A stretch of 64,000 nt of DNA, taken from contig JAKSZU010000011.1 of the NCBI GenBank assembly GCA_026018925.1, positions 7,736,985 through 7,800,984 of the forward strand. Reading direction: 5' to 3'. The notes beneath the pieces were generated by a model that saw only the letters and a program-made list of their open reading frames with translations, searched no databases and was not told the DNA's origin. The DNA comes from Tupaia tana (taxonomy: Eukaryota > Chordata > Mammalia > Scandentia > Tupaiidae). The translations under genes were made by a program, and so were the position numbers. Below, in pieces: positions 1 to 64,000 of the stretch; the stretch's first letter is position 1; the number at the start of each line of letters is the position of its first letter.

Positions 1-436
1 GAAAAGTACTTAAAATGATGATTTTGTTCTGCTAGGGTGGGCCCAGTCTGAAGGTAATTTTTCAAAAGCAGCTGCTCCAAGTGTTAGTTAAATGGTGGCA
101 GGGGATTCACTGGACACAGGTGTCATGTTCAATCTTATTCATCTATCAATAAAGCCAGACTCCCAGTGCCGGTTGGGTGGTAGCATGGCACCTCTGAGAC
201 AGGAATTCTATTAACAGACTCATCTCACAACTTCAGCCCGGTCTGTGCTGCAGACTTCAAAGATCCTCCGAAGTCCTTGGCTTCTCACTTGGCTTCTTCA
301 TCAGTCAACTCTGGCTCCTGCCTGCATGATTCAAATGCACATATCATGGGTATTCTCCCTACCATTTGGAGTATGTACTTACAAAATGTTCTTTTTTTCT
401 GGGGGAAAAAATAGCTAAGTGTTTAACTAATTATTA
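1..436. other. Unassigned sequence
   Basis: No repeat family, coding signature or RNA gene was recognised here. The sequence is ordinary mammalian non-coding DNA with short T-rich runs near the right edge, where a SINE begins. Confidence 0.5.
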
Positions 437-684
437 TTTTTTTGGAGAGGTTTTTGCTATAGGGTGTGTGTGCCCACTAGAGAGACAGAGAGATAGAAAG
501 CGAGAAATCAGTCTCCAGGGAGGATGGCCACGCCACAATCCCTTCTCCTCCATTCTCCTCTCGTGATCTTGGGCATGCACGCACATGCGCCCAGCATGAG
601 TTTAAGCCACCGGGTCCAGGACTCAAACCACGGCCGACTACATGGGAGTCCAGTGACGCAGCCATTACACAAACTGCTGGTCCC
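437..684 (-). mobile_element. Family A tRNA-derived SINE, full length
   Basis: A T-run followed by GGAGAGGTTTTTGCTATAGGG marks the A-tailed 3' end on the minus strand. The tRNA-like head ends in CTGCTGGTCCC at the right edge. The body keeps the family landmarks: a GA-rich block, a CTCCATTCTCCTCTCG block and an alternating CA/CG block. No clean TSD is visible. Confidence 0.9.
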
Positions 685-915
685 AGTATTTAATTAATTT
701 TTCAATGGCTTATAGGTACAGTTGGTACAACCTTTAAAAAGGTACAAAAGGGGTAGTGACAAGAAACAAGTTTCTCTCCCACCCTTTCCCAGAGCTGCGA
801 AGTTACTCTTCCTAGTGGCAAATGCTATTTCTCATATCGTGTATATCATTTTGAGGATGTTCTATACAATTACAGTTGTAAGCACATGGCTATTCTTTCT
901 TTTATTCTTTTTTAA

Positions 916-1073
916 AGGATTATTTTATTTAACTTATTATTATTTTCCAGTTTGATTAGAGAGAGACACGGGGTGGGGAGGAGTAAGAAAGCAAGCCGCC
1001 AGGTCTGAGACTTGAACCATGGTCGGCCATGTGGGTGTTCAGCGCCTCTAACCATCATGCCACCTGCCGGCCC
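916..1073 (-). mobile_element. Family A SINE, short variant
   Basis: This is the short form of the family. It has a GA-rich block, then CAAGCCGCCAGGTCTGAGACTT, and ends in the head sequence CCACCTGCCGGCCCC. It lacks the central CTCCATTCTCCTCTCG block. The flanks 899-915 and 1074-1092 (TTATTC and GATTC followed by a T-run) form an approximate TSD inside the old L1. Confidence 0.8.
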
Positions 1074-1179
1074 CTCTTTGATTCTTTTTTTAAGCACAAG
1101 TGATAGCACATTATACACCTCTTTTCAAACTTCTATACCTGTTGGATATAGTTCATTCTACTCTTCTTTATTTTTGGTA

Positions 1180-1413
1180 GAACATATTTGCATTACACAA
1201 CAGGGAAAGAGAGAGACAGAGAGAAAGAAGAACTGTCCATGGGGTCTAATCACATGACATCCCCTTCCTCCAGTTCTCCAGACTCCAGGTTCCTGGGTAT
1301 GTGTGTGTGTTCCTCTGAGTGTTGTCAGGCCAACCTGGCTGGGAATTTGAACCCCCATCGCCATGTGTCTTCCAGCGCTGTAGTCCAGTATGTATGCTAT
1401 TGACTGGGCCATG
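1180..1413 (-). mobile_element. Family A SINE, diverged
   Basis: A GA-rich block is followed by a CCTCCAGTTCTCCAGACTCC block and a degenerate tRNA head ending in GACTGGGCC. It is strongly diverged and therefore old. It is inserted in the antisense L1 3' UTR. Confidence 0.7.
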
Positions 1414-1926
1414 GAAGTTGGGTCTGCTCCTTTCTTTTCAAGGGTATATGAAATTTCACTGTTGTTAATATGCTTCTGTTTATTTAGTTAGACCTCTACT
1501 GATGAACATTTAAAGAGTTCTTAACTTTTTGCTCTCATAAACAATGCCTCAGTGAATATCCTTAAGTCTCATTTAGATATATGTATGAAAAGTTTTTAGA
1601 ACTAGAACTGCCAGGTCACAAGGTATGAACGTTTATAATTTTGAGAGATTGTTCTAAATTATCCTTCATAAAGTCATTTATCAGCCACCATAGCACTGTG
1701 GAGAACAATGACCCCCAAACTTCCCTTGCTATCCCCTCATAATTATTTCCTTGCCTAGTCTCCAACTTCAGCCACCACCAGCTTTCCATTCCTATAGTTT
1801 GTCTTTTCATGAATGTCATATAAGTGTAACCAATCCGTGCATAGGCCTTTGATTCTGACTTCTCTAACTTAGCAGCACACATTTAAGATTAGTCTATGTT
1901 GTTGAGTAGATCAATCATGCATTCCT

Positions 1927-2075
1927 GGAGCCAGCAAGTGCATGGTGGTTCATGCACTGGACTCCCACTTGACTGACTGAAGTTTGAATCCCAAACCTGG
2001 CTGCTTGTTTTCTCACTTTCTCTCTCTCTCTCTCTGGTGAGTGCACATTTCTTACAGCAAATTAACAAAAATAGT
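1927..2075 (+). mobile_element. Family A SINE, short variant
   Basis: GGAGCCAGCAAGTGCATGGTGGTT is the tRNA-like head, followed by GGACTCCCAC, a degenerate B box, a TC-rich block and an A-rich end. It directly abuts the 5' edge of the L1 promoter monomers. Confidence 0.8.
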
Positions 2076-2085
2076 AATGGGTTCA

Positions 2086-2299
2086 CCACCATTACCCCTG
2101 GAGCCTGTGCTACAGATCAGGAGGAACTGGCAGCCAGTGAGGACGGCGGAAGCAGGAGACCACTTCGGGCTTCTTGTTGCTTCCCAGCCTGTCCCAGGTA
2201 CATCCTTTTGCTGCCATTACCCCTGGAGCCTGTGCTACAGATCAGGAGCAGCGGCAGCAAGCAAAGGCAACTAAGGCAAGAGACCACTTCAGGCTTCTT
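2086..2299 (+). promoter_or_regulatory. L1 5' UTR tandem monomers 1 and 2 (about 125 bp each)
   Basis: CCATTACCCCTGGAGCCTG recurs at 2089 and 2214, a spacing of 125 bp, each time followed by a CAGATCAGGA motif and a GAGACCACTTC(G/A)GGCTTC motif. Tandem 5' monomers upstream of ORF1 are the promoter design known from mouse and some other mammalian L1s. Promoter function here is inferred from position only. Confidence 0.75.
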
Positions 2300-3639
2300 T
2301 TTTTTTTTTTCTTTTTCTTTTTTTTTTTTTTAAATTTTTATTTATTTACATTCATTCACTGTACATCATTATAGCATACAAAATGAGATTTTTTCCATTC
2401 ACAGTACAGTGTATATTGGCTCAATCAAGCACATCAACAAATGTGTTATTGTCAACACATAATTTTCCATTTCTTGTTTTCTGTATATTTTGCCTATTTT
2501 CCCATCCTTGATTCCCTATCTCACCCTCTGCCTTCTCCCACTCTCCTCCCACATTGTGTCTGGTATCTATTGTTGCTTTCTCTGCCTCCCCCATTTTATT
2601 GTTTCACTAAATATCTTAATAAATCTAAATATTTTTCAATAGCAAGCACAGCTGAAATATACATATCCATGAACACAAGTCTGACTTTAGGCATAAACCT
2701 CAGTGAATAGAATGAACATACTATAAAGTAGCACCTACCTAGGGCTATATAGCTTACTGCAGTCATCAGATAGGTATTTTTAATGCCTTTTTTTTTTCTT
2801 CTGAAAAATTTTTTTTATTAATTTACATTCATTCCCTGAGCATCATCACAACATACAAAATGTGGTTTCCCATCTAGAATAAACTGCATAGTGGCTTAAT
2901 CATGCATGTTATCATCCATAATATTCCATTTTTACTTTCATGTATATATGTTTTTTACCCCATGTCTGACCCTCTGCTCTATTTCACTCTCTTATTACAC
3001 TATCTCTGCTGTCTACAGTTATCTTCACTTCCTTTTCCCCCAACATTTCGTTGATCACACAATATCATAAGTAATCTAACTACTTACAATAGCAAGTTCA
3101 GCTGATGGTTTCAAGAAAAGCAGTTTTGAACTGGTAAGGATATTTCCTTGAAACTTAAGGCCTAGAAACAGGTAAGTATTCTGTTCAAATAGTAGGTACA
3201 TGAATCCATTGACAGCTCAAGACAGGTCAAAAATGCTTAAACCCAGACAACAAAGCTTAGAAGAAAAGCAGCAATATTTTAGTCAAGTCATAGAATGGTG
3301 TTTCATCGGTTCAGTCTCATGTACTTAATTTTCTTCTGTTTCTGTTGAGGTTCCATCTTCCAGATTGAACTCTGGTATATAATACTCAACTCCATACTTT
3401 GTCCCTACAATTAAGTTGCCCATTTTCTTAGTTTCTGAACTCTTGTTTCTGTGTGTCTGCATTTAATTTTACTGACATAGCACTCCCTTGAGAACTTCTT
3501 GGAGATCTGGTCTGGTGCTGGTAAACTCTTTCAGGTCTTGTTTATCTAGGAATGTTCGTGTCTTTTCTTCCCAAATGAATGATAATCTTGCTGGGTACAG
3601 AATTCTCGGTTGAAATTGCTTTTCCCTTAATGCTTTGAA
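2300..3639 (-). mobile_element. HAL1-like (half-L1) element, 5'-truncated
   Basis: The insert is flanked by a perfect 15-bp TSD, CACTTCAGGCTTCTT, at 2285-2299 and 3640-3654. On the minus strand it runs from the C-terminal part of an L1-type ORF1 (3639 to 3469), through the usual ORF1-ORF2 spacer, straight into a 3' UTR and A-rich tail. No ORF2 is present. Two tail copies lie in tandem, at 2300-2788 and 2789 onward. ORF1 without ORF2 is the definition of HAL1, so the assignment rests on architecture. Confidence 0.75.
3469..3639 (-). pseudogene. C-terminal 56 codons of L1-type ORF1 in the HAL1-like element
   Basis: A continuous minus-strand frame of 56 codons ends in a stop. It matches the C-terminal domain of L1 ORF1p, the RNA-binding chaperone of the L1 particle. 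It contains EKQFQPRILYPARLSF, then TRPDLQEVLKG, both hallmarks of that domain. The frame has no internal stop. The start is lost through 5' truncation at the TSD. Confidence 0.8.
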
Positions 3640-3775
3640 CACTTCAGGCTTCTTACTGCCTCCTCACCCCTCCTAGGTACATCCCTTTGCTGCCATTACC
3701 CCCAGAGCTGGTGCTGTGGATCAGGAGCAGCGCAATCAGTGAGGCCTACTGAGATAGGAAAACTGCACCAGCCCT
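3640..3775 (+). promoter_or_regulatory. L1 5' UTR tandem monomer 3 (right part)
   Basis: TGCTGCCATTACCCCCAGAGC at 3689 continues the monomer series. If the HAL1-like insert is removed, this copy falls 124 bp after monomer 2. The HAL1-like element therefore landed inside a pre-existing monomer array. Confidence 0.7.
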
Positions 3776-4059
3776 CTATTTACCTTCTCTCCATCCAGGA
3801 ATATTTTGAGACTTCGTAGTTTTCTGAACCTTTTCCCTCTTCTATGAGAAACTCTCCAGCTTAGCTCCAGGTGTACCTGGTGCCAGGAGATGGGGAAAGA
3901 AAGGTGGCTGTATACATACTTCTCTGATTGGAAGACAAGGCCTTCTACCAAGAACACATCTGAGAAGTAGAGCTCTTCTTTCCTCCGAAACTACAGAATC
4001 GATACCAGAGAAGCAGGAAGAAGTATATAACCCATCAGATGACTACAAACCAGTGCAGA

Positions 4060-4945
4060 GGCACAAATGTTATGGAAAAATGAGGAAATACCTCTTCTTT
4101 AGTGGAACAAAGCAATTCTTCAACCATGGACAACACAAAATAATTTGCAAGAATGTCAGCAATAGAGTTCTGAATATTCATGGTGACAGAAATGAGGAAG
4201 TCTTTACAAAATTTGAAGGAGGAGATAGACACCATTAAAAAGTCAATCAAAACTTCTGAGATGAAGACAGTAATATAGGAAATCAAGACTTCCCTCGAAA
4301 GTGTTAATAGCATCCTGAACTATGCACAAGATAGAATCTCTGAGCTGGAAGACAAAACCTTTGACTTAGATAAAACCACCAAAAATAATGAAAAATTAAT
4401 TTAAAAAATAAGAACAGCATATGGGAAATACTAGACAGTATAAAATGCCCAAATATCTGAATGATAAGTATTTCAGATGGTGCAGAATCAGACAAGGGCA
4501 TAGAAGATTGATTCTATGAAATTCTTGCAGAAAACTTTCCAAACTCAGAGAAGCAGTCTGACATCTAGACCCAAGGAACACAAGGACCCCAAATAGAATC
4601 ACCATAAGAAGATTCTCTCCACAGCACATCATAACCAGAATGGTAAAAAATCACAAAGATTCTAAAGATGGCAACAGAAAAATGTCAAGTCACTTCCAAA
4701 GGTTACTGTGTATTAGCCTAGCCAACTGAAACTATGCAGACAAGAAAAGAATGGGAAGACATATTCAAAATAAAAGAAAAACCATTTTAACCAAGAATAC
4801 TATATCTGGCAATATACAGATATTTTAGTCAAACAAGAAGAGCGAATAAAATCATCCACAGACAAACTAAAATGGAAAGAATTCACCAATATTAGACCAG
4901 CTCTTCAAGAAGTACTCGAGAGAGCACTATATCTGGAAAACTAAA
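4060..4945 (+). pseudogene. L1 ORF1 (ORF1p) pseudogene
   Basis: The translated phrases DRISELEDKT (coiled coil, near 4335), AENFPNSEKQ (near 4530) and TRPALQE-like residues near 4900 follow the order of L1 ORF1p: coiled coil, RRM, C-terminal domain. Several stops and frameshifts break it. ORF1p is an RNA-binding trimer that coats L1 RNA. This copy cannot encode it. Confidence 0.75.
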
Positions 4946-5029
4946 GAGGGACAGATAGAAATAAGAGAATAAAAAACAACCAAGAAAATAGCTAATAAAA
5001 TGGCAGGGACAAATCCACAAATATTGACA

Positions 5030-6125
5030 ATAATGCTAAATGTTAATGAATTAAATTCTCCAATCAAAAGACACAGACTGGCTGAATGGATAAAAAAACG
5101 GAAACCGGGGGACCAGCAGTTAGCATAATGGCTGTGTCTCTGGACTCCCATGTAGTCGACCGCAGTTCTTGTCCCGGACCCGGTGGCTTAAAATTCACGC
5201 AGGGTGTGTGTGCGTGCATGCCCAAGATCCCGAGAGGAGAATGGAGGAGAAGGGGTTGCGGTGTGGCCATCCCCCCCTAGGGGGTGATTTCTGGCTTTCT
5301 GTCTCTCTGTCTCACTCTGTCTGTCTGGCAAGCGCACATGCCCTATAGCAAAAACCTCTCCAAAAAAAAAATAAATAAATAAATAAATAAAAAAGAAAAA
5401 GGAAAAGAAAAAAGAAAAAAATGAAAAAAACCAGAAACCTTCTATTTGCTGCCTTATAAGAAACACACCTCATAGATAAAGACATACATAGACTAAAAGT
5501 GGAGGGATGGAAAAAGGTATTCCATGCAAATGAAAACCAAGTAAAGACTGGAGTCATGATACTAATATCAGACAAAATAGGCTTTAAGACAAAAACTGTC
5601 AGAAAAGATAAAGAAGGACATTATATTGAACTAAAAGGGCTCATCCACCAAGATGATATAACATTTAGAAATATCTATGCATCCAACTTGGGAGCATCCA
5701 AGTATGTGAAAGAAATACTGGTAGATCTAAAGAGAGGGAGAAACTGCAACATATTCATTGTTGGGCATCTCAACAGCCCACTATCTCCTTTGGACAGGTC
5801 ATCTAGACAAAAAATAAGCAGAGATACGGGATCTAAACGACATCATAAATGAAATGGACTCGACTGACATCTACTGAACTTTCTACCCAACAACCACAAA
5901 ATGTACATCTTTCTCACCTCAGCATGGAATATTTTCAAAGATTGGCCACATGGCAGGGCACAAAACAAGCCTCTAGAAATTCAAAGGCATAGAAACTATA
6001 TCCAGCATCTTCTCCGACCATGACAAAATTAAACTTGAAATGAATTTCAGGAAACTATCTCCGTAATACACAAACATGTGGAAAGTAAACAACTCTACTC
6101 CTGAGTGACTCCACAACGACTGAAG
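5030..6125 (+). pseudogene. L1 ORF2 N-terminal (endonuclease) pseudogene, SINE-interrupted
   Basis: Near 5036 the frame reads like the ORF2 start (MLNVN, then RHRLAEWIKK). After the SINE it continues with EGWKKVFHANENQVKTG, a frame that stays open over 5499-5852 and includes SDKIGFKTKTVRKDKEGHY and VGHLNSPLSPLDRSSRQK. L1 ORF2 usually has GDFNTPL at the last motif, so the catalytic GD is lost here. Further stops follow, for example just before the segment read as ADIYRTF in the family. The reverse transcriptase domain is missing. Confidence 0.8.
5107..5430 (+). mobile_element. Family A SINE, full length, inside L1 ORF2
   Basis: The head begins GGGGGACCAGCAGTTAGC and carries the complete body to CCTATAGCAAAAACCTCTCC plus an A-rich tail with an (AAAT)n part. 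The flanks near 5085-5105 and 5426-5439 share A-rich and GAAACC sequence, an approximate TSD. The insertion postdates the L1. Confidence 0.9.
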
Positions 6126-6134
6126 AAATTGAGA

Positions 6135-6985
6135 CTTTGTTCTTCTTTTACAAAATTGCTTTGTCTATTCTAGGTTTCTTTGCATTTCCACATGCATTTT
6201 AGATTAGGTTTGTCAACTAGAAAAACACTTTTCGGAGTTTCTGTTCACATTTCTTCGAGTTTATAAAGCCTTAGGGAGCAGAATTTGCATCCCCAAAATA
6301 TTGATTCTTTAAGCAAAGGAGGAACCTTTGTATCTCTCCATCCACTTATGTTTTCTTTTGTATCCTCTAAATTTTATACTTTTCACTAGTCTTTTACATC
6401 TTTGTCCTGCTTATCCCTATGTATTTTATAATTGTAATGCTATAAGTTACATTTTGGTTAAAATTTTTATGTCTTCTAACTTTTTTCTAGTATATAGAGA
6501 TACAATGTCTTTTCTTACATTGGTCTTGTATTTTGTAATCTTGCTACGCTCATTTAGTCCTAGTTTGTGTGTGTGTGTGTGTGTGTGAGTGTGTGCGCAC
6601 ATGCGGTTCTGTCAAATTATTTACATTAACAATAGTGGCATCTGAAAAAAAAGAAAAAGACAGCTTTATGTCATCTTCCTTTCTGAACTAGATGGTTTTG
6701 ATTTCTTGTATTTACTTTAAAGACCCTTTAATACAATCTTGAATAGAAATGGTGAGAATGGGCGTGCTCATGTTGTTTCTAATTTCAAAGGAATAACCTA
6801 ACAGTCTTTCACCGTTAGGTATACTAGCCATAGAGTTTTTTTTGTTTGTTTGTTTTCCAAAATGTCATTTATTAGACTGAGAAACTTTCTTTCTATTCCT
6901 GAGGGTTTTTACTTTTTTTTTAAATCAGAAGTAGATTTTGTCCAATGTTTTTGTTATATCTATTGAGATTTTCTTTTTAGTTTAT
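6135..6985 (-). mobile_element. Old L1 ORF2 region, antisense
   Basis: Antisense L1 ORF2 landmarks are recognisable: TTGCTTTGTCTATTCTAGG, AATATTGATTCTT, and TGGTGAGAATGGGCGTGCTC, the counterpart of the usual GTGAGAGTGGGCATCC. A GT microsatellite interrupts it. It is strongly diverged, so the family level is not assigned. Confidence 0.65.
6562..6602 (+). repeat. (GT)n microsatellite
   Basis: About 15 GT units occur, with imperfect ends (GAGTGTGTGCGCACATG). It lies within the old antisense L1 ORF2 segment. Confidence 0.95.
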
Positions 6986-6992
6986 TAATATG

Positions 6993-7550
6993 CAAGCAAG
7001 AAGACAATTGGGACAAAGAAAATCACATCAACCTAGAATTCTACACCCAGCAAAAATATCTTTGAAAACTGTTGGTGAAATAAAAAGCTTTCAGACATAC
7101 AAAGGCAGGAATAAATAATTTCTAGCAGGTCTGTACTGTAAGAAAACTGAAAGGAAGTCCCTCAGGCAGAAGAAAAATGATCCCAGATGGAAATATGGAT
7201 CTATACAAAAGAATGAAGAGCACAGGAAATGATAACTACATTGGTAAATACATAAGGCATTTTCTTACTATTTAAAAGATAATTATTTAAATAAAAATAA
7301 TAACCATTTAGCATGGAGTTCATAACCCATATTAAAGTGTATGAAAACAACAGCACAAAGCTTGGAGGTCTAAGAAATGGATGTATACTATTGGAAAGTT
7401 CTTACAATACATGTCAAGTTGCATGAAGCAGTGCAATGTTGCAGCACTTTTAAAATCACTAGATAAAATGTAATAAGTTAAAGAGGCACAACATAGACTT
7501 TAAAGCAACTACTGAAATAATATGAGTTAATAAGTTACTGCAGTTGTTAC
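6993..7550 (+). mobile_element. Old L1 ORF1-ORF2 junction region, sense
   Basis: AATTCTACACCCAGCAAAAATATC, GACATACAAAGGCAGGAATAA, AGGAAGTCCCTCAGGCAGAAG and GGATCTATACAAAAGAATGAAGAGCAC match the junction between ORF1 and ORF2 of old mammalian L1s. Orientation flips relative to 6135-6985, which gives a head-to-head inversion at about 6990. Confidence 0.65.
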
Positions 7551-7629
7551 AGTGGGTTCAAGCAAAGATACTCAATGAATCCAAAATAAACGAAAAAGAG
7601 TTCTTCTGAAGGAAAAAGAAATATGGCCA

Positions 7630-7832
7630 TGGGATCAGAAAGTGGCACAGTGGTAATCAGACTGGACCCACATAGGTCCCTGGTTCGTGTCCTGGGTCCT
7701 CTCCGTGCATACTGGCCGTGCTCACACATGGGCCTGTACTTCAGGCTGATGGATGCTTGGGATGGATTGTGGCAAGAAGACCCTGCTGGAGGTGCTTCTC
7801 CTTTCTCCTCTCTCTCATAAATGAAATAAGCT
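7630..7832 (+). mobile_element. Family B tRNA-derived SINE
   Basis: The head contains AGTGGCACAGTGGTAATCAGACTGGACCCACATAGG with a B-box-like GGTTCGTGTCC. The body has GGATGGATTGTGGCA and ends in CTCTCTCTCATAAATGAAATAA. It differs from family A in head, body and tail. Confidence 0.8.
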
Positions 7833-8339
7833 TTTAAAAAAGAAGAACTATGGACAAATAGAAAAGAAATAGCAAGACAGTAGGTTCAAACCCAACAATG
7901 TCGATAACATATGAAATGCGAACGATCCTATGTGAACACCAGCTACTTTCTTCTTGCTCTTTTCAGGTGGTTCTTGACTCAGGCTCAGGTAGTATCGTAA
8001 CAAGCACTTACTCATCAGGGCTCACCTGAATGAAATAGGAGACTCTCCCACAGATCTCTGCAGTTCTGTCTCGCTGTAGCTTTCTTTTCTACTTTACCAT
8101 GCCTTGGAAACTCTGGCTACCTTGCTTTTCCTGAATTCTCATGTCTGTCTTTTCAACTCCGGAATATGGCTGGACCTCACCTGAGCTCCTTCTCTTTATT
8201 CTACCTCCAGGAAACTCTCTCCAGGCAGCAGGTAGAGACAATGATAGGATTTGCCTCATTTGCCTCCTGTCCCTTGGGGATTATTCTCTGTTGCTTTATA
8301 TCCAGTGTCCTGCAAGCTGTGTTTTATGAATTTCATTGT
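7833..8339. other. Unassigned sequence
   Basis: No repeat or coding signature was firmly recognised. The right end may belong to the old L1 that starts near 8340. Confidence 0.4.
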
Positions 8340-8752
8340 TTTTATTTGTTCTCCCTGGATGAGAGGACAAACCCAGTCTCTGTTACTCTATCTTGGTCAG
8401 AAGTAGAAATTGGTTTATTCCCTTTTATTGCTGGGAGTTTTCCATTACGTGATTTATTGATTCACTTATTGAAGGTTAGGTTGTTTTGAATTTTTGGCAA
8501 TCATGAATTAAACTTCTATAAACATTTGCATATTACTGTCTACGGACACATGAGTTTTCAATTTACTTAGATTATTATCTAGGAGTGATATTCCTTAGTT
8601 GTTTGTAAAGGTATATTTAATTTTACACCATCTGGCATTCCCACCATTATTCATCATTCTTCTAAGTGTTTGGTTTTGTAGGTTGTTCATTTGTTTACCT
8701 ATTTATTTATTTTTAGTTATTCTAATGAATAGTAGTATCTCATAGTAGTTTT
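8340..8752 (-). mobile_element. Old L1 3' UTR, antisense, left half
   Basis: The stretch AAACTTCTATAAACATTTGCA, ATCTAGGAGTGATATTCCTTAG and CATTCCCACCATTATTCATC is the antisense 3' UTR typical of old L1s. It breaks at about 8750 and resumes at about 11400, so the HAL1-like element between them is an insertion. The part left of 8470 is less certain. Confidence 0.6.
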
Positions 8753-8943
8753 TTTTCTTTTTATTTATTTTGTTGTTATTTTTCTTTTTTTTTAAAATTA
8801 TTTTCCCAGCATGAATACACTGCATATTGGTCCAATCAAAGATATTATCATACACATTATTATCAACAGATAATTTTCCACTTCTGTATTCATTAGATGT
8901 TTTGCCTTTTCCCCCCTTGATTCCCTCCCTCTTGCACCCCCTT
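8753..8943 (-). mobile_element. Extra 3'-end copy of the HAL1-like family
   Basis: The text around 8815-8930 (ACACTGCATATTGGTCCAATC, CAACAGATAATTTTCCACTTC) parallels 9017-9140 of the main element. Two 3' ends therefore sit in tandem. A 5'-truncated copy inserted in the A-rich tail of the other would explain this. Confidence 0.7.
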
Positions 8944-9829
8944 CTTTTTTTAGAAGTTTATTTATTTTACACTTATTTACTGTACATCTTTATAGCATAC
9001 TAAATGAGTTTCCCATCCAGAGTACACTGTACATTGGCTCAGTCAAGGGTATTACCGTACATGTTATCATCAACAGATAATTCTTCACTTTTGTTTCTTA
9101 TATTTTGCTTTTTCCTTCCCCCCGATTCCTTTCCTCTCACCCTCTGCCATTCCCCAGCCTTCTCCAACACTGTCTCTGGTATCCACAGTTGCTTCCCATG
9201 CCTTTTTTTTTCACATTTAATTGATTTACAGAAGATCTTAATTAATCTAACTACTTTCAATGGCAAGTAGATATAGATATATGCATATCTATGAACACAT
9301 GTCCAACTTCAGGCATAAAACTCAGTGAGTAGAATGAACATACTATAAAGTAGCACTAAGCTGAGGCTATATAGCTTACTGAGGTCATTAAACAGTTTTT
9401 TAAAATGTCTTTTTAATTTCAAAAAATGCAGTTTTAGCTTTAATAAATCAAAATCGAAAAATGTCAAGAAAAATGTGCTTAAGACTTAAAGCCAGGAAAA
9501 AGATCAGGATTCTGTTTGAACAGTAGGTAGATGAACCTATCAACAGCTCAAGAGAAGACTAAAATCCTTAAATCTGGAAAACAAAGCATAGAAGAAAATC
9601 AGTAATGTTTTAGCCAAACGTCATAAAATTCTATTTCACCAGTTCAATCTCATGTAATTAATCTCTCTTTTGTTGAATCTGCAGTGTTACTGTGGTCTGA
9701 TTTTTCCATTTAAATTCTGGAAATTAACATTCAACGCTATTATTGATCTTTCCGACCTCGTCCCTACCATTAAGTTGGCCATTTTTTTGGGTTGTTTTTT
9801 GTATTCTTATTTCTGTGTGCCTGCCTTTA

Positions 9830-11010
9830 GTTTTCCTGGTATAGCTCTCCCTTCAGAACTTCTTGGAGAGCTGGTCTGATGTTGGTAAATTCTTTTAGGT
9901 TTTATTTATCTGAAAATGTTTTTGTCTTTTCTTCCCATATGAAGGATAATCTTACCAGGTATAGTATTCTTAGTTGAAGTTGTTTTTCATTTAACACTTT
10001 GAATATATTTTCCCATTCTTTCCTTGCTCACATTGTTTCTTATAAGAGGTCTGATGTTAGCCTGATGGGATAACCTTTGTAAGTAACCTGACATTTCTCT
10101 CTTGCCAACTTCAGTATCTTGTCTTTGTCTGTGGTTTTGGCCAATCTGGCTACAATATGCCTTGGAGAAGGTCTTCTTGGGTTGATTCTACGTGGAGTCC
10201 TTCGTATTTCTTGGGTTTGGATATTTGAATGCCTCTCTTGGTTTGGAAAGTCTTCTTTCAGGATTTCATGGAATAGATTATGAATGTTCTTATTAGTCTC
10301 TCCACCTTCTAGGATACTGACCATCCAGATGTTTGGGTGTTTAATGGTATCTAGTATTTATTGTATCTTTTTTTTTTGGAGAGGTTTTCGCTATAGGGCG
10401 TGTGCGCTCGCCAGACAGACAGAGAGAGACAGAGAGACAGAAAGCGAGAAATCACCCCCCCCCGGGGGGATGGTCACCCCACAATCCCCCCTCCTCCATT
10501 CTCCTCTCGGGATCTTGGGCACACACGCACACGCGCCCGGCGTGAGTTTTAAGCCACCGGGTCCGGGACGCGAGCTGTGGTTGACTACGTGGGAGTCCAG
10601 CGACATAGTCATTACACCAATTGCTGGTTCCCTATTTCTTGTATCTTATTCTCATTTTGGGGGGTTATTTTTTCAGTCTTTTTGGTGAATTTTTCTAGGT
10701 CAGAGGTTTGGTCTTCTAAATCTGAGATTTGATCTTCTGCATGATCTAATTTGCTTTTAATACTTTCAAGGGAGGTTTTGATGTCCTGTATCCTTCATCT
10801 CTAACAGTTCGGTTTGATTTTTTTTTAATGGTGTATATTTCCTCTTTCAAACTGTGTAAGAACTTCCTCACATCCTGGAACTCATCATCTCTTTTCTCCT
10901 GCATCTTCTGGAGTTCATTGTCTCTCTTTTCTTGAATCTCTTTTAGCTTTGTCACTATAAATATTCTAAATTCTTTATCTGACATTTCCATGAGCTCCAT
11001 TGTACTGTCT
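9830..11010 (-). pseudogene. L1-type ORF1 of the HAL1-like element, SINE-interrupted
   Basis: The minus-strand reading gives ELMEMSDKEFRIFIV and a lysine/glutamate-rich coiled coil (11000-10746). After a frame change comes SKLDHAEDQISDLEDQ (near 10730), and after the SINE the RRM/C-terminal part with RRPSPRHIVARLAK, LKLAREKCQVTYKGYPIRLT (10324-10040) and finally RPALQEVLKG before a stop at about 9836. The domain order equals L1 ORF1p. One SINE, at least one frameshift and one or more stops disable it. Confidence 0.85.
10370..10632 (-). mobile_element. Family A SINE inside HAL1-like ORF1
   Basis: A full-length copy with a long C/G run in its centre (CCCCCCCCCCGGGGGG). The TSD is TATTTATTGTATCTT (10355-10369) and TATTTCTTGTATCTT (10633-10647), one mismatch in 15. 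Confidence 0.92.
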
Positions 11011-11229
11011 GTGGATGATGAGGAGTTAATTCTTTTCCCTTTGAAGAGAGATATTTCTTGTGCCTCTGTGGTGGTTTCTGGTCATCTGATGGATTATACA
11101 TTTTTTTCCTATTTTCTTGGAATTAAATCTAAGTGTTCTGAGGCATGCAGGAGGAGGTGATCTGCAATCTCTTTGCAGTTCCATTTTTCTCCCTTTGTGC
11201 AGCAGATTCTGTGGGAATTGAGGATTACT

Positions 11230-11392
11230 CTGACTCTGTCTAGATCTTAGGGTTTGGAGGGTGAAGTAAGTCTGAGCAGAAAATCTTTAGTTTCTCTAGT
11301 CCCTGAAAGGGGCCACTCTCAACTCAAATGCTTCTGAAAGGGCCTATTATTGGCCTGTCCTGTCTAGATCTTGGGTTCTGGAGGGTGAAGTC
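11230..11392 (-). promoter_or_regulatory. Monomer-like 124-bp repeats at the 5' end of the HAL1-like element
   Basis: CTGTCTAGATCTT, then GGTT(T/C)(G/T)GGAGGGTGAAGT, occurs at 11236 and again at 11360. The 124-bp spacing equals that of the sense-strand L1 monomers at 2086-3775, though the sequences do not obviously align. A promoter role is inferred from position. Confidence 0.55.
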
Positions 11393-11396
11393 TCTC

Positions 11397-11655
11397 CTAT
11401 TGTAGTTTTGATTTATACTTCCATAGTGACTGATAATGTTGAACATCTTTTGATATGTTGATTTGTCATCTGTATGTCTTTGGTAAATGTCTGTTCAGAA
11501 CTTCTGCCCATTTAAAAAATTGGGTTGTCTGTTTCTTATTCTTGAGTTTTGAATGTTCTTTATGTATCATTAATACATGTTCTTCAAGAGATTATCAGAT
11601 TTTAAGTACAAATATTTTTTCCTAGTTTATAGCTTGTCTTATGTTTTATTTAAAA
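11397..11655 (-). mobile_element. Old L1 3' UTR, antisense, right half
   Basis: TTTGATTTATACTTCCATAGTGACTGATAATGTTGAACATCTTTTGATATG continues the element broken at 8752. GTCTGTTCAGAACTTCTGCCCAT and TTCTTTATGTATCATTAATACATG follow in the order expected for old L1s. Confidence 0.75.
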
Positions 11656-11743
11656 ATTTATTTTAAAAAAAGATTTGTTTTGTTAAAAAGACTGATTTAG
11701 AAATGAAACTTTATCAATGTCTCAACACCACTTATTGACTAAA

Positions 11744-11791
11744 TTTTTTTTTCTTTTTGCTGTAGGGCACATTACCTGCCAGAGACCGAGT

Positions 11792-11822
<31 letters not shown>

Positions 11823-11894
11823 CTCCCCTGGGTGGAGGGATGGCCATGCCATAATCTCTTCTTTAGTTCTTCTCTTGGATTTTGGGTATGCATA

Positions 11895-11935
<41 letters not shown>

Positions 11936-12027
11936 CCAGGGTGATTTTTAAGCCACTGGGTCCAGGACTCCATCTGTGCAGGCAGCCATGTGGGATCCAG
12001 TGCCTTCTCCATTCTACCTGCTGGCTG
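11744..12027 (-). mobile_element. Family A SINE with internal microsatellites
   Basis: It ends in CTACCTGCTGGCTG (head). The body holds a (GA)n expansion at 11791-11816 and a (CA)n expansion at 11894-11933. Both sit at the family's naturally GA-rich and CA-rich positions, so they are grown from SINE sequence. Confidence 0.85.
11894..11933 (+). repeat. (CA)n microsatellite
   Basis: About 17 CA units with slight interruptions at the left edge. It derives from the CA/CG block of the host SINE. Confidence 0.95.
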
Positions 12028-12124
12028 AAAAAAATAATTATAAATGCATTCATTTTAAAGTCATTTTTATTTGTGATACTGAGTAAAATTTTAGAGTGAA
12101 TTTATTATAGCAATAAGCATTTAT

Positions 12125-12230
12125 GTTCTTGTCCTGGCTTAGCCACTAGGTATGTGACCTTAAGTATGTCTTTAATTTCTCCAGGCTCAATTTCCTCAGC
12201 AGCAAATGTTCAACTCTGAACATAAGCTCT
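12125..12230 (-). mobile_element. MIR fragment
   Basis: CTTGTCCTGGCTTAGCCACTAGGTATGTGACCTTAAGTATGTC, then TTTCTCCAGGCTCAATTTCCTCA, is the antisense MIR core region. Confidence 0.7.
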
Positions 12231-12428
12231 TCAGAGTTACTACACAGAAGGCAATGACACTCTGTTAATAGCTTTCCTCAGAAGTTATAGTTTTGTCTTG
12301 TTTTGTTTATATAATTTTATAATAACATAATAGTGTCTTTTGTTTATAATACCATTCATATTTTTTGTTGATTTGATTTAAGTTGCTTTAGGTCTAGAAA
12401 ATGTGTATGCAAAGATAAAGGGGGAAGA

Positions 12429-12672
12429 GGGTCTGGTCCCGTGGCCTAGTGCTTAAGAGAGCCAGATCCCACATGACCAACTACAGTTCGAATCCTGGCC
12501 CTGATGTCTTGAAAAACATGCCAGGCACATGTGCATGCCTGTTTGAAAGTCTAAGAGAATGAAGAAGAGATTGGATGTGACCATAGCCCACTGGGCATAC
12601 TCTCTCCCTCTTTCTCTGTCTTTCTCTGGTCAGTGCACAGTCTATGGCAATTAAGAAAAATTCTAAAAAGAA
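12429..12672 (+). mobile_element. Family A SINE, CCYGTGGCCTAGTG-head subtype
   Basis: The head reads GGTCTGGTCCCGTGGCCTAGTGC with GGATCCC-type anticodon-arm sequence (CAGATCCCACATGACC) in place of GGACTCCC. This defines a separate subtype, shared with 13700, 34491, 52583 and 62641. An AAAGAAAAGG-type tail closes it. Confidence 0.8.
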
Positions 12673-13690
12673 AAGGAAAGATTGCTATGAGAAAGAGAGT
12701 CTACATTTTATCACACTAAAACATCAGCACTGAATTTATTTTAAACAATTTCACTCAAAATATGTTACTTGAAAGATTCTAAATTACTTCATATATATCA
12801 CTGGTAATATTTAGGGGGCACTGAAGCTATGTTAATCAGCCAACTAAACCAATCATTACATTAATTTGAGGTATAGAGCTCAAATATGTTTTGAAGACAC
12901 ATTCAATTCTAGTGTCTCCCCCCACCACCATTTTATTATGAAAAAATCTCCAATGTACAAAAGTTGCAAGGAATATGCAGTGAACACTCAGCGCAGACTA
13001 CATAGATTCTATGACTAACACCTTTCTGGATTTCCTTTATCGTATATCCATCTTTCTATCAGTTACCCTTTTGTCAATTTACCTCATTTTCTCATGCATT
13101 TCAAAAGCACTGAATTTTCAAAATTGAAGAATTTATCAACAAGAATTTTTTTGGTTGTATGATGGGATCATTGTTTCTAGCATATATTGAGTTAAAAAAA
13201 AAATCCTTCTAAATCCTGCCGAAGATCTCAAACCTGGGGAATTCTCCAAACAAACAAACAAAGTTCTTGTACCCCCCCTGATGTGTTGAATCTGGATCTG
13301 GAATAAAGCTCTAATATAAAAGTCCTTCTCATGATCCCACGACCCTCCCGTCTTCATCTCCACGTGGTGTTTGAATAACCAGCTAAGGCATTAGCTTAGA
13401 TGTAGTTGAGCCAGTTAGAAGCAGCACTCACGGGAGCTATGGCATGCCTCCATTACAGAATTCTAAGAAGGCTGAGGGAATGACATTTTAGAAGAAGTAG
13501 AATTTGAGGAAGGTAAGGTGTGCTTAGTCTGAGCAGAAATTAGACTGGTGCCCTGACACAGCCTTTTGCAAACTTCGTTGTAAATAATTATTTCAAAGAA
13601 ATTTTTTAAAAGAGATGCTTGGGCTTTAACCAAGAAATTCTAATTTGGAAACTCTGAATGAGATCCCACTCATTGTAATTTTAATAAAAA
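12673..13690. other. Unassigned sequence
   Basis: This is A/T-rich non-coding sequence. An old repeat of unknown type may lie at 12930-13110. A (CAAA)n-like run is at 13251-13262. No gene was recognised. Confidence 0.4.
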
Positions 13691-13699
13691 AATGTTGAG

Positions 13700-13958
13700 T
13701 TAACCACACCGACTAGTGAATAAGAGAGCTGGATCCCACGTGGCGGACTGTGGTTCAAACCTCGGACCTGGGGATTTGGAAAACACACTGGGTACCTGAG
13801 CATGTGTGCCCCAAATCCAAAAGAGTGGAGAAATGGAGGAGAAGGGATGGCAGGGTGACCATAACGCAGTGGGAGCACTTTCTCCCTCTTCTTTCCTTCT
13901 CATTGATCTCTGGTGAGCTCACGTGCTTTCTGGCAATTTAAACAACAACAACAAAACA
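13700..13958 (+). mobile_element. Family A SINE, GGATCCC-head subtype, diverged
   Basis: GAATAAGAGAGCTGGATCCCACGTGGC starts the recognisable part. It continues with CCCCAAATCC and GGAGAAATGGAGGAGAAGG, and ends in an (AAC)n tail. Confidence 0.8.
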
Positions 13959-14031
13959 GTGTAGACAGTCTGGATACCACTGGTTTATAACCAAGTATTT
14001 AGAACTTTCTCCAGATAGAAAGACGTGTTGC

Positions 14032-14180
14032 ATCTCAGCCACCATGATGCAAGTCACATGAGTCCCAGGTTTCATTTCTGGACCAAGCTAAAAGGCCGAG
14101 TACAGTGCTCCGTGCCTGTACTCCTAGATAACTGGGAAGCCAGAACAAGAGGACGGCAACATGTCAAAAACCTGTAAAAG
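14032..14180 (+). mobile_element. Family C composite SINE (tRNA head plus 7SL-like 3' part)
   Basis: A degenerate tRNA-like head (GATGCAAGTCACATGAGTCCCAGGTTTCATTTC) is followed by AAAGGCCGAGTACAGTGCTCCGTGCCTGTACTCCTAG. That second part parallels the Alu/7SL start GGCCGGGCGCGGTGGCTCACGCC and the TGTAATCC motif. Confidence 0.65.
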
Positions 14181-14197
14181 ATACATCTTTCTCTTTT

Positions 14198-14470
14198 TTT
14201 AAAATTTTTTTATTTTTTGGAGAGGGTTTTTCTTATTGGGCGTTTGCACTCGCCAGAAAGACAGAGAGAGACAGAGAGACAGAAAGCGAGAAATCACACC
14301 CCAGGGGGGGTGGCCACGCCGCAATCCCTTCTCCTCCATTCTCCTCTCGGGATCCTGGACACGCACGTACACACACCCGGTGTGAGTTTAAGCCACTGGG
14401 TCCGGGACTCGAACCGCAGTGGACTACATGGGAGTCCAGTGACATAGCTATTATACTAACTGCTGGTCCC
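14198..14470 (-). mobile_element. Family A SINE, full length
   Basis: A clean 14-bp TSD, CATCTTTCTCTTTT, occurs at 14184-14197 and 14471-14484. The copy directly abuts a family C SINE on its left. Confidence 0.93.
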
Positions 14471-14644
14471 CATCTTTCTCTTTTCTCTTTCTCTCTCTTT
14501 CTATTATTATTATTATTTTAAACACGGGTGAGGGTACAAAGAAACTAGCCGAGCCAGGATAGCTTTTAGTACGAGCTGAGTGATAGTGTGTGCAGGGATG
14601 GATGGGAAAGTTCCCTCATCACCACAGCATCGTCAGCACTTACC

Positions 14645-14905
14645 ATTATTTAATTTAAAAAAAAAATTAATTTTAACCATTCTGACTGGGGTTAAGTGGT
14701 ATCTCATTGTGGTTTTGATTTGCATTTCCCTTTTGATAAGAGATGTCGAGCGCGATTTCATATGCTTTAGGGCCATTCGTATGTCTTCTTTGAAGAATTG
14801 TCTTTTCAGCGCAATTTCCCGTCTTTTAACTGGATTATTTTTTGTGTGTGTGTAAGCTGCTTGAGTTCCCTGTATATTCTGGTTATCAGACCCTCGTCTG
14901 GAGCC
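14645..14905 (-). mobile_element. L1 3' region, antisense
   Basis: TTCTGACTGGGGTTAAGTGGTATCTCATTGTGGTTTTGATTTGCATTTCCC is a classic antisense L1 segment. It is followed by GTCTTCTTTGAAGAATTGTCTTTTC and TTCCCTGTATATTCTGG. It is less diverged than the other old L1 3' regions in this window. Confidence 0.8.
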
Positions 14906-15900
14906 TTGGCGGTGTCTCCTGCTGGAATTCCTGCTGGGTGACTGGTAGGACAGGCCATCAAAAGCTGAGCGGCATGAAGCGCCTTATAGACAAGCGTGGC
15001 CCAGTACCAAGCCCGTGTGCTGTGAAAGGGAAAGATGCAACTGAGTTCCAGGCAGAGTTTTGCACCCAAACTTGTGTTCCAATCCTGGCTACCATCTGGG
15101 AACCAGCAAGGAAGAGGTGTTTGAGGGAAAACCAAATGAATTGTCTGACTTTTAAGTGTAAGACGTTGAACACAGCAACGCTTATTTATTATTCGTGGGG
15201 CTCAGTGAAGTATACAAGGAAGGGAGAATTAGGTGAACTAAAGACCCCAGAGGACAGTGGTCCTTGGCATTATGCAATAGCGATACATAGTGGGAGGTGT
15301 TCGTTCCAAATGGCAGCCATCGGCAAGGCTCAGAGAGACTTTGAGGCTTTAGGGCACTATTGGCACCTAAGTATCAGGAGAAGAAAATGGCGGCCACCAT
15401 CCAATCATGAACTGGAGTTAACATTATTCTTCTTGTGAGCATGCTGAGAGAGTCAGGGATTGGAGGCGATTTTCAAGGGAAGAATGTTCTGTCAATTAGT
15501 GGCAACCTTTGGGCAAGAGTCAGTCAAATATAAATTCTGTAGGTGCTGAAATTAACTCTCAAATGCTTGTTAGGTGAAGCTAAAAATTTGTAAAGAAGTC
15601 CAAAGCAAATAAAGGCCCAAAGAAATGAATGAGGCAGCATATTAAGGCTGGGAAGAACAGATGCTTCTTAAACTCGTCTTTGTCCTAATAGATACTATTC
15701 TCTTTATGTTCTGCTAATTAAAAGTAACTTTATTAATTTAAACGTAACAGGAAATCGTTGTTCAGACTGCAGGCGGCAGGGTGTTCCTAACAACTGCGGT
15801 GTTCCATGCTTCTGTGGTGTTTTTCTTTTCTTTGACCTTGGTTTACTGATTCTTTTGTTTTTTAAGTTTCCTTCTTTTCTTCCTTTCTTTTCTCTCTTTC
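14906..15900. other. Unassigned sequence
   Basis: No known repeat was firmly recognised. Two short phrases, AAATGGCAGCCATC and GAAAATGGCGGCCACC, resemble the start of some L1 leaders, but nothing else supports this. A T/C-rich stretch runs from 15820 to 15915. Confidence 0.4.
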
Positions 15901-15911
15901 TCTTTTTCATT

Positions 15912-16159
15912 ATTTCCTTTGCTATAGGGCATATCCCAGAGAATGACAGAAAGAGAGAAAGTGAGAAATCACTTTCCCAGGGCAGGGGTAGGGGGTGACC
16001 ACGCTGCAATCTCCCTTCTCCTCCATCCTCCTCTTGGGATTTGGGGCACATATGCACGTGTGCCAAGTGTGCTTTTCAAGCCCCCGGGTCTGGGACTGAA
16101 ACCACTCAGTTGGCCATATGGGATTCAGCCCCCTTAACCACCATACTACTGGCTGGCCC
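15912..16159 (-). mobile_element. Family A SINE
   Basis: It starts in TTTGCTATAGGGCATATCCC and ends with a head reading CTACTGGCTGGCCC. It is an older copy, with GGGATTTGGGGC in the centre. Confidence 0.85.
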
Positions 16160-16195
16160 TACTTCTTTCTTTCTTGCATGAGCAAGAAAGACAGA

Positions 16196-16248
<53 letters not shown>

Positions 16249-16420
16249 ACCCAAAAGTAACTCAATGCCATAATCCACCTCCAGCCTCAACCAGCCCCAG
16301 ACCATGGGCACATGCATGCCAGCACACTCAGGAAGGTCTCCATATTGCAAACCTAGAACTTTCCAAAGCAGGTAACCCTCATGGAGCATTGTGCTTTATA
16401 GCTGCCCCACAATCTGCCCA
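16160..16420 (-). mobile_element. Family B SINE with (GA)n expansion
   Basis: After a perfect (GA)n tract at 16199-16244 come CCACCTCCAGCCTCAACCAGCC, CATGGGCACATGCATGCC and GAACTTTCCAAAGCAGGTAACCC. This is the antisense family B body and head, with its expected order. Confidence 0.7.
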
Positions 16421-17657
16421 CCGCACATGCCCCCATTCTGTTTTGGTAGACTTTCTTGACTCCTTCTGCTCTGATACCGTGTAAAAATGTATGCCTTTCT
16501 CTCCTTCACACAAAGAAGTGATCTGTCTGTGGTGCTATTTCCGGTGGGATGAGAACTACAGTGTGGATGCTTGTCCTTCCATTCAGCACTTCCCAGTCTT
16601 CTGCTTGAAAACCCTCCACAGAGGTGGCTACTGGCCTGGGTGGGCTCAGGGACACCTGGTATGAACAATGTCATTATGCTTCCCAACAAAAGGCCCTGAG
16701 CCCTCCCTCGGGCTCAAAACACAATAGATACGTTTGAAAAGAATCTACCATGATTTAATTTTTCTCCAGAGGTACCCAACATCAATTTTGGAATATTTAA
16801 GAGCACACTAACTCTAACATGTTGGCCACCAAGATACTCCCATTTGGAACTTGGTAAAACTGGAACTTGATGGAACAACTTTTCTTGAGGGTGTGTGCTC
16901 AGAGCATACAGAGGTAGTGAGGAAGAACCCTGTATCCGGGTCATTCTTTAGTACCACAGCTGATCGTTTTAGAGCTACGCAGTCATGGTGAAGTGGGCAG
17001 GGGTGTAAGGGGAACACCATTAGGTGGAATTTGGGGCTCAAATAAAAGCCTAATGTAGAGAGAGTTCTTGCAACATCAGAATGTAAATAATTTACTTTAC
17101 TCGTTCGTTCAGCAGGGTGAGGGGAGGGAAGATTAATGGGCAGTTTAAAAGAAAGTCCAGTTTAAAACCTTTGCTACCCTGATGTCAGGGCAGCAAGAGC
17201 TAGTTTAATCCAAACAAAAGGGCGACTCACCCATTCAGAGGGCTGGGAGACCACACAGTGGCTCCGAATTGCCCATTGGTAGGGTCTCGCTCTTTATAGA
17301 CCATTTGTTTCCATTTGTAGTGAAAAAGGAGAGGCTCTTGCAGAGGTTAAGTCACCCAGTTATTTGTTATAAACTTTCAGAAAGGAATGGGTTTGAAACA
17401 AGTCTTAAGTGTTTCAGTGACAAATATTTAACGTCGCCTCTGAGATTTATGGCACTGCTGTTTGCCCTTTGAAAGCTTTTAGTTCAGTGGCAAAGGTTAC
17501 TGGGGGCTCGCCCAGCAGAAAGGAGGCTCTTCTGTGGTTGTTTTTATCATTTTAGCCTTGCCTGGAGAGGATTCCGAAGTTTCAGTCATGAATAATCGCC
17601 TTCCTTCTCACACGTTCATTTGTCCTCCACCCTCGTCCTCTGGGACTAATCGAAGGC
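16421..17657. other. Unassigned sequence
   Basis: No repeat family was recognised. Short open frames exist on both strands but none resembles a known protein. Confidence 0.4.
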
Positions 17658-18116
17658 ATGTCAGTGCTCCCGGTGTCAGGTCTGCTGGCTGTCACACCTC
17701 CGCAGATGCAGTGTAGGGCAGGAGGGCGGCTCTGGGCCATCCCTGCAGCCCTGGACCACGGAGCAGGGAGGCCCAGGGGTCCCGCACCTGCTGGGAGTCA
17801 CCACTACTCAGGCCGGAACACCTGCTGTGTTCGGATGTCTGCACTAGAAAAATCCAAGTGGCACTTTGAAGCCAAGGAGGCCTCATTTCCTTTTAATATC
17901 TCAAATTTTGATGACAAGAGCCCCCACTGGTTTGAATACCAGAAACTAGGACTCCTGAAGGAGCCCTGGCTATTTCTGATGGAAAACTGGGTCCCATATT
18001 ACGCTGCCATGAAGAAGTATACTCTACAGGCCCCTGTGGGGTCACAGCCGCCAGCTGCTAGTGACCACACTGCCACCACCCGGCCCTGGGGTGCCGGGGG
18101 CCTTCTCTGTCAATGA
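17658..18116 (+). other. Open frame of 152 codons in repeat-free sequence, function unknown
   Basis: An ATG-initiated frame of 152 codons lies in the most G/C-rich repeat-free part of the window. The middle, from about codon 60 to 115, has ordinary amino-acid composition (KWHFEAKEASFPFNISNFDD, ENWVPYYAAMKKY) while the ends are low-information. I do not recognise a domain. No promoter, splice or poly(A) signal decides the matter. It may be a chance frame or an exon of unknown identity. Confidence 0.15.
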
Positions 18117-18237
18117 TGCGAAGACAGGACCAGAGATTAATGAGGGCTTTACCAAACGACCAAATGTGACTTAGAAGAACTCTCTAGAGCTGTCCAAGCC
18201 CATTGTAGAGACTTCACCAGACTCTGTAACGAAAGTG

Positions 18238-18650
18238 AGGGCGTTTATCATGTGCCAGGCACTGGTCTAGGCACTGTATTCGGGGGTGTGTATGCATATG
18301 TGTGGCATTTTAGACAAGGCCTTGCTGTGTGGCCGTCCTCCTGCTTCTGCCTCCACAGCATGTGACTTTTCAGGTGTGCCAGGAAATGGCCCTGAGCCTC
18401 TCCGCGTGGCCTCAGCCTGCGGTACTCAGCGTCCAGCACACAATGCAGCTGCTGGGCCTGTCTAGCATTTTGTGTGTGTCAGTATCAGCCCATTCATCTT
18501 CACGAAGTCCTATGAGATACAGAACCGTTACAGACAAGGACACTAGGGCACCGAGGGATTCACTGCCCGCTCGAGGGCCACACAGGAAATGCAGAGTGGG
18601 ATCTGAATTCTGGTCTCCAGACTCCAAGGCCTCTCAGCTGCTGCACTGTC
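18238..18650 (+). mobile_element. MIR element, interrupted
   Basis: TTTATCATGTGCCAGGCACTGGTCTAGGCACTG (18246-18280) and ACAAGGACACTAGGGCACCGAGGGATTC, then GGGCCACACAGGAAATGCAGAGTGGGATCTGAATTCTGG (18534-18620), are the two parts of a MIR in correct order. An insert at about 18290-18475 separates them. Confidence 0.75.
18290..18460 (-). mobile_element. Family C composite SINE inside MIR
   Basis: ACAAGGCCTTGCTGTGTGGCC, GTCCTCCTGCTTCTGCCTCC and TTCAGGTGTGCCA parallel antisense Alu/7SL sequence. A degenerate tRNA-like head follows on the right (GCCCTGAGCCTC to GCGTCC). Confidence 0.5.
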
Positions 18651-18810
18651 CAACCTTCCTGTCCCCCAGGGGAGCTCCATGTATTTCTCTGCCTTCAAGT
18701 TCAGGCCCAACTGCTGGGAGGTCCTACAGGTAAAGGAATTTCCCCTTTTAGGCATCCTAAGATCCATCCCCCAAAGCTTCCTTTCTTATCTCAAGGGAAA
18801 AAAAAAAAAA

Positions 18811-18985
18811 GATTGATGTCTAGGTGGTTAAGGCACTGGACTCCCACATGGCCTACCCAGTTTGAGTTCCAGACCTGACAGCTTGCTTTCTAACTTTCCC
18901 TCTCTCTTTGTCTCTCTCTCTGGTGAGCACACACACACACTATAGCAAATTAAAAATAAATAAATAAAATAAAATAAATAATTCT
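18811..18985 (+). mobile_element. Family A SINE, short variant
   Basis: GGTGGTTAAGGCACTGGACTCCCACATGG is the head. A TC-rich body, a short CA run and an (AAAT)n tail follow. The extreme 5' end is degenerate. Confidence 0.85.
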
Positions 18986-19463
18986 TTAAAAAAGAAGACG
19001 GATCTCTTAAAAAATAATGAACAGCCCATTTCCTTTGGAAGAAACTCTGATTCTACCTACAGAAGGGGTAGAATTGCTTTTTCCCTCTCCCAAAGAGTCA
19101 GTCCTACAAAGGATGCCATGAAATACTGTAAGTCCATTTCCCAAGGTCGGGGCTATCAGTCAGCATACAGCAAAGCCTTTCCCATCTCTTTCTCCAGTCT
19201 CCTTTTCTAAAGAGGAGGAGAACAGGAATCAGGGTTGTGTGTTGCGCGCCCCTTCTCCTGGCTGTCTTTGAGCAGTCCAGTGAATGACAGCACACAGGAC
19301 TCTGGGAGAAACAGCAGCCACATAGAGAGAGAAGGGAGTCTAAATTTCTACCTTTTCTGGTTCTGGACACTAGAAATCAACACATGCCCAGGCCTCTGCA
19401 TTATAAAAACCAAAATCTCTATGTGTGATTCTTTTTTCCCCTTTTTCATAAGTGTTGACTTAC

Positions 19464-19572
19464 TGGGGTCAGCAGGTGGCATGGTGGTTGAGGAGCTGGA
19501 CTCCCACATGGCCAGCTGTGGTCTGAGTCCTGGACCTGGCAGCTTGAAAATCACACGGGGTGTGCGCATCTA

Positions 19573-19608
<36 letters not shown>

Positions 19609-19762
19609 ACGCGCATCTGAAATTCCAGGAGGAAAATTGAGAAGGGATCGTGGTATGGCCATCCTCCCTGGGGTGATTTCTCTTTTTCTCTCTCTGTGTC
19701 TCAGTCTCTTTCTTGTTGATGAGCACATGTGCCTCATGGCAAACAATCTTTAAAGAATTTAA
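19464..19762 (+). mobile_element. Family A SINE with (GT)n expansion
   Basis: The head GGGGTCAGCAGGTGGCATGGTGG is well kept. A perfect (GT)n tract lies at 19576-19606 in the position of the family's GT/CG block, and the body continues to a short tail. Confidence 0.9.
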
Positions 19763-20094
19763 AAATGATGGTGGCAACTATTGACTTAGAATGTGTATTA
19801 TTGAGAAGGTATGTTATAGGTAATGTAGACATGACCTAAAATATGTGAAATAATATGTGTCCGTATGTGCAAATACTTTGCTATTTTATGTAAGGGACTT
19901 CAGCATCCACAGAGTTTGCAGGGGATCGGAACCAATCCCCAGGGGAATTTGCTTTGCATTTGCTGATTAACCGATCCTGTTCAAGTGGTAATCCCGACCA
20001 GCCTGAGGCAGCATGGATTTCTACTAGTGTTTTTAAATGTTAATAAAAGGTATCAACATCAATTTAATGAAAAGATGAAATAATTCTGAAGGAA

Positions 20095-20258
20095 TTTTTA
20101 CCACACAAAACTTTAGATTTGCTTCAGCCTCCCGAAAGCTGAGACTACAGATGCATGCCACTGCACCTGGCTGTTGGGAGTCGGACCTGTGCCTACCATG
20201 TGGTCTCAGCCTGTGGGACAGCAATATCTTACTAGCACACCCACCATGGCTGGGCCCA
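20095..20258 (-). mobile_element. Family C composite SINE
   Basis: GCTTCAGCCTCCCGAAAGCTGAGACTACAGATGCATGCCACTGCACCTGGC is a clear antisense Alu/7SL segment. It continues without a break into an antisense tRNA-like head (GAGTCGGACCTGTGCCTACC, then CTAGCACACCCACCATGGCTGGGCCC). Confidence 0.75.
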
Positions 20259-20297
20259 CTTCATATGTATTATGTACGAATCTAGAAATTCCTATGT

Positions 20298-20560
20298 CCT
20301 TTTTTTTTTTATTTTGAGAGGTTTTTGCTGAGGGCACATGCGCTCACCAGAAAGAGAGAGACAGAGAGACAGAAAGCGCGAAATCACCCCCCAGGGGAGA
20401 TGGCCATTCCGCAATCCCTTCTCCTCCATTCTCCTCTTGGGATCTTGGGCATGCACGCACACGGGCCTGGCGTGAGTTTAAGCCACCAGGTCTGGGACTC
20501 AAATCACGGTAGACTACATGGGAATCCAGTGACATAGCCATTACGCCAACTGCTGGTCCC
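20298..20560 (-). mobile_element. Family A SINE, full length
   Basis: An 8-bp TSD, TCCTATGT, occurs at 20290-20297 and 20561-20568. The copy is complete from T-run to CTGCTGGTCCC. Confidence 0.92.
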
Positions 20561-20769
20561 TCCTATGTATTTTTTATTTGTTGCTCTCATGAATGTTAGT
20601 ATATTAACTTTCCCTTCTTCTTTTCTAATTGTTTTAATGTTAGTATATAAAAACACTAATATATATTTTTAAATAAATATTATTAATAAAAATTAAGTTT
20701 TTATTTCTTGAGTTTTCCACATGGGTAATCCTATAATTCTATTATTTATCTTTTTAATGTATGTTTGAA

Positions 20770-20988
20770 AGTTTGCTTATTTCTTCCATCAGCAAGAAGA
20801 TGGAGAAAGAGCAAGTACCGCCAACAGCATGTAGATGCTGCACCCACCCACAGTCTTTAACCTTCCTGGATCACAGGCACATGTGTGCGGCCATACCTAG
20901 GGAGGCTTCTGACCTTGAACAGCGAACTTTTCCATGTGGGATGACTGACAGAACATCCTGTTTCTCTGTTGCACCATCTGGCCCTCCA
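20770..20988 (-). mobile_element. Family B SINE
   Basis: It contains GAGAAAGAGCAAGTACC, CAGGCACATGTGTGCGGCC, a GAACTTTTCCATGTGGG head segment and the end TTGCACCATCTGGCCC. Confidence 0.65.
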
Positions 20989-21522
20989 ATCCTATTATAT
21001 TTAATGATTTTGTCTCCTCCTTTTTAATACGTGCAGTTCTTATGACATCATTGGAGGGGTTTCTCACTGCATTGACTAGAAGCTCTTCCTGAACAACATT
21101 AAACTGGTCTCTCAGTTGGCATCTCACTCCAAACCCAGTGGCTTCAACTAGCCCTCTCCCAGCCTTGCTTACTCACAGTTGAGCTCTCTACAGGCCAGTC
21201 CAGGGGTGACTACCCTGAGCCGGGCTTGGCTGGCTTGCACCAGGTTCGTGCTGAATTTAATTTGCTCTTGACTTATTTTATGTTTATATTCAGACGTGTA
21301 CTTAGCTTTCCAGTGTAAGTATTAACATTTAAGCCAACGCGAGTCTTCTGTTATTTGCAACTGAAAGCATCTGGCTTGACTTGTGCCAGTAGACTCACAG
21401 AAACACTGCCCAGACATCCTACGTGGGCCCCCAGCAGACACTCACTGGTCCATGGTCTTTCTCAAGCTCTTATTCACTAATGCTCCACAGTTACTACTGC
21501 CTTCTTGGCTTGGGCAGCATCC

Positions 21523-21665
21523 TCTAGTCCAGTGCCTCCCGCACTTGAAAGAGCATTCGAACTGCCTGGGAATCTTGTTCAAATGAAGTTTCTTATTCAG
21601 CAGGTCTAGAGTTTGCATTTTCTACAAGTTCTCAGGTGATATTGGTCCACAGATGCCACTTTGGT
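21523..21665 (+). mobile_element. hAT-type DNA transposon remnant (MER5-like)
   Basis: CTAGTCCAGTGCCTCCCGCACTTGAAAGAGCATTCGAACTGCCTGGGAATCTTGTT, then TTCAGCAGGTCTAGAGTTTGCATTTTCTACAAGTTCTCAGGTGAT, follows the well-known MER5-type non-autonomous hAT element. Confidence 0.75.
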
Positions 21666-21669
21666 TAGC

Positions 21670-21830
21670 AAGGCTTTGTTTTGTTTTTCAACCAGCCCTG
21701 GATCTTGGGCACACATAGACCCCCTGTACTTGTACTCAGAGAGGTTTTCAGACACTAGACATGGAACCTTCTCATGTGGGTCAACCTAGACAGCATTGCG
21801 TTTTACCTCTGACCACCATCCAGCTCCCGG
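21670..21830 (-). mobile_element. Family B SINE fragment
   Basis: AACCAGCCCTGGATCTTGGGCACACATAG and GGAACCTTCTCATGTGGG, then CACCATCCAGCTCC, are antisense family B body and head. The GA-rich part is missing. Confidence 0.55.
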
Positions 21831-22149
21831 AAAGCCTTTATATCAAAACGAGTGTAATTTTTACTCCACTTTAAAAAATATTAGATGCTGTGAGTGGCAG
21901 TATATAGGAGCATAGGATGAGTGATAGGAGGCCAGGGCAGGGGCCAGGTTCTGTTTCTGTTTCTGTTTACTGGTTGTGTACTCTCAGCTTTAATGTTCAT
22001 GCGTGGGAAAGCTGGGGACATCAAATGTCAGAATGGATATAAACACACTTTGCATAAAGCATCCAGGTGGAAGGTATCATTCTCTTTGATTAATAGGAAT
22101 GAGTGCTAACATTTCCCAGGTAATTTACTGTCATCAAAACAAGAGCATC

Positions 22150-22378
22150 AGGGGCTGGACGGTAGCACAGTGGAAAACACGACACTCTGCAAGGCTGCCC
22201 CACCTGGGAAGGTTCCAGTTTCACATCCAGAGACCGCCGTGACTATGAAGAGTATGTGTATTTCTAGGACCCAGGGCTGGCTAAGGCTGGGAATGGATTG
22301 TAGCATTAAGCCGTTGTTGACGGTGCTGTTTCTCTCTTTCTCTCTCTCTCTGTCTTTACCTATGGGGGGGAACCCCAT
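22150..22378 (+). mobile_element. Family B SINE
   Basis: The head is GGGGCTGGACGGTAGCACAGTGGAAAACACG. The B-box region is degenerate (GTTCCAGTTTCACATCC). The body has GGCTGGGAATGGATTGTAGCA and a TC-rich end. Confidence 0.75.
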
Positions 22379-23394
22379 GAACTAGCATTAGTACGTAACC
22401 AGAAAGTTAAAATTAAGAAACAATCAGTGACTATAGAAGACTTGTTGAGTGAAGTGAGCCAGACATTGAAAGATACCCATTGTATATCCCCACACAATTC
22501 GTACTGAATGTCTGCGCTCTATGGCAGAGGTTGAGAGATCTGAAGATGTGATGGTGGAGGAGAAAGTTGTGGATGTTAGAGACTGTGAGGAAGGAGAGTA
22601 GCTGGTAGAAAGTGGGCAGTAGAAGGCAGATGTGAGGGACAAAGGGAGACAACATTTGACAGGTGGAAAATGTAAAGTTCTCTGTTAAAAAATATCATAT
22701 ACATCATGATAGGGACTTTATATAAAATGTGAAACTAATACTACCACTGTTCCTGTAGCAATAAGTGTTGACTATTCTTTTTATTCAATTAGATAAAACT
22801 GGGATAGGAGAAAACTATGCTTTCTGAATGGTCCTTTGAAGGGACAGACGTTCTGTTCATTTTATGTAACTCCCCATTTCACGTTGAGTTCTGCATATGT
22901 GTTCTTGTAATGATTGAACTATGTATTAAACCCAGCAAATACAGGTGAAAATTATAACCATCAACCCAAGAATGCTCATGTTCACGTCAATGACTATACT
23001 TTTAGCTGTGAGGAACCAAGCCTCCAAACTTCATAAGTTGAAAACAAAGTAGAAAATTTATGATGTCACCTAGTATGAAGACCTGAGATATGGGACCTTT
23101 AAGGTTGGTTGATTCTGTAGTCGGATGAGTTTCCCATCTCTCCTACTTTCTATTTTCATTGCATCAGTTACAGCTCCCCGCATGATCTCAGAATGGCTTC
23201 AGTAATTCTGGATATAACACTCAGACAAGACAAGATCTAGGAGATAGAGAGACTCCTTCTCTGCATTCCTCTACTTCTAATGAAAGAAATCACTTCCAGA
23301 AGATTCTATAAGACTTGCTCTTCTATCTGGTGATCAGGACTGGTTCAAATGCCTCTTTTTTCCCCTTTCCTTTCCTTTCCTTTCTTGTTTCTTT
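22379..23394. other. Unassigned sequence
   Basis: No repeat or coding signature was recognised across this stretch, apart from short A-rich runs. Confidence 0.4.
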
Positions 23395-23605
23395 TTTTCC
23401 CCAAAGTTTATTTATTTATACTGAGAGAGAAAGAGAGGTAGCGACGGAGAAACAGTCACCACCAACAGGGTTTCCATGCCATGCTGCACTCCCAGACCTC
23501 ACCTGCATAGAACACATGGTATGTCCAGGAAGTCCCAAGCTGTGAACCCAGGACCTTTTCTACATAGGTCCACTGTGTTACCACTGTACTACCACCTGCC
23601 TCCCA
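23395..23605 (-). mobile_element. Family B SINE
   Basis: It contains TTTATTTATACTGAGAGAGAAAG, CAACAGGGTTTCCATGCCATG, GAACCCAGGACCTTTTCTACATAGG and CTACCACCTGCC, in antisense family B order. Confidence 0.75.
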
Positions 23606-23827
23606 AGTGCCCCTTTCTAAGCTAACTCCACTGGAAAAGGGAATGGGATTTCCAGGCTTACCTGAACAGTCTATTCAAGAGTTCTCTCCATGTCATGTGG
23701 GAAAGAATAGAGAGTAGAACACCATCACAGTTCTTCATGAGGAGGGTGGGCTTTTGGTCATTTGCTAATGTAGATCATTTTCTAAATATGAACAGTGCTG
23801 ATGAAATTTAAAAATAATTAATTATTT

Positions 23828-23993
23828 TATTTATTATTATTTTTTACAGTTTGCTATAGGGCACATGTGCTCACCAGTGAGAGAGAGAGAGAGAGAGGGA
23901 AAGTGAGAAAGCAAGCCATTAGGTATGGGATTCAAACTGCGGTTAGCCATGTGGGAGTCCAGCACCTTAACCTCCATGCCACCTGCTGACCTC
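23828..23993 (-). mobile_element. Family A SINE, short variant
   Basis: TTTGCTATAGGGCACATGTGCTCACC leads to a (GA)n block and CAAGCCATTAGGTATGGGATTC, ending CCACCTGCTGACC. The central CTCCATTCTCC block is absent, as in the other short copies. Confidence 0.88.
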
Positions 23994-25160
23994 AACACTG
24001 GTGAAATTTTTATGGTAGCAAATCGTCTCTGAATTTCTCACCTGTGACAGGATTATTTTTCTGTTGTAGCTATCCCCCAATTTTATTTTTTTATCTTCTG
24101 TTTAAAGTTTTAATGATGGAGGCTTAATTATTTTGAGGAACCTTGACTTCTTCTCCCTGCTATTGATCCTTACCTGTACCCCAGGCAGAAGTCAAAAAAG
24201 GGGCTTAGCATCAGGGATACCAAGCCCTTGTAGGGACATGTCACCTTAGCTTCTGATACTGAGGTGACCCTGAGGCTCATGTGGGGCATTGTCTGGGGAG
24301 TGAGCAACTTCACAAAGCCTCTGCTCTGCTCACCTCTCTGCATCTCCTCGTCTAACTCCTGTGAGTCAAGCTCCTATTGAGCATGCTGACTTTCTTCTAC
24401 ACTTCTTCCCCTAACGTTTTATCACCCTGCTCTTTATAACGATCGCACCAACAACTCACCCTACTGCTGTTGACAATGTGTCATCTCTGAAGACTGTGCC
24501 CCCCTTGCTCATCAGCATCCCCAGCAAACTTCCCCCACGCTCCACAGCCATCAGATGCTGCTCTCTCCGACTCTTTCTGATAAATAAAGAAACTTTAAGG
24601 TCTTGAGAGACCAGATTTAGGAGCCTTTAAAAATATGATCCATTTACTCTGAACACTGACCAAATCAATTGACCCTCCATAGACACTAGGGCTCAGTTAT
24701 GTCCATGTCTAGAGAGATTTAAGTCCCCACCTCTGCTTGCTTCCTGAGTATTTCACCTTTGTTCCACGGCATTGGAAAATCCTTACAATGTGTATTTCTT
24801 GCTCTAACAGCCTTCTTGGAAGGTTCAGAAATAGTCTATTATGTACTCCAAGACGGAGAAGAAACAACAATGACATTAACCTCACTGATGTGTAATTTAA
24901 CCTTTGAAAGACATGATTCAAATGAGAAGCATTTAAAGCTCAGCCTCCTACCAATGTAGATGCTTTGTTTTTTCTTTTTCTTAATAATTGCTGTCATTTA
25001 AAAAAAATTGCAAAGAATTTTTGTCATTTTAGGAAATCTCTGTTTAAAAATGTCTTCTCTTGTTTTTATACTTTTAAATAATTTTATATTTTAAAATTTT
25101 TTAATAACTTGTAATGATGAACTTACATATAATAGTTGTACATTTTGGGGGGCACAACGT
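23994..25160. other. Unassigned sequence
   Basis: Mostly unrecognised. It is gene-free by inspection. The right end (24960-25110) is very A/T-rich. Confidence 0.4.
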
Positions 25161-25432
25161 GGTTTTCTTTTTTTTTTTTTTTTTAGAGATTTTTGCTATA
25201 AGGCACATATGTGTACCAGAAAGAAAGAGAGAGACAGAGAAACTGAAAGTGAAAAATCACCCCCCAGAGAGGATGGCCATGCTGCAATCCCTTCTCCTCC
25301 ATTCTCCTCCTAGGATTTTGGGCATGCACACACACATGCCAGTGTGAGTTTCAAGCTGCTAGGTCCAGGACTTGAACTGCAATTGGCCATATGGCAGTCC
25401 AGCGACATAACCTCCACCCCATCTGTTGGCCC
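25161..25432 (-). mobile_element. Family A SINE
   Basis: T-run, GAGATTTTTGCTATAAGGC, GA block, CTCCATTCTCCTCC and head ending CATCTGTTGGCCC. A GC/GT dinucleotide run (25437-25460) follows immediately and prevents a clear right TSD call. Confidence 0.88.
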
Positions 25433-25954
25433 CACAGCGCGCGCGCGCGTGTGTGTGTTTATGTATACAATATATAATGATCAAAACAGATGAAGAAACA
25501 CATCCAGCATTTATTATTTCTTTGTGTTGCACATACTTGAAATCTTTGTTCCCTTTCTGGCTTGGCACTTCTGCATCATTGTCTCTCCATAAGAACATGG
25601 TCTCAAGAAGATCAGGGAGAAAGGAGAGTCTCTGTGTTTGTCCAGTATCCTTGGTTGGCTGAGGTTTATAAAAATGAAGAGAATGCTACCAATGCATGCA
25701 GCTTTCCTGCCTGGCCTTGCCCAGATAGTGCTCACTGACAATCTGAAGTTCTCTGGATGGCAGAAAGCTTGTCTGTGTTTTATACTGCCTGCCTGGATTA
25801 CAGGGCACTGTGGCAAGACTCCAGAGAGGCTTCATGGGCACAGAGAAGCTGGAAGCTCCTGTCCTTCCTAATAATGTTAGCTGGGTTTCAAACCCCCAAC
25901 ACTGCTGTCATCATCTCCTCTAAGCAGAACCTTTTCATCCTCCAATCGAGAGCC

Positions 25955-26165
25955 AGAAGAGGGGCCAGGTTGCAATACAACAGTAATGCAACGAGACCTT
26001 CATGGCAGGGGGCCTGGGTTTGTGTCCTGGAACCTCCCTGAACATGTCCTGTGCACATGGGTGTGGCTGAGATTGGATATGGATCTCATTGGCCTCTCTC
26101 TCTCTCAGAATGAATAAATGAATAAATGAATAAATGAATAAATAAATAAATAAATAAAATTTTAA
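25955..26165 (+). mobile_element. Family B SINE with (AATG/AATA)n tail
   Basis: The head GGGGCCAGGTTGCAATACAACAGTAATGCAAC is followed by GGGTTTGTGTCCTGG (B box), GATTGGATATGGATC and CTCTCTCTCAGAATG. The tail is about 50 bp of AATGAATA and AATA units (26109-26158). Confidence 0.85.
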
Positions 26166-26529
26166 AAGTCAAATAAAATAGTTTAACAATTGGGAGAGGA
26201 CAGTTTATTTTTTAAATAGACATTAAATCAGACCATACACTCATAGTTTAGTAATGTCCAAATTCCGCTGGAAGCTTGCTAAACGTACAGGCTGGAGAGG
26301 CTCATCCCTAGGTACTTGGATTCCCTAAGTTTGCACCGAGCTCTGGATATGGATTTGAAATTTAAAACACTGGCACAAGTGAACATGAGGCTGGCACTCA
26401 GAAGGACCCATTTACAGAAAAACTGCCCTAAGCTATAAGCTGGAGAGTCACTGGTTAGGAATAAGGGCTTCAATGTATCACGGCTCCTCTCTATAAAGTT
26501 CAGCATACTTGGGCACCAGTCTTCCTGAG
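26166..26529. other. Unassigned sequence
   Basis: Nothing recognised in this stretch. Confidence 0.4.
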
Positions 26530-26680
26530 CTTTGTAAGTTTGGTGGCCCAGCTTTACAGAGGAGAAGAATGAGGCACTCAGAGGTCAGATCATTTGCTCA
26601 AGAGGTCATTGCTAAAGTGACCTGCTCTTGGGTGTGAGCTTAAATGTACCTGACTCCAGATCCCAGGCTCTTGAGAATAG
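26530..26680 (+). mobile_element. MIR fragment
   Basis: AGCTTTACAGAGGAGAAGAATGAGGCACTCAGAGGTCAGATCATTTGCTCAAG, then CTGACTCCAGATCCCAGGCTCT, follows the MIR core and 3' part. Confidence 0.75.
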
Positions 26681-26854
26681 ACATACCTTCTCACAAACAA
26701 GTGCATAGTCAGGCCCTGAACTAGGCTCTGACATACAAAGATGAATAAGACAGCCTTCATTTTTATAGTTTATTCTACTGCATTTTGTTTTGTTTTTCAG
26801 TGAATGAAAGAGAGAGAGAGAACATGCAAGAGGGAGAGGAAGAGAGGTATTTTT

Positions 26855-27085
26855 TTCTTCAAAAATCTATTTATTTCTTCCGGGAGTGAGACAGAGTCAG
26901 AGAAACACAGAGACAGGCATTTTCAATGAAATCTTGACTCTGTGGCCCAGCCCAGCTTCAGTTAACTTAAACCATGGACACGTGGCATGGCCAGCGAAGT
27001 CTCCAGATGTGAATCCGGAAGCTTCCCACATGGGTTAGCGTCACAGAGTGTCCTGCTTCACTGCTGCACCGTCATCCAATTCAGG
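26855..27085 (-). mobile_element. Family B SINE
   Basis: TCTATTTATTTCTTCCGGGAGTGAGACAGAG opens it, followed by GGACACGTGGCATGGCC and GAAGCTTCCCACATGGGTTAGC. The head ends near CACCGTCATCC. A GA-rich piece at 26800-26850 may be part of another copy. Confidence 0.65.
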
Positions 27086-27211
27086 AAGAGGATGGACTTA
27101 AGATGTATTTTAAGGTGTAAGATGCAACAAGACAAATTATTAGAAGCAAAAAAGAGAGCAATGCAAGCCTTAGCTTTGGGCAAAGGGGTGATCGTTACTC
27201 TGGGCCTTTTA

Positions 27212-27447
27212 CTTGAGACCAGTGGTTGGCAAACTCCAGCCTAGGGGCCAAGCCTAGCCCTTGTCTCATTTTTAAAAAATTATACATAAAGTTTTATTAA
27301 AATACAGTTAAACTCACTTTTCTGAGACTATTTCTGTGATACAATGCAGAGTTGAGTGGTTGTGACAAAGACAGTCTGAGCTGCAGAGCCTAAAGTATTT
27401 ACTATCTGGGCTTTTACAGAAAAAAGTTGCCAACCTCTGTTTTAGAC
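27212..27447. mobile_element. hAT-type DNA transposon remnant with inverted ends
   Basis: The left end AGTGGTTGGCAAACTCCAG and the right end CAGAAAAAAGTTGCCAACCTCTG are the inverted ends of the TTGGCAAACT-type hAT-Charlie MITE of mammals. Interior landmarks include AAAGTTTTATTAAAATACAG and TAAAGTATTTACTATCTGGGC. Confidence 0.85.
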
Positions 27448-27829
27448 TACCCTGAAGAAACAAACACTCACAAAATAGGAAAGTATTAATAGACAAGTGG
27501 GTTCTCTCAGCCCAGACACATTGCTTGACCATAACCCTAAACATCCACCTTGGGAAGATATTTCTCTCTATATCTTTATCCCAACTCCTGTCGTTGAAAA
27601 TGTGCAAATGCTGTGAGGACTTTTGACTATTGCTGTTACCAACATTGCCTTCAGTGCTGGGAGGATCTGAGCAGAGGAAATGCCTAAGTAAGAGAAAAGA
27701 TGCATTAGTTGATTTCTCAAAATCTTCATTCCATCTATGGTATGAATGAAACACATTCCTCATAACAAAATGTAGTCTCTCATGCACTCAACATTTACCT
27801 TATTTGTTTGCTTTAATTTTTTTTATAAC
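27448..27829. other. Unassigned sequence
   Basis: A minus-strand open frame of 157 codons (27314-27787) overlaps the hAT remnant and this stretch. Its composition is ordinary non-coding, and it is not called. Confidence 0.4.
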
Positions 27830-28020
27830 TTTTTTTTATTATTTATTTTATTTTATTTATTCATTCATTTTATTTTTTTAGTTTGACCAGAGAGAGAGAC
27901 AGAGGGTGAGAGTGAGAGAGAGAGGAAGTGAGAAAGCAAGCCACCAGATTCAGGACTTGAACCCTGGTTGGCCATGTGGGAGTGTCCAGCGCCTTAACCA
28001 CCACGCCACCTGCTGGTCCC
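27830..28020 (-). mobile_element. Family A SINE, short variant
   Basis: A (TTTA)n-rich end, GTTTGACCAGAGAGAGAGAC, CAAGCCACCAGATTCAGGACTTG and head end CCACCTGCTGGTCCC. It is the best-kept short-variant copy in the window. Confidence 0.9.
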
Positions 28021-28193
28021 TTGTTTGCTTTAATTTTATTCCATGGTACTCATGGCTTAGTGTGGTCTTTGTGGTAGCATGGTGGCCAAGGGATATTTTG
28101 CTGTAATAGACAACACACATTACATTAGTCTAGACTCAACATGAATGAAGAATAATATTGATTCTTTACATAAACATAAAAATATACATATGC

Positions 28194-28370
28194 GGGCTGG
28201 CAGGTGGCATGGTGCTTAGGGGCTCTGGACTCCCATACGGTCAACCGTGATTCAGGTCTCAGACCTGGTGGCTTTCTTTTTCACTTTCTCTCTCTCTCTC
28301 TCTGTCCCTCTCTGGTCAAGTTAAGAAATACAAACAAATAAATAAATTTAAATTAAAAAGTAAAAATATA
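28194..28370 (+). mobile_element. Family A SINE, short variant
   Basis: The head GCGGGCTGGCAGGTGGCATGGTGC is followed by GGACTCCCATACGG, TTTTTCACTTTCTCTCTC and CTCTGGTCAAGTT, with an (AAAT)n tail. Confidence 0.9.
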
Positions 28371-28415
28371 CATATGTATATGAACTCCATTTATATTGAG
28401 TCTTACCCTGCTAAA

Positions 28416-28477
28416 ATTGGGTTGTCAGAAAAGTCATGGCACATTTTTGTATGCAATGACTTTTCCGATGACCCAAT
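28416..28477. mobile_element. Mini-mariner (palindromic MITE) remnant, 62 bp
   Basis: The left arm ATTGGGTTGTCAGAAAAGTC is the inverted partner of the right arm ending GACTTTTCCGATGACCCAAT. Over 25 bp the arms differ at 4 positions. The size and TIR sequence resemble MADE1-like mariner MITEs. The family is not named. Confidence 0.7.
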
Positions 28478-29944
28478 AGTAACATGAACTAGGGTGAGGG
28501 AAGGATCTGGATGTCTCTTGGATTTCTGATGTGATCACTTCTGTAGAGGAAGTGACAGATGGTTTGGAATATGATGTTTTGAGGTGCTTTAGAGAATGTG
28601 GAATGATATGTAAAGTAGGCATTTGGATATAGGAGGATGAGGAACAAAAGGGCCTGAGACTCAGTCTTAGGGTATGAGAAGAGCAAGCTTGCTTCAAAGA
28701 ATGTAAAGAGGTCAACCAGGTAAGGGAAGACCTGGACAATAAAGAATCATAAAAATTGAAAACAGAGTGTCTTCAGAAGAAGGATTTGGCTAATCGTGTC
28801 ACATAAGCTAAGGAATAGGTTTAGCTCCCTGGAAGTCTGCTGCCCTCACAGTTGCTCCCATGAAGCTGGAGGATGAGGATTTGGGAGCCATATTGAGATG
28901 AGAAGTTCCTGGAGCAGAGCAATAGAAACCACGATAGCAGACACGAAGTTCAGAGTCATTCAGTGTAATGATGAAGTTGTGCAGTAACTGGAGGAGAAAG
29001 TGGGATCAAAGGAGGATTTTTAACTTTGAGTTTTAAGGATGAAAAGGGCTTGAGAGATGTTTTAAGTGTCAATGGGAAGGTCCCACCAGAGAGAGAGAGA
29101 TTGATGATAAAGGAGGGAAAAGAAATTACAGATACATTCTGCCCTCAAATCATCGATGGTTTGCAGCTTTACGACATGGATTCGCTCTTGGTTAATTCTC
29201 TGGTACTTCAAGTGGGCTCAGAAAACAGCATGACCGTTTCACTCGGAGAGATGACAGCCACGCAACTTGATGTTCCTGACAAAACTACCCTCTGAGTCCT
29301 TGCCCTCTTTTACCCGACTGTTTGCTTGGCATATGATCTTTTGATTCAGTTGCATACAGAAGAGGCTGTTGTTATTTATCCCTCAGAAATAAATTAAATT
29401 TAAAATAGATCTCATTTCAGGTCCAGAGGCAATAATCCTATCAGTCTGTTATGTACAAAGAGCTTGATGTTTTCTTGGTTCATTGGAGTCTTACCAGCAG
29501 GATTTCATGTTTCACAAATGAGTCTACCCTGCATAGATATTTGACATGTTCTCCATCACTGTTTTACCTTATTAAAAATGTTGTATTCCACATAGAAACA
29601 GCAGTTAGGACACAGAGGTCTCCAGGCAGCAGAGTTTTCGGTGAAGCTGTCATCACAAAATGAAATTTAGAGACTTAGAGATGGCACCAAGCTGAGAAAT
29701 TTACATACTATCAGGAAGCAGGACTAGCTGTCTGGAATAATTGAAACTGTGGTAATAACTTGAGTTGTCCTGGGGAGTGATGGTAGAAAATATAAGCATT
29801 TTCCAAATTTGAGAGCTTTCATTTCCTTCTGTTTACTACACAGAGATGCTGTCAACTTCACAACGAAATGTCTTAGTTGATGTGTGTTAGTCCCCTAAAT
29901 GCTGATTCCCATAATCATCAAGTATATTTCCTAATTTTACCACG
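28478..29944. other. Unassigned sequence, purine-rich on the left
   Basis: 28490-29120 is A/G-rich and could hold a very old LINE remnant, but no landmark is firm. 29120-29940 shows nothing recognisable. Confidence 0.4.
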
Positions 29945-30112
29945 AAAACAATCTTGAGAGGTTCTATTATTATTTTCTTTCAAAGGAGGATGAAACCGAG
30001 GTTCAGAAGGTAAGTTGTTAAAAATAAATAAATAAAATAAAATAAAATAAAAAAAAAGAAGGCAAGTTGTTTACCTAAATATCACACACACAGAGTGTAA
30101 GTGGCAGAGTTT
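29945..30112 (+). mobile_element. MIR fragment, interrupted by an A-rich insert
   Basis: CAATCTTGAGAGGTTCTATTATT, GGAGGATGAAACCGAGGTTCAGAAGG and AGTGTAAGTGGCAGAGTTTGG are MIR landmarks. The element is split at 30020-30056. Confidence 0.75.
30020..30056 (+). mobile_element. Tail-only retrotransposition insert (A-rich, 37 bp)
   Basis: A pure A/T tract of AAATA units is flanked by AGAAGGTAAGTTGTT (30005-30019) and AGAAGGCAAGTTGTT (30057-30071), a 15-bp TSD with one mismatch. Nothing but tail was inserted. This looks like an extreme 5' truncation of an L1-mobilised RNA. Confidence 0.7.
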
Positions 30113-30258
30113 GGTTATAAACTCAAATAGGGTAACTGGCAATTGCATGCTTATTTTCTTCACTTCTTTATATAGAAACAAAGGAATTTTAGCTTTTGCC
30201 CTCAGGGAGCTTATAATATGATTGGAAATACATGATGTATTTACTCATAACTTTTCTA

Positions 30259-30494
30259 TAGGGCACGTGCGCTCGCCAGACAGACAGAGAGACAGAGAGA
30301 TAGAAAGCGAGAAATCACCCCCCAGGGGGGATGGCCACGTCGCAATCCCTTCTCCTCCATTCTCCTCTCGGGATCTTGGGCACGCATGCACACGCGCCCG
30401 GCGTGAGTTTTAAGTCACCGGGTCCAGGACATGAACCGTGGTTTACTACATGGGAGTCCAGCGACATAGCCATTATGCCAACTGCTGGTTCCCT
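30259..30494 (-). mobile_element. Family A SINE lacking tail and 3' end
   Basis: The copy runs from TAGGGCACGTGCGC to CTGCTGGTTCCC. The usual CCTCTCC end and A-tail are missing. A perfect 15-bp TSD, CTCATAACTTTTCTA (30244-30258 and 30495-30509), proves that the truncated form was what inserted. Confidence 0.88.
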
Positions 30495-30744
30495 CTCATA
30501 ACTTTTCTACAGGCAAACATGTTAAGTGCAATAAAAGGTGCTTCGGAATTTAGGAGAACAAACAATGATTCCTGGAGACTCAGAGAGTCATGTTATCAGG
30601 GCTGGCTCACCACCAATCCTCAGAGCTAAAGGACTGGTAGAATTGCAATTGCAGGAATGAAAGATAGTTGAAGTGGGAAGAATAGTAAGGGCAAAGCCAG
30701 AGTCAGGCTAGAGGTGATGTCTGGGGAGCAGTGAGCAGTGCTGT

Positions 30745-30747
30745 TTG

Positions 30748-30782
<35 letters not shown>
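30745..30782 (+). repeat. (GT)n microsatellite
   Basis: About 15 perfect GT units, outside any recognised SINE. Confidence 0.95.
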
Positions 30783-30881
30783 TGTACATAAGCCTAACAC
30801 TGGAAAGACTGCATGGAAGTGTTTAAATGATAGGATGACTACGTTCTCTCCAGCTATCCTGGAAATTGTACAAAGAATGGA

Positions 30882-31152
30882 TTTTTTTTTTTTTTTTTCT
30901 GGAGAGTTTTTTGCTATAGGGCATGTGTGCTTGCCAGACAGACAGAGAGAGACAGAGAGATAGAAAGAGAGAAATCACCCCTCCAGGGGGGATGGCAATG
31001 CTGCAATCCCTTCTCCTCCATTCTCTTCTCGGGAACTTGGGCACGCATGCACATGCGCCTGGCGTGAGTTTAAGCCACTGGGTCTGGGACTCGAACCGCG
31101 GTCGGCTATATGGGAGTTCAGCGACATAACCATTACGCTAACTGCTGGTCCC
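30882..31152 (-). mobile_element. Family A SINE, full length
   Basis: T-run to CTGCTGGTCCC. The flanks AGAATGGA (30873-30881) and AGAATGGA (31155-31163) form a short TSD. Confidence 0.9.
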
Positions 31153-31288
31153 ATAGAATGGAAATTTTTGAATGAACGGGTGACTGCACTAGGAAAGCGA
31201 AGTCAGGGTCTGCCACCCATGGGAGAGATAATGAGCCCAGATGATATTATTAGAAACTAAAGAAAATTTTAAAAAATGTTTGACTTCT

Positions 31289-31579
31289 TGGGGTCAGCAG
31301 GTGGCATAGTGGTTATGGTGCTGGATTCCCATATGGCAAACTGTGGTTCGAGTTTTGGACCTGCAGTTTGAAACTCACGCCGGACACGTGCACGTGTGCT
31401 CAAAAACCCGAGAGGAGAATGGAGAAGGGATTGTTGCAGCATGGCCATTGCCTTTGGGGAGGTGATTTCTCATTTTCTGTCTGTCTTTCTGGCAAATGTA
31501 TGTGCTCTATAGGAAAAAACTCTCTCAAAAACAAAAACAAAAACAAAAACAAAAACAAAATAAAAAACAAAGAACAAAG
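31289..31579 (+). mobile_element. Family A SINE with (AAAAAC)n tail
   Basis: The TSD is AATGTTTGACTTCT (31275-31288) and AATGTTTAACTTCT (31580-31593), one mismatch in 14. The tail holds an (AAAAAC)n array at 31527-31559. Confidence 0.93.
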
Positions 31580-31593
31580 AATGTTTAACTTCT

Positions 31594-32529
31594 CTCCTTT
31601 CATTTTGTGATAATAATGAAGTCCTGTTCATTCTCTGTCTAGTACAGTAACTGCATTTTAGAAATCACCTGGGGAAATATTAAAACTCTCAAGGCCCTGG
31701 TGGGACTCCAGAACAATTAAAGCAGAATCTCTGGGAGTCACAAACAAGCATCAGTATTTTTTGAAACTTCTAAGTAATTTCCATGTAAAATTGAGGCCGA
31801 ATACACTACTTTATCAGATCCTTCACTTGTACAAGAACTAATTAATTAATTACTGAATTACTACTATGGGCATGGCAAAGTAACTAAAATGGTAGTTGTT
31901 CTGGTAACAGAAATTTAGAGCTCATGAAAAAGGGTAATTTGGGAAAAGTGAGGAGACACTTTTTTTCCGTTTTTGTTAAGTGTATTGCAATTGGCAAATC
32001 CAGGTGGAAACTGCATGTTCCGTAAAGGCCAGCTCTCCTTCTCATTGTAACCTTATTTCTAGGTTCTATTTCCCAAACATTGCAGATCCAGAATACACAC
32101 TTGCATCTTTAAGAACTAAGGTTTCATGTGCTTGCAAGGTAGGTCTGTATTGCTAAGACTCTACATTTGAAGCATCTGCATGTAGGCAATCGTAGAAGTT
32201 ACATATAGAGAAAAAAGAGAATATAAAGGACTGATGATATAATATTGGGAAATAGCCATATAAAAGGAAAAGAAAACAAAAAAAAAAAAAAGGAAGGGAG
32301 TTGCAGATGGAGAAAAAAATAAAATAATCCAAAGATAAGAAGGTGGAAAGAGAGTCTAGAGGGTCAAGTATAAATGTTAGGAAGGTAAAAGTAATGAAAA
32401 AAAGATGAGGTCTAAGGAGAGAAAATCTGATGTTTATGGTGTATACGGCATAGAGAAAGCTGTTGTTTTTTAAATGATACATAAAGAAATGATAGCAAAA
32501 TAAAATATTACAAATAATTGAAATAAAAA
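31594..32529. other. Unassigned sequence with a possible hAT remnant
   Basis: 31650-31790 (TTTTAGAAATCACCTGGGGAAATATTAAAA, then GGGAGTCACAAACAAGCATCAG) weakly resembles the MER5-type hAT element at 21523. The rest, including an A/G-rich stretch at 32190-32480, is unassigned. Confidence 0.4.
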
Positions 32530-33076
32530 TCAATCACCTATAATGCCACCATTCAAAGACAGTTACTTAATATTTAGGATTATTTTCCAAATATACATGT
32601 GTGTATATCTTTTATAAATAAAAATGGGACATTAGTTACATATTAATATAAAATCAGTTTTTATATGACAGTGTATTATAAATATTGTTCCATATCAATC
32701 AATACACAAATATTAATTTTTGAAATTAATACCAGATATTGTGGTTGTAATAGAGCTAGTATAATTTATTTAACAAATTCCTTAATAGTAATTTCTAAGT
32801 TTTTGATGTTTTAAACACTTTCGTTTATATAGGCTATACATGTGTCTGATTATTTCCTTAGATTAATTTCTAGGTATGCAATACCTGGATTCAAGAATAT
32901 GTGCATGGTATAAGATTTGCCTTCCTGAAAATTTGTATCAATTTATGCCCTTACTAGCAAAATATACAATTGGCTACTTTGTTATATGGTCAACAATGCT
33001 CAATATGTCAATATATCAATATGTTTCTTCTAGTTTTTTTGAATCTGCCAGGTTAAAAAAATAGTAGCCCAATGGT

Positions 33077-33077
<1 letters not shown>
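32530..33077 (-). mobile_element. Old L1 3' UTR, antisense (continues at 33364-33480)
   Basis: ATAATGCCACCATTCAAAGACAG, TCTGATTATTTCCTTAGATTAATTTCTAGG and a TTCCATATCAATCAATACAC-like stretch match old L1 3' regions. It resumes after a SINE with CACCATTCTTAGACTAC. Confidence 0.6.
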
Positions 33078-33107
<30 letters not shown>

Positions 33108-33363
33108 CTTGGAGAGGTTTTTGCTATAGGGTGCGAGCACTCTCCAGAAAGACAGAGAGAGACAGAGAGACAGAAAGCAAGAAATTACCCTCCAGGGTGG
33201 GATGGCCACACCACAATCCCTTCTCTTCCATTCTCCTGTCAGGATCTTGGGAATGCATACACATGTGCCTGATGTGAGTTTAAGTCACCGGGTCTGGGAC
33301 TCGAACTACGGTCAACTACATGGGAGTCCAGCAACATAGCCATTACGCCAACTGCTGGTCCCT
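33078..33363 (-). mobile_element. Family A SINE with long T-run
   Basis: A run of about 30 T opens it. The TSD CAATGGTG lies at 33070-33077 and 33364-33371. Complete to CTGCTGGTCCC. Confidence 0.92.
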
Positions 33364-33480
33364 CAATGGTGCTTTTATTTGCACCATTCTTAGACTACTA
33401 TTATGCTAAAGTTTTTTTATATGTATATAGAAATATATTTAAATTTATTCTTTGTACAGTTCTTCACATTTCCTTTGTTA

Positions 33481-34024
33481 GTCTTTCTTCCTATAGTTTG
33501 ATCTCCTAGGAATGCTGTCTAGTTGTCTAGAATGTTTTTCCTTCACGAAGCTTTCCATCATGCCTGGATGTGCCCCATTCCAGTCCACCTTCTCTAATTT
33601 CCAGGATTGCATTAAGTTACCTTTTGTTTTATATTTCTTTGGCCATTTAAAAAGAACCTTGGGGTGGAGAGAAGATGCTAAGATAGAGTGTGGCATGATG
33701 GAGCCTTTAGTGCTTTAACCCCTGCAAAGGACGAGGGAGGGAACAGGGCTGTGCAGAACATGGTAAGGACTTATGATAGTTAGACAAGGCTTGGCCAACC
33801 CTTCCTGGAGCTCTGGAGGAAATACTGCCCAGCACAACCATCCCTCCTCGGACTAGAGGTCCTCGCCCTCTATTCTTTCCTCACTCTGTCATTGACTGGA
33901 TAGGGTTGCCAGACCCAGCAAACTAAAATGCAGGATGCCAGTTAAATTTTTACATTGCAGATAACCAATGAATAACAAACAAACAAACAAACAAACCAAA
34001 CCAAAACAAAACAAAACAAAATCT
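33481..34024. other. Unassigned sequence
   Basis: 33530-33640 may be a sense L2 fragment (CTTTCCATCATGCCTGG). At 33905-33960, GTTGCCAGACCCAGCAAACTAAAATGCAGGATGCCAGTTAAATTT resembles an old interspersed repeat that I cannot name with confidence. Confidence 0.35.
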
Positions 34025-34110
34025 TTTAAATTTTTTTAGAGACAATGTCTTGTTATATTGTCTAGGCAGGCTTTGAACTCATCCTATTATAAAGGACATT
34101 ATATATAGAT
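34025..34110 (-). mobile_element. 7SL/Alu-like SINE fragment
   Basis: TTTTTTTAGAGACAATGTCTTGTTATATTGTCTAGGCAGGCTTTGAACTCATCC is antisense Alu/7SL-type sequence. No tRNA head is certain, so it may be a monomer or a family C fragment. Confidence 0.65.
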
Positions 34111-34490
34111 ATATAAACACACATAACAGACTATCTATTATTCACCAGGAAGAAAACTTGAACTGGGCATCTTGTACTTTATCTGGAAGCCCTAGAAGGA
34201 GGCTGCCTGAGAACCATGTGATCGTAGGTGAGGTGGCTCAGCAGGAGCTGATGGCAGGGGGTGGCTTGTTGACCACATTCCCTGTGTTGGAACAGTCACT
34301 GCTCCTGGACGAGGTATCTGAGTGGTGCATTTCCATGTCCAGGGGAATTTAACACCATAGTCTGGAGCTTGAACTGGAAGATCTAAGAGAACAGCTTCAA
34401 TTAATTGCTGATAAAATAACCCAAGATTAGAAAATTTCAAGGATTTAGTATATGATAGAGCAGAGGAAGCAGTCAGTACGGACCATTGAG
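34111..34490. other. Unassigned sequence
   Basis: Nothing recognised between the 7SL-like fragment and the next SINE. Confidence 0.4.
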
Positions 34491-34679
34491 AGGGCTACCC
34501 AGGTGGTGTGGTGGTTAAGATGGTTGGATCCAACATGGCTGACTACATGGTTTAAATCCCAGACCCAGTGCATTGGAAAACATGCCAGATGTGTGTACAT
34601 TCATGACCAAAGTCTGAAGAGGAGAAAGGAAGAAAAGAAATTGCAACATGAACCTCTCCACTGGGGGGGTGTTTTCTCA

Positions 34680-34713
<34 letters not shown>

Positions 34714-34745
34714 AGTAAATGCATGTGCCCTGTAGTAAATTCTTT
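34491..34745 (+). mobile_element. Family A SINE, GGATCC-head subtype
   Basis: The head AGGGCTACCCAGGTGGTGTGGTGGTTAAG carries GGATCCAACATGGC. The body is complete to CCTGTAGTAAATTC. Confidence 0.85.
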
Positions 34746-34760
34746 TAAAAGAGATTTGGG

Positions 34761-34992
34761 GGGGCCGGCAGGTGGCATAGTGGTTAAGACACTGGACTCC
34801 CACATGGTCGACCGTGGTTTGAGTCCTGGACCCCGTGGGCTCACGCTTGGCATGTGTGTGTGTGCCTGCCCACACTGTGGCCATCCCCCCGGGGGGTGAT
34901 TTCTCACTTTTTGTCTCTCTGTCTCTCTTGTCTCTCTGGTAAGTGTATGCACCCCATAGCAAAAATCTCTCTCTAAAAAGAAAAAAAGAAAG
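34761..34992 (+). mobile_element. Family A SINE with internal deletion
   Basis: The head GGGGCCGGCAGGTGGCATAGTGG is typical. The central AGAGGAGAATGGAGGAGAAGGG block is deleted, so the GTGTGTGCCTGCCC block joins CTGTGGCCATCCCC directly. The AAAGAAAG tail meets the next SINE. Confidence 0.88.
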
Positions 34993-35027
34993 AAAGAAAA
35001 GAAAAAGTGATTTAGGAAGAGCTTTTT

Positions 35028-35312
35028 TTTTTTTTTTCTTTTTTTTTTTTTGAGAGGTTTTTCGCTATAGGGCGTGTGCGCTTGCCGGACAGACAGAGAG
35101 AGACAGAGAGACAGAGAGACAGAAAGCGAGAAATCACCCCCCAGGGGGGATGGTCACGCCGCAATCCCTTCTCCTCCATTCTCCTCTCGGGATCTTGGGC
35201 ACGCACGCACACGCACCCTGCGTGAGTTGTAAGCCACCGGGTCCGAGACGCGAACCGCGGTCGACTACGTGGGAGTCCAGCGACATAGCCATTACGCTAA
35301 CTGCTGGTTCCC
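35028..35312 (-). mobile_element. Family A SINE, young subfamily (GAGACGCGAAC)
   Basis: TSD GGAAGAGCTTTTT at 35015-35027 and 35313-35325. It carries the variant GTAAGCCACCGGGTCCGAGACG, which marks the young subfamily. Inserted tail-to-tail beside the previous SINE. Confidence 0.95.
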
Positions 35313-35749
35313 GGAAGAGCTTTTTAAAAGGGAGACAGTGAGAACATTAGTGAATAGTAGAGTTAGGGGTTGGTGATATTTATAGAAGAAGAAGAAGGGT
35401 GAATTGAAGGTGTTGGGGTAAAGATCAGGTTGTTCTTCTGAAAGGAAGTGACCAACTTTGCCAATGAAGAATGATCCTTCTTCCAGAAAAGCAAGAACAG
35501 AAAGTGAAACTCATGAAGTGGAGAGGAAGGAAGTTGTAGGAACTTGATTTGTGTGGCCTCTCTCTTTCTAAGAAAGGAAGACCCAATGATATCTGCTGGG
35601 AGTCAGGGGTAAGTGCTTGGGTTTAGAGCTCAGAAGACATGAAATAAGCTTCCCCCTAGTGAGCATAATTTTGAAGAGAAGATGGCGGAGTTTAACTGTA
35701 ACTCTTCCCTCTTCTTGAAGACTACGCACTGAGTGTGGATGACGTCTGA
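35313..35749. other. Unassigned sequence
   Basis: Nothing recognised. A short (GAA)n-like run lies at 35385-35395. Confidence 0.4.
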
Positions 35750-36000
35750 AGCACAACTCCTGCCCTTAAGTTTTTATCTAATTAGGAAAAAAACTCACAC
35801 ATGACAAGATAAATAGCCATATAGAAAGCAAAAGCTAAGTGTCACTTTGTGGTCCAGGCAAAATCGATTACAAAGAAGGACAAAGATAACTGGGAGCTGG
35901 AGAATCTGAGGAAGATTTTCCAATGAGGAGAGACTTCAGTTGGGCCTCAGATAGGAGTCAGAGCATGGGGGAAAGTGGAACAGGTGTTCTAGGCAGGAGT
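35750..36000 (-). mobile_element. L2-type LINE fragment, probable
   Basis: CTGCCCTTAAGTTTTTATCTAATTAGG and GAGACTTCAGTTGGGCCTCAGATAGG, then GAACAGGTGTTCTAGGCAGGAG, follow the order of the antisense L2 3' region. It is strongly diverged. Confidence 0.5.
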
Positions 36001-36589
36001 TCTGGCTTCTCAACAAACAGCAGTTTGGCTCTACGCCTTTTAAGTCTTCTCTGTCCCATAGGCAAACTCTGACGTGTTTGGCAAAGTCCATTTCCTTCAT
36101 GTGCTAAGTCTATAAGAGCCTGAGTCATCTCAGAATCCTTGGTTGAATTTTTATTGCAGTCTAATGACTCTTCAAGAGTCAGCAGACATGGGCTCCTACT
36201 CCTTTATTCTCCTAAAAATAGATGAGATTTCAACTGTTCCAAAAAAGGGGACAATGGGCGGTTGGAGCCGGCATGGGGCCTGTGGGCTGGCAGTGTTCAT
36301 TTGCTGCAACAACGAAATGGCGTGAAGAGAAGGCTTCAAGAGGTCCCTGGGCTGCTTGGAGTCTCCTGGTGTTACAGGACTTGTTTTAGCATTCATGAAT
36401 ATCGAATGAGAGCAAAAAGGTAATTTAACTTAATGAACTGAGTAAGCTTTGCAAGGCTCCTTGAATACTTCCCAGCCTACATCTACCTTAACTGTCTACT
36501 AAAAGTAGAAGAGATTTGGTCATTTCTCTCCCTCTTTGGCTTTTAACTCATTACTAATTCTATCTCCGTTTCCATATAAAGAACTTAAG
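36001..36589. other. Unassigned sequence
   Basis: Nothing recognised. A short plus-strand frame (36143-36325) has no recognisable features. Confidence 0.4.
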
Positions 36590-36800
36590 ATAGATCTTGC
36601 CCTAATACTGCCAGACTAATCTGCCTTAATGACAAACCTTATTGCATTGTTTTCCTGCTTAAAAACCTTCAATGGCTCCCTATTTCCTACTATAAATTCT
36701 TCTTGATTTACAAAATTGCCATAGTCTCTCTGGGTTTGTCTCACATGCGACCGTATTCCTTTCTAAGCTCTAAACATACCCTGTTCTCTTGACAAGTTGC
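36590..36800 (+). mobile_element. L2-type LINE fragment
   Basis: ATTGCATTGTTTTCCTGCTTAAAAACCTTCAATGGCTCCCTATTTCCTACTATAAATTC is the sense L2 3' region. ATTGCCATAGTCTCTCTGGG and TTTCTAAGCTCTAAACATACC follow. Confidence 0.75.
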
Positions 36801-38054
36801 CCTATAGGAGGTAGGGAGACTACCAGCAGGGAATGTCTGTCATTTTGCCATATTTTCTACAAGGAATGACCTGATAACTCAGTTAAGCTCTTACTTGGAT
36901 AATTTTAGCACAGTCATATTTTTGGTGAACTTAAAAATTTCCTCCTAATGGCCCAAGGATTTTCCTTATCTGTTCTCCTATCAGCTAGAATTTTCTCCAC
37001 TAAATTGGACTTCTTTATGGAGATCTAGTAAAGTCTCTGTTTTGGGTAGGAGATTTGCTCAGCCTTTGCAAAAATTAAACAGCTTGTGTTTTGTCAACAT
37101 CAATTCCCAGTTTAGATTAGAGTCATTAGTGGCAGAGCAAGTGCTATTTGGCTGAGCAGTGATAATTAAAGCAGCAAATGGGGATCTTCGTAATTCTGCC
37201 CTTGTTTTGCATGGATAATGGAACGAAGACATGTCCCAAGGACTTTTGAAACAGATGATAACATGGTCCGGATTGTGCATCCCCACCCTACATTCAGAAA
37301 CCAAGAGAGATTACCGAAGGGACCTCAAGATCAGGAAAATAACAGCAGCAGCACCAGAAATGAGGAAAGGATTCTATCAACATAAAGCTTAAAGATTTTT
37401 GAGATAGCACAGAGGAAGTCACAAAGGATACCTCTGCAAGTCCCCTTGCTTAGGAAATGCAGATGCAGGCAGTGGGAAGTTGCTAAACTGGTTTTTCCAT
37501 AGAAGTCAAGACTGACTTGGAGCTTTTGGTGTGTGGTGTACATACACCTGCACTGGTCAGTTTCAAGCTACCCATGCTGAGCTGAGGAGGGATGCATAGC
37601 TTTGGCTCTTGCAAACTTGTGCAAGCCAGCTCCATGACACCATGGAATGCTGTGAAAGTTAGTGCAAGTGGCCATTTGTAATAAGCCTCTAAGCTAGGGG
37701 TGTGGGGGTTGGGTGTGTTGCAGGGACTGGAGACCATAAAGAGATGAACATTGGCTCCTTGGAACTTTTTACCCTCCCAGGACCCACAGCTTCCAGGAGC
37801 ATCTGGACTCCAAGAAGCAGAGGAAAGTGAACCAGAGAAGACAGCAAGGGCAGGCCCGTTTTTCTCTCTGACACACTCCTAACTGCAGGGCTCTTTCTCT
37901 TAAGGTACATATCATAAGAGTATCCATCCATTCATGTATCCACCCACAAAGGAAGAATAGAGACCAGGTGGAAGAAACAGTTCCACGTAGGCAGACGGCC
38001 CTCATACAGAGGCCAGAACAGATTGAATGACTGTGCTTCTCCCGCGCCCCCATC
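36801..38054. other. Unassigned sequence
   Basis: Nothing recognised. Several short antisense frames (37059-38053) have no domain signature. Confidence 0.4.
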
Positions 38055-38695
38055 CTTCATCTGCCAGTTCTATGTTGAAATCCTAAACCTGAATGTGGTG
38101 GGATTTGAAGGTGGGGCCTTTGAGAAGTATTTAGATTTAGATGAGACATTGGGGACCAGCAGTTAGCGTAATGGCTATATCGCTGGACTCCCATGTAGTT
38201 GACCGTGGTTCGAGTCCCAGACCTGGGGGCTTAAACTCATGCCAGGCGCATGTGCGTGTGTGCCCAAGATCCCGAGAGGAGAATGGAGGAGAAGGGATTG
38301 CAGCGTGGCCATCCCCCCTGGGGGGTGATTTCTCGTTTTCTGTCTCTGTCTCTGTCTCTCTGGTGAGTGCACGTGCCCTATAGCAAAAACCTCTCCAAAA
38401 AAAGAAAAGTAAAAGATTGAGATGAGACATTGATGATGAGGGCTGATGACGAGATCAGTGTCTTCATAAGAAGAAGAGACTCCAGAGCTTCCTCTTTCCA
38501 CTGTGTGAAGACACAGCAAGAAGGCACCTTCCTGTAAGCCAGAAGAGAGTCCTCACCGGAGTCCTACCATACTGGCTAGGATGCTTATCTTGCACTTCCT
38601 CCAAAACTGTGAGAAATAAATGTCTACTCTTCATGCCACCCAGTTTATGGTATTCTGTTACAGTTTCCTAAGCAGACTAAGATACTCACAAAATA
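38055..38695 (+). mobile_element. LTR-like repeat (MaLR-type guess), SINE-interrupted
   Basis: TTCTATGTTGAAATCCTAAACC, GGTGGGGCCTTTGAGAAG, GTGTGAAGACACAGCAAGAAGGCACCTTCCTG, AACTGTGAGAAATAAATGTCTACT and GTTACAGTTTCCTAAGCAGACTAAGA are the conserved phrases of a common mammalian LTR-type repeat. The class is inferred and the exact family is not given. Confidence 0.6.
38152..38419 (+). mobile_element. Family A SINE inside the LTR-like repeat
   Basis: A perfect 13-bp TSD, AGATGAGACATTG, at 38139-38151 and 38420-38432. The head is GGGACCAGCAGTTAGCGTAATGGC. Confidence 0.95.
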
Positions 38696-38832
38696 GAGTA
38701 TATTATACGGTGGGGAAGACGTGGCCATGTTTATCAGCTGTCACATTAAGAATGCAGATAGATTAAACTTTTGACTACAAGACAGAATTTTCAAATTGGG
38801 TGACAAGGGAAATTTCAGCTCTATATATGAGG

Positions 38833-38949
38833 AGTTTTCAAACAATTCATGAAAAATGTATATTGAAAAAAATACCATGTATGGATTTCAAACTTTTTGG
38901 ACCAAAATAGGCTCATATTTTAATGGTATTTTCCACAGATTTTTTTAAG
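38833..38949. mobile_element. Mariner-like MITE, copy 1
   Basis: The left end GTTTTCAAACAATTCATGAAAAATG is roughly inverted in the right end ATTTTCCACAGATTTTTTTAAG. The interior CATGTATGGATTTCAAACTTTTTGGACCAAAATAGGCTCAT matches the interior of the copy at 42660. Confidence 0.6.
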
Positions 38950-39514
38950 TCCTGTCACTGTTCATAGGAGAGCTGCCACTATCCCAAATAAAATGACAGA
39001 AGAAAGTTAAAAATGATAGTATGAAAAATGGTTCTTTAGGAAAATACAACAAAAATAAAGCCAAGGCTTAATTTTAATAGCACACAAAATGGAATTTAAG
39101 ACTGAAAGAATTAAATGGGATAAGAGAGTCATTTGGTATTAATGAAAAATATAAAAATCAATAAAAATGTAAGAGTCCTGAAATATTATTTACCAAAAAT
39201 ATACAATGCTGAGATAAATAAAGCACAGCTATTTGGAAGGTGAAGAACAGTTGATACAATGTGGTGTTGTACTTCAACAAAATGTGACTTTCAGAATCTG
39301 ACCAGTTAAACAAAAGTATGATATAGAAGGGTGAAAGAGTTCAATGGTTATATATAAGAACATAATTATATTTAATAGTTATAAATATATGTGTATAAAT
39401 ATGCATATATATTCCAAAAAATTTATAAACTTTTTGGTTGTTTCTTAAAAGGAATTATTTATTTTATTTCTTAATATTAATTAATTAATTAATTTTTACT
39501 CATTAATTGATTTT
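38950..39514. other. Unassigned A/T-rich sequence
   Basis: An A/T-rich stretch with no recognised repeat. (TTAA)n-like runs lie near 39475-39500. Confidence 0.4.
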
Positions 39515-39674
39515 TATTATTATCATTTTAATTTGCCCTAGGGCACATGTACTCAGCCGAGAGAGACAGAGAGAGAGAGGGAAAGTGAGGAAGCAAGCTG
39601 CCAGGTCTGAGACTCAAACTGTTCAGCTATATGGGAGTCCAGCACTTTAACCACCACACCCACCTGTTAGACCC
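39515..39674 (-). mobile_element. Family A SINE, short variant
   Basis: TTTGCCCTAGGGCACATGTACTC, GA block, CAAGCTGCCAGGTCTGAGACTC and end CCCACCTGTTAGACC. Confidence 0.82.
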
Positions 39675-39689
39675 CCAAAAAGAATATTG

Positions 39690-39964
39690 ATTTTTTTTTT
39701 TCCTTTTTTTGGAGAGGTTTTTGCTATAGGGCATGTACGCTCGCCAGACAGTCAGACAGAGACAGAGAGACAGAAAGCGAGAAATCACCCCCCAGGGGGG
39801 ATGGCCACGCCGAAATCCTTTCTCCTCCATTCTCCTCTTGGGATCTTGGGCACGCATGCACACGTGCCCAGCATGAGTTTTAAGTCACTAGGTCCAGGAT
39901 TTGAACCACGGTCAACTACATGGGAGTCCAGCGACATAGCCATTACGCTAACTGCTGGTCTCCC
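39690..39964 (-). mobile_element. Family A SINE, full length
   Basis: A 10-bp TSD, AAGAATATTG, at 39680-39689 and 39965-39974. The neighbouring short variant ends only about 15 bp to the left. Confidence 0.93.
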
Positions 39965-40009
39965 AAGAATATTGCTTTTTTAAAAAAATTTCCAGTGAAA
40001 CTTTATTAC

Positions 40010-40400
40010 AGTAGTCTCACAAATATTTATTAAGTTTCAGCCAAATGCCAGGCCTTGAGGTTAGGTAGAGGCTGAAATTTGAATGGGCTAGTCACAACCT
40101 TGCCCCAAGGAGCTTATGTACCAGACCCTGTTCTAGAAGGGCATGCAATAGAGGACCACAGGGACAAAGGTCTCTGTTTTTATGAAGCTGACACTCCATG
40201 GGAGGACAGACATAACAAAGACACACAAGTGAAGAAGAACGTCAAGTCAGAGTGATAGGAGAGGATGCTATTTTAGAACTGGAGCTATGGAGAAGTCTTG
40301 CAGGAGTCAGATGACATTTGAGCAGAGACTGAGTGAAGGGAGGGTAAAAAGCAGGCAGGTATTCGAGGAGGGGAGCTCCGGACTCCCTATCTTTTGGGTA
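40010..40400 (-). mobile_element. L2-type LINE fragment
   Basis: AATATTTATTAAGTTTCAGCCAAATGCCAGGCC, CAGACCCTGTTCTAGAAGGGC, TTTATGAAGCTGACACTCCATGGGAGGACAGAC and GACATTTGAGCAGAGACTGAGTGAAGG are successive antisense L2 3' landmarks. It is the longest L2 piece in the window. A second CTCCCTATCTTTTGGGT follows the first by about 22 bp at its right end. Confidence 0.75.
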
Positions 40401-41107
40401 GAGAGAGGCTCCCTATCTTTTGGGTCAGTATTTTTTCCTCAACTTGAAGAATTTTTTTTTTTAAATGAGCCTTTTATTTTTTGCCAGTCTTTATTATTTT
40501 CTTAAGGGTCTTTTGTTTTTGTTTTGACTGTATATAAATTTCTTTAATTTGTTTTTAATTTCTAAATCATTTAATACTACAATTTTCAGGCTAATTTTAA
40601 AAGAGTGTTTAAACATTTTCTTGTGTGGTTAATTTTTTTTTCCTGTCTTTTTATTATGTTAAAGTTTCTTTGTGCTTTGAGCCAGAGAATGTAGACCAAA
40701 CCACTTCTTTGTCTTAAATTCCATGTATGTTTCCTTTGTGGCCCAGCACGTGACAAAATCCAGTTTGGTGCCTTAGCATTGCTAACTTTCATTGGCACCA
40801 GATTTTTATCCTACAAGTGGACATGAGGGGGTGGTGACCACTGCGAATGGGAAACCGTGAGGCCCCACTGATCGCTTTGCTGCTAAAAACACACGGTGGC
40901 TCACAGGACACGGTGCATGTCTGGCAAGGTTTTGGAGTACCACATACAACACAGTTCTTTTTCATTCATCAGGTTCCACACTGACTTCTCTCTCATGCTC
41001 CATGCTTTAGCCACACTAAACTTTCATTTGGTCACACCACTCTTTCCCTCTAATTTTGGAGCATAAGTATTTTTGTTATGGAACATCCTTTTCTCTCTTT
41101 CTTTTTT
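40401..41107. other. Unassigned sequence
   Basis: Nothing recognised. T-rich on the left. Confidence 0.4.
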
Positions 41108-41366
41108 GCTTTTTTAGTTTTTTTTGCTGTAGGGTATGTTGCTCACAGGAGAGAGACAAGGAGAAGGTGAAAGAGAGAGGGAAAGTGAGAAATCCTCCCC
41201 CCCGGCCATGGAGGATGGCCATGCAGGATGGCCATACTGCAGTCCATTCTCCTCTTGGAATTTTGCACCCAGTGTGATTTTCAAGCCACCAGATCTGGAC
41301 TCAAACTGCTGATTCAGCCGTTTGGGATCCAGTGCCTTAATTGCCACATCACCTGGTGGCCCCATC
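41108..41366 (-). mobile_element. Family A SINE, diverged
   Basis: TTTTTTGCTGTAGGGTATG opens it. The centre has an internal tandem duplication, GGATGGCCATGC(A), at 41213-41235. The head ends CATCACCTGGTGGCCCC. Confidence 0.8.
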
Positions 41367-41382
41367 CTTTTCTCTCTTATAG

Positions 41383-42190
41383 ATTGTATTAGTCAGAGTT
41401 CTTCAGAGCCAGTAGGATTCATGTAAATATATAGATATAGATATAAATAAATTTATTATAAGGAATTGGCTCCCATGAGTAGGAAGGCTGACAAGCCCCA
41501 GTATCTGCAACTGGCAAGGTGAACACTGAGGAGAGTGACGAGCAATTCTGGTTTGAGTTTGAAGACATAAGAGCCAGGAGAGCAGGTGATGTAAATTCTA
41601 GTCTGAAGGCCAGACCTTGGCTCAAAATCCAAGGAGAACTAATTTTTCATTTAGGATCTAACGGCAGAAGAAAACCCAGTGTTCCAGCTCAGAGGAGTCA
41701 GATGAAGAATTTCCTCTTAGCCTTTTTATTCTAGTCAGGTCTTCAACTGATGAGACAAGGCCCACACACATCAGGAAGGGTAATCTGCTTCAGTCAGTCC
41801 ATTGATTCAAATGTTAATCTCATTCAGAGGATCTCAAAAATACACTGAATAATCCTTTTCTTTTCTTTCTATAGGGCATATGTGCTCACTAGAGTGAGAC
41901 AGAGATGGGGGCAGGGAATGTGAGAAATCTCTCCCTATGAGGACGATGGTGATGCTGCAATCCCTTCTCCTCTGTTCGCTTGTTATTTGGAGCATACATG
42001 CACATGTGCCTGGCATGAGTTTCAGGTCACCGTGTCTGGGACTTGAACTGCAGACATAGCCATGTGGGATTCAATCACCTTAAACTCCATGCACCTGCCA
42101 GGTCCACACCCTGAATAATGTTTGACTGACGACCCTGGGACTCTGTGGCATAGTCAAAATAACACATAAAAATTAACCATTGTACTCCTA
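41383..42190 (-). mobile_element. LTR-like repeat 2, SINE-interrupted
   Basis: TGTATTAGTCAGAGTTCTTCAGAGCC, ATTTATTATAAGGAATTGGCTCC, TCTTCAACTGATGAGACAAGGCCCACACAC and TTGATTCAAATGTTAATCTCATTC are followed, after a SINE, by TGAATAATGTTTGACTGACGACCCTGGG and ATAACACATAAAAATTAACCAT. This order matches a common mammalian LTR-type repeat. The orientation and family are uncertain. Confidence 0.6.
41853..42106 (-). mobile_element. Family A SINE inside LTR-like repeat 2
   Basis: The flanks ACACTGAATAAT (41841-41852) and ACACCCTGAATAAT (42107-42120) make an imperfect TSD. The end reads CACCTGCCAGGTCC. It is an older copy. Confidence 0.82.
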
Positions 42191-42580
42191 GGGCTTTCCT
42201 CGAAGGTCTCAGACTGAATGTTGCTGCCTCCCAGAAACTTTTCTGATCCTACTCCTATGACCATGTTACGGACTCCAGCTGTGTGCTCAGATAGCATCCT
42301 GTCCATCTCCTATCTTGACACTTGTGTATTCTACTTTTGTTTAATTATTGAATGAACTAAAAGTAATTGAGAGTAGGATCCTATCCTGTTCTGTCTCTGC
42401 GTTATTACTCTTTGCCTGACATACTCAGATGCTTCCACTTTTGCCTTCATCCTTCCACGTGATTATCAGCTTCCTGAGAGCAGAGGCCTGTGTCTATCTT
42501 GTTGACTGCTGCATCTACTTCTAGAAGAGGGCCAGGAACATCACGAGTATCCAATTAATATGGATTTAATAGTATCCAGG
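42191..42580 (+). mobile_element. L2-type LINE fragment(s)
   Basis: TGCTGCCTCCCAGAAACTTTTCTGATCC, TTGTGTATTCTACTTTTGTTTAATTATTG, CAGCTTCCTGAGAGCAGAGGCCTGTGTCTATC and GGGCCAGGAACATCACGAGTATCC are sense L2 3' landmarks, reaching the end of the element. A partial internal repeat near 42340-42420 suggests two overlapping pieces. Confidence 0.75.
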
Positions 42581-42659
42581 AATAAATAAAAAATAACACA
42601 TTAAAACTAAGTACAGTTCATCACAGTCAGTGCAATATTAGAGAATACAAGAGATCTCT

Positions 42660-42775
42660 AAAGAGTTCATGTAAAATAAATATGATGAAAAAGCTATGCA
42701 TGGACTTAAATTTTTTTTCACAGAAATAAATTGCATTTTTACCTCCCATTTTCCATAAAGTTTTTGAAGTAACCT
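42660..42775. mobile_element. Mariner-like MITE, copy 2
   Basis: AAGAGTTCATGTAAAAT and ATTTTCCATAAAGTTTTTGAAGTAACC are diverged inverted ends. The interior GCTATGCATGGACTTAAATTTTTTTTCACAGAAATAAATTGCAT parallels copy 1 at 38833. Confidence 0.6.
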
Positions 42776-43034
42776 TATATAGAACATTCCAGAACATTCT
42801 AGAAAAACTTAGAATCTATTAATGTAATTAGTATGTACAAGATTTTCAAAATAGGATTATTTTACTAGATGTCAAAAAAGTATTATCAAAAAAAAAAGAA
42901 AAGAGAGAGAAAAGAAAGATGAACCTTTCTAATGTAGTATTGAAGAATTTTTTAAAATAACAAAAGAACCAATGACCAAAAGCATAGTAATGATGCAACA
43001 TTGAAAGTCTTTCATTAAAATAGGACAGAGTTCA

Positions 43035-43200
43035 TTGAATTATAGTCTGTAAGATCCAGCCACACCTGTCTTTTATTGTGGCTGCTCGCACGCTGCAAGG
43101 GTACTGTTGAGTAGGTGTGACAGAGATGGTATGATCTGCAAAGCTAAACATATTTACGACCTGGCTCTTCACAGAAAATGCTTTGTGACCTCTGATAAAC
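43035..43200. mobile_element. hAT-type DNA transposon remnant
   Basis: GTAAGATCCAGCCACACC, TTATTGTGGCTGCTCGCACGCTGCAAGGG, GAGTAGGTGTGACAGAGATGG and TACGACCTGGCTCTTCACAG match the family of the copy at 27212, in the same orientation. Confidence 0.75.
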
Positions 43201-43794
43201 AGCGACAACAACAGAAAACCACATTCATAGATATTATCAACCTTATTTATTCTGAAATTTTCATTCAGTGCAAAAAGACATGAAATAGAAATTAGGCATT
43301 AATTAATAGAAATAGAATTGTGTTACTGTTTTTAACACCTTTCATTTTTGACTTAGGAAGTGTAAGGAGCTCACCTGGAAGATATAAGACCTGTTAGGAA
43401 AATTCCTAAAAGTAAACAGTTGCAAGATCATTAAAAACCCTTGCACTGAAGGAACAGATATAATGAATTTGGAAATAATGGCACACGCCTGCCTCCAACG
43501 ATACACTGTCTTCATGGAATTTAGACAGCTTTATTCAGAATAATAAAGATGTGAATAGGTGAAGAGTCATACTACATTCTTGGACCAGAAGATTCAATAT
43601 GGTAAAGCTGTCAATTCTTTCAAAATGAATCTTCAGATGAAATGCAATTCCAACCAAAATCCCCTTGAGAAAAGAGAAGTTTTTAAAAACATTTGGTGTA
43701 TATTAGAACCAATGAGGTCAGTCATTGCTTCGCCTGCCCCCACCCATTGCGATGACTTAAAATAACAAAATTTTCTTTCCTTCCCCCCTTTAAA
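43201..43794. other. Unassigned sequence
   Basis: A/T-rich, nothing recognised. A short frame at 43559-43765 has no signature. Confidence 0.4.
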
Positions 43795-43950
43795 AAAATT
43801 ATTTATTTCTTCATGGGAGAAAGAGCACTCCCAGGATGCTCCTCACTCTGTGATCTGACCTCGGTCTCAGGTCAGCCTACACCATGGGCATGTCCATGCC
43901 TTTCCCATGTGGGCTCCGTTGCATTGCTGTTGTGTCACTACCTGACCCCC
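43795..43950 (-). mobile_element. Family B SINE
   Basis: AAAAATTATTTATTTCTTCATGGGAGAAAGAG opens it, then CATGGGCATGTCCATGCC and TTCCCATGTGGGCTCC. The end is TGTCACTACCTGACCCC. Confidence 0.7.
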
Positions 43951-43964
43951 TCTCTATTTTTCTA

Positions 43965-44480
43965 AGCATGTGTATGGGAGAGAGACAGAGAGCGAATGGA
44001 AGGGAGAGTCAGATAGGTTTTTTTTTTTTTTTTTTTTTTTTGAGAGGTTTTTCGCTATAGGGCGCGTGCGCTCGCCAGACAGACAGAGAGAGACATAGAG
44101 ACAGAAAGCGAGAAATCACCCCCCAGGGGGGATGGTCACTCCGCAATCCCTTCTCCTCCATTCTCCTCTCGGGATCTTGGGCACGCACGCACACGCGCCC
44201 GGCGTGAGTTGTAAGCCACCGGGTCCGAGACGCGAACCGCGGTCGACTACGTGGGAGTCCAGCGACATAGCCATTACGCTAACTGCTGGTTCCCAGATAG
44301 GTATTTTTGATTGTCTTGCCACATTATGATCTTCCTGTCCTAGCCTCTGTGTTAACTAGGGCTATAGGCTCTTACCAACACACCCAGCATGTTTCAGGTT
44401 GGGCCAGAAACAAACCCAGGCTTCCCACCTGGCCTTGGTGACTGTGCAGCAGCCCCCTTCCACCTGCACCACCACGCCCG
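43965..44480 (-). mobile_element. Family B-like SINE split by a young SINE
   Basis: The left part (43965-44018) is the GA block. The right part (44295-44480) contains CACACCCAGCATG, CAAACCCAGGCTTCCCACCTGG and CACCACCACGCCCGGGCC. The left and right parts join correctly if the insert is removed. Confidence 0.55.
44019..44294 (-). mobile_element. Family A SINE, young subfamily
   Basis: TSD AGATAGGT at 44011-44018 and 44295-44302. It carries the young-subfamily variants GACATAGAGACAG and GTCCGAGACGCG. It is virtually the same sequence as the copy at 63289. Confidence 0.95.
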
Positions 44481-45324
44481 GGCCACTGAACTTTCCATCT
44501 GATGCCTCCATGGCAGGCTGACTTCTTTTGGTTTCCTTACTCTGAAGTTCAGTCTGAAATAGGAGTCCCCATTTCAGATGCTGGCAGACAGAAAGAGATC
44601 TTAAGAGGGTCTCACCTTGATGATTAAATACTTTGGCTTAGAAATAACACACATCACTGAACTCATGAGAGATGACCAGAGCCAGTCAAAACACCTCATT
44701 CAGAGAGAAGGGGTAGTGGTGAGTCCTTCTCCTCCCTCAAAGAGTAGACAACTGGCTACAAGAGGCAATGGACACTCCGCCTGTGGGGTAAGAGAGGGGC
44801 ACAGGAAGGCGGAGGCATTTGCTTCAGCAGATAAAAAGATTTAAGTTGCAATAATTAAAAGAGCATTCTGTTATTTAATGGATGGACAGACCAATTAAGG
44901 CCATAGAACAGAAAGCCCTGAGACAGAACAACTTGGTAAGAATTTAGTCCATGATAAAAATGCTATTAATGAATTCATTATATATAATTTGTATTTAGTC
45001 ATTAATACTCAATATAAAATTATATTAAAGAAAATAAATAAAATTGTCTTAAAGAAGAAAATACTCTGTAAGATACTGTGGTGGAGGATACATGCCATTT
45101 TACATTTGTTTAAACCTATGAAAATACACCACCCAAAATAAAATCTAATGTGAACTAAGGACTTTGCCTGATAAGGCAGCCTCATGGATGGCAATGTGTG
45201 TACCCCTCTAGTGGGGGATGTTAATAACGGGACACCCTACGCATGTGTGGGAAAGGGAGTATATAAGGTGTCTCTTACCTTCCACTCAATTTGCTATGAA
45301 CCTGAAACTGGTCTAGAAAGTTGT
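44481..45324. other. Unassigned sequence
   Basis: Nothing recognised. 44950-45060 is very A/T-rich. Confidence 0.4.
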
Positions 45325-45515
45325 TGCTGGCCCAGCTGTGATAGTGCCTGCAGAGCGGGGCCACCTGGGAGGTCTGGGTCTGATTCCCGCCCCACCCGTA
45401 AACTCAGGAATAGTGGCACATGCCTGGAGTCCTTGCTAGTCAGGAGGTTGAGGCCAGAGCATTGCAATAGAGTAAGACCCCCCCCCCCCCCAAATAAAAA
45501 TGTCCTAGGAAAAAG
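45325..45515 (+). mobile_element. Family C composite SINE with C-run
   Basis: The tRNA-like head CTGGCCCAGCTGTGATAGTGCC, with GGTCTGATTCCC as B box, is followed by GTGGCACATGCCTGGAGTCCTTGCTAGTCAGGAGGTTGAGGCCAGAGCATTGCAATAGAGTAAGACC. The second part is clearly Alu/7SL-like. A pure run of 15 C (45479-45493) precedes an AAATAAAAA tail. Confidence 0.8.
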
Positions 45516-45654
45516 GCAGCAACACAAAAACAAAACATATTCACCAGAGTGAAGTGTGTACGTCAAATGGGAAAGGAAGACTGAATATTCCTAGAAACCT
45601 AAGAAAACTTCATTATTTATTAATTAATTATATTATTTATTTATTCATTTTTAA

Positions 45655-45840
45655 AATAAGAAATCATTCCCCAGGGAAGATGGCCACACTTCAGTCACTT
45701 GTCCTCCATTCTTCTGTTCGGGTTTTGGGCATGCCCATCCATGTGTCTGGCGTGGTTTTCAAGCCGTTGGGTCTGGGACTCAAATCGTTCAGTCAGTCAT
45801 ATGGGATCTAGTGTCTTAACTACCATGCCACTTGCTGGCA
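45655..45840 (-). mobile_element. Family A SINE, 3'-truncated
   Basis: It begins inside the body at AGAAATCATTCCCCAGGG, without the GA block or the TATAGGG end, and runs to CCACTTGCTGGC. An (ATT)n-rich stretch lies to its left. The TSD is unclear. Confidence 0.8.
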
Positions 45841-45966
45841 CTTACATTATTTTAGATAATGATTTTTCTGAATCTGTCTTTCTCCTTTTCTCTCTCTCTT
45901 TCCCTCTCTATCTGATAAAGGAAATACAAAAATAAGAAAGGAGTTCTTTAGAAATTTCATGCCTCT

Positions 45967-46230
45967 GGGAACCAGCAGTTAGCGTAATGTCTATGTCGCT
46001 GGACTCCCACGTAGTCGACCGTGGTTCGCGTCTCGGACCTGGTGGCTTACAACTCACGCCAGGTGCGTGTGCGTGCGTGCCCAAGATCCCAAGAGGAGAA
46101 TGGAGGAGAAGGGATTGTGGTGTGACCATCTCCCCTGGGGGGGTAATTTCTCGCTTTCTGTCTCTATGTCTCTCTCTGTCTGTCTGGCGAGCGCACGCGC
46201 CCTATAGCGAAAAAACCTCTCCAAAAAAAA
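45967..46230 (+). mobile_element. Family A SINE, full length (reference copy)
   Basis: A perfect 17-bp TSD, AGAAATTTCATGCCTCT, at 45950-45966 and 46231-46247. The head has an A-box-like TAGCGTAATG (45980-45989) and a B-box-like GGTTCGCGTCT (46023-46033), spaced as in a pol III promoter. The body ends CCTATAGCGAAAAAACCTCTCC plus A-tail. It carries the young-subfamily ACAACTC and TCTATGTC variants. Confidence 0.97.
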
Positions 46231-46247
46231 AGAAATTTCATGCCTCT

Positions 46248-47361
46248 TAGTTTTCACCTTATCCTAGGAATAGCCATTACTAAAGGATGCAGTTGAGACC
46301 TATTAAAGCTCTTGATTTTTATCTGTAACTTTAAATTTTTTTAAGTATGTATATAAGTTGGAATCTCTGTTTCTGCTAATAATAGGAGGAAGAATGATGC
46401 TGTTGCTATTAAGAAATAAAAGTTAGGAGAGTTGACTTAAAGATTTGACTTTCACTACCTCTCTACAGCTTTCTGCTGTGGTCTCTGGAACCGATGCTGT
46501 GGCAGATTTTAAAGAATATGTGAGAATTGTCTGTTTCCTCGCCTGTTGCATCTATTCTATCTGGGCAGAAAAAAAAAAAAAAAAGGCTAAACTTAACATA
46601 CAATGAAGAAGCCTACTCAGTTTTCACTGATGAGAGAGCTGACCTCTTGGGCTTGATACAATATCACAGAGCTATTAAGAAGGAGAAAAGTTAAAGATCA
46701 TAGTTAAATGGGTAAGTAACAATAGCATAGTATTTTCTAAAGCCGTTTTCTGCTTCTAACCAGGAAGTTAAAAAATTATTTTGCAGGTTTAGAGATAACA
46801 TAGAATATCAAAGAGAATTCTTTGCACTTAAATGGACAATGAAACCAGCTTGGTGGTGGCTGTGAGCTCTCTCTAGCTAAGGCAAGACCATGGTAGTCGA
46901 AGAGGCTATCAGTGGATTCGGGACAGCCAGGAAGTGACCAAAAAAATTAAAAAAAAGTTAGTTAATCAAGCAAAAATTGAAAAAAACAATGGCATTTATC
47001 AACCTCTTCCTAAGTCTTAAGTGTCTTCTACATATTGCTTTATGTTTTTCTAAAACTATTTTTCTGTAGGGGAGGCAAAATCCTACTCCATCTTTTTAGG
47101 TTCCTGTCTGGGTCTGAGAATTACATTGACACAAAACAGATTAATAGGAGAAAAGCATAGAAATGTATTTAACACAAGTTTTACATGGCATGGGAGCCCT
47201 AAGAGGGAAATGAATCTGAAAAAGCAGTTGGAGCCATTTATATACTAAATTAGACCAAGAATAGTAAGTAATGAAAATGTGACAGGGGAAGGATGATTGA
47301 GCTGGGTATTTAATTGGGAAGAGAAGGGACTAGGAAAACAAAAATTAGTTTAACAAGGTTT
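46248..47361. other. Unassigned sequence
   Basis: Nothing recognised apart from an A-run at 46570-46585. Confidence 0.4.
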
Positions 47362-47634
47362 TTTTTTTTTTTTTTTCTTTTAAATATGCTATAGGGCATG
47401 TGTACTTGCTGGAGAGAGACAGAGAAAGAAACGAGAAGAAAGGGAGAGTGAGAAAGCACCCCTCCCCCCGAGAAGGATGGCCGCACCACAAGTTTTTCTT
47501 CATTCTCCTGTGGGATTTTCGGCACACACGCACATGCACCTGGCATGTTTTTCAAGGCACTGTTTGGGAAGTCAAGTAGCACAGTTGGCCATATGGGATC
47601 CAGCCATCTTAATCGCCATGCCACCAGCTGGACC
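47362..47634 (-). mobile_element. Family A SINE
   Basis: T-run, ATGCTATAGGGCATG, GA block, CTTCATTCTCCTGTGGG and head end CCACCAGCTGGACC. The flanks AACAAGG and AACAAGA form a short TSD. Confidence 0.88.
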
Positions 47635-47764
47635 AACAAGATTTATTTGTTCAGAATTCCTTTGGCTTCCACTTTCTCATCCTTGGAAAGAATGTTGCCT
47701 TTTTTTTTTTTCTCCTAGGAGAGAAAGAACACCTTTCACTTAGGAATTTCGTCTTCTACTTTAA

Positions 47765-48006
47765 AAAAGTTTATGTATTTCTTCCATGAAAAGAGAGAGA
47801 CAGAGATAGACTGTGACAGAGACAGAGACAGAGACATGCACCTCCAACAGGGTCCTTATGCCCTGATCCAGCCCCAGCCTCAGCCAGCCCAGGTCAGAAA
47901 CACACGTGTGCATGTACCCAGAGAACACAGGGAGGCCTCAGGATGGGAACCCAGGAGTCTCCCACCTGGGTCCAGGTGCTTTATCACCACTCCACCATCT
48001 GGCCCC
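47765..48006 (-). mobile_element. Family B SINE
   Basis: TTTATGTATTTCTTCCATGAAAAGAGAGAG, CCAACAGGGTCCTTATGCC, GGGAACCCAGGAGTCTCCCACCTGGG and CACCACTCCACCATCTGGCCCC. It is one of the clearest family B copies. Confidence 0.85.
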
Positions 48007-48394
48007 TGCTTTTAATCATCAGCTCAGAGGTCATAGTGATCCTCCTACACTGGCTGTTTTCCAAGTTCCTTTAACTTAAACAATTAATAGGCCAGAGTGT
48101 ATATTTTTAACTTTTGTAGTAATTGATGTTGAGTTCATATGTTATACTCATTTTGGAAGTGATGGTGAATTATCACTTATTAGATTTTCTTTTCTAGTTT
48201 AAAAACAACACACATATAGAAAAGTATGTATGTGTGTTACAAGTGTATAGCTTGATGAATTACCAGAAAGTGAGCACATCTGAATGAGCACCATCCAGGG
48301 CATTATCGGCACTACAAAAGACCCTTCGTACTCCATCCAGCTACTGTCTACTCCCTCCTTTCCACTATATGCAATTTTTTTTTTTAAAAAGAAA

Positions 48395-48558
48395 TATTTA
48401 TTTATTTAATTCCATTTGTTATTATTATTTAAAAAAATAATTGACCAGAGAGAGAGAGAAAGGGAAAGCAAGAAAGCAAGCTGCCAGGTCCAAGATTCGC
48501 ACTGCAATTGGTCATGTGGGAATCCAGGGCTTTAACCATGATGCCACTTGCAGGGCCC
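48395..48558 (-). mobile_element. Family A SINE, short variant
   Basis: AATAATTGACCAGAGAGAGAG, CAAGCTGCCAGGTCC and end CCACTTGCAGGGCCC, inside the old L1. Confidence 0.85.
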
Positions 48559-48639
48559 TCCATTATATGTTATTGATTTGGCCTGTTTTTGAACTTTTTA
48601 AAAGTGGGATCATCCAGTATACGTGTTTTGTTTTGTTTT

Positions 48640-48866
48640 GCTTTCAGGTTTTTGCTGTAGAGACAAAGACAGAGAGAGGGAAAGTGAGAAACCATCCCCC
48701 AGGGAGATGGCCATGCCACAATCCCTTCTCCATCACTCTCCTGGGATTCTGGGCACACATGCATATGCGCTTGGCATGAGTTTCAAGCTGCCAGGTCCAG
48801 AACTTGAACTGCAGTCAGTCATGTGGGAGTCTACCACCTTGACCACCACGCCACCTGCTGGCCCCA
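48640..48866 (-). mobile_element. Family A SINE with 5'-TATAGGG-to-GA deletion
   Basis: GGTTTTTGCTGTAGAGACAAAGACAG shows that the TATAGGG..CACCAG part is missing. The rest is complete to CCACCTGCTGGCCCC. Confidence 0.88.
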
Positions 48867-49059
48867 TGATTTTTTTGACTAGATTCTTCTTGCTCAACAT
48901 TGTCATAAGATTAATCCATGTTGCATGTAGAAATTGATCACTTATTTTCACCATTGTATAGTTCTCCAAAGAATGAATGAACTGCAGTTGATTTATTTGT
49001 ATTTTTGCTGCTAGAATTAGGATGTGAGTCACTTCTATTTTTTTTAAAAAATGTATTTA

Positions 49060-49216
49060 TTCATTGATTTATTTTTTATTTGATCAGAGAGAGACATACA
49101 CAGAGGGAGAGAGAGAGGGAAAGTGAGAAAGCAAGCCACCAGGTCTGGGACTCAAACCGTGGTCAGCCATGTGGGAGTATCTAGCGCCTTAACCACCACA
49201 CCACCTGCTGGTCCCA
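49060..49216 (-). mobile_element. Family A SINE, short variant
   Basis: TTTTTATTTGATCAGAGAGAGAC, CAAGCCACCAGGTCTGGGACTC and CCACCTGCTGGTCCC, inside the old L1. Confidence 0.9.
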
Positions 49217-49993
49217 GCCATTTCTACTTTTTGACTGTACAAATAATGCTGCTATCCTTGTGTATCCATTTTGGTGCACAAGTCTGTGGTGCATACCTGT
49301 TGGTTATATACCGAGCAGAATTGTGTCCCACGTCATACGTAAAGTCAATTTCAGCAGTTAATGCTCAAAGAGCTTCTAAAATTGTTGCTCCAATTTAGCA
49401 TTTCCAAAAGCTGTGTATGGAAGTTTTTGTTGCTTTATCTTATTGCTAGAACTTGGCAATAATAATCTTTATGGTGAGTGTGAGGTGATAATTCCTTATA
49501 GTTAGACTTTTCATTTCCCTTAGGAAAAATGGCAAGGAGCACCATTATTTATGTTTATTACCCACTTAAATTTCCTTTGCCAAATTGCTCTTAAAGTTTA
49601 TTGCCTAATTTTCCTTTGGGTTCTCTGTCTTTTCTTATTGATTTGTAAGAGTTCTTCACGTATTGGAGTATAATCTCTTTGTTTTATAACTATACCTGTC
49701 TTTCTGTCATCCATCTACTTACCTGTCGATCAATCTATAGTTTCCTTCTACTTGAAATACTTCCATGGCACTGGTAGCTGCTGACGGTAATAAGAATAAT
49801 GAAAATCATAATGATCATAAACGATGTACTTCACAGGACAAATGTTTCATTGAACAAATACTAGTCATTCCTTTCTATTTTTAAAAGTTCCAAAGGAAAA
49901 GCCCCCTTTCTGAATCCTGTTCTCTAGTAGTTCAAGTTGTGTATTTTAAAAGACGACAGAGAGTTTTAACCCAGAGGAATAAGATGGGACTTC

Positions 49994-49998
<5 letters not shown>

Positions 49999-50024
<26 letters not shown>
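49999..50024 (+). repeat. Poly(A) run of 26
   Basis: A pure A run with no recognisable element to its left. It could be the remnant tail of an old retroposon. Confidence 0.9.
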
Positions 50025-50030
<6 letters not shown>

Positions 50031-51889
50031 AGCAAGAACCCATAATGCCTGATCGTTCTGGTCACAAATTTTCGGGCTTCTGCCTCTCTGCACACTCAAG
50101 GTTAAGTTAATAAAATGTCTGTGCAGGTCTAAGTCTCCATCTGTTCCCTCTCCTGCTATAGGAGAGGACACAGTAAATACCTCGCCCTGCAGGTTCTACC
50201 TCATCATGCTTTACTAATCACCCTTCCCCTCTAGCTACCAGCTGTCCTGGCTCCAACTCAAAGACCCGAGTGAAAACCTTCAGGGAAAGGTGAAATCCCT
50301 CATTAGAGCCTCCACAAGTCCCAACCCTGGTTGCTACACTCCTTGCCTGAGATTTCCCCGTGAGGGCATAAGTGGGATGCCAAATGGTTCTCTTATCCTG
50401 TGCCCACAGATGCCAACGAGGCCCACAACTATCCATGGAATCTCCAAGGTGGAAGAGACCCGAGAGACAGTGCTCCGACCTCAGTGTTTCTCAGATGAGG
50501 AGACTGAGTCGGACAGAAGGGAGTGTCTGGGGATGCACGTGACTTCGTGACAATGGCGGAACAGAGCTGGCCCTCTGCTCCTTGCTTGCTCTAGTTTGCA
50601 CGCAGCAGCCATCCTGCCTGTCGCTTTGTAGCCCTGGTGTTTGCCTTGGTTTGAAATCAAAACCACACACTTGTTGTGAAGTGTTTTCAAAGCTGATTAC
50701 CATGCCGTTACACATGGAGCAGTTCCTCCCACGGCGGGTCCCCTGTTTGTCAGGCACTGGAGGCAGCCACCCAGAATGCATCAAAGCTGGAATGACTTGT
50801 GATGTGAGGCATTCTTGGTTGAAAACCACTCCTCTCCAAGACATGTGGCCCCCAGAAGTTTATGCTGAAGGTTGGTTCTGAAACACAAGGAATGTTTCTT
50901 TTCTCCCAAATGCATAGCCAATTTGCAGGAGTTTATGGAAAGAGCTCTCAAGCTGACCGACTATCAGCGTGATTGGCTACGTTGTGGGGCGTGAGGAAGA
51001 GCATCTGGGAAATCAAAGACCAGGAAATCTCCTTGCCTTGATTAGTGTGAAGAAGTTTGTCCTACCCTGGCCAATATTTGGTGGACCAATAAATCTGGAA
51101 AGGATAGTGGGCCCCACCGCTCTTTTTTCCAGATAAACCAGCCAAAGCCCAAGGGCAGGTGACTTTTGGTGATTGACTTGGGACCAATATCTTTTCATTG
51201 TATATGCGTGAAAAGTAAAAAGCTCCTATAAAAAAGACATTGTGTTATTCACAGACTTTAATTATCACCTGTTGTAATAAAATTAAGATGCTTTAAAATC
51301 CCATCAACTACTTTTTTTTTTTTTAAAGGTAAATTCTCACATATTTTCTGAATAGGGTGAATCTGATATTACAAATTTCCTGAACAAAAAGCAGATTCTA
51401 TGTGGTTTTTGAGGGGTTTTCTGCTTGCCTTAAAACGCCAAAGGAAAAACACACGTAAAAAGGAAGAAAATGTAGTTAAGCGAAAGACACAAAACATTTA
51501 AGGGACACAAAAATAGAAAATTATCTGTTGATGAGAACGTTAATGATGATATCTTTAACTGGGCTAATAGACAGTATATTCATGCTTGGAAAATTCATTT
51601 TGCAAGCTGTAATGACATACAGTGATTGAATGGATAAGAAATGTTTTTAAGAAGTTTAAACAAAAAACATGTTTCTTGGCACCATTGTTTACTTTTCTAC
51701 CTTAAGAAAAATAATACCATATTATGTACAAAGACTATCACCAGAAGAAAGCACCCTAAATTCTTAAGAAATGGACAGCAACATTAAAATAAATTAATTC
51801 ATTTTCTTTCTCCCAAAGAGCTTTACATGTCACCATTCCAGATAAATTCCTACTTTATTCTTAAAATTCTTCAGTGAGGGCAATTTTTT
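50025..51889. other. Repeat-poor unassigned sequence
   Basis: Longest stretch of the window with no firm repeat. 50485-50540 resembles a MIR piece (TTTCTCAGATGAGGAGACTGAG), and 50770-50835 may be a hAT end (GGTTGAAAACCACTCC). Short frames on both strands carry no domain signature. It is a candidate for conserved non-coding or unique sequence. Confidence 0.4.
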
Positions 51890-51894
51890 AAAAC

Positions 51895-52112
51895 AATTTC
51901 TTTTAGAGATTTTTGCTATGGGGCATATGTGCTCACCAGAGAGACAGAAAGTAAGAAATCACCCCCTGGGGGAATGGATATGCCTCAACCCCTTCTCCTC
52001 CATTCTCTTCTCAGGATTTCGGGTCCAGCGTGAGTTTCAAGCCACCTAGGTTGGGATTTACACCACGGTCAGTCATGTGGGAGTCCAGAGATGTGACCAT
52101 TATGGCATCTGT
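51895..52112 (-). mobile_element. Family A SINE with internal deletion
   Basis: GAGATTTTTGCTATGGGGCATATG, CTCCATTCTCTTCTCAGG. The CA/CG block is deleted (GATTTCGGGTCCAGCGTGAG). The head ends CATCTGTGGGTC. Confidence 0.85.
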
Positions 52113-52237
52113 GGGTCTCAGACAGGGCGATTTTTAATGAACAATGCAGAATTCTCGATTTCTCCCCTTATTTTAAAAGCAAAATCAAACTCCAAGAACT
52201 CTAGGGTCTCCCACTGAGTTTCCTATGGTCTCCTCTT

Positions 52238-52306
52238 CTGTGACTCGAACCGTGGTCAGCCATGTGAGAGTTCGGTGACGAAACTACTACACCATCTGCT
52301 GGTCTC
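52238..52306 (-). mobile_element. Family A SINE head fragment
   Basis: GTGACTCGAACCGTGGTCAGCCATGTGAGAG and ACACCATCTGCTGGTC are the tRNA-like head only. Confidence 0.7.
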
Positions 52307-52314
52307 TATAGACT

Positions 52315-52582
52315 CATCTTGATTACTCCTCTTTTCCTATCACTTCCCCTTCCCTGTTGCCCACTCTGTTGCCTCTAGTTCTGAAATACATCTTGACTGT
52401 GTCCATTTCTTTCTCTCCCCCTCATCTGAGTCATCGATCCATTTAGTCCAAGCCACTCTCCATCCATCTCTCACTTTCATGTCTATGGGAGCTTCTCAGC
52501 TGGTCTCTCTGTCTCTGTTTATGCCTCCCAAATCTATTCTTCACACTGTAGACTCAAAGATTTTTTTAAAAAACATAACTCA
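52315..52582 (+). mobile_element. L2-type LINE fragment
   Basis: CCCACTCTGTTGCCTCTAGTTC, CAGCTGGTCTCTCTGTCTCTG and CCAAATCTATTCTTCACACTG follow the sense L2 3' region. Confidence 0.6.
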
Positions 52583-52862
52583 TGGGCTGACCCTGTAGCC
52601 CGGTGAGTAAGGCAGCCGGATCCCACATGGCTGAATACAGTTTGAGGCTTGACCCTGGGTGGCTTGAACAAACATATTGGCTATGTGAGCATGCATGCCC
52701 CCTATCCCAACAGGATGGAGATGGAGAAGGAATGAAGGCTTGACTATGCCCCCTAGGGGTTGCTTTCTCTCTCTTTCTTTATGTCTCTCTCTCTCTCTCT
52801 GGTGAGTACACACATCCTCTGACAGTAAACAAATAAAACAAATAACAACCAAAAAAAAAAAA
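52583..52862 (+). mobile_element. Family A SINE, GGATCCC-head subtype
   Basis: The head GGGCTGACCCTGTAGCCCGGTGAGTAAGG, with GGATCCCACATGGC. The TC-rich end and a CAAATAAAAC tail follow. Confidence 0.88.
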
Positions 52863-52865
52863 ATC

Positions 52866-52900
52866 ACAGCTTGCCCTATAGCCTAGTGATTAAGGAAATG

Positions 52901-52935
<35 letters not shown>

Positions 52936-52970
52936 ACCCAAATTCCAATAGGATGGAGGAGAAGGTTTTT
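52866..52970 (+). mobile_element. Family A SINE remnant with (GT)n
   Basis: CAGCTTGCCCTATAGCCTAGTGATTAAGG is a head. Most of the tRNA arm is lost, and a (GT)n tract (52902-52932) joins CACCCAAATTCCAATAGGATGGAGGAGAAGG. Confidence 0.7.
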
Positions 52971-53029
52971 TTTTTTTTGTTTTTTTTTTTTTTCTCTATT
53001 TCATCAGGGTTTTGGACAAACCAACTTTT

Positions 53030-53117
53030 TTTTTTTAAGTTGCTGCGTCTGGGGTTTGAACCAAGGTCAGCCACATAGGGATCCAGCACATAATCACTGT
53101 GCTATGAGGCTGGCCTA
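53030..53117 (-). mobile_element. Family A SINE head fragment, opposite strand
   Basis: AAGTTGCTGCGTCTGGGGTTTGAACCAAGGTCAGCCACATAGGGATCC and CTGTGCTATGAGGCTGGCC form an antisense head, facing the SINE remnant on its left across T-runs. Confidence 0.7.
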
Positions 53118-53514
53118 ACTCATACTAAGCATTTTCTATGTGAAAGCAATTTGACCAAGCAATGTGTAAGTGGCATAGAGGAGACTGACAATCAGGGCCT
53201 TGTCCAGAACCTGTACCAAAGCCACTCAGCTATGCTGATGGAACGAGTCATGTTCAGGTAGCTTTTATCTGACACTCCCACCCCACCTTTGTCTTTGGAG
53301 ATGGAAGAAGAGTTCACTAGGAATTACAAAATGCAATGGCAAGTGTTCCTCTGAGGACTTCTCGGTGAAGCGGGACCCTGTGGTGTTACACATTAGTTCT
53401 TCACTCTGGCCTCTCAGCTCCTGGTAAGTTCTACCCTTCCTTCAGCTTTCCCACCTCTGCTGACAGCCATCTTCTAGTGGAGCAGTGGACCAGGGAAGGA
53501 CGAGGAGCCAGAAG
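53118..53514. other. Unassigned sequence
   Basis: Nothing recognised. Confidence 0.4.
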
Positions 53515-53630
53515 GGGTGGGGTCTGCCAGGAACTACAGCGGAATCATGGGCCTTACTTTCCTCCTCTGTAAAATGCCAGCAATGATCTCCAAGGTCCAT
53601 TTCTAGGTTTACGATACTGTGGCTCAGAAG
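53515..53630 (-). mobile_element. MIR fragment
   Basis: GGGCCTTACTTTCCTCCTCTGTAAAATGCCAGCAATGATCTCCAAGG is an antisense MIR. Confidence 0.65.
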
Positions 53631-53824
53631 GTGTTTTACATAAGCCTCGACCGAGGAGTTTTTCCAGGACCTCTTCTGGCCTGTTTCCTTTCTGTCCATT
53701 TACTCATTTCACAGGTTTTACATGTCAAGGTTAGAACAACATCGTAAAACAGACCAGACAAATTCTTCTCGTGCCAGGGCATTTGACAGAGCTGGCACAG
53801 GCTCGGGAACTTTTCCCTTCTGCC

Positions 53825-53910
53825 TGTATTCGTTCATTCACACATTTATCTAACAAATAATTACCGAGCATGTCCTATCCTGCTACACGGTAAGCCCTAT
53901 GTCAAGCTTT
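53825..53910 (-). mobile_element. L2-type LINE 3' end fragment
   Basis: TCGTTCATTCACACATTTATCTAACAAATAATTACCGAGCATGTCC is the antisense terminal part of L2. Confidence 0.65.
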
Positions 53911-53969
53911 GTGGTTCTACACAGTCTAGCCCCTCATGAAACTAATATAAATGTGGTTATTTATGGATT

Positions 53970-54230
53970 ATTATTATTTTTATATTTGCTCTCTTAGCAC
54001 ATGCACTCATCAGACAGAAACAGTGAGAGAGAAGGAGGAAAAGTGAGAAAGCACACCCCTCGAGGGGACAGTTTTGCTGCAATCCCTTCTCTTCCATTCT
54101 CCTATTGGGATTTTGGGCATACATGCACACATGCCTGGTATGTTTTTAAAGCCACCAGGTCTGGGACTCAAACTGTATAGTCAGCCATGTAGATCCAAGC
54201 CCTTAACCACCATGCCACAGGCTAATCCAA
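53970..54230 (-). mobile_element. Family A SINE, diverged
   Basis: TATTTGCTCTCTTAGCACATGCACTCATCAGACAG, CTTCCATTCTCCTATTGGG and head end CCACAGGCTAATCC. Confidence 0.82.
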
Positions 54231-54260
54231 GATATTGATAAATTAAAAATTACACAAATA

Positions 54261-54546
54261 GGGACCAGCAGTTAGCGTAATGGCTATGTGGCTGGACTCC
54301 CATGTAGTCGACCGCGGTTCGCGTCCCGGACCCGGTGGCTTAAAACTCACGCCGGGTGCGTGTGCGTGTGTGCCCAAGATCCTGAGAGGAGAATGGAGAA
54401 GAAGGGATTGCGGCGTGGCCATCCCCCCTGGGGGGTGATTTCTCGCTTTCTGTCTGTCTCTGTCTGTCTCCCTCTGTCTGGCGAGCGCACGCGCCCTATA
54501 GCAAAAACCTCTCCAAAAAAAAAAAAAAACACACACACACACACAC
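54261..54546 (+). mobile_element. Family A SINE, full length
   Basis: A 9-bp TSD, ACACAAATA, at 54252-54260 and 54547-54555. The tail has become A-run plus (CA)n, which may have grown from the TSD itself. Confidence 0.94.
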
Positions 54547-54624
54547 ACACAAATAGACGGAAGATTCCAGCAGGAGCACGTACACTGTACATGGTATAAA
54601 GGATACGATGATATAAGGAAAAAA

Positions 54625-54800
54625 ACCTACTAGAGGAGGTCACCTTAACTGAGAAAATTGGCGGAGCTTTCCTGAAGAGATATAAAATAAGCTCTAAATG
54701 ATGAGTGGGTTTACTACAAGGGGTGGCCAGGGTGTTCCGGGCAAGAGGAACGACACGTGCAAAGGTCCTGGGCCAGGACACAGGGTCACCTATTCCAGGA
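54625..54800 (-). mobile_element. L2-like LINE fragment
   Basis: GGAGGTCACCTTAACTGAG, AAATGATGAGTGGGTTTACTAC and GGGTGTTCCGGGCAAGAGGAACGACACGTGCAAAGGTCCTGGG follow the same old repeat seen at 40270. Confidence 0.6.
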
Positions 54801-54854
54801 CTAACAGACTGGCGTGACTGTTGTGCAGAGGGCAGAGACTTAGAGACGGCAGAG

Positions 54855-55060
54855 GCGAGACGGCTCAGCAGCAGGGTGCCGCTGCAGAGCTGGGGCCACG
54901 TGGAGGATCAAGGTCAGGTTCCCGGGTTGACCGACAGGCTGACTGCCTGCCTGTAACACCAGCTGGCTGGGAAGGCTTCGGGGAGGGAGGCAGTGTGACA
55001 TCTTGTTGAGAATACCTCTCTCTGTCTAAAGAAATGCACAAAACAGAAACACATTTATTT
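54855..55060 (+). mobile_element. Family C composite SINE
   Basis: The head GAGACGGCTCAGCAGCAGGGTGCC, with GGTCAGGTTCCCGGG as B box, aligns with the head at 45325. The 3' part CTGCCTGTAACACCAGCTGGCTGGGAAGGCTTCGGGGAGGGAGGC resembles the 7SL/Alu core. TC-rich and A-rich ends follow. Confidence 0.65.
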
Positions 55061-55265
55061 AAAAACAAAATGAAATGAGAAGGGAGAGAAAACGTCCCTA
55101 AAAAGAAGGGGATGGAGCTGAGAAGACGTCGGTGTGCCACGGCATCTTGACCTCCCATGGAAGACTATTCCCACCGGTTGCAGCTCCTCAGGTATGCTTC
55201 TTCCTTTAGCAGCCGAAAAAGTGAACGCGTTAGCTGAGAGAAGGAGCAATTAAAATCCACAAGGA

Positions 55266-55490
55266 GGGCCGGTGGTGGTGTAGTGGTAACACCACTGGGC
55301 CCACTAAGGAAGGCCCGGGTTCGTGTCCCGGGATCTCGCTGAGCACACCAAGTGCAGTCACATGTCAGAGATCCAGGCTGACTGAGGCTAGGGGTAGAGA
55401 GAGGCATGTAGACCCTATTGGGCTCTCTGTCTCTTTCCTCTATGTCTCTCCATCTCTTTCTCTCTCATTAAATAAATAAATAGAAAAAAA
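55266..55490 (+). mobile_element. Family B SINE (reference copy)
   Basis: The head GGGCCGGTGGTGGTGTAGTGGTAACACC carries an A-box-like GGTGTAGTGG. A B-box-like GGTTCGTGTCC at 55318 is followed by CCGGGATC. The body has CAGGCTGACTGAGGCTAGGGG and the tail is (AAAT)n. It is the best-kept copy of the family. Confidence 0.92.
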
Positions 55491-55513
55491 ATGTAAGAAT
55501 TTTTCATCTTTAG

Positions 55514-55788
55514 GGACCAGCAGTTAGCATAATGGCTATGTCGCTGGACTCCCACGTAGTCGACTGTGGTTTGTGTCCCGGACCTGGTGGCTTAAAAAAA
55601 ACTCACGCTGGGTGCGTGTGTGTGCGTGCCCAAGATCCTGAGAGGAGAATGGAGGAGAAGGGATTGCGGCGTGGCCATCCCCCCTGGGGGGTGATTTCTC
55701 GCTTTCTGTCTCTCTGTCTGTCTCTGTCTGTCTGGTGAGCGCACGTGCCCTATAGCAAAAACCTCTTCAAAAAAAAAAAAAAAAAAAG
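55514..55788 (+). mobile_element. Family A SINE, full length
   Basis: A 16-bp TSD with mismatches: GAATTTTTCATCTTTA on the left and GGATTTTTCGTCTTTT on the right. Separated by only about 20 bp from the family B copy. Confidence 0.93.
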
Positions 55789-55804
55789 GATTTTTCGTCT
55801 TTTC

Positions 55805-57184
55805 TGGGGCCGCCGTGCTAGAACCATCTCTTTGAAATCAAGAAGCAAGTCTCCATCAGCTGCCTCGACCACTGCCAAGGCCTGGAGTAAGACACATTCT
55901 TGTCCTGCCCTGGGCGGTTCGGACCACAGAGGACAGCTGTGTGTGTTCTGGCAGACTTCCTGCTCCGATCAACCAAATGAAGATGTACAGAGTGGATGCA
56001 AAGCATTTGCAAGCAGGAGGAAACCAGAAGATCAGAGATGCGGCCAAAAGCCAGAAGGCGTGGCCTTTCCCTTGTTCTGCCAGACACATACATCCAAGTT
56101 GGTTTTCCTCTGCAGAAATAATACAATCAACTGAGGCCATAAGTTCCAGAATAAAGTTCAGAAACAGTAAGTGGAGGTGATTCAAAATCGGAGTAATTAC
56201 CCATTCTTCCCCGAATCCCTGTGACTCGCACAGGATCCAAATGACTTTCTCCTCATTAGTTCCTAAATGGAAAGTGTTGCCTTGGTTGAAGGAGGAGAGT
56301 TAATGTGTATTAAAACTGAATTCTGCTTCCTAGATGCCAAGTGGCCCCACAAGCTTGAAAGAAACTACCTACTTTATAGACCCTCTATAATCACCCACTG
56401 CAGAGGAGATACTTGAGAGTGTTACTGGGGACGTCTAAGCAAAAGAGTCCCTCTGCTTCTATCACTGGGAAATCTACGACGCAAGGCAGGTCACCCCCGT
56501 GGTGAAGCATGACTGTTAGTGCGTTAAATAAACATTAACACCTCCCCGCCAAGAACCTGCTCCGCAGTTACTGTGACGAGTCTGGCATATTTTTTTTTCC
56601 TTTACTCAAAGAGCTCAAAATTGGCTTAAGTAGAGTTTAATTGAAAAAGTTCACCTCAGGGGTGTGATGAAGGCTGGAAAATTTTAGCCAATAGGGGAAT
56701 TTTTATAAAATTATGACCAAGTGGAAATAGTGTTATAATGGAAGTCTGTGTGTAATGGGCACTATTAAAATTATATATGTACATATTCAAGCAACAACAG
56801 GTAAGTGAGTTACAAGGTTACGATTCGGAGACGGGTTTCTGGTGGTATTATAAGCTATAGGCGCAAAGCTCGAGACATCCAAATTCCTAAATAGAATTAC
56901 AGTTAGATTCTAAAATATTCCCGTCACAATTGTTCACCAGGCATGGCTAGGAATGTTTCTGTGCATGGGCTTTGCCTGTGTAGTAATGGGTAATCTGATT
57001 TGCATGTAATGGAATCAGGATGTCCAAGGAGGAAGAGCTTTCTGATTTCCTGGTTTGTCTTCACCCCTAAATTCATAAGGAAAACAATATAAAAAATAGC
57101 AATACTGCAAATACTGGCTGCCAGAGAGGTTAGCTGACTTGTGGATACGAAGCGTCAGGATGGAAATTATTTTAAAGACTCTTT
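55805..57184. other. Repeat-poor unassigned sequence
   Basis: No firm repeat. Short overlapping frames on both strands (55745-56185) have no domain signature. It is one of the two largest unique islands in the window. Confidence 0.4.
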
Positions 57185-57415
57185 TTCTGTATTCATGGTA
57201 GGAGTGAGGGCATGTACACCTGACAGAGGAGGGAGGGAGAGAGGAGAATCTCCCAAGGTGTCTGGTCACGCCATGATCTGGTTCCTCCAGCCCTCCAGCC
57301 CATTGCATCTTGGGCGTTTGCATGCGTGATGTGTTTCAGGCTGACGAGGCCAGGGATTTAAACCACGCTCACCTGTTCTCCTGAGCACTGTGTGTGGAGC
57401 TGGTTCTCAGATAGA
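57185..57415 (-). mobile_element. Family B SINE
   Basis: TTTCTGTATTCATGGTAGGAGTGAGG, CCATGATCTGGTTCCTCCAGCCC, a GGCCAGGGATTTAAACC B-box region and end TGTGGAGCTGG. Confidence 0.6.
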
Positions 57416-57474
57416 AATGTAAACTGCAGTCTATCAGCCCAGCTATGCTGGCATAGTATTAGGGCAGCATTTTT

Positions 57475-57740
57475 TTTTTTTTTTTTTTTGAAGAGGTTTT
57501 CGCTATAGGGTGCGTGCGCTCGCCAGCCAGACAGAGAGAGACAGAGACAGAAAGTGAGAAATCACCCCCCAGGGGGGATGGCCACGCTGCAATCCCTTCT
57601 CCTCCATTCTCCTCTCGGGATCTTGGGCACGCACGCACACGCGCCCGGCGTGAGTTTTAAGCTACCGGGTCCTGGACGCAAACCGCGGTCGACTACGTGG
57701 GAGTCCAGCGACATAGCCATTACACTAACTGCTGGTTCCC
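57475..57740 (-). mobile_element. Family A SINE, full length
   Basis: TSD TAGGGCAGCATTTT at 57460-57473 and 57741-57754 (14 bp, perfect). Complete to CTGCTGGTTCCC. Confidence 0.95.
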
Positions 57741-57754
57741 TAGGGCAGCATTTT

Positions 57755-57950
57755 GTAATGCTGGAGCCATGTGGAAGACCATGGTTCTGGTTCTAGGTAG
57801 ACCTGAACATGATGGGTGCTCATGATCCTAGCTGGCTGGAAGACTTGAGGCAGAGGGGACCGCATCGTGACACAATATGATCCTATTGAGGCTCTCCAGT
57901 TCTCTCTCTTCCTCAAGAAGAAAATAAAATGGATAAACTTAAAAACAACA
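57755..57950 (+). mobile_element. Family C composite SINE
   Basis: A degenerate head (GGAGCCATGTGGAAGACCATGGTTCTGGTTC) is followed by GGGTGCTCATGATCCTAGCTGGCTGGAAGACTTGAGGCAGAGGGGACCGCATCGTGAC, clearly 7SL/Alu-like. A CTCTCTCTTCC end and an AAAATAAAAT tail follow. Confidence 0.75.
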
Positions 57951-58480
57951 ACAAACTCAGGTCTGTTGGTTCATTACTCAGTGCTTGCTAGCTTATCGTT
58001 TTGATTCTTCTCTGATCGGCTTTCTAAGCTGCCGTTCATGGAGACTCTAGAAGATTTATGTGAGAGGAGTGTAGGGGTTTCCATTTGGTTGGGCTTCCAG
58101 GCAGCTGGGGAAATGCTTCTCCAACTCCACTGTGGACTGGGGCATCTCGTAGGTACAGGTTTCGTCTGATTAGGTTCATGGTGTTGCTCTATGAACCTTG
58201 CAGGAGGACCTGCACTTTGAGGAATTGGGAGTTGGAGGACTTATCTTGAGGCTGGATTCACATGCAGATATTGAACTAGTGCTTGTTTATGTGGAATGTC
58301 TTTGGGGTGACTGATGAAGATTAGGGTTACTGAGATAACTTGCCGCTGACACCTTCCCCTAAACACTTGCCTAGGCTCCTGATCTATAATAGTTCACTCA
58401 CAAATGGTTACTAAAACTAATTTAAACGTTTATCAGGGCTCTCTGGGTTCTCTCAGTCTGGAAGGATCATCTGCCCATTT
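57951..58480. other. Unassigned sequence
   Basis: Nothing firm. The right edge may belong to the old antisense L1. Confidence 0.4.
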
Positions 58481-58637
58481 TCACAGGGGGTTCAGGAGTT
58501 TTTTGAATTGATATTTGTTTCTCTTGTCAAAATTGAGGAGTTTTCAGCCATTATTTGAAGTATTTTTTCTACTCTCGTGGACTACCCATTACACAAATGT
58601 GAGCTCTCTCATTATGATCCCATAGGTCCCTGAGACT

Positions 58638-58643
58638 CTTATT

Positions 58644-58683
<40 letters not shown>
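58638..58683 (+). repeat. (TTTA)n microsatellite
   Basis: About 11 perfect ATTT units inside the old antisense L1. Confidence 0.95.
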
Positions 58684-58989
58684 TTCTGTCATCTCTCTTG
58701 TTCAGACTGGATAATTTCTGTCATCCTATCTTCTAGTTCACTGATTCTTTCCTCTGTTTCCTCTATTCGGCTGTTGAGCCCACTCAAGAGATTTTAATTT
58801 TTGTATTTTTTCTGTGTAATTTCTTCCTTTCTTTGGTATTTATAGTATTTTCCAGTTTAAATTTTTTCATTTAGTTCTATATCTTTTTATTTGTTGGAAA
58901 TGTGTTTGCATTTGCTCATTGAAGCATTTTTATTGCAGCTGCTTTAAAATCCTTGTCCGAGTATTTTAATATCTCTCTTATGTGTTGCC

Positions 58990-59178
58990 TTTTTAAAAGA
59001 CAGAGAAAGAGAGAGAGAGGGAGGTATCTTAACAGGGTCTCACCATGCCACAATCCTTCCCTAGCTTTCCATCCAGCCAGGACCAGAGGCTTGACTGACC
59101 TGGGATCTGAAACAAGGTCTCCCATGTGACTCCAGTATTGTTCAGTGGTACCTTATTGCCTGTGTCACCGTGGTAGGG
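58990..59178 (-). mobile_element. Family B SINE
   Basis: TTTTTAAAAGACAGAGAAAGAG, CAACAGGGTCTCACCATGCCACAATCC-type sequence (as AACAGGGTCTCACCATGCC) and CTCCCATGTGACTCC. The end is GGTAGGGCC. Confidence 0.7.
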
Positions 59179-59426
59179 CCATGTGTTGTTTTATCTCTTC
59201 ACTCAGTTTGAGATCTTTTTGGTTCTTGGTATGATGAATGGTTACAAAACATTTTTGCATTGTGTTACAAGACTTTGTATCTTATTTAAATAGTCATTTT
59301 AACTGGTGTTTTAGACACTGCTTCAGTGGGGGAAGGGGTTAGTCAACTTGTCTATGCCAGAGGGAAGTAAAAATCTGGACACCTCACTTGATTTGATACT
59401 AGGTGTGGTGGGGAGAGCTCCTTTTT

Positions 59427-59534
59427 TTTTTATTTTCATTTTTTATTATTTTTTTATTTTATTATTTTTTTTGTTTTCTTTCTAACCCTAACCCTAACCC
59501 TAACCCTAACCCTAACCCTAACCCTAACCCTAAC
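59427..59534 (-). mobile_element. Telomeric-repeat retrocopy with A-tail (candidate TERRA retrocopy)
   Basis: On the minus strand the insert reads as 52 bp of perfect (TTAGGG) repeats (59483-59534, 8 full units plus a partial) followed by about 55 bp of A-rich tail (59427-59481). It is bounded by a perfect 14-bp TSD, GAGAGCTCCTTTTT, at 59413-59426 and 59535-59548. The nick site TTTTT/AT is close to the L1 endonuclease preference. TERRA is the known G-rich telomeric RNA, partly polyadenylated. That it was the template is inference. Confidence 0.7.
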
Positions 59535-59834
59535 GAGAGCTCCTTTTTATTGCTGGGTGGAGTAGGAGATCCAGCTTCTCTTGTGAGCTCTACAGTCATA
59601 AAAGGGGCCAAGGAGCCCATTACTCCCGTGGAAATGAAAGTCCCATTCCTGGTCTAGCCTTCTCCATGCTAGCTGGGGTGGACCACAGTGGGGTATTGGG
59701 GCATTTTATTACAGCCTCACAGGATGGGTGGAAGTCCCTTCTCAGCCTTTGCTGATGGTGATGGGGTATGGCCATAGTTTCTTCACTGGAATTCAGCTAG
59801 AGTAGAGCAGTTACTGTCTGCCAAGTTTTCTATC

Positions 59835-60040
59835 TTTGGTCTAGACCATGGCACAAGACCCACATGCAAGTCTGACCCACGTAGGAAGACTGTGGATTTG
59901 AGTTTGGGAACTTCCCTGGGCACACAAGGCATGCGTATGCATGATCCGGGGCTGCCAAAGATGGGGGGAGCTCCCTGTGGAGGGTGTTGACTCTCTCTAT
60001 CTCTTTCACTCATAAAAAAGAAGCTTAACAAATTTTAAAA
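59835..60040 (+). mobile_element. Family B SINE
   Basis: CATGGCACAAGACCCACATGCAAGTCTGACCCACGTAGG and a B-box region GGATTTGAGTTTGGG, followed by CATGATCCGGGGCTGCC and GACTCTCTCTATCTCTTTCACTCATAAAAAAG. Confidence 0.75.
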
Positions 60041-60517
60041 TGGTGTTCTGTTTTGGTAGACTGCCCTTCCTTTGTCCTGTGGCTAGACAGAACAGGCTTT
60101 TACTAGGCCCTTTTGTCTGCTGTTGGTGTTTTCTGGCTGCAGGTTTCTTTAGCTCCAAGTCTTGGATATTTGAAGCTATAAGAAAACCTAGGGAAACCTT
60201 TAGCCTGTTATTCTTCCAGCTCTGAGGTCCCTAGTGGGTTGGCCTTCTTCTCTTCACCTTTCAAAGTCATTATGTATGTTACTTTTATATGTACCATTCA
60301 AGGATTTTAGTTGTACTTAGTGGGAGGGATACTTCATCTTCCCAGAAGCCAAAGTCATTATTATTTTACATTCACGGAAGGGGCAACACGCAGCCAAGTG
60401 TTCATATCAGTTCACGACTTTCTTTTTTTTAATTTAGAATTATGATTTTGAGAATTATCCATGTTGGTACTGTGAAGATCTAGGTCCTCTTTGGTGCTTT
60501 TAAAAATGTTCATCCTT
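60041..60517. other. Unassigned sequence
   Basis: Probably the continuation of the old antisense L1 leader on the left. The rest is not recognised. Confidence 0.35.
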
Positions 60518-60780
60518 GGGGCGAGCAGGTGGCATAGTGGTTAAGGTGCTGGACTCCCATGTGGTTGACCACAGTTTGAGTCCTAGAACCAGCAGCTTGA
60601 AACTCATGCCGGGCACATGTACATGCGTGCCAAAAATCCTGAGAGGAGAACAGAGGAGAAGGGACTATGGCATGGCCATCCCTCTTGGGAGTGATTTCTC
60701 TCTTTCTGTCTCTGTCTTTCTCTGTCTCTCTGGCAAGTGCACACACACTATAGCAAAACAAAATGGAATAAAATATAAAA
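60518..60780 (+). mobile_element. Family A SINE
   Basis: The head GGGGCGAGCAGGTGGCATAGTGG, GGACTCCCATGTGG, body complete to CACTATAGCAAAAC. Confidence 0.9.
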
Positions 60781-60794
60781 TAGATCTCTTAAGA

Positions 60795-61008
60795 AAAGTT
60801 TATTCATCCATTTTCTGATTGAGAGAGGAAGAGGAAGAGAGAGCCCTCAGAGGATCTTGCTGCTTAGATCCACCCCCCGGCTTCCGGAGTCCTGGGTCTT
60901 GGGCTTAAACATGCTGTGATAATCAGGGAGAGTTGTCACACACAAACCCAGAACCTTCCCACATGAGTCTACTTCACAGGATATTGTGTCTTATCATCTG
61001 ACCACCCT
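60795..61008 (-). mobile_element. Family B SINE
   Basis: AAGTTTATTCATCC and GATTGAGAGAGGAAG, then GATCCACCCCCCGGC, AACCCAGAACCTTCCCACATGAG and end TTATCATCTGACCACCC. Confidence 0.7.
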
Positions 61009-61011
61009 GAT

Positions 61012-61170
61012 TTCTTTCTTTTTCTTTTCTTTTCTTTTCTCTTCTTTTCTTTTCTTTTCTTTTCTTTTCTCTTCTCTTCTCTTCTCTTCTCTTCTCTTCT
61101 CTTCTCTTCTCTTCTCTTCTCTTCTCTTCTTTTCTTTTCTTTTCTTTTCTTCCTTTTCTTTTTTTTTTCC
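61012..61170 (+). repeat. Polypyrimidine array (TTTTC)n / (TCTTC)n
   Basis: About 155 bp of almost pure T/C on the plus strand. (TTTTC)n flanks a central (TCTTC)n block at about 61069-61125. It is the expanded tail of the antisense SINE at 61172. Confidence 0.95.
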
Positions 61171-61171
61171 C

Positions 61172-61395
61172 ATAGGGTGTATGCACTTGTTTTAAAGAGA
61201 CAGAGAAACAGTGAGACACTGAGAGGAAAAGTGAGCACTCACTCCTCAGGGGCAATGGGCATGTCGCACCCCTTTATTTTCCCATTTTCCTGAGATTTGG
61301 GGCACACGAGCACATGTGCCTGGTGTGATTTACAAGTTCTGAGACTCAAACTGTGGTTGGCCATGTGGGAACCACCACACCACATGCTGACTCCT
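61172..61395 (-). mobile_element. Family A SINE with expanded tail
   Basis: CCCATAGGGTGTATGCACTTG, GA block, TTTTCCCATTTTCCTGAG and end CCACATGCTGACTCC. The polypyrimidine array at 61012-61170 occupies its tail position. Confidence 0.82.
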
Positions 61396-61411
61396 CCCCC
61401 GATTTACTTTT

Positions 61412-61675
61412 TTTTTTTTTTGGAGAGGTTTTTCGCTGTAGGGCGCGTGCGCTCACCAGACAGACAGAGAGAGACATAGAGACAGAAAGCGAGAAATCAC
61501 CCCCCAGGGGGGATGGTCACGCCGCAATCCCTTCTCCTCCATTCTCCTCTCGGGATCTTGGGCACGCACGCACACGCGCCCAGCTTGGGTTGTAAGCCAC
61601 CAGGTCTGAGACGCGAACCGCGGTCAACTACGTGGGAGTCCAGCGACATAGCCATTACGCTAACTGCTGGTTCCC
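61412..61675 (-). mobile_element. Family A SINE, young subfamily
   Basis: TSD CCGATTTACTTTT at 61399-61411 and 61676-61688 (13 bp, perfect). It carries GACATAGAGACAG and the GTAAGCCACC..GAGACGCGAAC variants. Confidence 0.95.
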
Positions 61676-61872
61676 CCGATTTACTTTTGATGTTTGTTTC
61701 AGTATAGTATAAATGAAAACCACTCAACTCTGGATCCGTGTAGCATACACAAGCTAGTAGTCTTTGTCATCACAATTGGATGACTCACAGGGACCATATC
61801 TAAGTTACTTAGCTGAAGTGATCTCTTTGTGACTGAATGTATATTTTAATGACCTAGTATGGGGTGGGGGGG

Positions 61873-62300
61873 GGTGTTGGCAGGTGGTATGGGGGTTGAG
61901 ACTCCCACATGGCTGACTACAGTTCAAGTCCCAGACCTGGTGGCTTGCTTTTTTTTTTTCTTTTTTTGGAGAGGTTTTTGCTATAGGGCGCGTGCGCTCG
62001 CCAGACAGACAGAGAGAGACAGAGACAGAACGTGAGAAATCACCCCACGGGGGGATGGCCACGCCACAATCCCTTCTCCTCCATTCTCCTCTCGGGATCT
62101 TGGGCACGCACGCACACGCGCCCGGCGTGAGTTTAAGCCACCGGGTCCGGGATTTGAACCACGGTCAACTACGTGGGAGTCCAGCAACATAGCCATTATG
62201 CTAACTGCTGGTTCCCGTGGTGACTTGCTTTTTCATTTTCCTTGTTTCTCTGTCTTTCACTGGTCAAATTTAAAAATAATAATAAATAAAATTCAATAAA
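61873..62300 (+). mobile_element. Family A SINE, short variant, split by another SINE
   Basis: Left part: GGGTGTTGGCAGGTGGTATGGGGG and GACCTGGTGGCTTGC. Right part after the insert: GACTTGCTTTTTCATTTTCC, then CACTGGTCAAATTT and an (AAT)n tail. Confidence 0.88.
61950..62216 (-). mobile_element. Family A SINE nested in another family A SINE
   Basis: GTGGCTTGCTTTTT on the left and GTGGTGACTTGCTTTTT on the right form an imperfect TSD. The copy is complete from T-run to CTGCTGGTTCCC. Confidence 0.92.
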
Positions 62301-62640
62301 ATAATTCTTTAGATAAAAATGTGACCTATTAGGTGGTGAACTGAAATACATGTAAAATGGGTGAAAGTGAAGGGCAATTGTCGATTATAGCAAAGAGTCG
62401 CCCTGAGTTAGTAACAGCAACAGAAGCAAAATGACGGTTAGCATTGCTAGGACTGCCAGATTATCACTTGCTATGTGCAAAATATTGGCTTATTTCTCAT
62501 AGTATCTCTGTCAGGTGGCCTTGGCCTTCCTTTAAAGATCGGGAACTCACAGAAGTCAAACATCATTCTCAAAGTCACACAGCTAATATTTGTCAATTAA
62601 ATGTATTCTGTGAAATAATTATGATAAATCTCCATCTTGG
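62301..62640. other. Unassigned sequence
   Basis: 62490-62600 has a MIR-like flavour (ATCGGGAACTCACAGAAGTC, CAAAGTCACACAGCTAATATTTG). The rest is not recognised. Confidence 0.4.
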
Positions 62641-63097
62641 GACAGCCAGTGGTGTGGTGGTTAAGGTGGCTGGATCTCACATGGCTGACTACACAGTTTG
62701 AGTCCCATAACCAGTGGCTTGAAAAAAACACACTGGGATGGGACCAGCAGTTAGTGTAATGGCTATGTCGTTGGACTCCCACATAGTTGACTGCGGTTCG
62801 CATTCCAGACCCGGTGGCTTAAAACTCATGCCGGGCGTGTGTGCGTGTGTACCCATGATCCCAAGAGGAGAATGGAGGAGAAGGGATTGTGGCGTGGCCA
62901 TCCCCCCTGGGGGGTGAATTCTTGCTTTCTGTCTCTCTGTCTCCCTCTGTCTGTCTGGCGAGCACAAAAACCTCTAAAAAAAAACAAAAACAAAAACACC
63001 ACATTGGGCATTTGTGCATGTGTACCCAAAATCCCGAGGGGAGGGAGAAATAGGGAAGAAGAGATTGCAGCATAATCATCCTTCTCTCTTAGGCAAG
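62641..63097 (+). mobile_element. Family A SINE, GGATCTC-head subtype, host of a nest
   Basis: The head GGACAGCCAGTGGTGTGGTGGTTAAGG ends at 62742. The body resumes at 62990 with CACCACATTGGGCATTTGTGC and CCCAAAATCCCGAGGGGAGG, and reaches the site of the next insert at 63097. Confidence 0.85.
62743..62988 (+). mobile_element. Family A SINE nested in the 62641 SINE
   Basis: The head GGGACCAGCAGTTAGTGTAATGGC is complete. The end GGCGAGCACAAAAACCTC lacks the CGCCCTATAG segment. The A-tail contains (AAAAAC)n. Confidence 0.92.
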
Positions 63098-63648
63098 GTT
63101 TTTTTTTTTTTTTTTGAGAGGTTTTCGCTATAGGGTGCGTGCGCTCGCCAGACAGACAGAGAGAGAGAGACAGACAGACAGAAAGCAAGAAATCACCCCC
63201 CAGGGGGATGACCATGCTGCAATCCCTTCTCCTCCATTTTCCTCTCAGGATCTTGGGCACGCATGCACACGCACCCGGCATGAGTTTTTTTTTTTTTTTT
63301 TTTTTTTTGAGAGGTTTTTCGCTATAGGGCGCGTGCGCTCGCCAGACAGACAGAGAGAGACATAGAGACAGAAAGCGAGAAATCACCCCCCAGGGGGGAT
63401 GGTCACGCCGCAATCCCTTCTCCTCCATTCTCCTCTCGGGATCTTGGGCACGCACGCACACGCGCCCGGCGTGAGTTTTAAGCCACCGGGTCCGGGACGT
63501 GAACCGCGGTCGACTACGTGGGAGTCCAGCGACATAGCCATTACGCTAACTGCTGGTTCCCGAGTTTTAAGCCACCAGGTCCGGGACGCGAACCGCCGTC
63601 GACTACATGGGAGTCCAGCGACATAGCCATTACACTAACTGCTGGTCC
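63098..63648 (-). mobile_element. Family A SINE, split by a third SINE
   Basis: TSD CTCTTAGGCAAG at 63086-63097 and 63649-63660 (12 bp, perfect). Its 3' part is 63098-63288 and its head is 63569-63648. Confidence 0.94.
63289..63561 (-). mobile_element. Family A SINE, young, innermost of the nest
   Basis: TSD GAGTTTT at 63282-63288 and 63562-63568. It carries GACATAGAGACAG. A long T-run opens it and CTGCTGGTTCCC closes it. Confidence 0.95.
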
Positions 63649-63660
63649 CTCTTAGGCAAG

Positions 63661-64000
63661 ATTAAGAAGAAAGAAAGAGAGAGAGAAAGGAAGGAAACTC
63701 AGCTCAAACTGAAATGAAAAGAAAGAAAGAAAAAAAGATTTCTTTCTTGTCTTATATGATGAAAAATCCAAAGGATCATTCATTCAGTAGTTCAGTGGTG
63801 ATATTAAGATCTAGGATCTTTTCATCTTCCACTCTGTCAAGTTTAGCTCGTCAGCTTTGCTTTCCTCATGGTGTAAAATGGCTGCCGAAGTTCCTGCCAT
63901 CATGTGCAGAAGGACATGCCTTGTGTTCATGTATGTGTGACCAGTCAAAAACATATTTACTAGAATTTCTCCAACAAGTTTCCTCCATGTCATATTCAAT
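63661..64000. other. Unassigned sequence
   Basis: An A/G-rich run (63661-63740) followed by sequence with no recognised repeat or gene up to the window edge. Confidence 0.4.

Follow-up and report, generated by a model that had tools for sequence, protein, structure and literature searches.

Telomeric-repeat inserts with an A-tail and a target-site duplication in Tupaia tana: probable L1 retrocopies of a telomere-type RNA

Introduction

Work by Nergadze, Santagostino and others has described short interstitial telomeric repeats (ITSs), internal runs of (TTAGGG)n that telomerase puts in at double-strand breaks in a single step. Some of these ITSs have been reported with target duplications, which the relevant passages of PMC7215372 and PMC2246262 ascribe to break processing or to staggered breaks. 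In PMC7215372, Santagostino and others also found it "tempting to postulate" that the telomeric RNA TERRA might be retrotranscribed at double-strand breaks. A different family of insertions is formed by the retrocopies that L1 mobilises in trans, such as processed pseudogenes, U6 copies and class 1 templated sequence insertions. In the portion of PMC5110952 that concerns us, none of the templated sequence insertion polymorphisms (TSIPs) carries telomere sequence, while three insertions at induced I-SceI breaks had some. Here we describe a locus in the treeshrew Tupaia tana in which a telomeric repeat is combined with the anatomy of an L1 retrocopy, together with its relatives elsewhere in the same genome.

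Anatomy of the window locus

The window (C220:7736985-7800984) is the whole stretch of 64,000 nucleotides in which the locus was noticed, and the genome-wide searches covered the 2.95-Gb assembly to which it belongs. By direct reading, positions 59413-59548 hold a 108-bp insert bracketed by a perfect 14-bp target-site duplication (TSD). The insert lies in the minus-strand sense. The TSD copy on its A-tail (3') side occupies 59413-59426, reading AAAAAGGAGCTCTC on the minus strand and GAGAGCTCCTTTTT on the plus strand. It is adjoined by the A-rich tail (59427-59481, direct read), of 55 nt and 82% A on the minus strand and T-rich on the plus strand. The telomeric repeat follows at 59482-59534 and reads GTTAGGG(TTAGGG)7TTAG on the minus strand, with TTAG adjoining the tail, and (CTAACC)n on the plus strand. 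The TSD copy on the 5' side, at 59535-59548, reads GAGAGCTCCTTTTT on the plus strand, followed by ATTGC. An earlier note on this DNA had reported a perfect minus-strand run of 52 bp joined at its 3' end to a 55-bp A-rich tail, all within a perfect 14-bp TSD. Upon re-reading, the tail and the duplication stood as described and the run proved perfect, its length being instead 53 bp by direct reading and by TRF (59482-59534, period 6, matches 100%). From the geometry of the TSD, the first strand would have been nicked on the plus strand between 59548 and 59549, at TTTTT/AT (AT|AAAAA in the sense of the insert), a site like those cut by the L1 endonuclease.

The duplication is distinctive within the window. 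The 14-mer GAGAGCTCCTTTTT occurs there twice, both times at the edges of the insert, and of 20,000 placements drawn at random in the window, 20 had a 14-mer in common at a similar spacing. Its score of 14 exceeded all 60 local null draws, the maximum of which was 9. One TSD copy is contiguous with the T-rich tract, which makes the final five T of the duplication ambiguous and leaves nine bases (GAGAGCTCC) unaffected. The array at 59482-59534 is, in addition, the only run of at least two perfect TTAGGG units in the window.

The entire 108 bp is accounted for by 53 nt of repeat and 55 nt of A-rich tail, the latter starting directly after TTAG. Between the repeat copy and the tail there is no L1 body, and there is no room for a telomerase-RNA flank such as that of TERC-ITS. 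A repeat put in by telomerase at a double-strand break would be joined to the break ends without an A-tail; here the A-tail sits inside the TSD. What is found at the window locus is a TSD within the 7-20 bp range of L1 retrocopies, a 3' A-tail inside that TSD, an L1-like nick and, as for a retrocopy of TERRA, the G-rich strand in the sense of the A-tail. The expected empty site of the locus is GGGGAGAGCTCCTTTTTATTGC. A whole-genome search with a 26-mer, allowing up to three mismatches, matched the locus itself only, a search with the flanks returned the same locus and one weak 50-bp match, and local BLAST of the joined flanks gave no empty paralogue. Elsewhere in the window, two adjacent tandem duplications of SINE-like sequence (63099-63646; 191-bp and 89-bp units, with 90 and 94% matches) were observed.

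Recurrence and orientation across the genome

The assembly was searched with the pattern TTAGGGTTAGGGTTAG, that is, (TTAGGG)2TTAG followed by eight A within 20 nt (class i), and with its three mirror arrangements as controls. TTAGGG-then-A yielded 75 matches at 20 places, TTAGGG-then-T 28 matches at 10 places, A-then-TTAGGG 21 matches at 7 places, and T-then-TTAGGG, which is equivalent to CCCTAA-then-A, 9 matches at 5 places, overlapping matches having been merged into places by eye in all four classes. The excess of TTAGGG-then-A over CCCTAA-then-A (20 places versus 5) is what the earlier note had predicted for the genome as a whole. The sequences of all 20 class i places were examined, as were those of 9 of 10 TTAGGG-then-T, 6 of 7 A-then-TTAGGG and 5 of 5 T-then-TTAGGG places; the seventh A-then-TTAGGG place is L056, which was already in the examined set. 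As judged by eye, the mirror classes consist mostly of old, degenerate telomere-like blocks in which a SINE often supplies the run of A or T. Ten of the 15 TTAGGG-then-T and A-then-TTAGGG places (L065-L067, L069, L071-L075 and L077) were assigned to such blocks by eye and left unscored. Long degenerate TTAGGG-like blocks are dispersed in this genome, examples being L067, L071, L078, L088 and L094.

The bias was maintained when only tailed inserts bounded by a TSD were counted across the four patterns: 18 are G-rich (17 from class i plus L063) and one is C-rich (p 7.6e-5). The full G-rich catalogue contains 21 inserts, made up of these 18 together with L091 (from an unselected sample), L102 (from a relaxed tail pattern) and L112 (from a two-unit pattern), and it lacks a matched C-rich count, since the relaxed tail and two-unit searches were run in the G-rich orientation only. 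The single C-rich member, L096 (C264:30382760-30383200), is a degenerate array with an A-tail and an 11-bp TSD. Two other C-rich blocks with an A-run (L098 and L100) have their far ends beyond the scored stretch and stand outside the 18-versus-1 tally. C-rich transcripts of degenerate telomere-like blocks may also be retroposed, and the blocks may spread in this way.

Target-site duplications in tailed and tail-less arrays

Seventeen of the 20 class i places carry a TSD of 10-18 bp around array and tail, and in each case 0-1 of 60 local null draws scored as high. The exceptions are L057, with a weak TSD (2 of 60 nulls), and L047 and L055, without one. In two A-then-TTAGGG places (L063 and L068) the array is likewise followed by an A-rich tail; the TSD of L063 is clear, while L068, whose TSD is of low complexity, was kept out of the 21, as was L057. 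The TSD of L102 measures 19 bp. Ten new places came from the two-unit search, among which L112 has a clear TSD, L107 a weak one and the remaining eight none; rescoring of L103, whose array begins upstream of the stretch scored at first, likewise gave no TSD. A chance co-occurrence of array, tail and TSD was considered and rejected on the basis of the null draws and of these two-unit arrays, 8 of 10 of which are without a TSD.

Arrays devoid of a 3' A-tail behave differently: none of ten discrete tail-less arrays (L082, L086, L087, L089, L090, L092, L093, L064, L070 and L076) has a TSD above its own null, against 17 of 20 tailed places (Fisher p 9.5e-6). L113 (C220:23053600-23054100) was found later, through its TTGGGG units, and is not among these ten. 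It is a tail-less variant array (TTGGGG, CTAGGG) between two direct 15-bp repeats, ATGAGTCCGAGACGG, and its insertion site does not resemble L1 targets. A TSD alone is thus not diagnostic, whereas a TSD together with a tail is. A genome-wide search for a block of TTGGGG units returned two places only, L113 and L059. Two of the tail-less arrays have unusual surroundings. In L076 (C975:55143510-55144050) the TTAGGG repeats run straight into a T-tract beside what by eye is LINE-like sequence, a junction opposite to that of the window, and an endonuclease-independent L1 event is possible there. In L064 (C397:22198350-22198900) an A-run precedes the TTAGGG repeats, and an inverted match (CTTCATGCC / GGCATGAAG) lies on the two sides.

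An unselected sample gave a view of telomeric arrays irrespective of their tails. It comprised 17 places outside dense clusters, from among the matches listed (the first ~100 of 1815 four-unit matches); the dense clusters left unsampled are those on C66, C111 near 23.8 Mb, C122, C199, C221, C242 near 20.2 Mb and C245. Eight of the 17 were degenerate blocks by eye (L078, L079, L081, L083, L084, L085, L088 and L094), two of which, L083 and L085, contain local duplications reached by 4 and 0 of 100 nulls, respectively. The discrete arrays number 11, L042 and L044 belonging to them besides the 17 places. Three of them have both tail and TSD (L042, L044 and L091), one is ambiguous (L080), and seven, the first seven of the tail-less arrays listed above, have neither. 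Two kinds of interstitial array, one tailed and duplicated and the other bare, therefore appear to coexist in this genome. Among the bare arrays, L082 (C220:52880400-52881100) is a canonical array of ~5 units inside a SINE, in which, by eye, ~12 bp of SINE are replaced; replacement of this kind is what break repair would produce, and L082 is taken, on inspection by eye, as an insertion of that type. The ambiguous L080 (C111:74469850-74470600) is an A-tailed variant array beside a piece of SINE. Its near TSD was reached by 26 of 100 nulls and so lacks significance; a second copy of the 11-mer AAAAATACATG that precedes the array is located 161 bp downstream, on the far side of the SINE piece. 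It may represent nested insertions or, alternatively, a single array-A-tract-SINE composite within one TSD.

Nick sites and pre-insertion sites

The earlier note had given the nick at the window as TTTTT/AT, and an L1-like nick is also seen among the other members. The base before the TSD is T in 14 of 20 loci with exact, maximal boundaries (L045, one of the 21, is omitted from this count), with p 2e-4 against all bases and p 0.001 against the bases that precede A-runs. The latter background is the fairer one, because A-tails push the TSD boundary to a non-A base. Typical insertion sites read TT|AAAA or AT|AAAA, and the consensus of the L1 endonuclease is approximately TTTT/AA.

For three other members, the sequence before insertion could be recognised in repeat copies elsewhere in the genome, LINE-like or SINE, that match the flanks joined through one TSD copy. 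For L058, the alignment crosses the junction with 84.5% identity over 258 bp, and for L061 it does so without gaps, with 83.9% over 249 bp. The joined flanks of L050 gave 58 spanning matches, some of them from overlapping loci, with the best at 78-79%. These alignments indicate a site that existed beforehand and then received the array, the tail and the second TSD copy. Spanning matches for L043, L052, L056, L063 and L091 were weak, gapped close to the junction or of low complexity, and were not counted.

Proposed mechanism and alternative explanations

The explanation that we favour, with a probability of roughly 0.84, is that the window insert was produced by L1 reverse transcription, in trans, of a polyadenylated G-rich RNA of telomere type. 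From the anatomy, its recurrence, the biases in orientation and nick and the pre-insertion sequence of the three other members, we infer that the enzyme was L1 and that its template was RNA. Briefly, L1 would take up in trans a polyadenylated RNA composed of UUAGGG repeats, its endonuclease would nick the plus strand at TTTTT/AT, and the freed T-rich 3' end would anneal to the poly(A) of the RNA. The tail and about nine repeats would then be reverse-transcribed before synthesis stopped, leaving a 5'-truncated copy, and cleavage of the second strand 14 bp away, followed by fill-in, would generate the TSD. About 20 further inserts in the genome would have been made by the same L1 route. Variant units (TTGGGG, CTAGGG, TTAGGGG and others) are present in 8 of the 21 inserts, inside perfect or one-mismatch TSDs, and one insert, L059, has seven TTGGGG units in two blocks; this is as expected from the copying of a pre-existing array, and slippage after insertion could explain some of these units. 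Several observations count against L1 copying, namely the length of the inserts (41-154 bp in the 18 measured), short relative to TERRA, the 3 of 20 class i places without a convincing TSD, the 8 of 10 two-unit arrays that have none, the failure of the searches to find an empty site for the window locus, the lack of subtelomeric sequence in the inserts, and the loci L113, L096 and L080.

The same order and orientation would result from a capping process, in which L1 primes on the poly(A) end only and telomerase adds TTAGGG to the other overhang before joining, this overhang being a 3' end and, as such, the substrate of telomerase. In a near variant, the L1 enzyme, having started on a different poly(A) RNA, would switch template to a telomeric one. 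Capping is also consistent with TTAG as the end point of telomerase products, set by the template boundary, and the possible composite at L080 is a structure that capping or such a chimera predicts. Owing to L080, and to the restriction of the relaxed searches to the G-rich orientation, L1 copying is held here slightly less surely, and capping taken as slightly likelier, than would otherwise be the case. Even so, we consider capping improbable. If capping occurred, SINE insertions should be frequent targets, but a search for TTAGGG no more than 25 bp from a SINE start gave three matches, only one of them real, with two units and no TSD by eye. The SINE-start motif was counted 7 times in the 64 kb of the window and 11 times across 110 kb of locus sequence, which extrapolates to ~3e5 copies genome-wide; this test covered one SINE family at full length, with 5'-truncated L1 bodies outside it. 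Across loci, the start of the array falls, by eye, in all six hexamer phases, and TTGGGG-like units are not expected from telomerase. Taken together, the variant units, the spread of phases and the rarity of TTAGGG-SINE chimeras fit the copying of a repeat RNA better than capping.

The standard ITS route, that is, repair of a break by telomerase or with a captured fragment, the A-rich flank being a coincidence, does appear to operate in this genome, as illustrated by the seven bare arrays of the unselected sample and by L113, duplicated without a tail. As the origin of the window insert, it is nonetheless very improbable: its A-tract is enclosed by the duplication, and the combination of tail, orientation and nick bias is repeated in ~20 loci. 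Slightly less credible still is an L1 insertion consisting of a tail alone, in which TTAGGG arose later through mutation and slippage. A-tails do grow microsatellites, and the tail of L091 is (AAC)n, but in the 18 inserts compared, TTAGGG keeps to the 5' side and does not mingle with the tail, and at the window perfect repeats adjoin an imperfect tail.

Nature of the template RNA

The L1 copying favoured above can start from more than one RNA. The earlier note had proposed an L1-made retrocopy of TERRA, and the L1 part of this proposal is well supported. Its other part, TERRA derived from a chromosome end, does not follow from the inserts: in those compared, no subtelomeric sequence separates the array from the 5' TSD, and transcripts can arise from internal arrays as well, which leaves a strict TERRA origin as a candidate. 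Copies truncated at the 5' end would lack such sequence in any case, so TERRA and an ITS transcript look alike here.

It is possible, although we lean away from it, that the template was a polyadenylated transcript of an internal telomeric array, with L1 doing the rest. In hamster, according to the relevant part of PMC13403905, telomeric RNAs are mostly polyadenylated and predominantly derived from ITSs, while ~10% of human (HeLa) TERRA is polyadenylated. For human cells, the data considered from PMC12242772 include ITS transcripts with 3' telomeric repeats, 19 of 79 long ITS sites being enriched in TERRA, with Nanopore reads that have long telomeric repeats at the 3' end. Degenerate blocks are common in the T. 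tana genome, and L096 resembles a copy of the transcript of a C-rich block. On the other side, 13 of the 21 arrays are essentially canonical, and the A-tail adjoins the repeats with no downstream flank, so that an ITS transcript that stops within its array would require a poly(A) site at that point.

The junction between repeat and tail bears on the same question. In 9 of 21 inserts TTAG is the last repeat sequence before the tail, where one sixth would be expected (p 0.004; 0.02 with correction for five distinguishable phases), and the remaining junctions, with phases assigned by eye, are TTAGG (3), TTAGGG or TTAGGGG (2), GGGT (3) and TT/TTA (4). In human, mouse and dog cells, the telomere C-strands end mostly in CCAATC-5' (PMC12316455, in the part that deals with these ends), so a run-off RNA would end in GGGUUAG. 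The excess of TTAG junctions hints at chromosome ends, and it is suggestive only, the idea having been formed after seeing the data. A more speculative proposal, which we regard as doubtful, is that the A-tail junctions record the 3' ends of germline TERRA, produced by run-off at the chromosome end, polyadenylated there and spread by L1. If true, the genome would hold a readable fossil record of the run-off and polyadenylation of TERRA, and L1 would move telomere sequence inward.

Comparison with known systems

The L1 route would represent a distinct and countable path for telomeric repeats into chromosome interiors, and would offer an alternative to staggered breaks for those interstitial repeats with both a target duplication and an A-tail. 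The genome sequence could, in this manner, reveal which telomeric RNAs of the germ line are polyadenylated, and the position of their 3' ends. PMC11626172, in its pertinent portion, describes interstitial telomeric repeats as breakage-prone, and the planting of repeats by L1 would therefore matter for genome stability.

Titles and abstracts of the open-licence literature, with most subscription papers outside it, gave no report of A-tailed, TSD-bounded retrocopies of telomeric repeats. As to wording, "tail" and "polyA" are absent from the main text of PMC2246262, as are "A-rich", "adenine" and "poly A" from the available text of PMC7215372, and the main text of a 2026 catalogue of L1 chimeras (PMC13174262) is without "telomer", "TERRA", "TTAGGG" or "TERC".

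The short ITSs inserted by telomerase share with the present loci the short internal (TTAGGG)n and the one-step insertion, and differ from them in that here an A-tail lies inside the duplication and the nick is of L1 type. With the retrotranscription postulated in PMC7215372, the common element would be TERRA as the template; section 12 of that article, where the idea is put forward, names no locus with L1 anatomy. TERC-ITS, as presented in parts of PMC8537989 and PMC2246262, likewise combine telomeric repeats with sequence reverse-transcribed from RNA, but they are flanked by telomerase-RNA sequence, while the window insert is repeat and A-rich tail alone. The closest resemblance in anatomy is to the processed pseudogenes, U6 copies and class 1 templated sequence insertions that L1 mobilises in trans, with which the window insert has in common the TSD, the A-tail, the L1-like nick and the apparent 5' truncation. 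It differs from them in its RNA, which here is a telomeric repeat. The loci described would thus very probably constitute L1 trans-retrocopies whose RNA belongs to a new class, and with them a separate route by which interstitial telomeric repeats arise.
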